From Spirogloea muscicola (lineage: Eukaryota > Streptophyta > Zygnematophyceae > Spirogloeales > Spirogloeaceae): a DNA stretch of 57,388 bases. Where the stretch lies: NCBI GenBank assembly GCA_009602725.1, contig WELB01000057.1, positions 189,302 to 246,689 on the forward strand. Direction: 5' to 3'. Shown in pieces: positions 1 through 57,388 of the stretch. The notes below the pieces were generated by a model. It did no database searches. It was not told the DNA's origin and worked only from the letters and a program-made list of their open reading frames with translations. The position numbers and the translations under genes were made by a program. The number at the start of each line of letters is the position of its first letter. Within the stretch, counting starts at the first letter, position 1.

Positions 1-1380
1 CCTGCAGCGCTCCCAAGCGCTTGCTTTGCACCGCCGCGCTGGTCGCGCCCTTGCAGCAGCCTCTGGCTTGCGCAGCGGGGTTGCTCTTCCTCCCCTCAGC
101 TCATCTGACTTCCTACTGCTGACACGGGGGTATTGAGGGCGCCCTGTCTGCCTAGCCTTTGGCTCCGTCATGAACACCTGTATGCATCTGGCTGGCTTTT
201 CACAGCCGATTCTTTCATATCAGCAGCCGCTTCCTGCTCCCCCGCCTGTGCGCTCCCCCGCCTGGCATCCCCCGCCTGGCCACCCTCCCCGGGCCGAGCT
301 CCCCCGCGCAGCAAGAGGCGGGGAAGCCATGGCGATGCGCCTGCCTTGGTGCTCGGGTGCGCAGCAAGAGGCGGGGACGACGACCTGGTCAGCTCGGGGT
401 CATCTCCTCAACCCTCGCCCGAGAAAGGCGTTGCGCCGCCTCTGCCGGCGACCATCATCGCGCAAGGTCCTGCACAAGCTCCCGTAATCTCTTCGGCATC
501 GTCTCCGCTTGTGAATCTGCAACAACCGACAGGTGTGTCTTTTGGCTTCCTCCAGCACCAATTGTGTGTCGTTCACATCCCCCCCATCCAAGCTTGTACA
601 CAAGGGGCCATCAGCCATTGCAACGATTCCACAAAGCTCCCTCTACAAGGTGCACAATCAGCCCTGACTTTGCCGCCATGGCCCGCAGGTACTGTGTTTC
701 AGCCTCAACTAGCGACTCCTACCTTGGCAACAAGTCCGTGGCTTGCCCTGGGTCCTCCTTCATCAACGCTCTCAACGCCCTCATGCCCGCCCAAGTAGTC
801 AGCATCTCGTTGTGGCAATTCAATCAAAGCCAAGCGGATCAACCTTGGGACTTTCGACGAGGTTGTAGAGGAAGTCAAGGCGCCGTGGAGCAAGGACTGG
901 ACTGTCACGCTCATTCTGGCGAAGCAAAGCCACGATCGTAATCATGACAACAAGGCACATGTCCAAAGTATGTAGTGTCTATGCGCTAATGCAATGCTCT
1001 TGAAAGTCCGAGTGTGATCTTAGAAGCTTCCCATGCCGAGCTTATGCTATGGAGGATCTGTCTCTTTAGAGGGGGTTGTGTGCTCAGTGTGTACTGTGTC
1101 TTGCCGATGTTGTCATCTACTTTGCACCATGATATGTACTGTGTGGCTCTTGAGTGTGCTCTTGGTCTGTGTATCCGATGTATTGTGGATTGTGATGCAG
1201 AGATCTGTCAAATTGGTGACAGGGTCTCAAGACAAATGTGGGTCTCCATCGCCAATCACATCACCGCCGAGCACCCCACTTTCCTCAAGGATCCACAGGC
1301 ATGCAGGCAAACGTGGAAGCGACTACTTGCCCAATACAAGACCGAGTTCGCACTGAAGAATAAATCCGATGAAGGTACAA
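1..1380. other. Repeat-rich region without a recognisable gene
   Basis: GC-rich DNA in which several frames are open only because of composition. A SINE-like remnant sits at about 188-240 (a GGCTGGC...CAGCC hairpin followed by TATCAGCAGCCGC); related copies occur near 11459 and 30472. The stretch near 60-135, ending in a '(g)ggtattgag'-like tail, recurs in altered form at about 3160, 3430, 3850 and 13800. I see no coding exons with family similarity before about 1200. Confidence 0.4.
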
Positions 1381-1560
1381 GAGAGGAGCGGGAGTACTTG
1401 AATCTCATCCATGAAGATATGGGACGCCGTTCTGTGATGGAATGCAAGTATCATGCAGATGCATCGGGCAGCCAAGAGCTACCCAGTGTCACATTCGAGA
1501 GTGGCCAGACAAAGAGCAGGAGTCCCAAGCACAACGACCAGCCAACCAACCCAGAAGCTC
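1200..1560 (+). pseudogene. Myb/SANT-like (trihelix-like) DNA-binding domain fragment
   Basis: The plus-strand frame reads a compact helix-rich segment: WVSIANHI, then QACRQTWKRLLAQYK, then a Lys/Glu-rich stretch ending EREYLNLIHEDMG. Tryptophans spaced around a QxCRxxW core resemble the Myb/SANT-like domains found in trihelix factors and in partner proteins of Harbinger-type transposons. The frame then enters an inverted duplication (1381-1785), where the second arm carries the same coding sequence backwards, so the product is interrupted. No clear start, splice structure or partner gene is visible. It may be a fragment of a transposon-encoded protein rather than a host gene; the domain call is from pattern only. 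Confidence 0.35.
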
Positions 1561-1785
1561 CGTCAGCTCAGGAGAAGGATAGCGACTTCAAGTCCTTCAT
1601 GACCTCGGCTTCTGGGTTGGTTGGCTGGTCGTTGTGCTTGGGACTCCTGCTCTTTCTCTGGCCACTCTCGAATTTGACACTGGGTAGCTCTTGGCTGCCC
1701 GATGCATCTGCATGATACTTGCATTCCATCACAGGACGGCGTCCCATATCTTCATGGATGAGATTGAAGTACTCCCACTCCTCTC
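1381..1785. repeat. Near-perfect 177-bp inverted repeat (palindrome)
   Basis: The left arm 1381-1557 and right arm 1609-1785 are reverse complements with only scattered mismatches, separated by a 51-bp spacer (1558-1608). The arms carry the end of the Myb/SANT-like reading frame. A transcript would fold into a long hairpin. The origin could be a fold-back transposition product, an inverted duplication, or a library or assembly artefact. Confidence 0.85.
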
Positions 1786-1789
1786 GTCT

Positions 1790-2640
1790 TCAAGTGCCGC
1801 AAGTGCCAACAGAAGCGAGGTCGCGCGCCTCCCCGTCCCCCTCCCGGCAGCTCTGGGCCTCCAGCGATGTATCATCGCCAGCCTGGTCGCCAAGGCCGCG
1901 CAGTCCCCGGGCAGCCGCAGTCGGCGGGGCAGCTGCAGCCGGTGGCTGCCATGGCAGCAGTTGACGTGCCGGGTGCAGCCTGCGACAAGGGCAACAGCAC
2001 CTCGCCGTCGCTGCCACCGCCACCAGCGCCTAAAGCGCCAGCCGGCGGCAGCACTCCGGCGCGCGGGGGCATGGAGCCTTTGCGCACCATCAGCCCTAAC
2101 GTAAACCTCTGCGAGCAGCAAGTGCGGGACCGTGGTGCTGGCGCACGCAGCAGCCCCGGGGATGATGGCCGGGGCGTATGGAGACATGATTGGGTTGTCT
2201 CGCTCTATCCTTCTTCCTCTGCAGCATCACTGTGGCCACGACACCCATGATCTCGATCTGCTGCGAGAGCAGCAAATTTGCCTCCGCCTCCGCCTCCGCC
2301 TCCGCCTCCGCCTCCGCCTCCGCCTCCGCCTGGTGCCAGCAGGCCAGGGCTGTGGCAATCACTGTGGCAATGATGCAGCACATCAGCCTCCGCTCGGGCG
2401 CCATGCCTGCAGGCCTGGTCGGCAGCGGGAGGGGGGAGCGTGCGCTTGCGGGGGCGCTCCACCAGGCGGCAGGAGGCGGCGCTGCTGCTGGGGTTTGAAG
2501 CTGCTGCCCAAGCGCGCCGGGCAGCCAGTCCGACCTGGCGGGGCTGGGGGGGCGGTTCCGCACGCGCAGGCGGCCTCGGCCTCCGTGGCCGTGGCCCCCC
2601 CCTGACCCGCTGGTCAGCACGTGCGTGACCGACCGATCCG
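1790..2640. other. GC-rich stretch with an unassigned open frame
   Basis: Several overlapping frames are open here on both strands. The most protein-like is on the minus strand from an ATG at 2404: a basic start, a hydrophobic run (CCIIATVIATALACW) resembling a signal anchor, then an Ala-Glu repeat encoded by the hexanucleotide array, then a short tail ending near 2096. A plus-strand frame reading PLRTISPNVNLCEQQ before a possible donor near 2120 was also noted. I recognise no family for either, and neither has a supported exon chain. Confidence 0.25.
2281..2331 (+). repeat. Hexanucleotide microsatellite (CCTCCG)n
   Basis: About 8.5 perfect copies of CCTCCG. On the minus strand it reads as an Ala-Glu or poly-Gly run depending on frame, which explains several long overlapping open frames around it. 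Confidence 0.95.
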
Positions 2641-5079
2641 GTGTAAATCGGCCCTAACTACTCTTCTCGCCCACCACCGCGGCGCGCACCTGCTCCCCGC
2701 CTTGCGGCAGGCGGAGCGCCGAGCTGGCGCTCCGCTGTCGCACGTTTCTGCCGAATCTCCGCACGTGCTGCTGGTGTGGCGGCTGGGCGCCCGCCGACCT
2801 CCGCCACGTATTGGTCATCCGTGATGTTCCGACCTCGACCTCGACCTTTTGGTGTGAAAGGGGGTCATTACCAAGTTAACAGGACATTTTGTAAGGCTAG
2901 ACTTGGCCTCCCTTTCAATTTCATGCGCACCGCGCGCCTTCTCTCTTTTTTGCACTAGGTTTTGCCTGAGCAACGTATTGGTTTGATTTGGCCTCCCTTC
3001 ACTTCATTGCACCGCGCGCCTTCTTTTTTTCTCTCTCTTCCCCTCTGCTTGTAGACCAACCGGAAAGAGAGAAACAGCCGGCCGCGCCCTTGCTGCTGCC
3101 TCTGGCTCTGGCCAGGGGACCCATTTTCAGCAGCCTAGCATCTCTGACCTGCGACTGCTTAGCAGGGGTTACTGAGTGATTCGTAGCTGCTTTGTTTCTA
3201 TTTGTGCTTGTCTTCCTTAGTGCTTCGCCTAGCCCCCTTCTGGTACTTTGTTCATTCCATTTTTGGGCTGGCTGTTCCAGCCCATATCCTCAATGGGCGA
3301 GCCCTTTCTTCTTCAGTGTAAGGCAACGGCTGTGCGAGGCCAGCCCAAAAGGTACGAGAATTCATTCCCTTTGGCTATAGACAGGCCACCCGATACGCAG
3401 AGGCTTCTTTCTCTGCTGGCGGGCTCAACAGGGGGTATTGAGCACCCAGTGGCCACTTGAATCGCTGTGTGCTTCAGCGCTTTTCTGGCCCCTTCGGACA
3501 TTGCTCATTATTTTCCTAGGCTGGCCAATCGCAGCCATCGCCCTCTACTGGCAGAGGTTTTTCTCTCGTTCCACTTCCAGCGATGTGCACGGGGCTTCCA
3601 AGATCTCAGTGGCTTGACCTGTTGACCCAGCTTGCGCGCCGCGCTGTTTCCAGCAGGCGAGACGAGCAGGCCGACTTCAACGCCGCTGGCACGCTAGCGC
3701 AGGTGTTCTGCACGCGCCTGTCTATATCCCTTCAGCAGTCCATGGCCCACGCCTTGCATCTGCTTGCTGGCTGTGCTCTCGCTGCAGCCTCTGGTTTCGT
3801 CACAGGGACTGCTTTCCGGCGGCTAGTCTTTCTTACCCGCGGCTGCTAAGTAGAGGTTACTAAGTAATATTCCTACATGATACTTGCTTAGTTGTGTATT
3901 TCAGCTTATCGGCCCCTTCCAACATTGTCAATTCATTTCGGGCTGGCTTTTCACAGCCCTCGCCCCCTTTGAATGAGCTTACAATCTCCTCCTCGTTTGC
4001 CCCATTCTCTGACCTTTTGACTGCACAGTGCATTGGGCTTGATTTGACCTCCCTTCCACTTCTTGCGCCCGCGCACCTCTCGCGTCCTTTCGTCTATTCT
4101 TTCTGCCTGAACAAAACAGCTTCAACTGGCCACCACTTCGTGTCCTGCGCACCGCGCTATATCTGTCCATTCAACCTTTTTCCTAGATTCGCCCCCGTCC
4201 CCTCACTCCACTCCCCCGGCCACTTTCGGAAGAGCAAGAAAGAGCTCGCCCATTGAGGATAGGGGCTGGAACAGCCAGCCCAGAAAAGAATGGACAAAGT
4301 ACGAGAAGGGAGCCAGGGGAAGCGCCAAGAAAAACAAGCACAGAAGAGCTGCTTCTCCTGTCCTAGAGGGCCCTTGCGGACCTCGTTCACTCCTTGTGGG
4401 CTGGCCTCTGAGAGCCATCGCCTTACATTGGCATAGCCATTTCTTGTTCATTGCTTCGGCTCTTTGGACCTTGTCCAGTCTTTTTGAACTGGCATTCCCA
4501 GCCCCTACCTTCTTTGGGAGAGCACATTCTTCTTTTGGGTGGCCTCTCACAGCCATCGCCGTACTTGGAAGAGCTGTTTCTTGTACCGGCCTGGCCTAAC
4601 CTCGCAGCGTGACCCCAGTGTGTCCCCCCTTTTGAAGTGCCCATGCAAGGTCGCTGAAATGTATCCTCAGTCTGTACGAGCTGCACCATCGGTGGACGTG
4701 TTGGATGTCCTCGACCTCTTGACCATTTCTGGACCCTATTTCTGCCATATATGACACTCACTGACCAACTCCATACCCATGTGCACGATAGCACCACCCT
4801 TACTGCACTTGGCGAACACTCTTCTCAAGTCGCGTCTCCAGTCTGGACTTTAACGCCCTCCCTTCGCCTGGCTGCAGTCCACATCACTTAAGCCTGTACT
4901 CTACACTACCAGATGGAGAACGATCCTCAAAATAGGACACTTGAACGCAGCATGGCAAGGTTGGATTTCACATTGCAAAGCCCACAAATTTGCACTTTGA
5001 AGCCCCAACATTTTGGATCAACATCTAGGTCGTTCCAGTGGCCCCAGGGAGGGCCCTAAGCGCCGCATCCCTTGCTGCG
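2641..5079. repeat. Dispersed SINE/MITE-like repeat cluster
   Basis: No gene is recognised. A family about 100-130 bp long, centred on a GGGCTGGC...AGCCC hairpin and the phrase 'atgggcgagccc', occurs at about 3226-3320 (+) and 4215-4330 (-), with a third clear copy at 13088-13250 (-) and weaker copies near 12340-12455, 13540-13620 and 15950. Related hairpin cores occur near 3940, 4390 and 4540. The region 4600-5040 holds nothing I can name. Confidence 0.5.
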
Positions 5080-6401
5080 CTACTTCTTGGCGAGGCCGCG
5101 GCGGGCCATCACTCGCTTGTGCGCGACCGCAAAATCCTCCTCAGAAGGCTCGTGCGCAGCGGCACCGCCCCGCCGCTTGCCCTCCCGCTTGCCCTCGGGC
5201 TTGCCGTACTTGGCAGCGAGCGCTGCCACGAGCTCCTCGCCGCGCTGCCCCTGCCGGCTGCGAATGAGTGCCGCGAGGTCTCCCTGGGAGCTGCCATTGC
5301 CGTCCCTATGCGGCAGTTCCCATGTGGTAATCTCAGCAATGACACAGCAATTCGCTGCATGTGTAACTTGACCTTACTGTTACAACAACATCATTTGTCA
5401 GACCAGCAAAATAGGAGCCCAGCTTGAAAGCAAGTGGAGTGTAAGACGTCTATCTTGGCGCCTGACCTTCTGGCAGCCGGCTTCAGTGGAGACTCTGGTG
5501 GAGGCCCGTTTTTGGCAACCCGCTGGGCCCATCGGTGGTATGCTTTGCGCTCCGGAAGCTCGCCTGTCTCATGCAAGTAGCACCAGCGTGAGAGTAAGGC
5601 TGGCAGGCCAGGACCTTGCCGCCAGCCCCACAGCCTCAAAGCACTGAACAGTGCAAAGCCTTGCATGGACGGTGGTGTCATCGAAAGCTCGCCTTCAGCC
5701 ACGGCGGCGTCTAGGATGGTCATGAAGCGGTGGCAGTCGGCGTCACGGGAGCACAACATCCACGCCATCACCCTAAGGCCAACACCGCGCAGCAGGCCAT
5801 CATTGCATTTCAGTGGCGAAGCTTCGCCAGGTGCTGGTCAGAGTGGCCGCCTTAGGCCGGCCACTCGCGGATCTGCCAAGCCTGCTCGACCTCCCAGCGG
5901 CAGGACGCTGCCATGAGATGCCTCACATGGCCATGTTGCCTTTGAAGCGCCGATACAGCTGCTTGAGATCGGCCGTCTCCTCCACCGAGCCGCGGTACTC
6001 GGCCTCAAAGGCCACTATGTCATCAGCCGAGACCTGCAGGTTGCAAGGACCCAATTTCCCGCGTCAACCCACTAGTTGGCGATAGGTGATGCACCACAAT
6101 TCTTGCGTGTGTTGGAGGCGCGTGCCGCACCTTCTTGAAGATGTTGCGGTAGAACTCGTACAGGCTGTCAAACGCGGCGCCCGAGAGCTCCTGCAGATTG
6201 CATGACGCCGGGGGGTGTCATCCACAGCAATAACAGGTCTCGGGCTTCTGCGAGGACGGCGGCAGTGGCGGCGCACTGTCTGGCCGCAGGCGCTCACCGC
6301 ATCGTCCAGGCTGCCAGTCTGGTCGTAAATGCGCCGCCGCTCGGCGTCGCCCAGCACGGCAAAGACCTGCTGCAGGCTCTGGAAGTTCTCCTTGGCGGCC
6401 T

Positions 6402-6438
<37 letters not shown>

Positions 6439-6915
6439 TGGCGGCCTCAGTGACGACGAACATGCTGCGACGCCACAAAACGGCACCGAATGCGCAGGCA
6501 AGCCTTGCAGAGGCTGCCAGAGGGATGCGCACGGCGTCGCCTGGGTTCTTGTCGGGGTGCAGACGCAGCGCCAGCCGGTGGTATGCGCGCCGGATCTGCT
6601 CTGCCGTCGCGCCGCGCTCCACGCCCAGCGCCTGCATGGCACGCCGCTGCGGCTGTGAATCTCTGCTGCGGAAAGTGCTGCCATGTCAAGAGCCAATTGG
6701 GCTGGGCGCCCTTGTAGCCTTGCCTGATAGAGGTCCTTGCCGCCAAGCGGGCGGGGCGCCGCGCCTCCGTCCCTGTCTTCGCCCGCCGCGGGGCCGGCGC
6801 CGCCGCCGGCGTCCTCCTCGCCCTCCTCCCGCCGTTGCGGCCCCTCCTCCTCGTCCGCAGCCACGGGCTCCGCCGCTTCTGCTCTCCTCTTGCGCTCTGC
6901 CCTCCTGGCGGCCAT
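5080..6915 (-). CDS. DNAJC9: DNAJC9/plant J6-type J-domain co-chaperone, 8 exons, complete
   Basis: J-protein that would stimulate Hsp70; the human orthologue DNAJC9 is a histone H3-H4 co-chaperone, so a nuclear role is inferred. Exons: 6915-6724, 6631-6533, 6399-6298, 6190-6131, 6033-5927, 5772-5693, 5563-5467, 5305-5080; they join in frame to 320 residues. The J domain is at about residues 61-130 with DLYQ-ALGV, the HPD triad at 89-91 and RRRIYDQTGS. Next come the family's YRNIFKK, the FEAEYRGS segment, RRFKGNM and the C-terminal block ALIRSRQGQR...ALAAKYGK. The chain ends EEDFAVAHKRVMARRGLAKK, close to the plant J6 ending. The N-terminal 60 residues are Arg/Glu/Gly-rich and variable. Introns 1 (6723) and 6 (5692) need GC donors. 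A (GA)n tract lies just upstream. Confidence 0.9.
6402..6438 (+). repeat. (GGC)n trinucleotide repeat at a splice acceptor
   Basis: About 12 GGC units lie immediately upstream of exon 3 of the J-protein gene. On the transcript strand this is a (GCC)n run occupying the place of the polypyrimidine tract, directly before the acceptor AG at 6401-6400. Confidence 0.9.
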
Positions 6916-7039
6916 TGGGCTGCCTCGCTGTGGACGTCTGCGCTGCGCTTGCCCGCCTCCGGCGACTGGGCGGCGAGCAGTGCACGGGCAAGCCGGCAGC
7001 CGGTTGCCCGGCGCGAGCGCGAGGGAGAGAGAGAAGGGG

Positions 7040-7040
<1 letters not shown>

Positions 7041-7136
<96 letters not shown>

Positions 7137-7146
7137 NGAGAGAGAG
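7041..7146 (+). repeat. (GA)n microsatellite in the J-protein 5' region
   Basis: About 50 GA dinucleotides with one N at 7137, 125 bp upstream of the J-protein ATG. For the minus-strand gene this is a (CT)n tract, as often seen in plant core promoters, but a promoter role is only inferred. Because of this tract, long Ser-Leu and Arg-Glu frames are open on both strands; I do not regard them as genes. Confidence 0.95.
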
Positions 7147-7230
7147 CGCGCGGGAGAGCGCGGGAGCGAGCGCGCGGGCGGGGGAGGGAGGGGGGTCACG
7201 CGGGGACTCGGGCTGTGCTTCTCGCGCTCC

Positions 7231-7263
7231 GGTTGGGGGTTCGAATCCCAACCCTGGCGCCAA
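7231..7263 (+). other. tRNA 3'-half-like sequence (B-box), probable SINE remnant
   Basis: A GGTTCGAATCC B-box/T-loop core is followed by a CCTGGCGCCA end resembling an acceptor arm with CCA. The T stem does not pair fully and no D arm or anticodon arm precedes it, so it is not a functional tRNA gene. It fits the tail of a tRNA-derived SINE. A related reversed motif is near 11537-11565. Confidence 0.35.
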
Positions 7264-7408
7264 AACCGCCGCTGCTCAATGTTGCTGCCGGTGTCAAGCA
7301 ACGCTTGTATTGTGAGATGGAGTTGCTGAGTGGGAAAAGGGCTACTGAATAAAGCTCCGTATTTGCCTAGCCCTGTTGCTCCGCCGATGTAATTCTGAAC
7401 CCCTTCTA

Positions 7409-10400
7409 CAGTCATACCTCGTTATAGGCACCCACGGATAAGGGCACACTAGGGCAATCCCTCGATAGTGGCACCTTTTTGCGGGAAGCACTTTCTTCCC
7501 CAGGCAAAAGTGACTCGATAAGGGAACGTGCCGTTATGTACAGGCACAGTTTTTCGGGGCAAATTCCCCCACTAGAAGTTGCCTATATGAAAACAAATCA
7601 ACATGTCTCTTATATTCTCTACAGGCCGGGGGGTAATGAACCGGGCGCGAGGGTTTGGGGCTTTACTGCTCGAAAAGCCAGCGCCGAGCGGCTCACTACC
7701 GTCTCCCCGACGGGCCCCACCAGTCTCCGTGTCTCCCAGACGGCCCCCACCCTTCTCCAAGCCACGGCGTCAGGAGGCCCTCGTTGAGACCGCTACTCGC
7801 CGCTAGCGCCGCTTCCAGGCGGTCGTCGTCGACGGCTTCGTCGCGGAACGAGCCTCGTCGGCCCACAGGAAACACAAGGCGCACGGGAGCTGCCTTCTCG
7901 TCGGCCTCGAAGCGAGGCGAGGCTTTTGGCGCCACCGCCTTCGCCTGCGCCTGCTGCCACCGCCGCCTGCGCTCGCGGCGCCTGCGGCAGCAAGCGGCAG
8001 CCGCGGCAAGCAGCAACCTCTAGTTGGAGGGGCCCTCCACTCGCTACTTATCCTTGTGGTAAGCTTCTCCTCCAACAGTCATGGCTTCGGATTCTTGGTT
8101 GCTCGCACTTGCTGCTGTGAGGGCACGGCCTGCGCATGCCGTACACAACCACGACAGTCTTGAGCACTATCGCCTCATTGCAATGTGTTAGTCGCCTTTG
8201 AGAGGCATACTTTGCTTGAGACAACTCTTCCTTGTTGCCTTCCGAGCTTGCTTGACCTACTTATGCATCTCCCAAGGGCTTCCTCCTTAAGGCTATGGCC
8301 GCACAGTGCCTCGTAGACATGCGAATCCTGATGTCAAGGGTATGCACGTTCGCGTCTTCTCATGCAGGAATGTAAAGATGGCCACAGTGAGAAAGGACAA
8401 TAGGGTCAGCTTCACGAACCTAGATAGAAAGCAAATTTGTGAATTGAAACGTGACAATCCTTCCTTCAGCCAAGACGAGATTGCTAGAGCGGCAACGAAA
8501 AACCTCAGAAAACAAGTTCAGCCGCACCAATGTCTGCAAGATTCTTCGCAATTCGCGCAAGTGGATGACAATGCCTGAGACAACTCAAGACCAAATGCGA
8601 CACAGAAACCCGAGGTGGAAGAATGTCGAGGAAGCCACGTTTCTATGGTTTCAAAATGTACGTAGTATCCTCCCCTTTGTGGCTTGGTGCATGCTAAGCC
8701 CACCATGGAATCTGTGCATAGCATTCTGATACGTAGTAGAAATATGTCATGGTTTTGGGTTGCACATCCTTGGAATGTGTTCGGTTGACTTGAGTACTGT
8801 ATGTTGTCTTGATTGCAGACAACTAAAGAAATACGACATATCAGCAACGACCAACTGGGGGTCATGGCCAGCCACTTTGCAACCAAGCTTGGTGTTGCAG
8901 ATTTCACGGGTTCGAGAGGATGGTTGGCTAGATTCAAAAAGAGACACGGCATTAAGTTGCATGGTATCCACGGGGAGGCTGCATCGGCTGATGAAGCTGG
9001 TGTTGACCTAGCTCGGCTGGTTGTACCGAAGATTATCGACGAAGGTGGCTATGGCCCGAAGACATATACAATTTTGATGAGACTGGTCTTTTCTGAAAGG
9101 CCAAGCCTTCCAGATGCATTGCAACAGGTCGGTGACTGCACTTGCTCAATATATGAATTGGCAATGGATATAGCTAATATTGGATTGCTAAAGAAAACTC
9201 TTGAGGTGATTCTGACATCGGCATACCTGGACGTTGTGCAGGACCTGTCCAAGGTACCAAGGTAGAGAAGGAGAGATTCACAATTGGTTTTTGTACCAAT
9301 GTGACTGGGAATGACCGTTTGAAGCCTGTTACAATCACAAAGGCAAAGCGACCCAGGAGTTTTCCTCCTGGCTTTGACCCGGATCAGCTACTCTTCTATC
9401 CGCACAATGCATCAGCCTGGATGACAGGGCAAGTGAGTTTTCATTTATGTGATTCAATTGAAAGTGATTCATGCTATCGATCATTTGGCACCTTGCAGTG
9501 CGCACTCCAGTCCAGCCTGTTGTCATGCGCACTTATATGTGACGATGTGTCCATGCAGATATTCAGAGAGTGGCTGCGTCACATGAACTCGGAAATGGCA
9601 GAACGACCTAGATAGAAATGGTCTTCTATTTGTGGACAATGCTGGAAGCCACACCCTTGAACTGGAGACAGTTGACTTGCATGGATTGAGGGCCGCGCGC
9701 CTATCAAACCTCACAATTGTGTTCCTCCCTGCTAACACAACAAGCAAAGTACAGCCTCTAGATGCAGGCATCATCGCGTCGTTTTAAAAAAAGATACAAG
9801 AGTGCGCTTGTGAGGTGGGAGGTTGGGTGGCTTGACGAGGCGGTGCGGAGCAGCCCCACCTTGACCACTGACCCCTTGCTCAACACCTTGGTCGACAAGA
9901 AGAAGCACAATATTGACGAGGTAAGAATCAACTCTTGCTTCGTCTGAGCTTGCTCTTGTACCATCAGGATGAACAATGAAATAATGTGATGTCTACTTTG
10001 AATGTAGGCCATTATGTGGACGTGGAGAATTTGGCTTGACATCCCGACACATGTCATTGCCAATTGTTGGCGCAAAACTGGCATCCTGCCTGACTGGACC
10101 GACTATGCAAGCACGCTTGTTGACGCCCACAACGCTGGATCAGAAGATGACGTATTCGATATGCGTGTCTTACAACAAGCTATTGATGGCCTCAAGCTTG
10201 GCCCGGACGCCCTCACGGCTTCAGAGTACATCAATTTGCCAGGAGGAAATCAAGTGGGTATATCTATCGTACTACGTCTTGTCTTGTGTGTGGCATTGTT
10301 CATCTAAGTGCATTGTGGACGGTACTTACATCTTCTATTGACGGTCTTAATAGGTGGAGTCTCCAATGACGGATGAGGACATCATAGCTGAAGTGATGCC

Positions 10401-11447
10401 CCCAGTGACAATCGTCGAAGAGTAAATCCCCGGCGACCTCCCACCACTTAGGATGACTCATGAGGAAGCCAGTGACCATCTGAGGTGTGTCCCTCACTAC
10501 CTCGCACAAGAACTGCAAATTTTCGGTCCAGAAGCTCTGCTCACGTGCGAACAATGGAGGAACTCTGTGACAAGCAACGCTCTGAGGAAGAAAATACAAA
10601 CAACAATCGAGGACTACGTGGCCTCCAACAACATCGACGACGAGTAGGAGCGCATCAGAGTTCGCTGGTCTTCATTTTTCATTGAGCTTGCAAGGCTCAC
10701 CAACATCGAGCACGTCTTGAGGCTAGGTAGAGCTGAAATGTGCACTCCCTCGCTTCCTCCTCCTACTTTCAGGTGCGCTTGCTTGCCCTCTCATGTGCAA
10801 GCAAGGCACCTATGCATGTTCGGGCCATATGTGCCCTTGCCGAGGCTGGTCCACAATGTAGCCCACATCGCACTTTGCTTGTCTTAGCCAACCCCATCGA
10901 CTTGCGGTCCCATCTAATGCGTCCTTACATCACCCGTGATATTACTAGTCAGCCTGCCTACACTTGTATGCGAGCTTACAGTCCCACCTCCTATCGGTGT
11001 CCTGCGATCTTGCATCGTTGCATTGAGGGCGCGATGAGCGATGGTAGCCGCTTATTTGGGGTGCTTGGCTCCATCACAATGTGTCTTTTGTACTTGCTCA
11101 CAAGTGAATTGCCATCTCGATTGCTGTGTTCTCGAGCGGCTTCCCCTCCTTCGCCCCATGGCCACCTTGAGAGTGGTTGCCACCATTGCCTGCGTTCGGG
11201 TGTCTCTTTGTGGTAGAAGTGGATGCCCATGTGGGCGATTGTGGTGCCAAGAGAATGATGCTTGCAACCACGTTGCCACCTGAGCTTTGCTCATTCGCCA
11301 TTTTTCAATATAATCTTGTATATTGCTGATTGTCACGGTAAAGGCACATTTGGGGGCAATAGTGCCTCTACAACGACACAAGAACACCTCGATATAGTCA
11401 CACATTTTCGCCAAACCGGCCGACGTGCCTATAACGAGGTATGACTG
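7409..11447 (+). mobile_element. Complete pogo/Tigger-type DNA transposon with TIRs and TA duplication
   Basis: The ends are inverted repeats identical over 23 bp (7409-7431 and 11425-11447), beginning CAGTCATACCTCGTTATA, typical of pogo/Tigger elements of the Tc1-mariner superfamily. Both sides are flanked by the TA target duplication (7407-7408 and 11448-11449). Subterminal copies of a CCTCG(A/T)TA...CAC motif lie at 7460-7474 and 11388-11402, with a partial one at 7513-7520; these are possible transposase-binding sites. The element is 4039 bp. It encodes a pogo-family transposase (8378-10647) that is now frameshifted. Long non-coding flanks (7432-8377 and 10648-11424) have no recognised content. 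The right end abuts a SINE-like copy at 11459. Confidence 0.9.
8378..10647 (+). pseudogene. pogo/Tigger-family DDE transposase, intron-containing, frameshifted
   Basis: Cut-and-paste transposase remnant. Order of parts: psq-type helix-turn-helix (FTNLDRKQICELK...SQDEIARAA, then NKFSRTNVCKILRN after a frame change near 8490); intron about 8659-8818; CENP-B-type HTH (GWLARFKKRHGIKLHG); first catalytic Asp in DIYNFDETGLF near 9060-9100, reached only after a second frameshift; second Asp in LLFVDNAGSH near 9620-9655; VFLPANTTSKVQPLDAGIIASF near 9720-9785, with an extra T making a third frameshift; a third candidate Asp in IWLDIPTHVIANCW near 10028-10070. Introns follow good splice sites near 9128-9240, 9920-10008 and 10254-10352. 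A TAA interrupts the tail near 10423. Few lesions and intact ends suggest fairly recent decay. Confidence 0.8.
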
Positions 11448-12796
11448 TATATATATGAATCTGGCTTTCTACAGCCGCTCTTCCACTATCAGCAGCCGCA
11501 TTCTTCTTGCCGGCCAGGGAGGAGGCGGTGCGGTGTGGTCCCGAGAATCCGAACCCGGGACCTCAAGGAGGAAAGGGCGCCCGCGCCACCTGCCCTGAGT
11601 CGCTGCCGGCCTGCTTCCTGCCGGAGCCTGCCGCCGTTACCGCCATTGGCAGCAAGGCCGTCTCTGCCGTGGGCAAAAAGGCGAGGAATGAGCGCGGCGC
11701 TCGCTTCAAGAAGAAGGGCTCGCCCGTAGATAGGATAGGGGCTTCAAAAGCACCGCTTCCCCATCGCCTGAGCCTCAAGCTTCTTCGTCGCCTGAGCCCC
11801 AACTGCGTGACGGTACTGTTGTTCTCGTACTTTGTACTTCCTTCTTTCGGACTCGCTTTTCCAGCCATTCTCCTCAATCGGCGGGCCCTTTCTTCTACTA
11901 CTCCGGTCCTGGGCACTCGCTTAGCCCCGATACAGGCACTAATGGATAGCCCAACTCAACGGCGATGACTCCGCGGCCCTGGCCATCGACGTCCACGGGG
12001 CGTATGGCAGCGGCTGGATCTCCTCCAGCGGCTTGCCCGGCAGGCCATCGAGCGGCCGGGCCTGCCAGGTGAGCCGCCCGGCTTCAACGCGGCCGGCTCC
12101 CCTAGCTAGCCCAGGTGTTCCGGATGCGTGTGCCTCCAGCGCTCCCCTCGCACTTGCCGTCGTCCACTGGCGCGCCGGCCGCGCTACCGCGGCCGCTTAT
12201 GGGTATCGTCAGCATGCATCGTTTCCAGCTGCGAGCTACTCGGGCTTCTTGTTGCTCACCCGCGGGTCCTGAGCTTCCTGTGGTTGCGTCGAGTCTGACT
12301 GTCTGGATGTCTAGCTGTGTGCTCTTTCTTCTCGGCACCTTTTCTCTACGGGCGAGCCCTTCTCTCTGTTTTGGCTCTCTGGATTTTGTCCGTTCTTTCT
12401 TGGCTGGCTTTTGCCGGCCCCTCTTTTCTGTGGGCGAGCACTTTCTTCTTTCCTAAGCAACTGCAGTCCATGAGTGAACCCTACGGAAAGTTCCTCTGGG
12501 GAGATGTGTGCTGTTCGAGTGTTGTAATGACAACATCGCTTCCATATACGAGTGTGCATACGAAGATAGTCAGTCTGTCCTCGAAGCACGATTGCCTGGG
12601 AGATGCAATGTTAGCTCGAGCCGTCTTGTTCTCCATACCACTTTTGCTTGTTTTCAGGTCTAAGCTGATAGTGCTTCATGATGTCGCCGGATCACGGGCA
12701 GGAAGAAGAAGAAATTTCGTGTATTTGAAACAATCGAAGGCCAGTATGGCCAAGTACAGAGGTAAGCACATCTTATGACGTAGCAGCTAGCATCTA
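11448..12796. repeat. SINE-like and dispersed repeat copies
   Basis: A SINE-like copy at 11459-11515 matches 188-240 and 30472-30512. A reversed B-box-like motif lies near 11537-11565. A copy of the 'gggcgagccc' family spans about 12310-12460. The segment 12700-12780 recurs at 13611-13690 and partly at 28373-28440. I see no host gene here. Confidence 0.45.
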
Positions 12797-13480
12797 GCAG
12801 CTACTGGAGCTGCTAGTGGAGTGAGGCAGCAGCTGTGCCAGGAGGAATGGAGGGGTGGGGGGGAGAAGAGGGCTGGAAGTGCCACGATTGGGGCCTTGAC
12901 ATCCTGTCCTGCTGGAGCTGCTAGAGGAGGAGTGAGGCAGCATCCATAGCAGGAGGGATGGGGGGGTGGGGAAGGATGGCCGGAAGTGCCGATGAGGGTC
13001 TTGTCGACCTGGCCTGGCAGCAGTGGCAGGATGAGGGACGGCGGAGGGGAAAGGGAGGGCCGGCTGCTAGAGGAGTGAGGCACCAGCAGTGGCAGGAGGA
13101 ATGGAGGGGGGGAGGAAAGAAGAAAGGGCTCGCCCATTGAGGATAGGGGCTGGACAAGCCAGCCCAAAAAAGAATGAACAAAGAACGAGAAGGGGGCCAG
13201 AGGAAGCCAGAGGAAGCGCTAAGAAACCAAAGCACACAAAAAAAGAAAGCAGCTACAAATTACTCAGTAACCCCTGCTAAGCAGCCGCAAATCAGAGAGG
13301 CTAGGGTCCTGGAAGTGGGTCCCCTGGACAGAGGAAAGAGGGCTGGAAGTGCCGACTGGGGCCTTGTTGACCTGTCCTGCTGGGGCTGCTAGAGGAGAAG
13401 TTGGGCAGCAGCAGTAGCAGGAGGGATGGCGGGGGTGGGAAGGAGGGCCAAAAGTGCCAATGAGGGCCTTGTCGAAGGGA
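12797..13480. repeat. Diverged minisatellite, unit about 100 bp, split by a dispersed repeat
   Basis: Units containing 'ctgctagaggag', 'caggagg(g/a)atgg' and 'ggaagtgcc' recur at about 12797, 12900, 13060 and 13340-13480. Between the third and fourth units lies a minus-orientation copy of the dispersed 'gggcgagccc' family (13088-13250). Copies differ by substitutions and small indels. Confidence 0.6.
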
Positions 13481-13993
13481 GTGGTGGCAGGAGAAGTGGC
13501 ACTCCCAATGGGGGCAAGGGCTGCGAAAAGCCAGCCCGAAAGAATTGACAAAGGTTCGAAGGGGCCTAAAAGAAGAAAGAGTGTGCGCGCCCATTGAAAC
13601 GAGGGGCTGGCAGAAGATTTCGTGTATTTGAGATAAACGTAGGCCAATGGCCAAGTACAAAGGCAAGCACATCTATGTCGAAGCAACTAGCATCTAGCAG
13701 CTTCTGGAGTTTGGCAGAAGCCAGCCGGCTGGAGGCCGCCACCCCTCCTTCCAGAGGGCGACGTCTTCCCGCCCTCTAGCTATTCTGACCTGCACTTGCT
13801 GACTAGAGGTTACTGAGAGCCTCCTTGTCGTCTTAGCACTTAGTCCCCTGCTTTCTGCGCCATTCGGCTCTTCTTGACCTTGTCCGTTCCTTTTGGGCTG
13901 GCTTCTCCCAGCCACCAGTCAATTCGGCCGCGCTTTTCCTCCCTCCACTCGGCCGCCCGACTGACGCCCCCCGATACTGCGGCTCCCGGTGAA

Positions 13994-14034
13994 GGGGGGG
14001 GGGGGGGGGGGTTCCGCGGATTCCNGGGGGGGGG
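13994..14034 (+). repeat. G-run with quadruplex potential
   Basis: Eighteen consecutive G (13994-14011) and another nine-G run (14026-14034) flank a CCGCGGATTCC unit that is repeated just downstream. An N at 14025 shows sequencing difficulty here. Confidence 0.8.
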
Positions 14035-14426
14035 GTTTGCCGCGGATTCCCGTATCAGCACCCATTCCCGTTCCCGGGGGCGGCGTAAATAGCGGAAGTT
14101 GGAATTTGTCTTCCCCCCCGTTCACGGGGCGCCGGGTCGCCGTGGGATCGGGCCGTCGCATCGCAGAGATCGGACGGCGCGGCGCCGGAGTGCGGTCGCC
14201 GGCCGCGTCTCCTGGCAGCCCCGGCTTCCAAGCACGGCCGCCGTTCCGCTTCGGACCGCCGCCATCGCCCAGCGCACAGCCGCCTGCCCGCTCTGCTTCG
14301 GGCGCGTCCCACGCCCTGTGGATGAAGAGGAGTGCGGCTGCTGCTACAGCCAGCCAGGATGCAGCGCTGCACTGTCGCCGGCGCCATCAGCCTCCTCTGG
14401 ACGTTGTCCATTCTTTTTGGGCTGGC

Positions 14427-15745
14427 TTATGGGCCGGCATCATGCCGGTCCTCCAGAAGCACGGCAGACCCTACATCAGGCGTCTGGATGTGGTTGCGAC
14501 GCCCCGGAGCGGTGGGCCGCGTCTCCTCCTTGATGTCGTTCTCGTCGACGTATTCCAACCAGGGGCACCCACACCGTCTGTGCCAGGTTGGGCGACACAT
14601 CATGCGGAGAGGAAGAAGGAGAGGCACTACATTGACCACCCCCGGCGCGACCACTTCTTCCCGTGCGCCATGGACACATACGGCGGCTACGGAACGAGGT
14701 GGTCTTCCCTCCTCCATCGCCCGGCTCTGCATGTCGATGCCCGCCGACGCAGTCGGGCGGGTAGCTTAGGGCATTCTAGCGTCCCGCAAGCGATCGTTGC
14801 ATGCTATAGAATGCGGCTACCATTGAGTCTAAAGCGCTCCCAGGCACTTGCGATACACCAGAGTGCTGGGCGTGCATTAGCCTGGGCCTAGATGAGGACA
14901 CAGTGCTAGAGTGTGCAACTGCAGTGGGTCACAGGTACTTTAGTGACGGGATAAAGATGCGCAAGAAGCCTGCACCTACTCGACCACATGTAGATGCAGT
15001 TACTGCTGCATCCAGAAGGTTGAGGCAAAATTTGCACAGGCATATAACGTGGCTATTTCACCCGACAAATGAGGCCTACTCCTGCTCGACAGATATACAG
15101 CTAGCCAATTTGTCGGGTGGAATAGCCACGTTTTATTCCTGTGCAAATTCTGCCTTCTGGATGCAGCAGTAACCGCATCTACATGTGGCTGAGTAGCTCT
15201 AGGCGCAGGCTTTTTTCGGATCTTTATCCCGTCACTAAAGTATCTGTGAACCACTGCAGTGGCACACTCTAGCACTGTGCCCTCATCTTGGCCCAGGGTA
15301 ATGCACGCCCAGAACGCTGGTGTATCGCAAGTGCCTGGGAGCTTTGTAGACTCGATGATAGCCGCATTCTATAGCATGCAATGATGGCTTGCGGGACGCT
15401 ACAATGCCCTAAGCTACCCGCCCGACTACGTCGGCGGGCATCGACATGCAGTGCCAGGCGATGGAGGAGGGAAGACCACTTCGTTCCGTAGCCGCCGTAT
15501 ATGTCCATGGCGCATGGGAAGAAGTGGTCGCCCCGGGGTTGGTCATTGTAGTGCCTCTCCTTCTTCCTCTCCGCATGATGTGTCGCCCAACCTGGCACAG
15601 ACGGTGTGGGTGCCCCTGGTTGGAATGCGTCGATGAGAACGCCATCAAGGAGGAGACGCAGCTGACCGCTCCGGGGGGTCGCAACCACATCCAGACGCCT
15701 GATGTAGGGTCTGCCGCGCTTCTGAGGTACCGGCATGATGCCAGC
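14427..15745. mobile_element. 1.3-kb palindrome of two head-to-head LINE-like 3' ends
   Basis: The left arm (about 14427-15070) and right arm (15108 to about 15745) are reverse complements at roughly 90 percent, with a 37-bp spacer at 15071-15107; cacccgacaaat at 15059-15070 mirrors 15108-15119. Each arm encodes the same protein segment: RRLDVVATPRSG, then LLLDVVLVD, AERKKERHY and FFPCAMDTYGGYG. The Asp...Asp-Val...Lys spacing resembles a PD-(D/E)XK restriction-like endonuclease, as found at the C-termini of some LINE polyproteins; this reading is by pattern only. No reverse transcriptase domain is present, so these are truncated ends. Fold-back transposition, inverted duplication or an assembly artefact could explain the palindrome. 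Confidence 0.6.
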
Positions 15746-15869
15746 CCATACCATAGAGAAGAGGGGCTGGCTTTGCTAATGGCTTCCGTGGTGGTAGTTT
15801 GGCTCCTCAGCTTAGCTTGTCAAATAGGCATGTGCTCACTCGGGGATATTCAGTGTCCCCTTTAGCTAG

Positions 15870-16728
15870 CTCACTACCCCGTAACAGGACATTTGTAAGG
15901 CTAGATAGAATTGGCCTCCCTTTCAATGTCATGTGCACCGCGCGCCTTCTCTCTCTATGGGCGAGCACTTTCTGAATTCCTGGGCGGCGCCCTCATTGGG
16001 TCACTCCGCACAACCGCGAGTCTCATTAGTGAGGCCTGCCCACCTCAACACGCCAGCGGTGTGCCGCGCAGCAACATTGCCACCGGCGGCAATTTAAGGA
16101 TAGCTGTCGAGTGGGCGATGCAAAGCTATGGGCGGTGTCACTGATACTCCAAGCTGGTGTGGCCATAGCCGGTTTCCCTTGCGGCACCATGCAAGAAGCA
16201 TGGTCTTGGCAGAGGGAGTGAGTGCTCTAGGTTGCGGAAGGTGTTGCTGCACGACTTTGCATTACTTGCATCCAAGACAACCGAGCCAAGAGTCCAGCCT
16301 GACAGCGGTGGTGGCTTGCTGATACTTTCCAAGGCCATGTGACGGGACAAGGGCGTCGCCAGAGACGGATGACCTGAGCGTTGGCCCAACAGTTGGTCTT
16401 CCCGAATGTTGGCAAGTTCTCCACAGACGCTATGCAAGGCCACTGACTGTGCACTGGCAAGATTGAAGAGGCACCTCAACCTCGAGCACCCCGAGGTCTA
16501 TCATGTTCACTGTGTTAGACAAATGTGGCTGCTGATATTGAAGAGCGGCTGTAAAAGCCAGTCAGGTGCTTACAGAGGGTGTTCAGGACTACATTATATT
16601 GAACGTTACTATCTTGAACAAAGTTGGAATGAGCTTTGAAGGAGCCGAAAAGCATAGAGACCCCTAGGGGTGCCTGCTCAGTAAACCCCCTAGTCGGCAG
16701 CCTTTAAGTAGGCGATATTGGCAGCAGG
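15870..16728. other. Unassigned repeat-like region
   Basis: A plus-strand frame near 16406-16560 contains a Cys/His-spaced motif, LCKATDC...LKRHLNLEHPEV, which loosely resembles a BED or C2H2 zinc finger as in hAT transposases. There is no start, partner domain or splice chain to support a gene. A reversed SINE-like hairpin core lies near 16545-16570. Confidence 0.2.
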
Positions 16729-16820
16729 AAAGGAGTTGCCCTGCTGATAGCCTGAGGCGGCAGGCAGGGCACGAAAAGGAGTTGCCCTGCTGGTCGCCTG
16801 AGGCGGCAGGCAGGGCACGA
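16729..16820. repeat. 46-bp tandem duplication, each unit a strong hairpin
   Basis: Two adjacent 46-bp units, 16729-16774 and 16775-16820, differ at only two or three positions. In each, GCCCTGC near the start pairs with GCAGGGC near the end. In the second copy an inner CGCC-tga-GGCG adds a further stem. Confidence 0.85.
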
Positions 16821-18394
16821 CCAACACAAGAATGCAAGCCGTGGGCCGGGGAACGCAGCAGGAAATGGAAAACCTTAACAGAGCCTTGAGAGCCTCGAAG
16901 CCTCTATAGCCTGCAGTCGCCTCAAGCCTTTAGCCTGCAGTGGTGAAGCCCACGATGACTGATAAGGACGAGCATCTGGGACGAGGGCGACGGCGTCGGG
17001 AGCGGCGTCGGCGCCCCGGCGCCGTGCTTGCGCGAGCATCCCTCGGGCCTCGAGCGCCCAGGCTGTGGACCGCCATTGGGCGGGCCTGACAGTCCCCAAG
17101 CTCAGAGCCGCGGGTGTGGAGCCCTGCGTTACTTGCCCCAGACGTCGCGCCGAGTCGCCGCCGCCGTTGGAGCACCCATGTTGTGTACTAGCCGGACACA
17201 GAGCTCCTCGTGGAGGCCGTCCAGGCGGAGCAGGCCCGGCTTGCAGTGCTGCCAGGAACCCTTTGACGTGGGCTCCAAGAGTGGCACTACCGCTTGCGCT
17301 GGCGGGTGCTGCAACGGGGCGGAGCGGCTCCTCGCCGATGGTGCTCAAGAAGGTGGGCACTACAGCTGACGTGCCGACGGCACAGCTTTGGCTCAGGCCA
17401 CTGCTCCGCCTCCGCAGACTCAGCTCAACGTGCAGCGCCCCATGCGAACCTTGAGCCAGCGCCGCGGCGGCTTGACATCAGGCTCTGCACGGCCATGACC
17501 AGTGCACTCTTTGTTTCAGGTTTTCTCGGGGCAGAAGCCTTGGTATGAAGGACTCAAGGATGTAGTGTAAAACTTTGCTTTTCCCACCAGGTCTGCTGTT
17601 GCTCACATGTGCGTGTTCCAGCGGTGCAATTTCTCCCTGTGCACCCCAAGCACAGGGAGAGATTGCAACGGTCGTTGTATTGGTTCGGTCTAGGCTCAGC
17701 GATTGAGTTGCACCAAGCAAGCTGGAGGAGGGGTGCTCTTGACTCTCGACTCTGGGGGCTTTCAACAGCCAGCAGGCGCTCAAAGATTGAGACGACATTG
17801 CCCAGGCGTCACTGTCAATAGTCTCTAAGTTACCCGTTGTGCAACTTTCTCAGGCTCGCTGTCTGGAGCTTGCACCAGCAGAGGTCCAGGTTTAGGGGTC
17901 AAGGACAAGTTCTACTTGACTTCGTATCCATGTCAATAGACTCGTACTGCTGACTTCTGGCCATGAGTGTTAGCTGGAGTATGCAGGGCTGAGTATGCAC
18001 CTTGGCTTCAGACCTCCGTTACCTAGTCGCCAAGGTCCAGCACCAGTGTGGAGCAATTGTCTCAGCATTAGACATATGTTTACACTCAGTGTCCAGGAAC
18101 CTCACCTCAGGCTGGCAACCTGCAGTACCCTGATTTAAGCACTGAGTTAGCTCAGAGGACTTGTGCGGCGCTGCTGTGCAGGCGGGGGGCGAGGCAGCAG
18201 CGGCGGCGGGGCCAAGTGCCACCAAGTTTGGGCCGTTCTCGGAGCACGCGCTCATCCGACCGCTTGCGCAAGAGGCAGCAGCTCTATCTGCAGGAGCACC
18301 CTCGCCGGACATAGAGGCTGCTGGCAGCACGTGCAGAGGCCCATCGACAAGCCACGCCCGTGTGCTGCGTCCGAGGCCACAAAAGCGCATCGCA
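16821..18394. other. Intergenic region upstream of AAG, no supported gene
   Basis: A 160-codon minus-strand frame near 16875-17360 is Ala/Pro/Arg-rich, begins without an ATG and matches nothing I know. From 18161 a frame is open into the glycosylase gene but has no ATG before 18395, so it is probably 5' untranslated. I see no RNA gene. Confidence 0.35.
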
Positions 18395-20076
18395 ATGGCA
18401 GCGGCGGCATCTGCGGAGGCGCTCGTGAGCAGCAGCGGCCTGCAAAGTCGCCAAAAGAGGCCTGTGGTGGCAGCAGCAGCGGCAACGGCGGCCATCTGCG
18501 GCTCCACCAAGTTGCGCAGGGAGCAGCGGAGCACGTTGGTGGCAGCACCTGTCGGTGTCGACACCAGCAGGCCGGATGTTGACTCTCAAGCCAAGCCCGA
18601 CAGATGCCCGTCTCCGCCAGCGCAAGGGGACCTTGCGATTCTGCGCCAAGACTTCTACTGCCGTGATGCCGTTGACCTCGCGCCCTGCCTGCTTGGCAAG
18701 CTCCTCCGAAGAGGGTCTGTTGTCCTCCGCATCACTGAGGTACAAGGGAGCTCGTGCATCACATCAGACTGTTGTAGACAAGCCGCCTGTGTATATGCAT
18801 CTGTTAATAGGGTCAGTATGCTGAGCGCAAAGCCGCAGCTTGAGGAAGTATTTCATCACTGAGGCGAGTTATAGCATCGTCATTACCATCTGATGCTCTA
18901 CTGCGCGAAGCCCTCCCGGTCCTGCAGGTGGAGGCGTACCGGCCAAACGACACGGCTTGCCATGCACGCTTTGGCTTGACCAAGAGGACTGCACCCCTGG
19001 TATTACTCTCTGGCTGCACTCCCACATCATTACTTTGCATGGCCTAACAGATGTGAGCGCGAGCACTGGAGCCCACTCTTACAGGCAGGCCAGCGGCTGC
19101 TGCACCAATGCAGTTTGGCGAGGGTGGCCGTGCATACGTCTACCTCTGCTATGGCCTCCACCAGATGCTGAACGTCGTCTGTGACGCGCCCGGTACAGGT
19201 GCCGCAGTCCTCATACGAGCGTGCGAGCCTGTCCTAGGTGCTCCTTAGTCCCACATTTACCTCCGCCTTAGTGACACGTTTGCTAACCTCGATCTCTGGG
19301 TCTTGCACCCCCTCTTGACATATTTGAGGTGCCCTAGATACATTTGAGCTTTGGCTGATCATAGTCTAGGCATATAGACCGGCTCATGCTCGCGAAACAA
19401 GAAGCTCACTACTATGACCTTGACGATGACCTATACAAGCCAACGATTGTCAGGTCTGGAGGCCATCAAGCAGCGCCGGGGTCTGCACACAGACAAGCCA
19501 ATCCTCTTAACAGGCCCTGGCAAGGTGAACACGCCCGCCACGCTTCATTGCAATGTTGAATTGATGTTTATCTTTGCTTTGCAGAATGCTGGATGTTGAC
19601 TCTAAAAGTCCACACAGTGCTCTGCTGCAACCACTGCCGCCAGGTCGGAGCAGCCCTTGGCCTGAACGCTGATTGGTCCAACCACCCACTTTACACGCCC
19701 GGTATGACGCATTGCTGTGGCATCATCACATCCTGAGACTGGAAAGCAGACCTGCAGCTAACTTGCACTCTTTTTCTTCACAAATGCATCCTTGATTAGA
19801 CTTAACCTTTCTGTGACAAGTTCATAATATGATGAAGATTCAGGGTAATGATGAACATATTCAGGTGGGCTTGAGCTTTGTGATGGACCTCCACCTCCTA
19901 CCGGGATACTTTCTGGCCCCCGAGTTGGCATCTCTCATGCGCAGCCGCATGATGTAGCCGCCTGCTGGCGTTTTTCTGCTGCCGACTGCGCATGGGTCAG
20001 CCAGCCGCGAGCTACCTTACTCCCCAATGACAGCTTCTCCACAAGAGGGGCAGATATAACCTCGGTGCCAATTTGA
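18395..20076 (+). CDS. AAG: 3-methyladenine DNA glycosylase (AAG/MPG family), 6 exons
   Basis: Base-excision repair enzyme that removes alkylated purines. Exons: 18395-18739, 18928-18999, 19114-19237, 19454-19524, 19644-19701, 19865-20076, joining in frame to 293 residues. Signature segments in order: [33 protein letters not shown], where the Glu of VEAY corresponds to the catalytic Glu125 of human [63 protein letters not shown]. The wording is closest to land-plant AAG. Where human AAG has intercalating Tyr162 this protein has His (YGLH), as I recall for plants. The first 60 or so residues are Ala/Ser/Arg-rich and might be an organelle transit peptide. The first in-frame ATG was chosen. It converges on CPL1. 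Confidence 0.92.
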
Positions 20077-20693
20077 AACCCTGTACCAACAGGACCATCA
20101 TACCACCGAGAAATCTAAATTCAATGTCATCTGAATTCTGACATAAAAACAATTACTTACTGGTATGCATGACTGATGGCCATACTGCATGGAATGCTGC
20201 TGAGTGCAGATACGCACAAAAACTCGCAGAAATCACTTTGCTCGTCACAGTGCAAACTTCTGACAATTATCACTCGCTTTCACTCGTATTGAGACCCAGA
20301 CAGCCCCTAGGAAGGTGATTGCAGTGCTATGCTCGGTATTATCACGGCAACATTGCCAATGATGGCCTCTTAATCAAAGAATGTGCTTAGAAGACAATGC
20401 CAAGCTGGAGTGGACAAGGATTCCACTTGGAAGAGATGTAATGGTGTGCATGTTGTCCAGTAGAAGCCAACTCCGAGACTAGAAGGCAGGCCAGTGCCAT
20501 CTGCTCAACATGGCACACACATGGCACACCACGGACACCTGCATACATCACCTTAGCTTAAGTTCCTTCGTCCATTCAATGAAAAGTGCTTCGAAGGCTT
20601 CAGCTGTGGGGACGCCTTGTAGCACTTGCATCTCTTAACTGCCAGGATAGCCACAGGTGATAGGACTGCCTACATGTCCTACTTACAGGTGTA
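20077..20693. other. Convergent intergenic region between AAG and CPL1
   Basis: Holds the 3' ends of two convergent genes. No coding signal, repeat or RNA gene recognised. Confidence 0.5.
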
Positions 20694-23600
20694 TCACCAC
20701 TTTGCGCTGAGGTGCTCCAGGTGCTTCAATCTCTTGTTTGCGTGCTGATCAGGAGATCTGGACCCACCAATGACTGCCGTGAGATTTTGCTGACAGTTTG
20801 CTCTCTAAACATCTAAATTTTGCTCGTCCTTGTCACCATGTGCTTCTGGTACATTCGGCCAGATCTTTGTTGGCCATCTTTTTCCTCAGAAAAAAGCTGA
20901 CGACCTGAGGACTCTCATGAAGGGCTCCACTTGCACCGCTATCTACTCAAAAGGCAACCCAGGGCACAGCATCAAACAGCTACACGAATGGCTCCGGCAG
21001 AGCACCCTCACCCAGGCAAGAGGAATGATGCTTTTGCACGTAATGCATGCTCCGCAGCCTGAAAAGGATAGCACAACCACAATAGGAGTTGAGACGTCAA
21101 GTGTGAAGTGGAGTCCTAAGGACCTCTCTCAAGTTCTTCTTTGCAAAGCCTGCACCTCCTTCACAGTAACCAGCTCCTGCCGCAAGACAATGCTTCAGGC
21201 AGTACTCTAAGCAACCATTGCGCACTGTCCCAAAGGCTGTGGTCTTGTGCTCAGCATCGCAGACATGACTAGAGCAGGCTCTGCTAGCGTAGCTGCAAGT
21301 ATGCCCCTTTGTCACTCTGGTAGCAGGTAAACAATAACCAAGAGCAATTCCTGTTGGAATCTTTGTAGCAGGCTTGATCATGCGGCTGACATGCAGTGGA
21401 ACTGAAGATGAGCTTCTCAGTTCACAAAATACATAAAAGAGTTGTTCATCACAATTACCGTGTGCATGGCGGCTTCTCTAGATGGGCCGCTACCAAATGA
21501 CAAAGGCGTTCCAGCAGCTTCGATCTGGATAACTATGTGGTTCTGGAGGTGAGGCGGGGGAGGAAACTCCCTGTAGAGCAGCTCGATTCCCCTACTGGCA
21601 AACTGCAAGTATGAAGCAAGCACAATCATGACATTAGACAGTTAATAGGGTGCTGAGGTATATATAATCATCGTACTGCTCAAAATGTGAGCGTGTGAGC
21701 AAATGATCAGATGAAAGCATGCATACAAAGAGCACTGCACAGTGCAGACAGTACAACAATCCCAAGCAACAATCAACTTAACTATCTGACATCAAAGAAG
21801 TGCTACTGCTAAGGGGTTCACATGCAGCTCAAGATTTTGCAAGCTCTTCAAATCAAGCAATCAGCGCAAATCACAATCATACAACAATGGAGGGACTTTA
21901 CCTGTTTCTCAAGCTCCTCGACTAGAGGAGATCTGACAGCTTGCTTCCCTGGGCCAGCAAAACTAGGAGGTGGATGATCACCTTCACCAATGGGCCAAGG
22001 AGGTCTCAACCAAGCATTGCTGGGGAATGCATCAGGAGGCCTCTCTTGGGTCTGCGGTCTGTGAACAGCAGTGCCCCTTGGTGCTCCATTGGCATGCATT
22101 AGTGGTGCACTTCCAAGTGGTGGCCTTTGAGATGGCCCAAAGCCTAGACCTAGACTAAGCATGGGTGCAGCTCCTTCAGCAGGAGGCTGACCAATAAAAC
22201 CAGCTGGCCTCATTCTAATCCCGCCGTTGTTGACCTGCGCTGCTCCAAGATGCAGCCCTAAGTCGAGGTCACGCACGCCACCCAACACGAGTGCGCCGTT
22301 CTGGTGACCATGACCTTCCTGCAACCTCCTGGGAACAGCACCTGCACTGAAAGCACTCTCTGGCTCGCTGGCAGCTGCTAAGGGTGGCTCTGCGGCCCTG
22401 CCAGTAGGCAAGAAGTCACAAGGCCCCATTGCCTCCAACTTGGGCTGAGAGGGGCCACCTATGCTCCTGGCAACTGCTTGAAGGACTTGCTCGGCAGCGT
22501 GGTGCTTGGCTTCCTTCCTGGACCTGCCAAACCCCTTTCCAAGCACCTGCCCAAACGCATCCACCTGCAATGACAAGCAACTGTAATGTGAACACTCAAT
22601 GCCCTGACCACAATGGAAGGCCTCAAGGAGCAGCTCTGTAACCTCACGCAATCCCTTGGCAGCTGCAAATGAAGCGTGCCAGCCTTGGCTTCAATGACCA
22701 CTGTGTTATATCTTCCACAATGAGCAGCTCGCTCAGACTGTCTCCTATGTTGATAGAGGCCTTAACGTTGACCTCCAAGAAAGAGAGAAGGCGCGCGTTG
22801 CCACCAGAAGGAGCCACCAACGTCCACATCCCTTCCCCTTGTCCATGACATAGACCTCAATACTAACTCCTACAACTTACACGATCCCTCATTATCAACC
22901 AGATGCAAATAACCTCTGTGCAAAACACAACTTCCTGCCTGACATCCTCAACGCAGATTGCAAGGCAGAGTCCAGGAAATTTGTGCATCCCTTGCATTGA
23001 TTTGTTACTCCATGTTGACACAAAGCTCTGCTTACGACCTCTGTAAGCTAGAGCATTCTTTTACGTGCAGATACCATTGACCCTTGCCATATCCTTCTGC
23101 TACCCTATGACTGCCCCACTTGTAGTAGCTAGCCTCTTACCTCCATACGAAACCCAGGTTTTGCTGGTTGCTTTGGAAGCAGTCTGTAGTCCAACTGCCC
23201 ACAACATTGGAAGAATCATCCATCAACTCAAGCAATATAAGCACAAGAGGGCAACCTTGTCACATGCGATTCCATTAGATCAACACCTGAGCCGCCTTGC
23301 AAGGTTCTCTATGTATATGCATCCTCTTACTGTATGCTCTCAAGAGTCTACAGCATTCCTAGTGCTTGAATAACAAAATCAGGACACTCTGAGCACCAAA
23401 ATTGATAGCTAGGAAAAAGCTGCCCAACCGTGACCCACAATGACCTGTTTGTGACAAAGTACACGGAGAGACAAGGATGGAAGGCTTCAAGAATATGCAT
23501 GCGCTCACCTTGGCCTGTATTCTCTGGGCGATGGAGTTGAGAAGGTTGACGGATCCTTGAGATGCGGCCTTGCTGTTGGTTGCTTTGAATTCACGAAGTG

Positions 23601-26600
23601 CAGTCGCCAACTTTTCAAGAATGGTCTGTGCGCCTGCTTGGGAGCAGGCAAGATTGCGTTGCAGTCCACTTGACAAATAAAGACCGGCGCTTTTGAGGTC
23701 AAAATTACAGGTGAAACTTTACGAACACAATATAGTGACGTGGACATGTAGTAAGCATAATTCAGGGTATGCTTGGTGCTCATTGTCTGAATACCTAGTG
23801 CACAGCTTTTTATCTGCATGCAAGGACATAGATATGCCCCTTCGAGCGCACTGCTTGACAGATGGAAGGCATGATATATTGCCATAGCTTAAGGCAGATG
23901 ATCTATTACTAAGTGTATGTTCAGTACTGAAGAAGGCAACTCAAAGTCATTCCAGTGGCAGACTTACTGTCAGTAGCCAGAGCATAATCTTCTGATTCCA
24001 GTGTTCTCTCTTTCCTCCTTGTGGAATTCTCTTCTTCCTGCAAGCACAGAGGGCTCAAGCACCAGCTTCTTCAGTGACACTAGCATGCACCAGATCTGAC
24101 TCGTCACTGGCAAGGTGATTGACAATAACAGGCCAGTGCAGTGCAAGGCAGTGCATTGCATCTTAGCACACTGCCAAGTACCCAAACTTGAATAGGTGAT
24201 TCAGAGAGCCGCAAGTTAGTGCTTGTACTTTGCTAAGGTCGACTGAAGGCTGGCGAGGCGATGTGCTGCCTGGAGGTTTTGGAGCCGCATGCTGCGAAGG
24301 GATCTCTTCAATTTTTCGCTGCCAATGACCTGGAGTTGGCCTGACAGGAAAGAGGATGTTGGGAGGGACTAGATTTGTTGCTGTATCGGATGTGCGCCCA
24401 GCTTTGAGAAGACCATGTGTTGAGGCAGCCGCTTGGCCTGCTTGGAGGTCAGTTGGTGACACTCCTCGAGAATGAAGTTGGGCATCTGCATTGGAGGTAA
24501 CAGCATCACTTGGCCGCTCTTCTGCTGACAAGCCATGTTGAAAGATCAGGAGCCTCTTTCGATTTAGGTCCTCTGGGGAAAGCGAACGCACGGTATCTTG
24601 ACCAGAATTTGTGTCAGGGATGTCACTGACTACTTTCTCTCCCACCCCCTGAGCACCTCGAATCTGTTGTGAAAGTCCTCCATCCCTTGTTATGTGAGAA
24701 TCGTGTGGAACAGTCTGTTGTTGCCTGTGAGCCATGGATGTAACAGCCTGACCTACCGAGCTGAGGAGCTGTCCCTGCGACCCCTGTAGGCCTTCAGCCA
24801 CGCCTACCTCCAGCGCTTGTGCTGCTTCAAAATTCCCATTGGCTCTAAGTGCATCAACAGCCTCAGCCAGGGCAGCTGCGACCTCTGTGTGCGAAGTCAA
24901 AGCATCGCCTCTGTCCTTGGTGGCCTGGAGTAGCTCCAATGCCCTTGACATGGCCGCAGCCACGCGCTGTTGCGAGGCTGAAGAAGGAAGTGCATCTTGT
25001 GTTGGCGAGACACTGCGGTCCTCTGGAGAAAGAGCCCGTGACAAATGGCTTGAATGTATCATACTCGCTGGCTGTATGCCTCTTTCTCGTCTGGAAGTAC
25101 TGCCATCTGCTGTGTCCCTGTTTATCCCCCTCGATGTTCGTGGCTCAATCTTTGCTGCTTTTGCAAACTGGACATCAAGGTGCACAAAGTCTGTGAGAAG
25201 CTCATACCTCTCAAGTAATCAGCATTGCTGCCTTGAAGACAGCTCTTCTCAAGGAGCGTACTGAAGGCAAGGAGTTGGCACATGTGCAATCTGCAGGAAG
25301 TGCTAGATAATGATGATGATGATTAATCAGCTCACCTCGTCAGTATCCTGTCCACTTGCTTTGCTGTTGTATGGGATCTGCAAGAGGCAGTACAAGAATT
25401 ACACCTGCAGACTAACACCATCTTGCCACTGTCACGTGGTGTGACACCTGCTGCAGCAAGAAATGGCAGCAGAGAAACATGTGGGACTTAAAACTCCGGG
25501 CATATTTCGCTTACATCATCTGCAGACTTGAGCCAGGCTCCCACGTCAATTTCTGACGGCAACTTCTCTGCATAAGTATGAAATGTCACATCTGCGAACA
25601 TCGGAGACAGGGTGTCGTCCACCTCCCTGCAGATATGCAACACCTCTTGTGAGGTTTCCACATTTCATATGCTTCGCAGCAAACCAACTGTGAGATGAGA
25701 TCCACAACCAGAAAATACAGCTCTCACCTGAAGAAGTTTGCCCGCACATTGCATGCCACATTCCTGACAATGGCAAGAACTGGGACCTGCAAATGAGTCT
25801 GATGCCAACCAACATACAGAAATGAGAAGCAGGAAGTTGAAGAAGGAGGAGAGGAAAATGCTCAGGATGTCATCTCCTTCGGCAGCCAGGTGCAGATGCT
25901 TATTACAATCAGTTAGATGCCTGCAACACCTCTGGGCTGTGAGATTGCACCTCGTTTTGTGGCTGCGAGTACGGAAGGAAAGCTGGTAACACATGCACTC
26001 GGCTTTGATCAGCCTCTTCCCACACGTCCAACCGATCATCAACCGTCAATGCTAGCTTCGGCGAACATCGGCCTCTTGCAAAAACGTGCTCAAGCGCCTT
26101 CTTCTTTCCTGAACACAAGAACATCCACGGAAGATGGATGTCGAACGTGCAGCAGCTGGCATGCAAAAGAGTGCACCTGCACAAAGCACTTAACACGACT
26201 TAACTAGCACTTAACAGTCTACACGTCTTGGTCTGTCATGCTGCTCCACTTTTGTGACTTCTTGCTTGTTAAGCAGGCATTGTAACTTTTGCATTATCAA
26301 GTAGGTGGCTGTATGCCCCTTCACATTGATGCAATTTCTTGAGACGAGGCGACTATGAAGCTTACCAGCCCTGACAGTTACTACACGCTCATTTTGCTCC
26401 TTGAGGGGTATGAGCTTGGCATCAGGATCAAGCAACCGCCACATCTCCAATGCATACTCTCTCTCTGCCATGGTACACACAAATGGTTCGAAACGTTTGC
26501 GATCCTTGTGAAGGATGTAGCTCCTGAGCTCTTCCCAGGCTGGTCGCAACTTGACCAAGACACTGGTGTCCCGATTCTGTGAAGGACATGGTTAATGCCA

Positions 26601-28119
26601 CAAGGGTGCTGTAAGTAGACATGACAGACCACAACTACGTACTGGAAGCTTAAGGGTTGCTCACTTCTGGCTACAGTGAGTCCGCAACTGTGGCTACAGT
26701 GAGTCCTTGGGAAAGAGAATGAACAAAGAGAATGACCCCATGGCAGAACGATGGGAATGGCCAAGCTGAGTGCTTACAGTAGGATCAATGCGCGTGAGCA
26801 CCAGCTGCTTCTCAGGCAGCCGAATAATGGGCCTGAGGATTGGTAGTGTTCCATCATTCACAGGCTGAACAACCTCCGAGTCTGCCTTTATGATGTGGCC
26901 ATTGTCCTCAATCTGGTCATTCTCGCTGTACTGCTTCAAGAGTGCGCGATCACCTTGAAGGCGAAGCAACTCACCCTCCAGCGCTGCTTGCTTAGCCTGA
27001 TCAGACTCAGCCCTAATCTTCCTCTTAACATTTTCGATCTTGTCATCAAAACCTTTTGCTGCATTTGCCACGAGGAGCGTCTCGTCAAGGTCGAGTACCA
27101 GGCCCAAAGTACGAGTGTTCAACAGCGACAAAGTGGTCGCATACAGCCCCACTTTGAAGACGTATCCCCAAAACTGGGGGCGCTGATCGTCAGGATTGCT
27201 AGGTGGCACAGGAACAAGATGGACTTCTCTCTCCTCGTCCAAGAGTGCCACTGCTGTCTGCAATCAGGTACATTCATTGTCTGAAGTTAGGCACGTGATA
27301 GTGCGTACTGTGGTAGATCAGCATTGACCAGCTAATCCTTTAACTAGGTCCTTACTGGCAGAATCATGCTGCTGTATCACTGAGCGAATTTCTCGACCAG
27401 GCCCTGAGTCTTAGCAGAAGCCAGCAACAAGCAGCGCAAAGCATACTAGAAGATCCTCTACCCTGATGAGGACCCTTTATGAAGTCTTCACAGGCCAACA
27501 ACTGGCCACCAACCGAGCAGGAGCAAGCAACACCAACTTTGACGACAAGAGTGCATAACTACCTCACACCAACTTTTAGGACACGCAACCGTAGACCACT
27601 TTCTGCGGCAGGTTGACATTGGCCACAACCTCTACTGGCAGCAGAAGACAGATAGCATCTGCTGATACGCAGGCCTGTGGCATGTCTTTCTGCTGCGCGC
27701 TCATTACTGTTCGAAAGAAAGATTGCCGCTCGCACTGACCACGCTGCTCGGTCAAGCGGCCATCGTCTGAGCGCTGGCATTCGTGACCTCCTATTGTGTA
27801 TTCAGTTTGGCATAACCCGGTGCTAAGGAAGATTTAGTACCTTTGATTCAGCCTTACAAACGCCGTGCACGAGACCAAGTTCCCGCCACAGCTCAGGCCT
27901 GGAGGCCGTGCTGGTCAGCTTGAAGCACAGGCCCGAGTCGGCAGTCGTGTGCAGGGCGAGTAAGGGCTGCAGCCGGTCACTGGGGGCAGTATAGGAGGAG
28001 ATACGCAGCTGCTGCCGGAAGGCGTGCTTCAGCGCGGCCTGATGCTGGAAGGCGGTGATACGGACGACGCCTAGCGGTCTATCTGCGTCGGCAAGCGACG
28101 AGACAAAAGAGGTCTCCAT
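20694..28119 (-). CDS. CPL1: CPL1/FIERY2-type RNA polymerase II CTD phosphatase, 14 exons
   Basis: Nuclear phosphatase acting on the polymerase II C-terminal repeat; plant CPL1 also acts in stress signalling and microRNA processing. Exons: 28119-27841, 27257-26778, 26576-26366, 26108-25951, 25786-25728, 25626-25515, 25377-25336, 25209-24229, 24037-23968, 23633-23509, 22654-21902, 21602-21459, 21058-21012, 20757-20694; joined length is 1174 residues. The FCP1-type catalytic motif DLDET (Asp149, Asp151, Thr153) is present, as are [33 protein letters not shown] and VDDRLDVW (Asp347-Asp348). The 327-codon exon 8 is a low-complexity linker. dsRNA-binding domain 1 is at about 840-901, domain 2 at about 1091-1153, and NKRLK lies near the end as a likely nuclear signal. 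The starts of exons 8 and 11 use non-CAG acceptors and are the least certain. Confidence 0.9.
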
Positions 28120-28230
28120 GGCCTGTGCAGGCAAGCCACGATAGGCCAAGCCAAGCCACCCCGGCGGCGCAGCAGACGAGGTCCAAGCTATCCGCGCTTC
28201 CGCATTGCGCCGACGCGCTTCTGCCACGGG

Positions 28231-28261
28231 CTGCCGCCGCCGCCGCCGCCGCCGCCGCCGT
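28231..28261 (+). repeat. (CCG)n trinucleotide repeat in the CPL1 5' region
   Basis: About ten CCG units. Read from the minus strand in the CPL1 frame they encode a poly-Arg run inside a possible N-terminal extension that begins at an in-frame ATG at 28410. Confidence 0.9.
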
Positions 28262-28459
28262 TCTCGGCGGCGGCGAGCCGCCGCCGCCGCACGAACGGGG
28301 CTCAGGGCGCGCGCGTGACGGCGGGGCAGTGGGGGCTGCAAGGCATCTGGAATTCCGAGTTCGGCTTTGAGTCTAGGAAATGCGTGTATATTAAGAGATG
28401 GGGAGGCCATGTGTGGCCAAGTACAAAGGCAAGCACATTGGACAAATGTACGTCACCTG

Positions 28460-29131
28460 CTGCTAAGCTGACCCGCTCAGTAACCACGAGTCAGCACATA
28501 GAGGTCGCTAGCTGACGCTCGAATACCGGACGGCAATTGACTAGCTCTTGTGCCAGCAGCTAAGGCTCGACCAGCTTTCTGATGCAGAGCATACGCCTGA
28601 GCTCGTTGCAGACAGGTTGACACTCGACGTCGCAGAAATGACAGATAGGCTGCCGGCATACCCATCTGGGCTGGGAGCATATCCTCGCGTCGTGCATATC
28701 CCAGACTCGCTATGTTCTCGAGTAGGGTATGGAAGCGAGGACCCAAGCAGCCGAAAGTGTCGATTGCGGCCGGGAGGAGGTGGTCACTGCGGGGGTAGTC
28801 TGAGTAGTGTCGGAGCTTTTTCTGCTCAGCACCTCCCACTGCGTGGCCAGCAATGTGTGGAAGCGGAACTCTTGTATGCCTCAGTCACCACCACATCAAC
28901 CAAAGCTCGTGGGCCTCCGCCAGGTTGTACACCCACAATGTCCAGGGTGCGACGGTGATGGCCTCCCTGGGAATCCGTGGTGATGGGCATTACATTGCTC
29001 ACTTCAACGATGGCGCGGTAGCCGGCGTCGCGCATCAAGCCCGCCAGGGCGTCCCGTAGGAGATTGTGGACGCCCACCACCTCAGGGCCAACCTGGGGGG
29101 TGGGGCCAACCTGGGCCCCCGCTTGTTGCAC
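28460..29131 (-). mobile_element. Truncated LINE-like 3' end, frameshifted
   Basis: Two adjacent minus-strand frames form one broken protein. The upstream part has GVHNLLRDALAGLMRDAGY, then RRTLDIVGVQPGGGPRALVDVVVTEAY; after a frameshift near 28835 come AEQKKLRHYSDYPRSDHLLP and IDTFGCLG. The pattern matches the palindrome copies at 14.4-15.7 kb but from a different family member. Asp, Asp-Val and Lys again suggest a restriction-like endonuclease tail; no reverse transcriptase part is present. Sequence at 28373-28440 is shared with 12700 and 13611 and may be its 3' tail. It lies in the intergenic space between divergent CPL1 and SCC2. Confidence 0.55.
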
Positions 29132-29507
29132 AAGAATCTGACTTCTGCTTCAAATCACAGTCCGTTCATTTAATAACGGCAGGTGCAAGTATCATATAGA
29201 ACAACAGACGTAAATGATTTTTCTGTGTCGAGCATTCGATATCCGTAATGTCAGATGCTTGGCAGTCTTCCAGTGAAAGTCCTCCCAGGCACTTCTCCAG
29301 CGCCAGGCGTCCCGCCGCCGCTGCCGCCGCCGCCCGCCGCTGCGCATCCCAGGAAGGCCGGTCGGCGGCGGGGAGTCGTTGTCTTGCGTCCTGCGTCCTC
29401 TGCCGCCTGCAGAGGTCGCAAAAGCTGCAGGGTGCTCTGTCAAGGAGCTTGGATGTCAGCAGGGGCAGAGCAACCCTCATTGGTGGACGAGGGCCGATGC
29501 GGAGGCG

Positions 29508-32500
29508 ATGGCCCCAGAGTCCGAGGAGCTGCCAAGGAACGCGATCACGAACCTTGTCCACAACGACCTGGCAGGCTCCCTTGCACTTCCGTGTCTTGCA
29601 GTATGCTGCGGCTCCTCAGAAGCTGCAATTCCAGCTGACAAGTATGGGGCCCCTGATATCAAACGGGACCTACGGGAGCCAGAGCTTGTGTCGCAGGCTC
29701 CTGGCCTCCTCCAGCTACTACAAGCGACGGACATCAGTTACTTGTAAGCATTTTGGTAGTGGTGCCCTACCAAATGCAACCTTGGACAGCCAGCTTGTGT
29801 CTGTTCAGTTTGCGGAGAGCATTCTGCAGTAGGCAGTAGGCTCAACGCGCAGCCGCTGACTGCTTGACAAGGTCCCTACGTGGAGACGCCCGAGTCCAGG
29901 GAGATCTTGAGATCGCCCCTGGCAGCTTGATAGCTGCAATCCTTGAACAAGATCCCGGAATATTTGATCGAATAACTGGTGCGCTCTGCGTGCTCAATAT
30001 CGTGAGGGAGTACCTTGAAGCAGCAATGGAATATCTTCGTTGTCCTTGCAGTACTTGCATGTAGTTGGCGCCAATTGTCAGGGTAATGAAGTAGCAGCAT
30101 AGATCCTGATGATCAGCTGTCTGCAACGAAACCTGCAGGACCTGCAAAGCCGAAGGTGCAGAAGGAACGTGCAGGGCCTCTATCAATCAAGCAAGTAGTG
30201 GGGCACGTGCCTGCTCCTCTTCATGCCAATGCTGGAGTCGAGAGAAGTCCTCAGCTACCACGACCTGTGCCTGGTCCCTCAGTGAGCTGCGTTTCTGTCA
30301 CATATATCCTTGAAATTCTTTTTTGGCTGGTTGGCTACTGTGCTCAGAGTACCTCGTTGTAAAATAAATTTCTGAGTCCTTTACAAGGAGGTTACTGCGC
30401 GACCCGTCCTGGCCTGAGTCTGAGGCTTCTTCACTAATGCAGTATCACCAGATGATTAAGTTTGTATTCGCTTGGCTGGCTTCCACAGCCACTTTAAGTA
30501 TCAGCAAGCGCTCTCGTCTTTGCAGCCACGTTCGCATGGCTCAATGGCAAGACCGGCAGAATCTGCTCCAACTAGGAAGCGGAAGGCCATCAGCATAACA
30601 GCAAGGCCAGAGCCACTATCTGATGTTGATGCAATCAACAGCCAGAATACTCCTCGAGGTGGAAGATCTATCACTGTGGCATATGCCAACTGCTTATGTT
30701 GGCATAGGGTTCACTGTCACTCTTACTACATAGTTGAAAGGGAAAGTTTCTTAGCTCTTTGTGCACCTACTGAGATTGGCCTCAGCATATGACCTGTCTG
30801 TTTCTCTGTGGTCGCACAGATGGACTTGTGGCCAGGTTCACTGAGAAGTTAGAGGATGCCATGGAACTGACCAAGAGAGTAAACTGGCAACAGGGCTCTG
30901 CAGCTCCATTGGCTTTGCTTTCAAGTCTGCACATGGAAGTCAGGAACTTGCGGAAGATGGAATGCTTGGCACTTGTGCCAACACAAACTTTGACTAGACT
31001 TTTCAGCTGGCTTTGCTCTCTGATCGAGCCAGGTCTGAGCCAGGAGATAACAGATATCACTGTGAGTGAAACTTGGTGATGACACATCTTTCATTCGAAC
31101 TGCTGCCTTGCAAAAGTATCGCAAGGCAAGAGCATTGCCACCATGTGGCAGTCACCAAGACAGCCACATCATGCTTGAAGGAGGTGATTACTGCAAAGTT
31201 ACTGAAGGCTCCATTTGCCATTTGCGGACTGCAGCTTCCTTCCAAGCAGTTACTTGTGGCGACAACTGCCATAGAAGCTGCTCACATGTGTACCTCAGTA
31301 ATGAGTACACCAGACATGCCCAAGCAAGCATATAATGAAGAGGTACTGCCTTGCTTTGTCAAATTTCCTACTCAACAAGTGCCACTCAGGATGTGAAATA
31401 TGCTTATGCCTTTCAGTTTTCATTGTGACCGTCATAATTCGAAGTGGGGAGCAAGTATTAATGCTACACTTGCGTCAGATCTCCCAACCAGGGTGCTATA
31501 TCTATGCCCTGTGTGCAGATTCTTGACAAAGTCGTAGGACTTCTGAAGCATCAAGTAGTCAAGAGCTTATCTACTCCCCATAATTTTGCACACAGTAAAA
31601 GTGCAACGAAGAACGCAGCAGGCGCAGAAGAAGGTATGTCCTGTACTTTTCAAGCGCTTCACCATGGTACTAGATGACAAATACCTCATGTATGATCGCA
31701 AGCAGCTTCATGGCATGTGCCGACAAGGCTCTTGCGAAGCTAGATCTTAGCGCAGCACTTGCAAGATCTACAAACTCGAACTGATTCTCCCAGCAAGGGA
31801 TGGGTGGTCAGATGTGGAACCTTCTGAAGGGCAACTGAATGAGAGGAAAGCCAGGAAAAGCAATGATCAGAAAAGAGTAAGGTAGGAGGCATGCAGTAAA
31901 GCTCAATGTCAACACAACCTTATTAGTGACAAGGCAATGCAGTACTTGTCATGCACGACTGATGCACAAGTCTTTGTTGATCACAGTGACCTCTATTGTG
32001 TATGAGGCAAGAGAATTAGTCAAATGGGTGTGTGCGTTGATGAAGTTACTAAGTCCAACTTCTGATGTTGCAACAGGACAACTGCAACAACTAACGATCT
32101 AGTCAACAGGCTCGCTTCTCTTGTGGCTGGCGTGGATGATGTACTATATTTTGCCCGACTCCAGGACACCACCATTCTCCAATTGTTGAAGCTTTCTTTC
32201 TCTGTCCTGCAAGCTGGTGGCTTCCAAGTCTTGCAGATGCGAGTGATTGCTCTCACTTGCTCGGTGAGCAACTTCGAAGGCTGCGTGATGTATGTTGGTT
32301 CCTCAATTGTGCTCCTATGTGATGACACTGACGATTGGGTCTTTGCTTGTCTTTGCTATTGTAACTTGGAAATATCTGTGTAGGAAGTGCGGGTCCTGGG
32401 CCTAGGCCTAAGATGTGACTCTCATGCAGGTTCATTGAGCATTGCAGGTCTTTGGTCTTTATCCTCAACATCGCAGTTCAATGCTTGATGAGCTTGTTGC

Positions 32501-35500
32501 TCTCATCTGGAGGCTGCCACTTGCAAAGCGCAACATGCGCACCTACCCTCTGCCAGATGAGAGCAACAAGTCCATTCAAATGGTTAGCGCCCTTCTACTC
32601 CATCTTGTTCACAGCAGTGTTGGAAAACCAAGCAGCAACCCAACCAGTGACGGCAACCTTGGCGTTGTAGCTAGCCGTGACACCAGCCTATCGCCTGATG
32701 ACAACCTACTGGAGCCGGCTTTGGAAGTCTCAACATATTTCTGGAAGGCCATTCTACAGCGATGTGGTCATGTCAAAGCTCCAGAAGCATTTGAATCGAA
32801 GGCCATTGTGGAGAATCTTGTGAGGGACTTGCTCACGACATTTCATGTCCCCGAGTATCCCGGAACAGGATTGCTTTTGCAGGTACCAACAACCATTCTT
32901 CCGCTTCAAGCAAGCCATCCACAGTGCTTCAGGCACTTGTGGTGCTGCATGAGCAGAATACCACCTTACTTTTGTATCTACAGTCAATCCAGCCATAGTA
33001 AGGCATATTGCCCGATCTTACCTGGCTTGGCTGAGGCTGCATGATTGTTGTGGACAGGTACTTTGCATGCTTCTAGTTGGAGCGCAGGGCCTGCAAGCCA
33101 AGGATATTGCAATTCGCAGCATGGCTGTCGATGTCCTTGGAGCAATAGCAGCTCGCTTGAAAATGGATGCAGTGGTTGTATGCAAGGAGGCCTCCATATC
33201 TGCTGAAGAGGCGCTTCCTGACCTGAATGTGCTTGCTGCCAATGCTGAGAGTGCACCTTCTGGCACGGAGGTCAAGGAAAATGACCATCTTGCCGTCAAG
33301 GACAAATTTTACAATTTGCGGCTCACTTTGTTGAGGCACTTACAAGAAGTTTCACAAAGAGACAGCATGAGAAAGAGTGCCCAACGGTAGGCCTTACGCC
33401 TGTAAATGGGTATCAGCTGTCACCGTCATCCACCCTGCATGCAGAGGTTCCCTGCAACTTGTGCCTGCTATCCGTCTTATGATGACGTTTTGGATGTTGC
33501 AGCTTTTACGTCCTCCAGTGGCAACAGGAAGAGGCCATGTCTAACACAGAGGTGGCTCAACTTCTGCACGAGTTGCAGCAAGACTGCAATTCAATGAACA
33601 TGAAGGCAAACAGTGTGCCATTCTCACGAGACAGCTTGTGTCAAGGCGTGCAAGGACTTGATCAGAATTCCCCTCTAGCGAAAGGGATTGATCGCATCTT
33701 GGAGCGCCTCCTGGTGCAATTTCTTGTGTTTGTGATTCATGACATGATTGTGGGATGCTTGAGCCCTGGCATCAGACATCCAAGTGTCTGGCCCGATGTA
33801 TGCTAGGCCGCATGTGTTCTGCAAGACTTGCATGTTGTGGTCTGCAAGTCGTGCACATGCTGTTATCTATGAGCCATTCAAGCTTATTGATGCTAGAAGT
33901 TCTTGACGTTTGGTCTCATTCCACAACCTGCATTGCTGCTCAGAATATGCTCCAGGAGAATTCCGCCGCACTAAGAGCAAAGGCTCTGAAAGCGGTACAA
34001 TTTCAGCACAGCTCCTTCTCTGCATGCGCTGCGCATAGTGCTCTTTGAATGTCACAGTGACTCCTTGTTAAGGAGCACTCAGTATGCATGCACCGGTTTT
34101 GATGGTTGCCATCTGTGTCTTCGAAGGTCAGTCAAGAAGCTGAACGGTTCAATGTTTTTCCTGTCAGGTGAGCGCGGTCGTGGAAGTGGATCCTCTTGTT
34201 CTTGGTGATGAGAGGGTTCAGAGGGCAGTGGGAGGACGCTTCTTGGATTCCGCCATATCTGTTAGAGAGGCAGCTACTGACCTTGTGGGAAAGCACATTA
34301 TAGGATATCCTACCTTTGCCATCCAGGTATTGACAACCAGAAACTTCAGCATTGTCAGAGATGCAGCAAGAGTCACACATCTCTACAATGAAATTGTTCT
34401 GATTAGTTGACTGGATGCTTCGCAGTACTTTGACCGCGTAGTGGAGCGCATCATGGACACTGGCGTCAGTGTACGAAAAAGAGTTATCAAAATCATACGG
34501 GATATTTGTCTGCATCAGCCTAACTTTCCAAGGAAGGTTGAGGCTTGCAGGAAACTTATCACGCGGATCAATGATGAGGAGAAAAGCATTCAGGTGTGAT
34601 GCGCAAGAGCGTGTAGTCATGTCCAGTCTTATCCAGCATTGCATCAGCGTTTTGTTGGTGATGAGCAACCCTAGATGATTTCTCTGTTGATGAGAGTGTA
34701 TAATGATGAAACTTTCAAGAGCAACACTCCCCGGCATGTCCCTACATGCTTTTAGAAGTTATCATGACATGTCATGCTCCGAAGGTGACTGAAATGTTTG
34801 CTATACTAATCTACTCTTTGTGGTACATATCTACTGTCTTCAGGAGCTCGTTGCAAAAGTATTCTACGATCTCTGGTTCTCAGAGCCAGTCGTTAGTGCC
34901 CCTGATCAAGAAGCTGGGGAGCTAGAGAGCAAAACACAGCACATGGTTGAAGTACTGCGAGGACTGTCTAGTCATCAACCCCTCGTCACCATTATTCGGC
35001 GGAGCCTGATGCATGATAAATCTTCTCATCAGATGAAGGGCTGCAGCACAGAGTCAGGGCCCACACGGTTTCGCTGTGAGCAGATGTGCAAGTTTCTGTT
35101 GGAGAGCATCCTGAAGGTGCGGATACTGCCTGTGCTGCGACAGATTCATCAGGCAAAATGTACATGTCCTTCTATGCATTAATACATACATTACGACTGT
35201 GGCGTTTTTGTCCAGACCCCCCTCACTGGTCATCGAGATTGTCATGTCTCAGGCAGAAGAGAGTACCATCGAACAGGCTGATACACAGGCTTTGCCTTAT
35301 GTATCAGCTTTACATGCATTCTGCACAGTGGATGCTGCATTATGCTCCCCTTCTTCTGATCCTGCTCGATTTGTTCTTACTCTTCAGCCTTACTTGAAGC
35401 TTCAGGTATTGCGTGCTTCCCCAATGCCAATCAACGTCACTGTAAATTGCAATTAGATCCACACAGTGATGCCAATCTTGGGACTTCAGGGCTAGCTCTG

Positions 35501-38500
35501 GTAGCATGGCCTGTCTTGTGTGCTTGTTGCATTGGCAATGACAACATAGAGGCAGTCAAATGTTTAGGGTGTGCTCAGGCTTCATATGAAGATAGTCAGC
35601 GGCCTTCTGTGATGTGACTTGACAAGTCAACATGCAGGAGAGTGGAAAGGACACAGCTCAGCTTCTTCAGAGCATCTGCTACATAATTGACGAAGTCTTG
35701 CCCTTGATTCAACGACCTCCACAAAGCTTTGTGGAGGAGCTAGAGAAGGACCTCCGCTCATTGGTTGCCCGGCATCCATATCTGCTTGTGGTGCATGCCT
35801 GTATCAAGTGAGTATTTGGAGCACAACCCTTGTCTCAAGTTGGGAATATTTGTAAGCTGAGGATTTAACATCATCCGGATTTAGGTACCTGACTTCTCTT
35901 CAATTTTGCATGCAGATGCCTTTGCTCTCTTTGTCGTGTTGCCCAGACTGGGCTTGTCTCCTTTGACTTTCTGGTAGCTCGCTTCTTCAAGATTTTGGTC
36001 GACATGAAGCGTGATGAGAGTCTCCAAGAGGGTGATGAGAGGACATCACAGGCGAGTAGATGTCAGAGTAGATGTCAAGCCTACAGTGTACACCTGTTGT
36101 GCCAATACTTTGTTAGCATCTTATTGATGCTCTCAATGAGCTGACTGGTCATAATATTCAGCTTAGATATTGCGGCTCTCATGGCTTTCTTTGCGACAGC
36201 CTAAACCACAAATCCTAAACCCCTAAATCCTAAACCCGAAACCGGTATTGACGACGGCTCTATGGTAGTGAGGATCAGGCGAACCTGTACAATACCTGAC
36301 GTCTTCACAGATGGTGCACAGCTTTTGCTGACAAATGAGCCAAGGGCTTTGCACAATGTATTCAGAATTGCCAGAGGTGTCTCTTTGCACTTGGGCTACT
36401 CTGCCGATATGGAGCTGAGACAATAGAGAAGACAAAGGTCGCTGATTGCACGCTGGAAAGCATTGTAAAGCTGTTCTCTTTCTACCTGCAACACAAGGAC
36501 TTCAACATCAAAGCCAAAGCTCTCCAGGTTGCACCATTTTCAGTCTTTTCTCATAATCTGCAGCAGCCTCTACTTGTTTACATGTGTTCACTGCATGTGT
36601 CGTACTAGACACCTGACTCATGCATCAACAATTTTGCCAGGGTCTTGGATCCCTCTGCATTGCAAGACCAGCGATTTTCATGCGGAGGACGTCGATGTTT
36701 ATTATGAGAGCAACTCTTGCAGAACGTGCTGATGCAACTATGAAGGTACCTTGATAGAAGATGCACATTTGTCGCGCTCATGCAGCTCCTTGTGCTGAGA
36801 TTTTTGAAGTGAAGCTGCTTGTCGTTTCTCCTCATTGCATTCTGTGGCACACTCATTCTTTCAGATACAGACTCTCAAGATTCTCAGCGACTATCTTCAT
36901 GACTGGGAGGAAAAGATGGGTCTGGCTTTGGAGGAACCAGGCAAAGAAGATGATGATGACGTTTTTGCTTCTAGAGGTCCGGTTTCCATTGCTGCTGGCG
37001 CAGGCGACAGCAACGCCTGTGGAGGCATCGTGCAGCTGCATTGGGACAGCATCCTACGTTGCTGTCTTGACCTCAAAGCTGATGTCAGACAAGCAGCATT
37101 GAAGGTAAGTAACACATTTGATGTCATGGTGGAAAATGGGGATATCCTGGCAACTGCTATCTACCTGGCCAGGTCAACCAGGCGATGCAGACGACTGTAT
37201 ACTGCCTCTTCCAAGTGTGTTAGGAGTCTGAGTTCATCTAAATTGGTGCTCTGTGACCATGTATTTTGCAGGTTGTGGAGATGGCTCTTCGACATGGATT
37301 GATACATCCGATGTCGAGCATCCCCACGCTTGTTGCTATGGAAGTCGATTCTGTCGAGTCAAACTATAAGCTCGCTCACCAACTTCTCTCGCAGATTAGT
37401 AACAAGTATGTCACTCTTTTACCTGACTTACAGTGCTCAGTCGTCAAATGCTTGTTTTGGCAGTGTCAATATAAATTGAATTTTCCTCCTGATGCATGTG
37501 CATTCAAAAACCTTCATGGATGGATGAATCAATCTATTTTCGTGTCACTGTTCAAGTGGATAGGTTAAGAACTTTTGAGGTGATTGACAAAATGTACAGG
37601 TATCCTGACTTCTTTGAGACCCGTCTGGGGGAGGGCTTACAACTCTCCTTTGCATTTCTTGAGGGCGCTGGCTTTGGAGTCCCGTCATCTGGCAAAAATA
37701 TGAGTAGTGAGCAGAGTGAACAGCATCTCAGTAAAGCATTGCAGGGCATGTCCCGCGTATACAAGCTCATCAGCAGCTCCCGAACTTCAAGAAATAAATT
37801 TATGTCCTCGATCATCCGCAGATACGATTTAGGAGCCTTGAGCTCCCACTCAACACCTCTCAACATTTCTTTTCTTGTGTAAGTGGCAAGTCACAAGTCA
37901 AACTTAAGCCTAGCATGTATAGCAAGATGAGTGGCCCTCCATCATAGCGTGTCTGAAGTGCTGACTTGTGAGGTGGATTGTGAAGTCAAAAGGCATGTGG
38001 AGCTGTACCAGATCAGTCTGTATGTGCAGTGTGTACCGGGGGTGCCAAAGGAACCCATTTGTGCTTGCAGCAGCTTGGTGCTTATCTGCACTACTAAATA
38101 TCCTGCTGACATATTCTTATTGCAGATATTGTTCCAAAGTCCTGGCCTCTCTACCCTTTGGTCTACCAGATGAGCCCCTGTATTTAGTCCATGCAGCAAA
38201 TCGTCTCGTCCAGCTCCGTGGTGGTCCACTGCAAGCAGAACTGAACTACATGCTCAAGGATGGCCCGCTGGAAGAGGCAGCAGGTGCTGCATTTGAAGTA
38301 ACGCCAGAAAGGGCTGCTGAGAGGAATGAAGCTCACAGTGAGGAAGAGGGTGCAGCCACATCTGGGAGCAGATTGACATTGATTGAGGAGCCTCAGCTTC
38401 AGGATCTAAATGAAAGCATCCGAGGCAGGTTGAAGGTATGACCGAGCCACATCAATCTGCACATAATCTCATGAAAATAACTGTTTGTTGAGGTGGTGTT

Positions 38501-39502
38501 AGTCTCCTCAGTCTTCCAGTTATCTAGTGGTGTTGCTGCTGTAGGCCTTGAGGCATCTTGTAAAGTCAAGCATACGCTTCTGCTGCAGGCAAATTGTGTA
38601 TACTCTGCAGTGCTCTCTTTGCTACTCCTGCTGAAGCGACACATCAAGCTTGCCTATGGCCTGACTGATGCACGTTGCCAAGTAAGGAGAATTCATACAA
38701 CATCAAAGCACTACGCTTGTGCATTGCGGGTTGGCTCATCAGAGGTGTTGAGCCGGCATGCTCCTTGCCTGCATGTGAACAATGGTAGAATATTCCTCTT
38801 CGATCTTCTTGCAGCCATCCACAATGCTCGCTTAATTATACCTGACTCTGAACCGTGTGACTCTTCTCAGTCCTACTCGCTGCTAGAGCAGATTAAGCAA
38901 GGAGAGACGCTCTTTCGCCAGGAGGGCTCTGCAGCATTTAGCACCAGCACTGCGGTGCTGGAGCAGCCCGTCACAGTACGGCAGGCAGTCCGCCAATGCC
39001 AGGTAAGGTGCTGCAGTGTTTTGAGTGCTTCTGTGTATATAGTCGTGCTTCTCCAAGCGCTCTTCTTCTCTTTAATCCTCCATCTTGTGGGCTCTGATGT
39101 TCGCAAATGCACTCCCATCTGCTGAAGGTATTCATGAGGCTACTGGAGGACGACTCTGGAGCCGATTTTGACTATGGTGGATCACCTCAAAGGCCTCGGA
39201 GCAACCGCCAGGCCGTGGCTACGCCGGTGGCACATGCGCAGGAGCCCCCCAGTGGTGGCATGGAGGAGGGTGCTACAGGCATCAGGCCACTGCCGCATCA
39301 GCCCGTGCTCGCACGAACATCGTATCGTCGGCAGAGCGCGCCTCTGCCAGGAGGCCTGCGCGTGCTCTCGCCTGAGGAGGACAGCGAACCAGGCGGCCAA
39401 GACTCGGAGTATCAAGCGGCAGAGCCGCAGGCGAAGGTGAGGGGTAGAGGCAGTGCAAAGGCGGTAGCTCAGCGGAAGCGGCCAAGCAAGCGCTCCATGT
39501 GA
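29508..39502 (+). CDS. SCC2: Cohesin loader SCC2/Nipped-B, 28 exons
   Basis: HEAT-repeat protein that, with SCC4/MAU2, loads cohesin on chromatin. Exons: 29508-29743, 29872-29978, 30139-30281, 30526-30658, 30820-31061, 31250-31342, 31519-31633, 31794-31881, 32077-32263, 32448-32882, 33058-33386, 33503-33713, 33944-33994, 34168-34326, 34426-34593, 34844-35116, 35253-35405, 35638-35807, 35916-36051, 36375-36527, 36641-36745, 36865-37104, 37272-37405, 37600-37878, 38126-38435, 38589-38681, 38871-39002, 39128-39502. Joined in frame: 1749 residues. Family blocks: [111 protein letters not shown]. The PHD finger I recall in Arabidopsis SCC2 is not seen. Intron 19 uses a GC donor. The tail is basic. 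Confidence 0.92.
30467..30520 (+). repeat. SINE-like remnant at the end of SCC2 intron 3
   Basis: CTTGGCTGGCTTCCACAGCC followed by TATCAGCAAGCGC matches the SINE-like copies near 188 and 11459. It ends a few bases before the acceptor at 30525. Confidence 0.45.
36200..36243 (+). repeat. Degenerate telomere-like (CCCTAAA)n tract in SCC2 intron 19
   Basis: Five imperfect units of CCTAAAcc/CCCTAAA type lie inside the intron between exons 19 and 20. It matches the plant-type telomere repeat but is short and diverged. Confidence 0.75.
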
Positions 39503-39859
39503 GAGCCCACTGTGAGAGCCCAACTGTGAGAGCTCAAGCCAGCCACAAATCCCTGGCCACCTTGCCCACCTTGCCACACCCCTGCTCTCCCTTGCTTGCC
39601 TTTCCGCCCTCCCCCCTCCCGCCCACGCCCCCCAGTTATAATCTGGTAGCAAAGGAGAGCCACCTGTGGCGGCGTGGTGCGCATATTGGGTGTTACATTC
39701 TTTCATTCTTTTCAGCTTTTCTGCTGCTGCAATGTGCACTTTCTCGCTTCACGCACAGTAACAAATCGCTACAATCATACGGCCTGAGGCTGTATGATGA
39801 GATTGGCCCTCTCCGACACAATGCGAGAGCTGCGTAAGCCAGTCCGATTGTCAAGCTCT
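39503..39859. other. SCC2/SAS10 convergent intergenic region
   Basis: 357 bp between two stop codons. A 14-bp unit containing TGTGAGAGC is repeated three times at about 39498-39539; the first unit includes the SCC2 stop codon. A pyrimidine-rich stretch follows (about 39555-39635). No other feature seen. Confidence 0.5.
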
Positions 39860-42800
39860 TCAGCGCATACGAATGCTTCGGCTGAGCCCCGACTTGATGC
39901 CCGTAGCCTCGCCACCGTAGGGCGCTCTCTGCGGCCGGGCCTCCCGCACTTGGCCGCCTCGCCTCACCACCGCCTTGGCGTGTGCAAGCTGCAGAAGAGA
40001 GCTTGGCAGTTGGCGTGAGCTGTCACAAAGAGAGTTTTCTTGCAGTTGGGACGTGCCTGCAATACTTCAATAGAAAAAGGTGGCACTAACTTTGTGCGCT
40101 GATGGGTACTCAGGAATGCAGTGCCAGAGTGAAATAAGAAGCTAGCTTTACCTTATACTTCTTGCGTGGATTCTTGGTGAGCTTCTTTCGATGCGGCGTT
40201 AACCCCCGGTTCTTCTCAATCTGGTGAGCAGGTTTATCAGCACGTGACACACAAGCTTGTATCAGACTTAGGGAGCCATGGCATTGCCCTTGCTGCAAAA
40301 TATGATGCTGTTTGCAATCTGCAGGGCCTCATGCGCAAGCTGTGGTGCAGTACATGTCCTCGTTGCTCGCGGGCGCTTCGGCACCGAAGAGCAGCAAAGC
40401 TCATCTCTCAAGAGTTCAGCATAAACTACCGGAGTCACAAAGCTTTACCTGATATGAGATGTTCCGCTTGCCATCAACCTCGCTGTCCTCGGCAGGCGTT
40501 ATCATAGCTGGTTCGCCCCTTCCATACTTGGCGGCCTTGGCGGCTATGTTAGCAGCCCGCCGCTCCTTAGCTGCCGCGTAAAACTCGTCCTCGCCATCAT
40601 CTCCCGAGTCGCGGCCCCCGTCGTTGCCCTCCCCATTGTCATCCTCAAGAGCGTCGTCCTCGCGACCTCCTGCACCCGAGCCCCTTCGTAAGGCTTGAAC
40701 CTCTGCATGCCTCCTTCGCAACCCCAGGTCCTCCCTCACTGGGAGGTCTGCATCCCCTGATAGTGCCTGACACGCAAGAAAGCACGGGGATACAGTCAAT
40801 ATACCTTCTCTCAATATACCTCAGCTGTCAAGAAGGAAGCAAGCAGCTGTCAGCTTTGCAAGTGCGCTTGCCCACGCCCTCACTGACACCAGTTGCTGGC
40901 CTGGTGGGTAACCACAGGAACTCTCAGAAAGAGGCTGCCAAGGTGACTTGCGAGCTGAACAAAGTGGCCACAAGGACTGACTGCAAAACGCCCCAGAATT
41001 TCTGGCCTGGACCAATGCAGCCAACGGAAGCCCAGCATCTGCTTGGTCGCCCCAGCTTGATACGCGACAACTGCGCGCCTCTTGGCAACACAGTCTGAAG
41101 ATGATGGGCTTGATTTTGAGCTAGAAGGCAGAGAATGGGAGTGTAGGCCACACCTTAGCCTTCTTGGACGGGCGCCCGGCCTCTGCGATAGCCTCCGACA
41201 GGCGCCGCGGACGCAGTAGGTCCCGGGGAGGTCCGCTGGCAGTGCCGGCGCTGGCATCATCGTCCATGCCCACCAGGCCAGCCACGTCTTCGTTGAAGTC
41301 GTCCATCATGCCCGCCAGGCTGTGCAGGAGTGTGGTGAAGCAGTAAGATCAGTCCATGCGACAAAGCTGAGGTTGAGCTCATACTCATGAGGGGAGGCAT
41401 TGTTGTCTCCGTTTCTCCTGTTCAGAGCCTTGCATGCCAGCTGCTGATGCACTTTAACTTCAGCATTAGTAGGCGCTTAGCTGCATAGCACAACAGGGAG
41501 ACGGAGTGAGCAAAATCATACCCGCTCGAAGGGCGCTTGAGGGCCTTCAGTCGCCGACGCTCTTCGCGAGAGAGCGGCACGCGTGCAAACATGTCCACCT
41601 CCGCCTCTGCACGCTGCTGCAGCCGGTCCAGCTCCCGCTGCCGCTGCCGGTCCTCAGCACCAACGAGTGGCCGCACCTGAACACGTTTCTCAATTGACAT
41701 TGTCAGACAGCAACCTACTTGCTCGTTAGGAGACGACTGCACAGGCCTGCCTGTGGCCTGCCACCTGCGGGACAACTTCATCCACGATACTTGCACAAGC
41801 AGTTACACGCAAAGGATACGGGCAGTCCAAAACATGGTACATGAACATGTGTCACGGAAAGCTCCAGCGCCTCACAGTGCCGGCCATCACTTTCAGACCC
41901 CTGCAGCATACCTCCTCGGGCCGGCCCTCCAGCTCCTCAGCAAGCTCCTGAACATACGAGCTGCGGGCGGCGCGTCGCCGGTCCCTCTCCATTCGCGTCT
42001 GCGCACGGCGGTCTCTGGCCCGCCCTGGGCCGTCCTCGTCGCCCATCATTGCGGAGGCCAGCATAGGCGGCTTGTACACACCTCCATTTTCCTGTGATAC
42101 ATGACCACCAGTCACCAACAGTGTGCCGCCTGACATGCAAATGTGCTGCCTGACAAGCCTACACTGCTGGGCTCGCCACTCGGGTCATCACCGTTCAAGG
42201 CCACAAAAGCTTTGGACCTTGAACAAGAAGTGTGCCCACTCAAGCAACTGCACTGTGTGCTATGACGAACACGCTGACAAGTGCATGGCGAGTGATCACT
42301 CAGCGCAGCCAGATAGCATGCCGAGCATCCTCGTGGGGCAAACATTGACGCACCTCGGTGGCCGCCTGGTCAATCTTGGATACAAGTAGGTCCGGGTGGG
42401 GTCGGAACTGGAGCTCGTCGTCCTCCGCTGTAGGCCTGGTTGCACCTTGGCCATCTTCCACCTTGGCGGCCTGGAGCAGTCGCTCCACCTGGTACTGTAG
42501 CCTCTTGTCGATTGGCCGCGTCTGCAGTGATGCCGCCAAGCGACACAGCACCCGCATGACAACATCAACGACTCAGGGCTTGCTCAGGCCTTGCGGCCTT
42601 GCAAAGGCAGTAGTGAGATTACAAGCGACTACGTAAAACCACGTAAATCGTCGTCGTCCATGTCAAGCAGAGACAGGGGAGCCTGCAGACGGCTGGTGCA
42701 GGCCTCTCTGATGGTGCCCAAGTGGCAAGAATGTAACCTTCTCGAGGAAGAGGCGGAGCTCGACGAGCCGCGAGATGACGGGGTGGTCTCGCACAGAGCG

Positions 42801-45053
42801 GCCCTCCGACTTCAGCAGCAGGTAGAATACGATGCACTGGCAGTAGGCAAGCAGCAGCAAGCGCTTGGCCTCCAGGTACCCCAGCCCGCCCGCCGTGGCG
42901 TGCTCCCCACTGCGTACCTGCTAGCACTAGAGCTGTATCAGAGGCAGCCCTGATGGCCAAAATCTCGCCCACAACACATCAATGTGTTGCTGGCTTGATG
43001 ACGGCCACTTTAGTAAATTGGCCTCATTTCATATCAATCTGACTGCAAGTCTCTCTGCTATGCACCAAGCCTGACCTCGTCATGAGCAATAGCACTAAAC
43101 TTATCTGTATGTCGACTGAGAGACGGTGTGAGGACAACATTATTGGCAAGTGCAAGGCCTTGCCGTGACTTACAGTATTAATAAGCACCAAAGCGCAATC
43201 TAGCGTGCAGTCTCTGATTAACATTGTGTATTGGTAATCACTAAATCTCTAGTTGATGCCGGAGAGTTTGACTTTGTAACAGCCCCACTGGCAAGGAAAC
43301 AGCTCTGCAGTGCCCGCAAATCACAGGGCACGGGACCGTGCTAAGACAACTTAGCCTGCCCGATGATCACAACTTCAGGGACGCGAAGGGCAGTGCCCTA
43401 CCCGCTCAAGAAGGGGCTGCACGCGGGTGCGTAGCTCATCCAGGCTCTCGCGCAGCTCACCGAGCAGGCCCACCAGCTCCGGCGCGTCGCTGCGGAGGTT
43501 ACCATGGCCACCACAGCCGTCAAGCTCCCACGTTGCAGTACATTGGCAGCGGCGGCAGCGGGCTTAGTAGAAGCTGCACCTCATGACGACCTCCATGCGC
43601 TCCTGCTCGGTCAGCAACGTGGGGTCCTTCTCAACACGCTCCGATGCTGTTGCCAACTTTGGAGCTCCGCCGCCATTCGCTGATTTTACGGCGGCCCCGG
43701 TGCGCTCCAGCGTGTACAGCACGTCTTGCAAGGACTGCTCACTGCCGGCCACTGTGGCAGCAGCGCCGCCCTTGCCACTCCCTCGGCCGCCATCATCGAT
43801 GTCCTCCTCGTCCTCGCCGAGCTCGAAGTCCTCAGGGCGCAGCCGCGCAGCTGCACGGCGCTGCAGCCGCCGCACCTCCGCCTCCTCCTCTGCCGGCGCC
43901 TCCTCGTCGCTCGACTGCAGCTGCATCACAGAGCCGCAGCACACCGCCGCTTGCTGTGAACAATCCAATGCATAGCCGCAGGAGAGCATGGACGTGGGCG
44001 TCACCAGACAGCGGCGGTCACAACACCGGCAGCCCAGATGTAGCACCTCAAAGTCCACGTTGTCGGCGCTGTAGTACGCTTGCTTGCGGCGGCCCCAGGC
44101 AGCCGCGCCTCCTGCTCCGGCCCCCTCCTCCCCTCCCCCCTCCACCCCTTCCTCTGCGTCCTCGCCGCCCTCCTCGTCGCTCTCGAGTGCCGCGCCGCCG
44201 GCCCGCTGCCGCATGAACCTCGCCTGCTTCGCCACTGCAGAGACAGAGATGCGACTCAGCCAGGGATTTGGGGTTTAAGGTTTACCTACAGAAGCCACTG
44301 CAACTATAAGCCCCAGGCTGAGAGGAGGACGGAAGCACTCACGCTTGGCTGCGAACCCGTTGAGCTCCGCCTTGTCCTCCTCGTCGTCGTCATCCCCCTC
44401 ATCGTCTTCATCATCCTCCTCGTCGTCCTCGTCGTCCTCGTCCTGGCCCTGCACTACCGAACACTGACAAGTATCAGCACGACATACAATTTGGGCCTTA
44501 CTTAATAATTCAGAAAATGCATACAATCTCTGGCGCACGGCAGCGTCTCAGGGCACTGAGCTTCGTAACAGCTGTCACTGATACCACCGCCCAATCTGCT
44601 GATACGTGCCCAGCTACCTGTATAGCGAAGACCTCCTCGTCCGCGGCGGCCTCGTCGTCCGATGAGCCTGGCCATGGCAGCGCGGCGGCGGGCCGTCACA
44701 GGCGGCCCAAAGGGGGACGTCTTCGTGCAGAGGCCGCAGCGGCGGCGGCTGCAGCCGCAGAGGCTGCGGCGGCGGGCGGGGTGGCTCACTGCCGTCGCCG
44801 TCGCCGTCGAGGCTGAGAGGCAGCTTGTCGCGCTGGCTGTGGACTGCGGCGCGCGGGGCGGACCGGAGCGAAAGCCGTCAGCCATGCTCGACGCCGCGCA
44901 CCGAGGGCCGACGGTCCTCGGAGCTCAGCGGCGTGCGGCGGCCCGAGCGCGGCGGACGNNNNNNNNNNNNNNNNNNNNNNNNNNNNNNNNNNNNNNNNNN
45001 NNGCCGCCGCCTTGGCGGCCGCGCCCGCGGCGCGACGCCGCGGCGCGGGCCAT
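39860..45053 (-). CDS. SAS10: SAS10/UTP3, U3 snoRNP and small-subunit processome protein
   Basis: Nucleolar factor for 18S rRNA processing. Supported exons after the first: 44843-44790, 44667-44618, 44448-44343, 44234-44047, 43920-43580, 43489-43402, 42917-42738, 42521-42354, 42091-41912, 41676-41522, 41319-41154, 40766-40449, 40220-40152, 39988-39860, all in frame. Blocks: acidic N-terminal tracts, GRRKQAYYSADNVDFE, MSDAPELVGLLGELRESLDE (start of the Sas10/Utp3/C1D domain), YLEAKRLLLLAYCQ, HPVISRLVELRLFLEK, GVYKPP, GKRNISYQIEKNRGLTPHRK with KLTKNPRKKYK, and the family ending YGGEATGIKSGLSRS. The start is tentative: ATG at 45053 opens a basic MARAAASRRGRGR run that enters a 44-N gap (44959-45002), so exon 1 and its donor cannot be defined. 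Confidence 0.88.
44262..44286 (-). repeat. Telomere-like motif in a SAS10 intron
   Basis: Plus strand TTTGGGGTTTAAGGTTTACC, a degenerate TTTAGGG-type pair of units, inside the 108-bp intron 44342-44235. Confidence 0.4.
44959..45002. other. Assembly gap of 44 N
   Basis: Undetermined bases in a very GC-rich stretch within or next to the first exon of SAS10. Confidence 1.
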
Positions 45054-45880
45054 GGGCGCCGGAAGCTTGACCTCGGGGGCCCTGGGGTGCAGGAACCCTA
45101 GAAGGGGGTTTTAGTCCATGGAGGGGGAGGCCAGGGTTTAAGGACTCTCCCCCGGGCAGGGGCGCCATCTGTGCGCCCCTCCGATCTGGCCCTTAAACCC
45201 AGATCGTGCGGCTCGCGAGGGCCGCGCCGCCAGGTAGTGGGCGCCCCACCAAAACCCCGCCCAGCCTGCTAAAACCCCCCTCCCAACATAGCCCCTCCGC
45301 GAGCTCAGCCAGCCGCCGCCTCCGTCCCTTTCTGCGCAGCAAGCGCCGCCGCTCGAGCGCCCAGCCCGCCAGCGCAGGTGCGGAAGCTCGCCGCCCTTCA
45401 GTCACTCCTCCTCTGCTTCCTGCGCGCGTCTCTCGCCTCGCCTGCCTTCCTCTGCGCGGCGGCAGCGGTTATCGGCGGAGGCTGTGGTTTTGTCGCAATG
45501 GCCTTGGTCGCCGCCTGCGGCGTCGGAGGCCTTCTTCTCCCCGTTCCCTAGCGAGCTCTCTCTGTCGTCATCCACGAGCTCTCTCGCTGCTTGCTCCACC
45601 CTCCTCCCAGCTTCATGGGGCTGCCTCCGGATGCTCGGTTGTCAGTGCTGACCAGGCACGGCGCTGATGTCGCGGCAGGTGAGGACTCGAGGACGTTCCG
45701 ACGTGCGAGGCGGTCACGCGTGACCGCTGAGGACCATGTCGGACGGGTGAGCTCTTAGCGCCATCGCCCCCTCTGTGCCGGCGCGGCTGCCAGGCACCAC
45801 CGCTGGACCGCGCTGCTCGCCAGTCTCAACCTGGGCCCACCTCCCTCGTCCGCAGAGATGAGCCTGTCGCTGATGAGGTC
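45054..45880. promoter_or_regulatory. Shared SAS10/eS12 upstream region with telo-box-like motifs
   Basis: 827 bp between divergent start codons. It contains several sites like the plant telo-box (AAACCCTAA): AACCCTAG at 45094-45101, GGGTTTTAG ending at 45114, AGGGTTTAA at 45133-45141, TTAAACCC at 45193-45200, and CTAAAACCCC near 45269. Telo-boxes are known in plant promoters of ribosomal-protein and ribosome-assembly genes. They cluster on the SAS10 side. Promoter activity is inferred; 5' untranslated exons of eS12 may also lie here (a possible acceptor is at about 45855). Confidence 0.5.
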
Positions 45881-46461
45881 ATGGCCGCCGACAACGACGG
45901 CGAGCCGACTGCCGACGGCGGCGCCGCTGACGGAGGCGGCGGCGGCGCCGCCGTCGCGGCGGCGGGCGAGCCCATGGACACGATGACGGTGCTGCAGCAG
46001 GTCCTGAAGAAGGCGCTGGCGCACGACGGCCTGGCGCGGGGCCTCCACGAGGCTGCCAAGGCGGTGGAGAAGCACACCGCGCAGCTCTGCGTGCTCGCGC
46101 AGGACTGCGACCAGGCGGACTACACCAAGCTCGTCGAGGCGCTGTGCAACGAGCACAACGTCAAGCTCATCCAGGTCCCCTCCGCCAAGAAGCTCGGCGA
46201 ATGGGCTGGCGTGAGTTCCCCTTCCTGCGCGCTCCCTCTCCCCGCCCTCTCGCAGCGGCAGCGGCGCCCATCCTGGCCATCAGCCTGCAGCCTGAGTGCC
46301 TGCTGACAGTAGCTGGTGTGTTGGGGTTGCGGCAGCTCTGCAAGATCGACTCGGAAGGCAAGGCGCGCAAGGTCGTCGGCTGCTCCTGTGTGGTTGTGCG
46401 GGACTACGGCGAGGAGACGGAGGCGCTGAACGTGCTCCAGGAGTATCTCAAGAGCAAGTAG
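45881..46461 (+). CDS. RPS12: 40S ribosomal protein eS12 (RPS12), 2 exons
   Basis: Small-subunit ribosomal protein of the L7Ae/S12e fold, cytosolic. Exons 45881-46210 and 46336-46461 join to 151 residues. Family text is clear: [59 protein letters not shown], then [20 protein letters not shown] and a Lys-rich end. The first 30 residues are Gly/Ala/Asp-rich and longer than in animals. ATG 45881 was chosen because it opens the frame. An earlier ATG at 45858 is out of frame and would make a short overlapping upstream frame, which could affect translation. Confidence 0.96.
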
Positions 46462-46833
46462 ATGGCCTCCATGGCAGGAAGCTGCTGCAGGGTTCTTTTA
46501 GTAGTCATGCTGTGCTGCGTTGACGTATTAGCAGAGCCTTCTAATGTACCACTTACCACCTTCAGTGCTCTGTTGCTGCGTTGAGCTGAATTTTTGCAAA
46601 GAAGGTTGTTGCCGATAATGCACAGCACAGTTGAGTGGACGGAAGCAGCAGCATGACTAATGTCGCCTCCACACACAGCATCAAAAAAAATGTTGAGATA
46701 AATAAGAACCTGAGAGCTTTGGGTCAATCGGTCCAAAACTGGTGTGCGAATACCCTAGCTTAACATCCTAACTTCTGTATGCGGTCACCTAGACTAAGTC
46801 CTGTTGAGTACCTTTACCACCAAGCAGCCCCTG
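46462..46833. other. eS12/KAC convergent intergenic region
   Basis: 372 bp between stop codons of two convergent genes. No further feature recognised. Confidence 0.5.
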
Positions 46834-49800
46834 TCACGTGCGTGGCGGGCTAGTTCGCCGGGGCGTCGCAGAGACGGAGCTCTGGTTCGACCACCCCGGC
46901 GTGCTCTGCACAGAGCTCTGGTTGGACCACGTGGACGAGCGGCCCGGCGCGTAGTCCTCTAGTTCCGCCCACCGTGCTTCCCGAAGGGCCGGCACGCGTG
47001 CAGCAATCGTGTTGTACAACCGCAGGTACCTGGAAGTCTCAAGTGGCAGCAATAACGTTATCCATTCTGGGTCAATAAGGGTGTGGTTTGATGGTTTGAT
47101 AATGGCAAGGGCTAAGCTGACTAAGTAGCATCTAGTCATCTGAGCGATTAAGCACTTCAGCAAGCGCCCACTTCAGCGAGTCGTTGTCAGAAGTGGGACA
47201 GGCAAATGGTAAGTGACAATTCATGCTTACTTCTTGACTGTCTTGGTGGGGTCAAGCGTCCCGTCACGCTGTGGGGCGATGGCGAGCCGGCGTAGCATCT
47301 CCGGCACGACAACGAGCCGGCGCCGCAGCTCCTCGCGTGGCAAGCCTTCCAGCTCAGCTGGCGGCGGCAGCACAGCCACCAAGACCTGCTCCGTGCTGCC
47401 CAATGAGCTGCGGCGCTCCACGCGCGCCTTGATGACCAGGTCGAGTCGGGACGTCGCGCCGGCCTTCACCTGGCCCTGCGGTCGGGCGGCGCCCTTGGTG
47501 GTCAGCGTGATGACCGTCCACGCAATCTTTTCGCCCTGCAGCACCGCCGGGAAGCCTGCGACACCTTGCCGGCCACCAACAGGAAAGAGCTCCCGCGACA
47601 CGCCATCGCCCTCGTTAGGGACCGCGGGGCTGGCGCCGGTTGACGTCCACTTGGATGCATAAAGCAGCGGCTGCTCCTTGGCTGACGGCCGTGCGGCACC
47701 ACCATCGCCATTGCTCACACCCACATCCCGTTCAGCAGTGCTGCCCACGCCGATGCCAGCGCCACTACCAGCGCCGGAGGCGCCCCCACCAGAAGCCATG
47801 CTCCTGACCTTGGATGGCGTCGACTGCACCAACAAGGACTGGTGCTGGTCAGAGGAGCCCTCCACTTGCACAGCCTTTCATTGTCTCGTAAAGGACTGAC
47901 TACTTGACTTTCGGGGGTCTTGAAGTCAAGGGATCACTAGCAATACAGCGTCAAGCGCAGCCGAACATTCAGATCATGAGCTCGATCACTGAAAATCTGG
48001 CTAAAAATAATGTTCCTACTCACAACCCTCCCACATGTATTGGTTTGCAGGCCAGGGAAGACCACAGCCAACGACAGAATCACCTGCTATTATACAACTT
48101 TCTTAGTGCAGAAAAGCGGCAGCAGCTCGCAGGCTTGCTGCCAAGCAACCTGGAACAAGTCCCGGAAGAGCGATATAGGTGGCAGACACAGAAGGACCTC
48201 GAGGTGGGGCCTCACATCAATGACGTGCTGTGTCTCAAGAATGCACTGCTCGCCGGTCGGTCGGTCCAGCGGGAGCAGCGACGGGATGACCTCACTCAGC
48301 AGCGCCAGCAGCTGTGCACGGTGGCTGTCTTGCAGGCCCGGCCGCTCTGCTGCCTCCAGCTTCATTGCCTGCACCCGCATGACATGCGACAGTGGCACAA
48401 TATGTCTTGGCTCCGGGTCAAATCGAGTTCAAACATTATAATTAGTGTCCATTACATTTGTAGAATTATCTCAGAGCATTACAGCTCGACCAGGTGCTCT
48501 GTTGGCAGTGGACTTGGCTTGGCATCAAGAGCATGAGCACAAGGCAGCTGCTGTTGTCGGTCCTCACCTCAACCTTGAGGAAGATCTCCTCGAGCTTGAG
48601 GAGAGAGGCCACTCGCGCGTCCTCTGCGGCTGTGGGCAGGCTCTTCAGCGGCAATGCAGTTTGATCCTTGGCCAAAATTGTCACGTCTTGCTTCATGAGC
48701 TGCAGGACCTGGCAAGACAATCACACCAGAACAAATTCATTGCAACCTATGCCAGCTACCCATCCAAGATATGGTGTTAAATCTTGACTGACGATGAACT
48801 TCGGTGGCTGCGACTTACAGGGATGGAGGTAGCTACAAAGGACACATAGATACACTTGCAAGCGTTTGAGATAAAAAAGTCATATGGCCAGCAAGTCAAG
48901 GATTTCTATCTAGCAAATGTGAGTGCCATTGTGGGTAGCAGCCGCTCTCTGCATTCCACTAAGCACACCTTGCGCTTCTTGTGTTCCACTGACTCCAAGG
49001 CCGTGCGTACACGCTGCGCTGCCGCTATATCCTCCGCATCCTCAGTCGCAAGTGTGCTGGCCACATCCTGCAGTATTCATGAGACATCCAAACTGAAACA
49101 TTCACGTCGGGCAACCTTGGACGACCCTACTTCCTGAAGCTGACGGGCACAACTGCTATTGCAGCTTGGCAGACAGAAGAGGCCACCTGCTTGTCATATG
49201 ATGCTGCCACACTTCCTCCGCCTGCATGAATGTCATGGACGACAGATTGCATCAAAGAGAAGCTGCAATGCTGACCTTGAGATGCTGGATGTGCTGCATG
49301 TACGACTGCTTGGTGTAGTCAGACAGGAGTTGGCCTAGGACGTCGGTGGCCGTGACAACTGGGGGTGCGGCGCCTAGCCCTGCCAGCCATCCGTGCATGA
49401 TGGACGTCGTCAGCAACTCCAGGTCGCCGGGAACTTCCTCCTGCCACGCATGCCCATTCCAATGCTCGCTTGGTGCAAAGTCAGTCCTGTAATGTCTGTA
49501 ATGAACATGGCATGGGCGTCCAGACAATAAATTGCTGCACTTTACACTCACATGACATGCACGACCAAGAAGCCAGATCTCAATGGTCTGCTTCTGAGGG
49601 GCTAGTGTAGCAGAATTCGAAAGCAAAATGGATGCAGATAGCTGAGAGCTTAGCAGCAGGGAAAGATGCAGGACCTGGGTAGGACAATGTCACACTGACC
49701 GCTGTGTGGTTGAGGGAGAGGAAGTGGAACGTCTCTGCAAGCCACTTGCGGATGCGCCGCCGCAGCTCTTCCTGCTCGCCGTGCGCGAACACCGCCGCCA

Positions 49801-52800
49801 ACTCCCGGTTGCCAATTGCAAAGGTGCGCGCCTCCTGGCTGATCTCCTTGAGCCTCTCGGTTGCCACCTGCCGCCCCCCTTGCTCTGTGCCCTGATTGTG
49901 GACAGCCAGCAAAACACAAAGCAACAACATAAATGTGTGTAATGTCATATCAGACATATTAGACTAGCAATCTAGCAGAGTACCTGCTACTCACCATACC
50001 CAACTTTGACAATGTTTAGCATTTCGGGAATTAGCTACAAGTCCAAGAAGAGGAGGGAGTGCATGGTAAAGTAGCCGGCAACAACAGGCAAGTGGTACCT
50101 TGGGCGTTTCGGCCCCACTGCGGGCCTCTACATCATTGGCCGTCACGGCCGCTCCAGCCACGGCCTTCCAGGAGAAGGATGAAAGTTTTGCAAAAGCCTT
50201 GTGGCCAGTCCCAGAAAGGTTCACGCGAAAGGGCAAGACTGGCCGCAGGCCCTCAGACAGCGGGTGCTCTGGCGAATGCCTTGGCGACTCGCTTGGCGTT
50301 GTGGATCGACTGTTGGAGCGACTGCTGGAGCGACTACCCCACCGGCTGCTTGGCCTGCTCCGCACTGGTGCGACGAAGCCGTTCTCCAGGAAGTGCTCAA
50401 TGGAGTGAACCTGCAGAGAGGCGCCAGCACTTGGGCTTCAGTTGAGGCGTTTACATCAATGCCAGGTGAGACAGCAAGCTATCTCTCAGAAGCTCAAGCA
50501 GCATATGAACAGGCGCCCTCCAGATTAGCTTCTGCGTGCAATAAAGCGTGGCCTAGGATCGCATCGCACACTTCTGCTGCCTCACAATGTTGGGTGCAAT
50601 AATGCATGGTGTGGGTTTGCATCGCCCACTTCTGTTGCCCAATCATTATTTCTTCAAGTCAACTAGGAGGAGCAGTGCAACATCGGAACTAAAACTGAGT
50701 GGCAGATGAAAGTGTGACGAGGAAAGAAGCCTATCAAGGGAAAGTTAGAAGCAATCAGCTTAATAGATTGAGGGGGCGCAGCGATCGACCCTGGTAGAGG
50801 ACAGCTCCGGTGACTTGGCGAGGAGGGCCTTCAGGTAGAGAATGCGGATGCGCGCCACGAGCATCGTGTCCAGCAGCCGTTTGGGCTCCATCCTCTCCAG
50901 AAAGGAAAAGACTGCATCGCGGAGCTCTGCGAGCATCTCGCTCTCTCGCATCGCACGCTCCGCCTTGACAACTGCTGCCAGCACCTGCCACAAAGACCAA
51001 GAATGAGCAAGTCGGCAAGTTGGCCACAGCATCTACATGATGCTGCTCCGCAGGAATTTATAGCAGTGCAACAATCTGCTCTGCTGCAGCAGATCATAAA
51101 AGTTTAGCATGCCAAGGGACAAGCGCACACATGATGTAGCACGCACACATGATGACACGCTAACATAATTCCACTGAGCAGTCAACACTGATAGAAGTAG
51201 CTGTTCAGGTCATAATGAAGCTGTGACCTTGTTCAGATACTCACCAGCATAAGCATCTTGTTAGCTTGGTCGGCAGCGGCAGCCACGCTTCCATACTGGT
51301 CCGGGTTGAATGCACTCAGAGCCCGAGTGAGGTACTCCCCAGCCGCTGTGGACCTCAGCAGGCGCGGCGTGGAAGGCGCGCTCGTACTGGGCTGGTCATC
51401 AGCTTCGCCATTGGCCTGCACTCCTGCACGACCTTGTGCTGTCTCCAGCATCGCAGGTGGCTCTCTATTTATCATTGGCACCACTGATGGTGTCTCACCG
51501 ACTGTACTTGATACCGGCTCTGCTGCCTGGCTTGAGGTGCTCTTAGATTCGTCTTTGGGATACTGCTGCTCAATGTTGTCAAGCAGCTCAGTGGAAGCTG
51601 CAGCCACCGCAGGCTGGTCGCTTCTCGCGTCTTGTGGCCTTGCTTCTGCCGAGCTCGGCATACGCGTATCAGCTTCTTGCGCTTCGGCAGGTAATGCTGG
51701 TCGTGCGACGAGCCTCTCATTCTCCTCATTCAGGCGCTGCAAGCCGCCATCATGCAGTCCACCAGTCAATGCCACTAGATGGAACAGCTACCGTACTCCT
51801 TAGAATTCCGGATCTGGCATCTCATCAAATAGGTGGCCAATAGCACTTGCATGCTATGTCCGTGCAAGAAGTGACATAGCAAATATAAATGTAGGACTTG
51901 ACACCCATGTGCTGTTCAAACAAAAGGCTTCTAGCTAAATTGCTGATCCGTTGAACCTATCTCCCAAACCCTCTGCATTGCTTACCTCAATGAGCTCATC
52001 CCGTTTGGCCAGCTCCTCCTCCAGGTGAGCAATCGTGACCCGGAGCTTGCCCACTTCCTCTGCAGATGCCGCTTGGTTCGCATCAACGACTGCCGGGGCG
52101 TCCTCTGACGGAGGACGAGCAGCAATTGTACTGGCAGCTGCGAGTGCCTCCGCGAGCTGGCGCTCCAGGTGCTGCACACGAACCTGAGCAGCAATGGCCC
52201 ATTGTAAAGATCACAAACCAAAGTCAACATACACCTGGCCTTGAGCCTGGAAAGGTGAGAGTATCACCATGTTGACCATCTAAGGCTTGTCAGTCGACTT
52301 CGACAAAAGAAGCTATTGCAAAGCCTGTCAAAGACGTTCTGACTCCAATTCTTACCTGCCAACATATAGCATCGAGTCCATAACATTAACCAGATAAGAG
52401 GCAGGCTATGAGTGTCAAAGATGACTTCATGAACGCACCTCATTGCTGGCCATGGTCGCCCCGGCAGCCTCCGTCTCCATCACATACTCCACCATCTTGG
52501 CTCGGTGCTCCTCCTCCAGCTGCGACCGCAGCAGGAGCAAGGCCGCTACGTGGCCCTCCTCTGCTCTCCGGGCCTTCTCTGAGGCAGCTGCCAGCTCAGC
52601 CTGCAGCCAAAGAAACACTGGCATGTGTCAAAGCCCTTGCTTTATTTACGTCCTCCTTGCAATCTCCATGAGCAGCACCCAATAACAAAAGCTTACTGTA
52701 GCAAGCCATACAGGAGAATTGAAATATTGTGACTTACAAAGGTTGGCGGTACAACAAGACGGACTTGATGTGTATGATAAGCGTCCTGATTGACAGGAAA

Positions 52801-55800
52801 GAAGCTAGGTGCTGAAAGCAGCTCCAGTAATGACCCTTGCTGTGACCACAGCTCATGCTGACGCCTCTTAAGAGCCACAGCCTGCTTCATGCTGGGCATG
52901 ATGTCCTCTAACCTTAAGACTTGTAGCTCGAGCCTGGTGCCTGTCAACCTCGGCCTTGAGCTCCGAAGAGAACGCCCATGCCCTCTGCAGTTCGTTGAAA
53001 AGCACAAGCGCTTGAGCATCCACGCCCTTGGCCGCCTCCTTGTGACGCAGCATCTCCTGCTGCAGCTCACTCAGCTCCTTCTCTTTTTCAAAAAGGTCAC
53101 GGCGAGCCTCGCTTGCCTGCAATCAACGACAAATTCCAGATTGTCTGTGCAGCATTAATGTGAAAGCCTCTTGAACACGTCCGGCATGACTGTATCTGAT
53201 TGTTTACACTACTAATTGGCTCAAAGAGCAGGTGCTGCCTTTTCATGGATTATAAGTCAACGTTGCAGGACTTGCTCTTCTTAAGCAGCTTAGCCTTGCC
53301 ATTGCCAGGTGTGTTCTCAGACCCGTGATAGTATTCTCTCCTGCTAAGGTACGAGCCTGCCTGCTGCAAACCTACCGCATCGCGCCACTTCTTAACCGTG
53401 TCTTTAGAGCCGAGGCTAATCTCCGCATTGCGGCTGCGTGTGGCAAACCCGAGTGAAGCGATGCTCTCGGGAGTGTCAGTGACTGTTGGGCTGCACGTCA
53501 CAACCAGCAGCGTCTTTGCATCCCCGCCTGCACGCTCAAACAGTTTACCATATGTCCCAAGCTTGCTGTAGGACGGCTTCGAGCTTGACTCATAACACCA
53601 CATTGTCACTTGACCAAAGCATGCTGGTCTTGGAAGAAGCTGGCGGTGTGAGGAGCTTGCAGCTAGGAGCTAGGAGCTGTCTACAAGGGCGTGCAGGGTG
53701 GTGCTTACCGATGCAATCGGAGAGGAGATGCGTGAGCTTGGAGTTGCGGTGCGGCACACGGCTCTTCTTTGCCGCCACAGCCAACAGCACGTCCCCCAGC
53801 CTGCGCAGCAAAGTATCTTACAACTATTAGCTCTAGTCAGTCTAGCGAGACTGTAATGCCTGTAACTCTGACAAAATTCTTAGATTGATTTACACTGACG
53901 ACTTGACACATTCTGCAGCAGGCAAGTGTAGCAAGCTTGCTCAAGTGCCCAGCCATTGGCAGGCCTTGTGACACAAAAAGACTCGTGCAACTTGTCATTC
54001 AGGGTCAATATCTGGCAATTATGCAGGCTACTGTGTGCAGTCAAGGCGATCAAATAGTACATAAGTGGCAGAGGAATCCTAGGACTCTCAGCTTTAGAAT
54101 GCACTTTCAAATTTATTGGCAAATGACCTCCCCATGCATTTCTGTCGTGCTGCTTTAGGCCTCTCCATTGCAATTGGGAGCATCACATCAAAAGGTTTCA
54201 TGTAAAGCTTCACAGGCATTCGACAAAGCGAACACCTGGTAGTCCTCTGCAAAATCAATCAGACGGCGTGCGGTGCTCACGCTGAGAATGCCTTGTTGAG
54301 GTGGAGCGACTCGGTGAGGCGGTCGCCAGATGTCAGCGACTTGGGCAGCCGCTCGCTGCCCGCTAGGTCCACCAGCACCAGCTTGCTGCGGACGGCCTCG
54401 ACGTGCGCGCCGCCATCCTCGCACGTAACCTCAATCGTCACGATGCTGCACGCCGTGGATATGTGTCATAAAACGACGTGTCACAGAGCGCTTTAAATAA
54501 ATCTAACTACCAGAACACGCGACGCTCATTACACTCTGCAACCATGTAAGTTCAACACTCCCGATCACACAAGCAAACTGAGACAGCTGAGACGGTATGA
54601 TTGGGCTACTTACAAAGGGATGAGGAGGCTTACAAGTGAGAACGATTTGCACGGTCAGCCGCGGCAGCGGCACCGGCGCCAGCCGCCCGATTCTGGTGTG
54701 CCGCCTTCAGGACGCGCGCGAATTCGGCAGGCGTAGTGACCACGTCGTGCCGCAGACCCAGGACGACGACTTTGCCATCGGCCTGCAGGATTTCATGGCG
54801 CGGCGCCGTGCCCCTGTCCTGGTGGTGGCGCACAAGCAGGTCTCGGACCTGCGGGGAGAAGCCACACAGGCAACCTCAGGCAGCCACATCAGAATCTCTT
54901 AGACTAAGTAGTGGGGCCTCCATCAACTATCAGCTCACATGGTGCTTAACGCCCTCCAGCTTTAAAATCATACCTGCTCGTTGTGGATCTCCAGGGCGGT
55001 GACTTGGAAGGCATAGCGGGACGACGGCAACCCCGCGGTCGTGTTGGAAAGGTCAAACATCTCGTCAAACGCGCGGTAGAAGAGGCCGCGGTCGTGCGAC
55101 GGGCCCTCCTGCCAACAAGAAAGTCGGAGCCAGCAGTAAGGAGGAAGGGAGACAGGGGAGAGAGTTGCTGCAGCCACAAGGGGTTCCTTTGCTAAGTTGT
55201 GGTCATTGCTGCCGGCCAGCAATGGCAGTCACTGCACACCGCCACATCGATGTCGGGCAGCCCAGACATCACCAGGAGCATTGCAAATCATTATGCGGGA
55301 TCTCGATAACAAATACGACGAGATCTCAATCAGGACCTCAATACCCAAATGCCGGGGTCAGTAAGACGGGTCGCGATTCCGCATCAGGGCTCAGGCAATG
55401 TTTCCAGGTACTAATTATCAAGCTGTCATAGTCAACTTAGGAGGGGCTAAGCACTCGGTTTGCAAGGGCTTCAGGATTAGGAACCACAAGGAGTAAGGGC
55501 CCATTTAATGTGGATGAAATGTGGTGCTTTCACTTGCGGTGCAGCTTCCGCACCATGGTGTGCGACTTGCCGGAGCCCGTGGGGCCGTAAGCGAGGACGC
55601 ATGCGTTGTACCCGTCCATCACCGACTGCACTATCGGCTGCACGTCGGCAAACAGCTCCACTACAACACAATGCGCGGCGGTGTCAGCATCAGCAGACGG
55701 ACGGGTCGGGAGCAGCGCCGCCAGTGGTCAGCCCCTCTTTGTACCTTAAGTACATCTGAAGTGGTAGGAACACGAGGAGAGGAGGGAGGCTGCATTTGCG

Positions 55801-57388
55801 GATTGGCACGCCCACCTTGGCTGACGTGCGGCCCGTACACTCGGTCAAACTCAAAGTCCTTGCGAGCAGCAGCACCGCCGACTGGCTGCGAAATGCGTAC
55901 GGTGTAGTCGTCCGGGAACGACGCGACGGAGGGGCCCTCGTGCTCGAACTGCGGACGCACGCGGGCCCACACTCGCAGGTTGCCTGTACAGCGAAAGGCA
56001 AATGGCAGGCCAGCTGGTGTGCTGAGAGGACAAGCGAGGTGAGGAGGGAAGAAGGGAGAGAAGGCGATGTACAAGAGTAGATAGACATAAAGAGGAGGGA
56101 GAAGCAGGGGGGGGGGGCGAAGAGGCGAAGGGAAGAGGGAGAGAGAAGAAGAGGGAGAAACATTGGAGGCAAGCAACCAACTAAGACAGACGAGGCGAGT
56201 GAGCAGAGGAGGAGGAGGGAAGAGGAAGGGGGAGGAGGGAGGGGGCGGAGGGAGGGAGGGGGGAGGAGGAGCTGAGCTACAAGGGCGCAGGAAGCGGCCC
56301 ATCCTCCACAGCAGCGGCAGCACGGCCGCTGGCGGAGGTCAGCTGCTGCTCACCCTTCATCGCAAGCAGGTCGTTGAAGAGCCGCCGGCGCTCCTGCCGC
56401 AGAGGAGCGATGCGGGCCTCCACCTCTTGCGCTGCCTGGTCTGCGTGCACGCGAGTCGGACCGAGGCTGCCGACACTGAGCGCAGCGAGGCGTGCGGCGC
56501 CGCGGCGCTAGTGGCTGCGGCCGCCCACCGGAGCGGCTGGTTTGGCGAGCTGCCGCGGCCGGACGGTCGGCCTCACCCTGCCGGTCGGTCTTCTCGGCGA
56601 GGGCGCCGAGGAAGAGCGCCAGGCGGCCGAACTTGCTGGCAGAGTACTCGTGCAGCTCCGCCGCCTCGCCGCGGAGCTCCATGCACTCGTCCTTGGCGCT
56701 CTGCAGTCACCAGCAGGTGGGTCAGAGGGGGACGAGGTGGAGGGAGGACGCAGGTCGAGAGGGAGGGCTTATGCGCAGACAAGCTTGAAGACTGGACAAA
56801 GTGCCAACAAGAGCGAGAACGGAAACGACGGGACTTAGGTGGAGAAAGGCCTGAAGCAACAGTGTAGGAGGCTGCTCCGAGATCATGAAGCTTGACGAAA
56901 GCATGGCAGGAGCAGGGGAAGAAGGGGTGTGTTTGGGTTGGGGGGGAGGGCGGTGGAGGGGGTTATCTGGTCATTTAGATATACGGCAGAGATTGTCTGT
57001 GTAGGAGGGGAGAAAGGAGGTAGCTGGGAAGGAAGCTTCGCTTTCATTGAAGGAAGGGAAAGGCGACAAGTGAGGAGAAAGGGGTCGGGACGGAGGGAAA
57101 AGGTAAAGGGGGCTGGAGAGGCACGGAGGAGACAGGGGGGAGGAGGGAGGGGGAGGGAGGGGGAGAGAGATCAGAAGCGCGTGCCAGAGACAGAGAGAGG
57201 GGGGGGGCATTGGCTCCAAAGTTGCACCGAACACCGGAGATGAGGACGGAGCTCAGTGCAGGATCGAGCAGCAGAGGACATGCGAGGCTCACACGCAGCT
57301 TCTCCCGGACAACAGCCACCCGCTCCATGTACGCTGCTGCCAGGCGACGTCGCGCGGGGCTGCCATTGGCAGAAGCTGGCGACGTGAA
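46834..57388 (-). CDS. KAC1: KAC-type kinesin-14 (chloroplast movement kinesin), 5'-partial, 23 exons seen
   Basis: Orthologue of KAC1/KCA (KIN-14A/B), which in land plants anchors and moves chloroplasts through short actin filaments. The gene runs off the right edge. Exons: 57388-57293, 56700-56577, 56440-56354, 55983-55816, 55660-55554, 55108-54974, 54848-54634, 54445-54281, 53800-53709, 53527-53376, 53116-52913, 52600-52439, 52183-51986, 51736-51245, 50984-50790, 50410-50099, 49891-49700, 49440-49276, 49067-48969, 48708-48568, 48368-48216, 47859-47231, 47029-46834; 1492 residues visible. Visible-residue map: coiled coil to about 100; motor [11 protein letters not shown]-loop GPTGSGKS at 184-191, switch I-like ANRSHF, switch II DLAGSER at 337-343, RNSKLT; then coiled coils, [58 protein letters not shown] and the C-terminal [15 protein letters not shown] block. 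Confidence 0.9.
56040..56280 (+). repeat. Homopurine tract in KAC intron 3
   Basis: Long G/A-only stretches (GGGAGGAGG type) on the plus strand, so the KAC pre-mRNA carries a long CU-rich run. A second such tract lies at about 57060-57215 in intron 1. Confidence 0.7.

Follow-up and report, generated by a model that had tools for sequence, protein, structure and literature searches.

KAC is regarded as a kinesin that gave up microtubules in favor of actin. A gene of this type in the genome of the alga Spirogloea muscicola raises the question of how much of the microtubule motor is still in working order in this lineage. The gene lies at one end of the window, by which we mean the whole stretch of contig WELB01000057.1 analysed here (57,388 nucleotides). 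Orthologs of KAC, CHUP1, and PMI1 have been reported in charophyte algae and in none of the chlorophytes covered by the same survey, which lay outside the Trebouxiophyceae (PMC4853393). KAC in charophytes is therefore already known; what is new here is the state of its motifs, with the nucleotide-binding parts kept and switch I broken.

Gene Structure and Relation to Land-Plant KAC

The gene is read from the minus strand and comprises the following features (window positions):

46834..57388, minus: KAC-type kinesin gene, 23 exons, 5' end past the window edge
57293..57383, minus: exon 1, partial, N-terminal coil, with an in-frame Met at 57328; exon readable in the window copy only
56354..56700, minus: exons 2-3, coil and kinesin-14-like neck immediately ahead of the motor
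53376..55983, minus: exons 4-10, kinesin motor domain (Pfam PF00225)
55952-55963, minus: RVRP motif
55563..55586, minus: P-loop GPTGSGKS (GPTSSGKS in the C82 copy)
54636..54662, minus: degenerate switch I AADRANRSH (canonical NxxSSRSH; ANRAH in the C17 copy)
54349..54369, minus: switch II DLAGSER
53731..53754, minus: loop 12 PHRNSKLT, microtubule-facing
51245..53116, minus: exons 11-14, neck coil, coil-like stretch, variable linker, and start of the GEYL block
46834..50984, minus: exons 15-23, KAC C-terminal blocks and C-terminal domain

All 22 introns are of the GT-AG type, and the exons join into a single open frame whose sole stop is at its end; the frame has 1478 codons, which are the readable part of a gene that continues past position 57388, the edge of the window. 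The end of the coil before the head resembles a kinesin-14 neck. Residues 108-428 of the 1478 match the Pfam Kinesin profile over positions 1-326 of 327 (E=9e-78), and with nearly the whole profile covered at this E value the identity of the motor is not a matter of chance. The motor sits in the N-terminal part of the protein and is followed by a long C-terminal region. Its closest solved relatives are KIFC3 (E 6.8e-59) and Ncd (E 1.7e-51), both of them kinesin-14 proteins; they have a C-terminal motor and are not known to carry a KAC tail.

The sequence-only reading of this DNA had called the gene a KAC-type kinesin with the C-terminal KAC blocks already present, and this is supported by comparison with a provisional Arabidopsis KAC sequence. 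The algal protein is collinear with this reference from end to end; the alignment scores 1991, and the best of 20 shuffles -124. Against the same reference, identity amounts to 38/71 in the N-terminal coil, 139/318 in the motor, 34/70 in the neck coil, 65/100 in the GEYL block, 65/114 in the FAIGN block, 49/131 in the next tail block, and 46/122 in the C-terminal domain, with weaker agreement in the linker and the Ser/Arg-rich stretches (24/71, 20/62, and 5/28). As far as the provisional reference allows, the alga probably has in common with KAC1 and KAC2, class V kinesin-14 proteins of Arabidopsis and other land plants, an identical succession of N-terminal motor, kinesin-14-like neck, coil, and C-terminal blocks. 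No KAC sequence turned up in a scan of viral contigs. Kinesin-14 proteins with an N-terminal motor have been grouped as plant-only (PMC1434745).

Just past the 3' end of the gene, and convergent with it, lies a ribosomal protein eS12 gene (45731-46461, plus strand). Elsewhere in the window, all on the minus strand, are a dsRNA-binding motif piece (21851-22690; E=1.5e-4, just below the Pfam cut-off), an open reading frame with VLDLDETLL that has no Pfam match (26697-27263), and a weak DnaJ-domain piece (6067-7275; E=0.0017, below the cut-off), the frame of which also reads a long simple repeat. The dsRNA-binding piece and the VLDLDETLL frame together suggest a gene for a CPL1/FRY2-like CTD phosphatase. 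A plastid contig (C392, 56,897 bases) carries odpB, ndhC-ndhK-ndhJ, chlI, tilS, chlB, and matK; Pfam provided the names of odpB, matK (MatK_N E=7.4e-18), tilS, ndhJ, and chlI, and the others are taken to be ndhC, ndhK, and chlB. The matK gene is not known from Mesostigma or Chlorokybus. Both odpB and ndhJ appear in a list of streptophyte plastid genes that were missing from the chlorophytes known at the time (PMC1781420); ndhJ was later reported in Prasinococcales, where odpB is missing (PMC4194372). The loss of ndhK is reported for Klebsormidiophyceae (PMC4877394), and the retention of odpB and chlI for Zygnema, Staurastrum, and Chaetosphaeridium (PMC1277820). The presence of odpB and ndhJ speaks against a chlorophyte, in which a KAC would have come as a surprise; that of ndhK speaks against Klebsormidiophyceae, and that of matK, along with the triplicated genome, against Mesostigma and Chlorokybus. 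Plastid genes and triplicated genes taken together fit a zygnematophycean streptophyte.

Three Copies and the State of the Motor Motifs

A search of the genome (153 Mb, 471 contigs) retrieved two further KAC copies, on contigs C17 and C82, to which the window copy is 84.9-88.8% alike in DNA over stretches longer than 900 bases. Projected onto them, exons 2-23 use the same splice sites and keep the frame, without a stop or frameshift, over some 1450 codons. Aligned columns agree at 85-100% in these exons and at 57-92% in introns 2-22, which is as far as the comparison extends: the other two copies read N at exon 1 and intron 1, and the sequence upstream of the gene is N in all three.

Much of the nucleotide pocket is conserved. 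The P-loop GPTGSGKS, switch II DLAGSER, and PHRNSKLT that had been claimed for the window copy were all found exactly, by position and on the minus strand. A P-loop of the form GxxxxGK[ST] and DLAGSE are present in all three copies, the GPTSSGKS of C82 still fitting the pattern. Alignment with KIFC3 and Ncd shows that loop 12 and the Asn and Lys of alpha-4 are kept; so are the Arg of switch I and the Glu that pairs with it in switch II, and residues outside switch I are near canonical.

Switch I itself is altered. Where KIFC3 and Ncd carry the NxxSSRSH motif (NEHSSRSH and NERSSRSH), the algal KAC reads ADRANRSH, having changed Asn to Ala, the first Ser to Ala, and the second Ser to Asn, so that R, S, and H alone remain. 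Three of the six defined positions are lost in every copy: C82 is identical to the window copy here, and C17 (L009) reads ADRANRAH in exon 7, a further loss of a serine that is unique among the 31 kinesin loci read. The other 28 kinesin loci found in the genome, which stem from a by-eye grouping of the matches other than KAC, out of at least 95 kinesin matches in all, all keep N, S, S, R, S, and H. The motif lies within one exon in 21 of these and is split by an intron in 7, the upstream exon then ending in NxxS plus two bases. The description of this protein as having a canonical motor core consequently needs to be divided: it holds for the P-loop, switch II, loop 12, and RVRP but fails at switch I, where three positions depart from the two aligned kinesin-14 motors. 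The "recognisable RSH" is there, yet the Asn and both serines that should precede it are gone.

What these substitutions should mean for activity can be gauged from a kinesin-1. The Mg ion and two water molecules are reported to be coordinated by residues of switch I, with the second serine as a ligand of Mg (PMC5498027). According to the same source, human KIF5A S202N lowers the microtubule-stimulated ATPase from 6.77 to 0.35 ATP/head/s (about 19-fold) and is non-motile, while S203C retains 2.00/s and moves at 15 instead of 486 nm/s, about 30-fold slower; both variants co-pellet with microtubules above wild type, and microtubules are still held on glass by the non-motile mutants (PMC5498027). 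The DLAGSE and SSRSH segments have been termed universally conserved (PMC4383081). The disease variants of KIF5A resemble the algal KAC in that the same two serines are substituted, but they are single changes in a kinesin-1, whereas the alga has changed both serines and the motif Asn at once, in a kinesin-14. By this analogy, the algal KAC would probably have little or no motor activity and would be likely to retain nucleotide binding.

Selection on the KAC Copies

The three intact reading frames are under purifying selection. Between copies, dN/dS is 0.14-0.20 in the motor and 0.05-0.09 in the C-terminal domain, rising to 0.36-0.62 in the variable linker and, with few silent changes, to 0.29-0.78 in the coil of exons 12-13. 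Over the whole motor, 26 variable codons change the amino acid and 48 are silent, against 6:39 in three-copy motor segments of other kinesins from the same genome (Fisher p=0.011), a contrast that hinges on the exclusion of one control segment, k7_222-293 (L049, L050, and L051), and nearly vanishes when this is put back. The segment was dropped because the L049/L050 piece seemed to enter an intron; with it retained, the controls pool to a ratio of 0.151, the KAC motor standing at 0.175 and the second half of that motor at 0.116. When the comparison was confined to the matched part of the KAC motor (11:26), the difference from the control kinesins was not significant (p=0.10, or p=0.064 with two-copy controls added), nor was the excess of amino acid changes in the motor over those in the tail blocks of KAC itself (25:78; p=0.13). 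The KAC head is constrained, and the data suggest some additional looseness relative to other kinesins.

Occurrence in triplets extends to other genes. In a grouping by eye, KAC, CHUP1, and 7 of the 13 remaining kinesin groups each have three copies, which lie on separate contigs; of the other six kinesin groups, one has two copies and five have one. The three-copy pattern is as expected of a genome triplication, which is likewise reported in PMC7994812.

The CHUP1 Partner

In land plants, CHUP1 is described as an actin-binding protein on which the actin filaments of chloroplasts depend (PMC4853393), and in Nicotiana benthamiana it is reported to interact with KAC1, the two co-accumulating at contacts between chloroplast and plasma membrane (PMC12481158). 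The CHUP1 C-terminal domain is encoded on three contigs of the algal genome (C13, C140, and C157), as pieces with identities of 43-71% (best E 2.5e-20). The query matches the crystal entry PDB 8wag at 264 of 265 aligned residues, an agreement that does not vouch for the provisional KAC reference. With KAC and CHUP1 each encoded in three copies, both partner genes are present in the alga, and the partner of KAC1 in land plants co-occurs with KAC here. The proposal that the switch to actin-based chloroplast movement came later is weakened by the presence, in the same genome, of a protein that binds actin in land plants (PMC4853393).

A Chloroplast Positioner with a Disabled Head?

In our judgment the algal gene is probably the ortholog of land-plant KAC, its product a CHUP1-linked chloroplast positioner with a head that lacks useful ATP hydrolysis, a reading that derives from sequence comparison. 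KAC and CHUP1 would attach the chloroplast and place it at the cell periphery by way of the C-terminal blocks of KAC. The kinesin-14 head would persist as a folded module, probably still binding nucleotide given the intact P-loop, switch II, and RxRP, and perhaps still binding microtubules through the kept residues of loop 12 and alpha-4. Useful rates of ATP hydrolysis would probably be beyond it, since it has lost the serines with which switch I positions Mg and the attacking water. The near-canonical residues outside switch I, together with the kept Arg-Glu pair, would nevertheless be unexpected in a head that does nothing at all.

Such residues invite the suggestion that this form could have remained an active motor on microtubules. 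Other side chains, for instance the Asn now at the Mg position, could compensate for the lost serines, and the P-loop, switch II, RxRP, the switch I Arg, loop 12, and the kinesin-14-like neck are all near canonical in a motor under purifying selection. We nonetheless regard it as unlikely and the original suggestion as probably wrong: three of three KAC copies lose the Asn and both serines, all of which are kept at each of the 28 other kinesin loci found, C17 has gone one serine further, and single changes at these serines are reported to stop (S202N) or slow (S203C) KIF5A (PMC5498027). A somewhat better case, although still a doubtful one, can be made for a static, nucleotide-locked tether through which microtubules would be linked, at the chloroplast, with the system of CHUP1 and actin. 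It would fit the kept loop 12 and alpha-4 Asn and Lys as well as the enhanced pelleting of S202N and S203C and the holding of microtubules by non-motile KIF5A mutants (PMC5498027); it sits poorly with Arabidopsis KAC1 and KAC2, reported to show no microtubule binding (PMC3472504, PMC3402901). An absence of detectable ATPase is also reported for KAC1 and KAC2 (PMC3472504). That the three copies are decaying pseudogenes is very improbable. Motif changes do vary by copy, in the P-loop of C82 and switch I of C17, and dN/dS reaches 0.78 in the exon 12-13 coil, where silent changes are few, but the roughly 1450 codons are uninterrupted in every copy, splice sites are kept, and in the motor, as in the conserved blocks of the tail, dN/dS stays far below 1. 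The disabled head of a chloroplast positioner remains the reading we prefer.

A Possible Independent Loss of Catalysis

Land-plant KAC probably has a GQTHAGKT-like P-loop and DLAGSEG at switch II, and a switch I that keeps Ser/Thr and loses the Arg. Set against such a land-plant form, the alga shows the opposite arrangement, with the switch I Arg kept and the serines lost. A text search of the literature returned no paper containing the land-plant strings DLAGSEG or GQTHAGKT, and among the matches listed in the literature searched, the titles and abstract openings did not mention switch I of KAC. In this context, we tentatively put forward that KAC lost catalysis at least twice, through the serines in the alga and through the Arg together with P-loop and switch II changes in land plants, the algal head perhaps having become a static microtubule tether. 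Should actual land-plant sequences confirm the loss of the Arg and the kept Ser/Thr, the two losses of catalysis would be independent, and an active motor may have been present in the common ancestor. The half-intact ATP pocket of the algal KAC offers a handle on which step of the motor cycle went first, and this alga lets one ask whether the loss of the motor came before or after the partnership of KAC with CHUP1.
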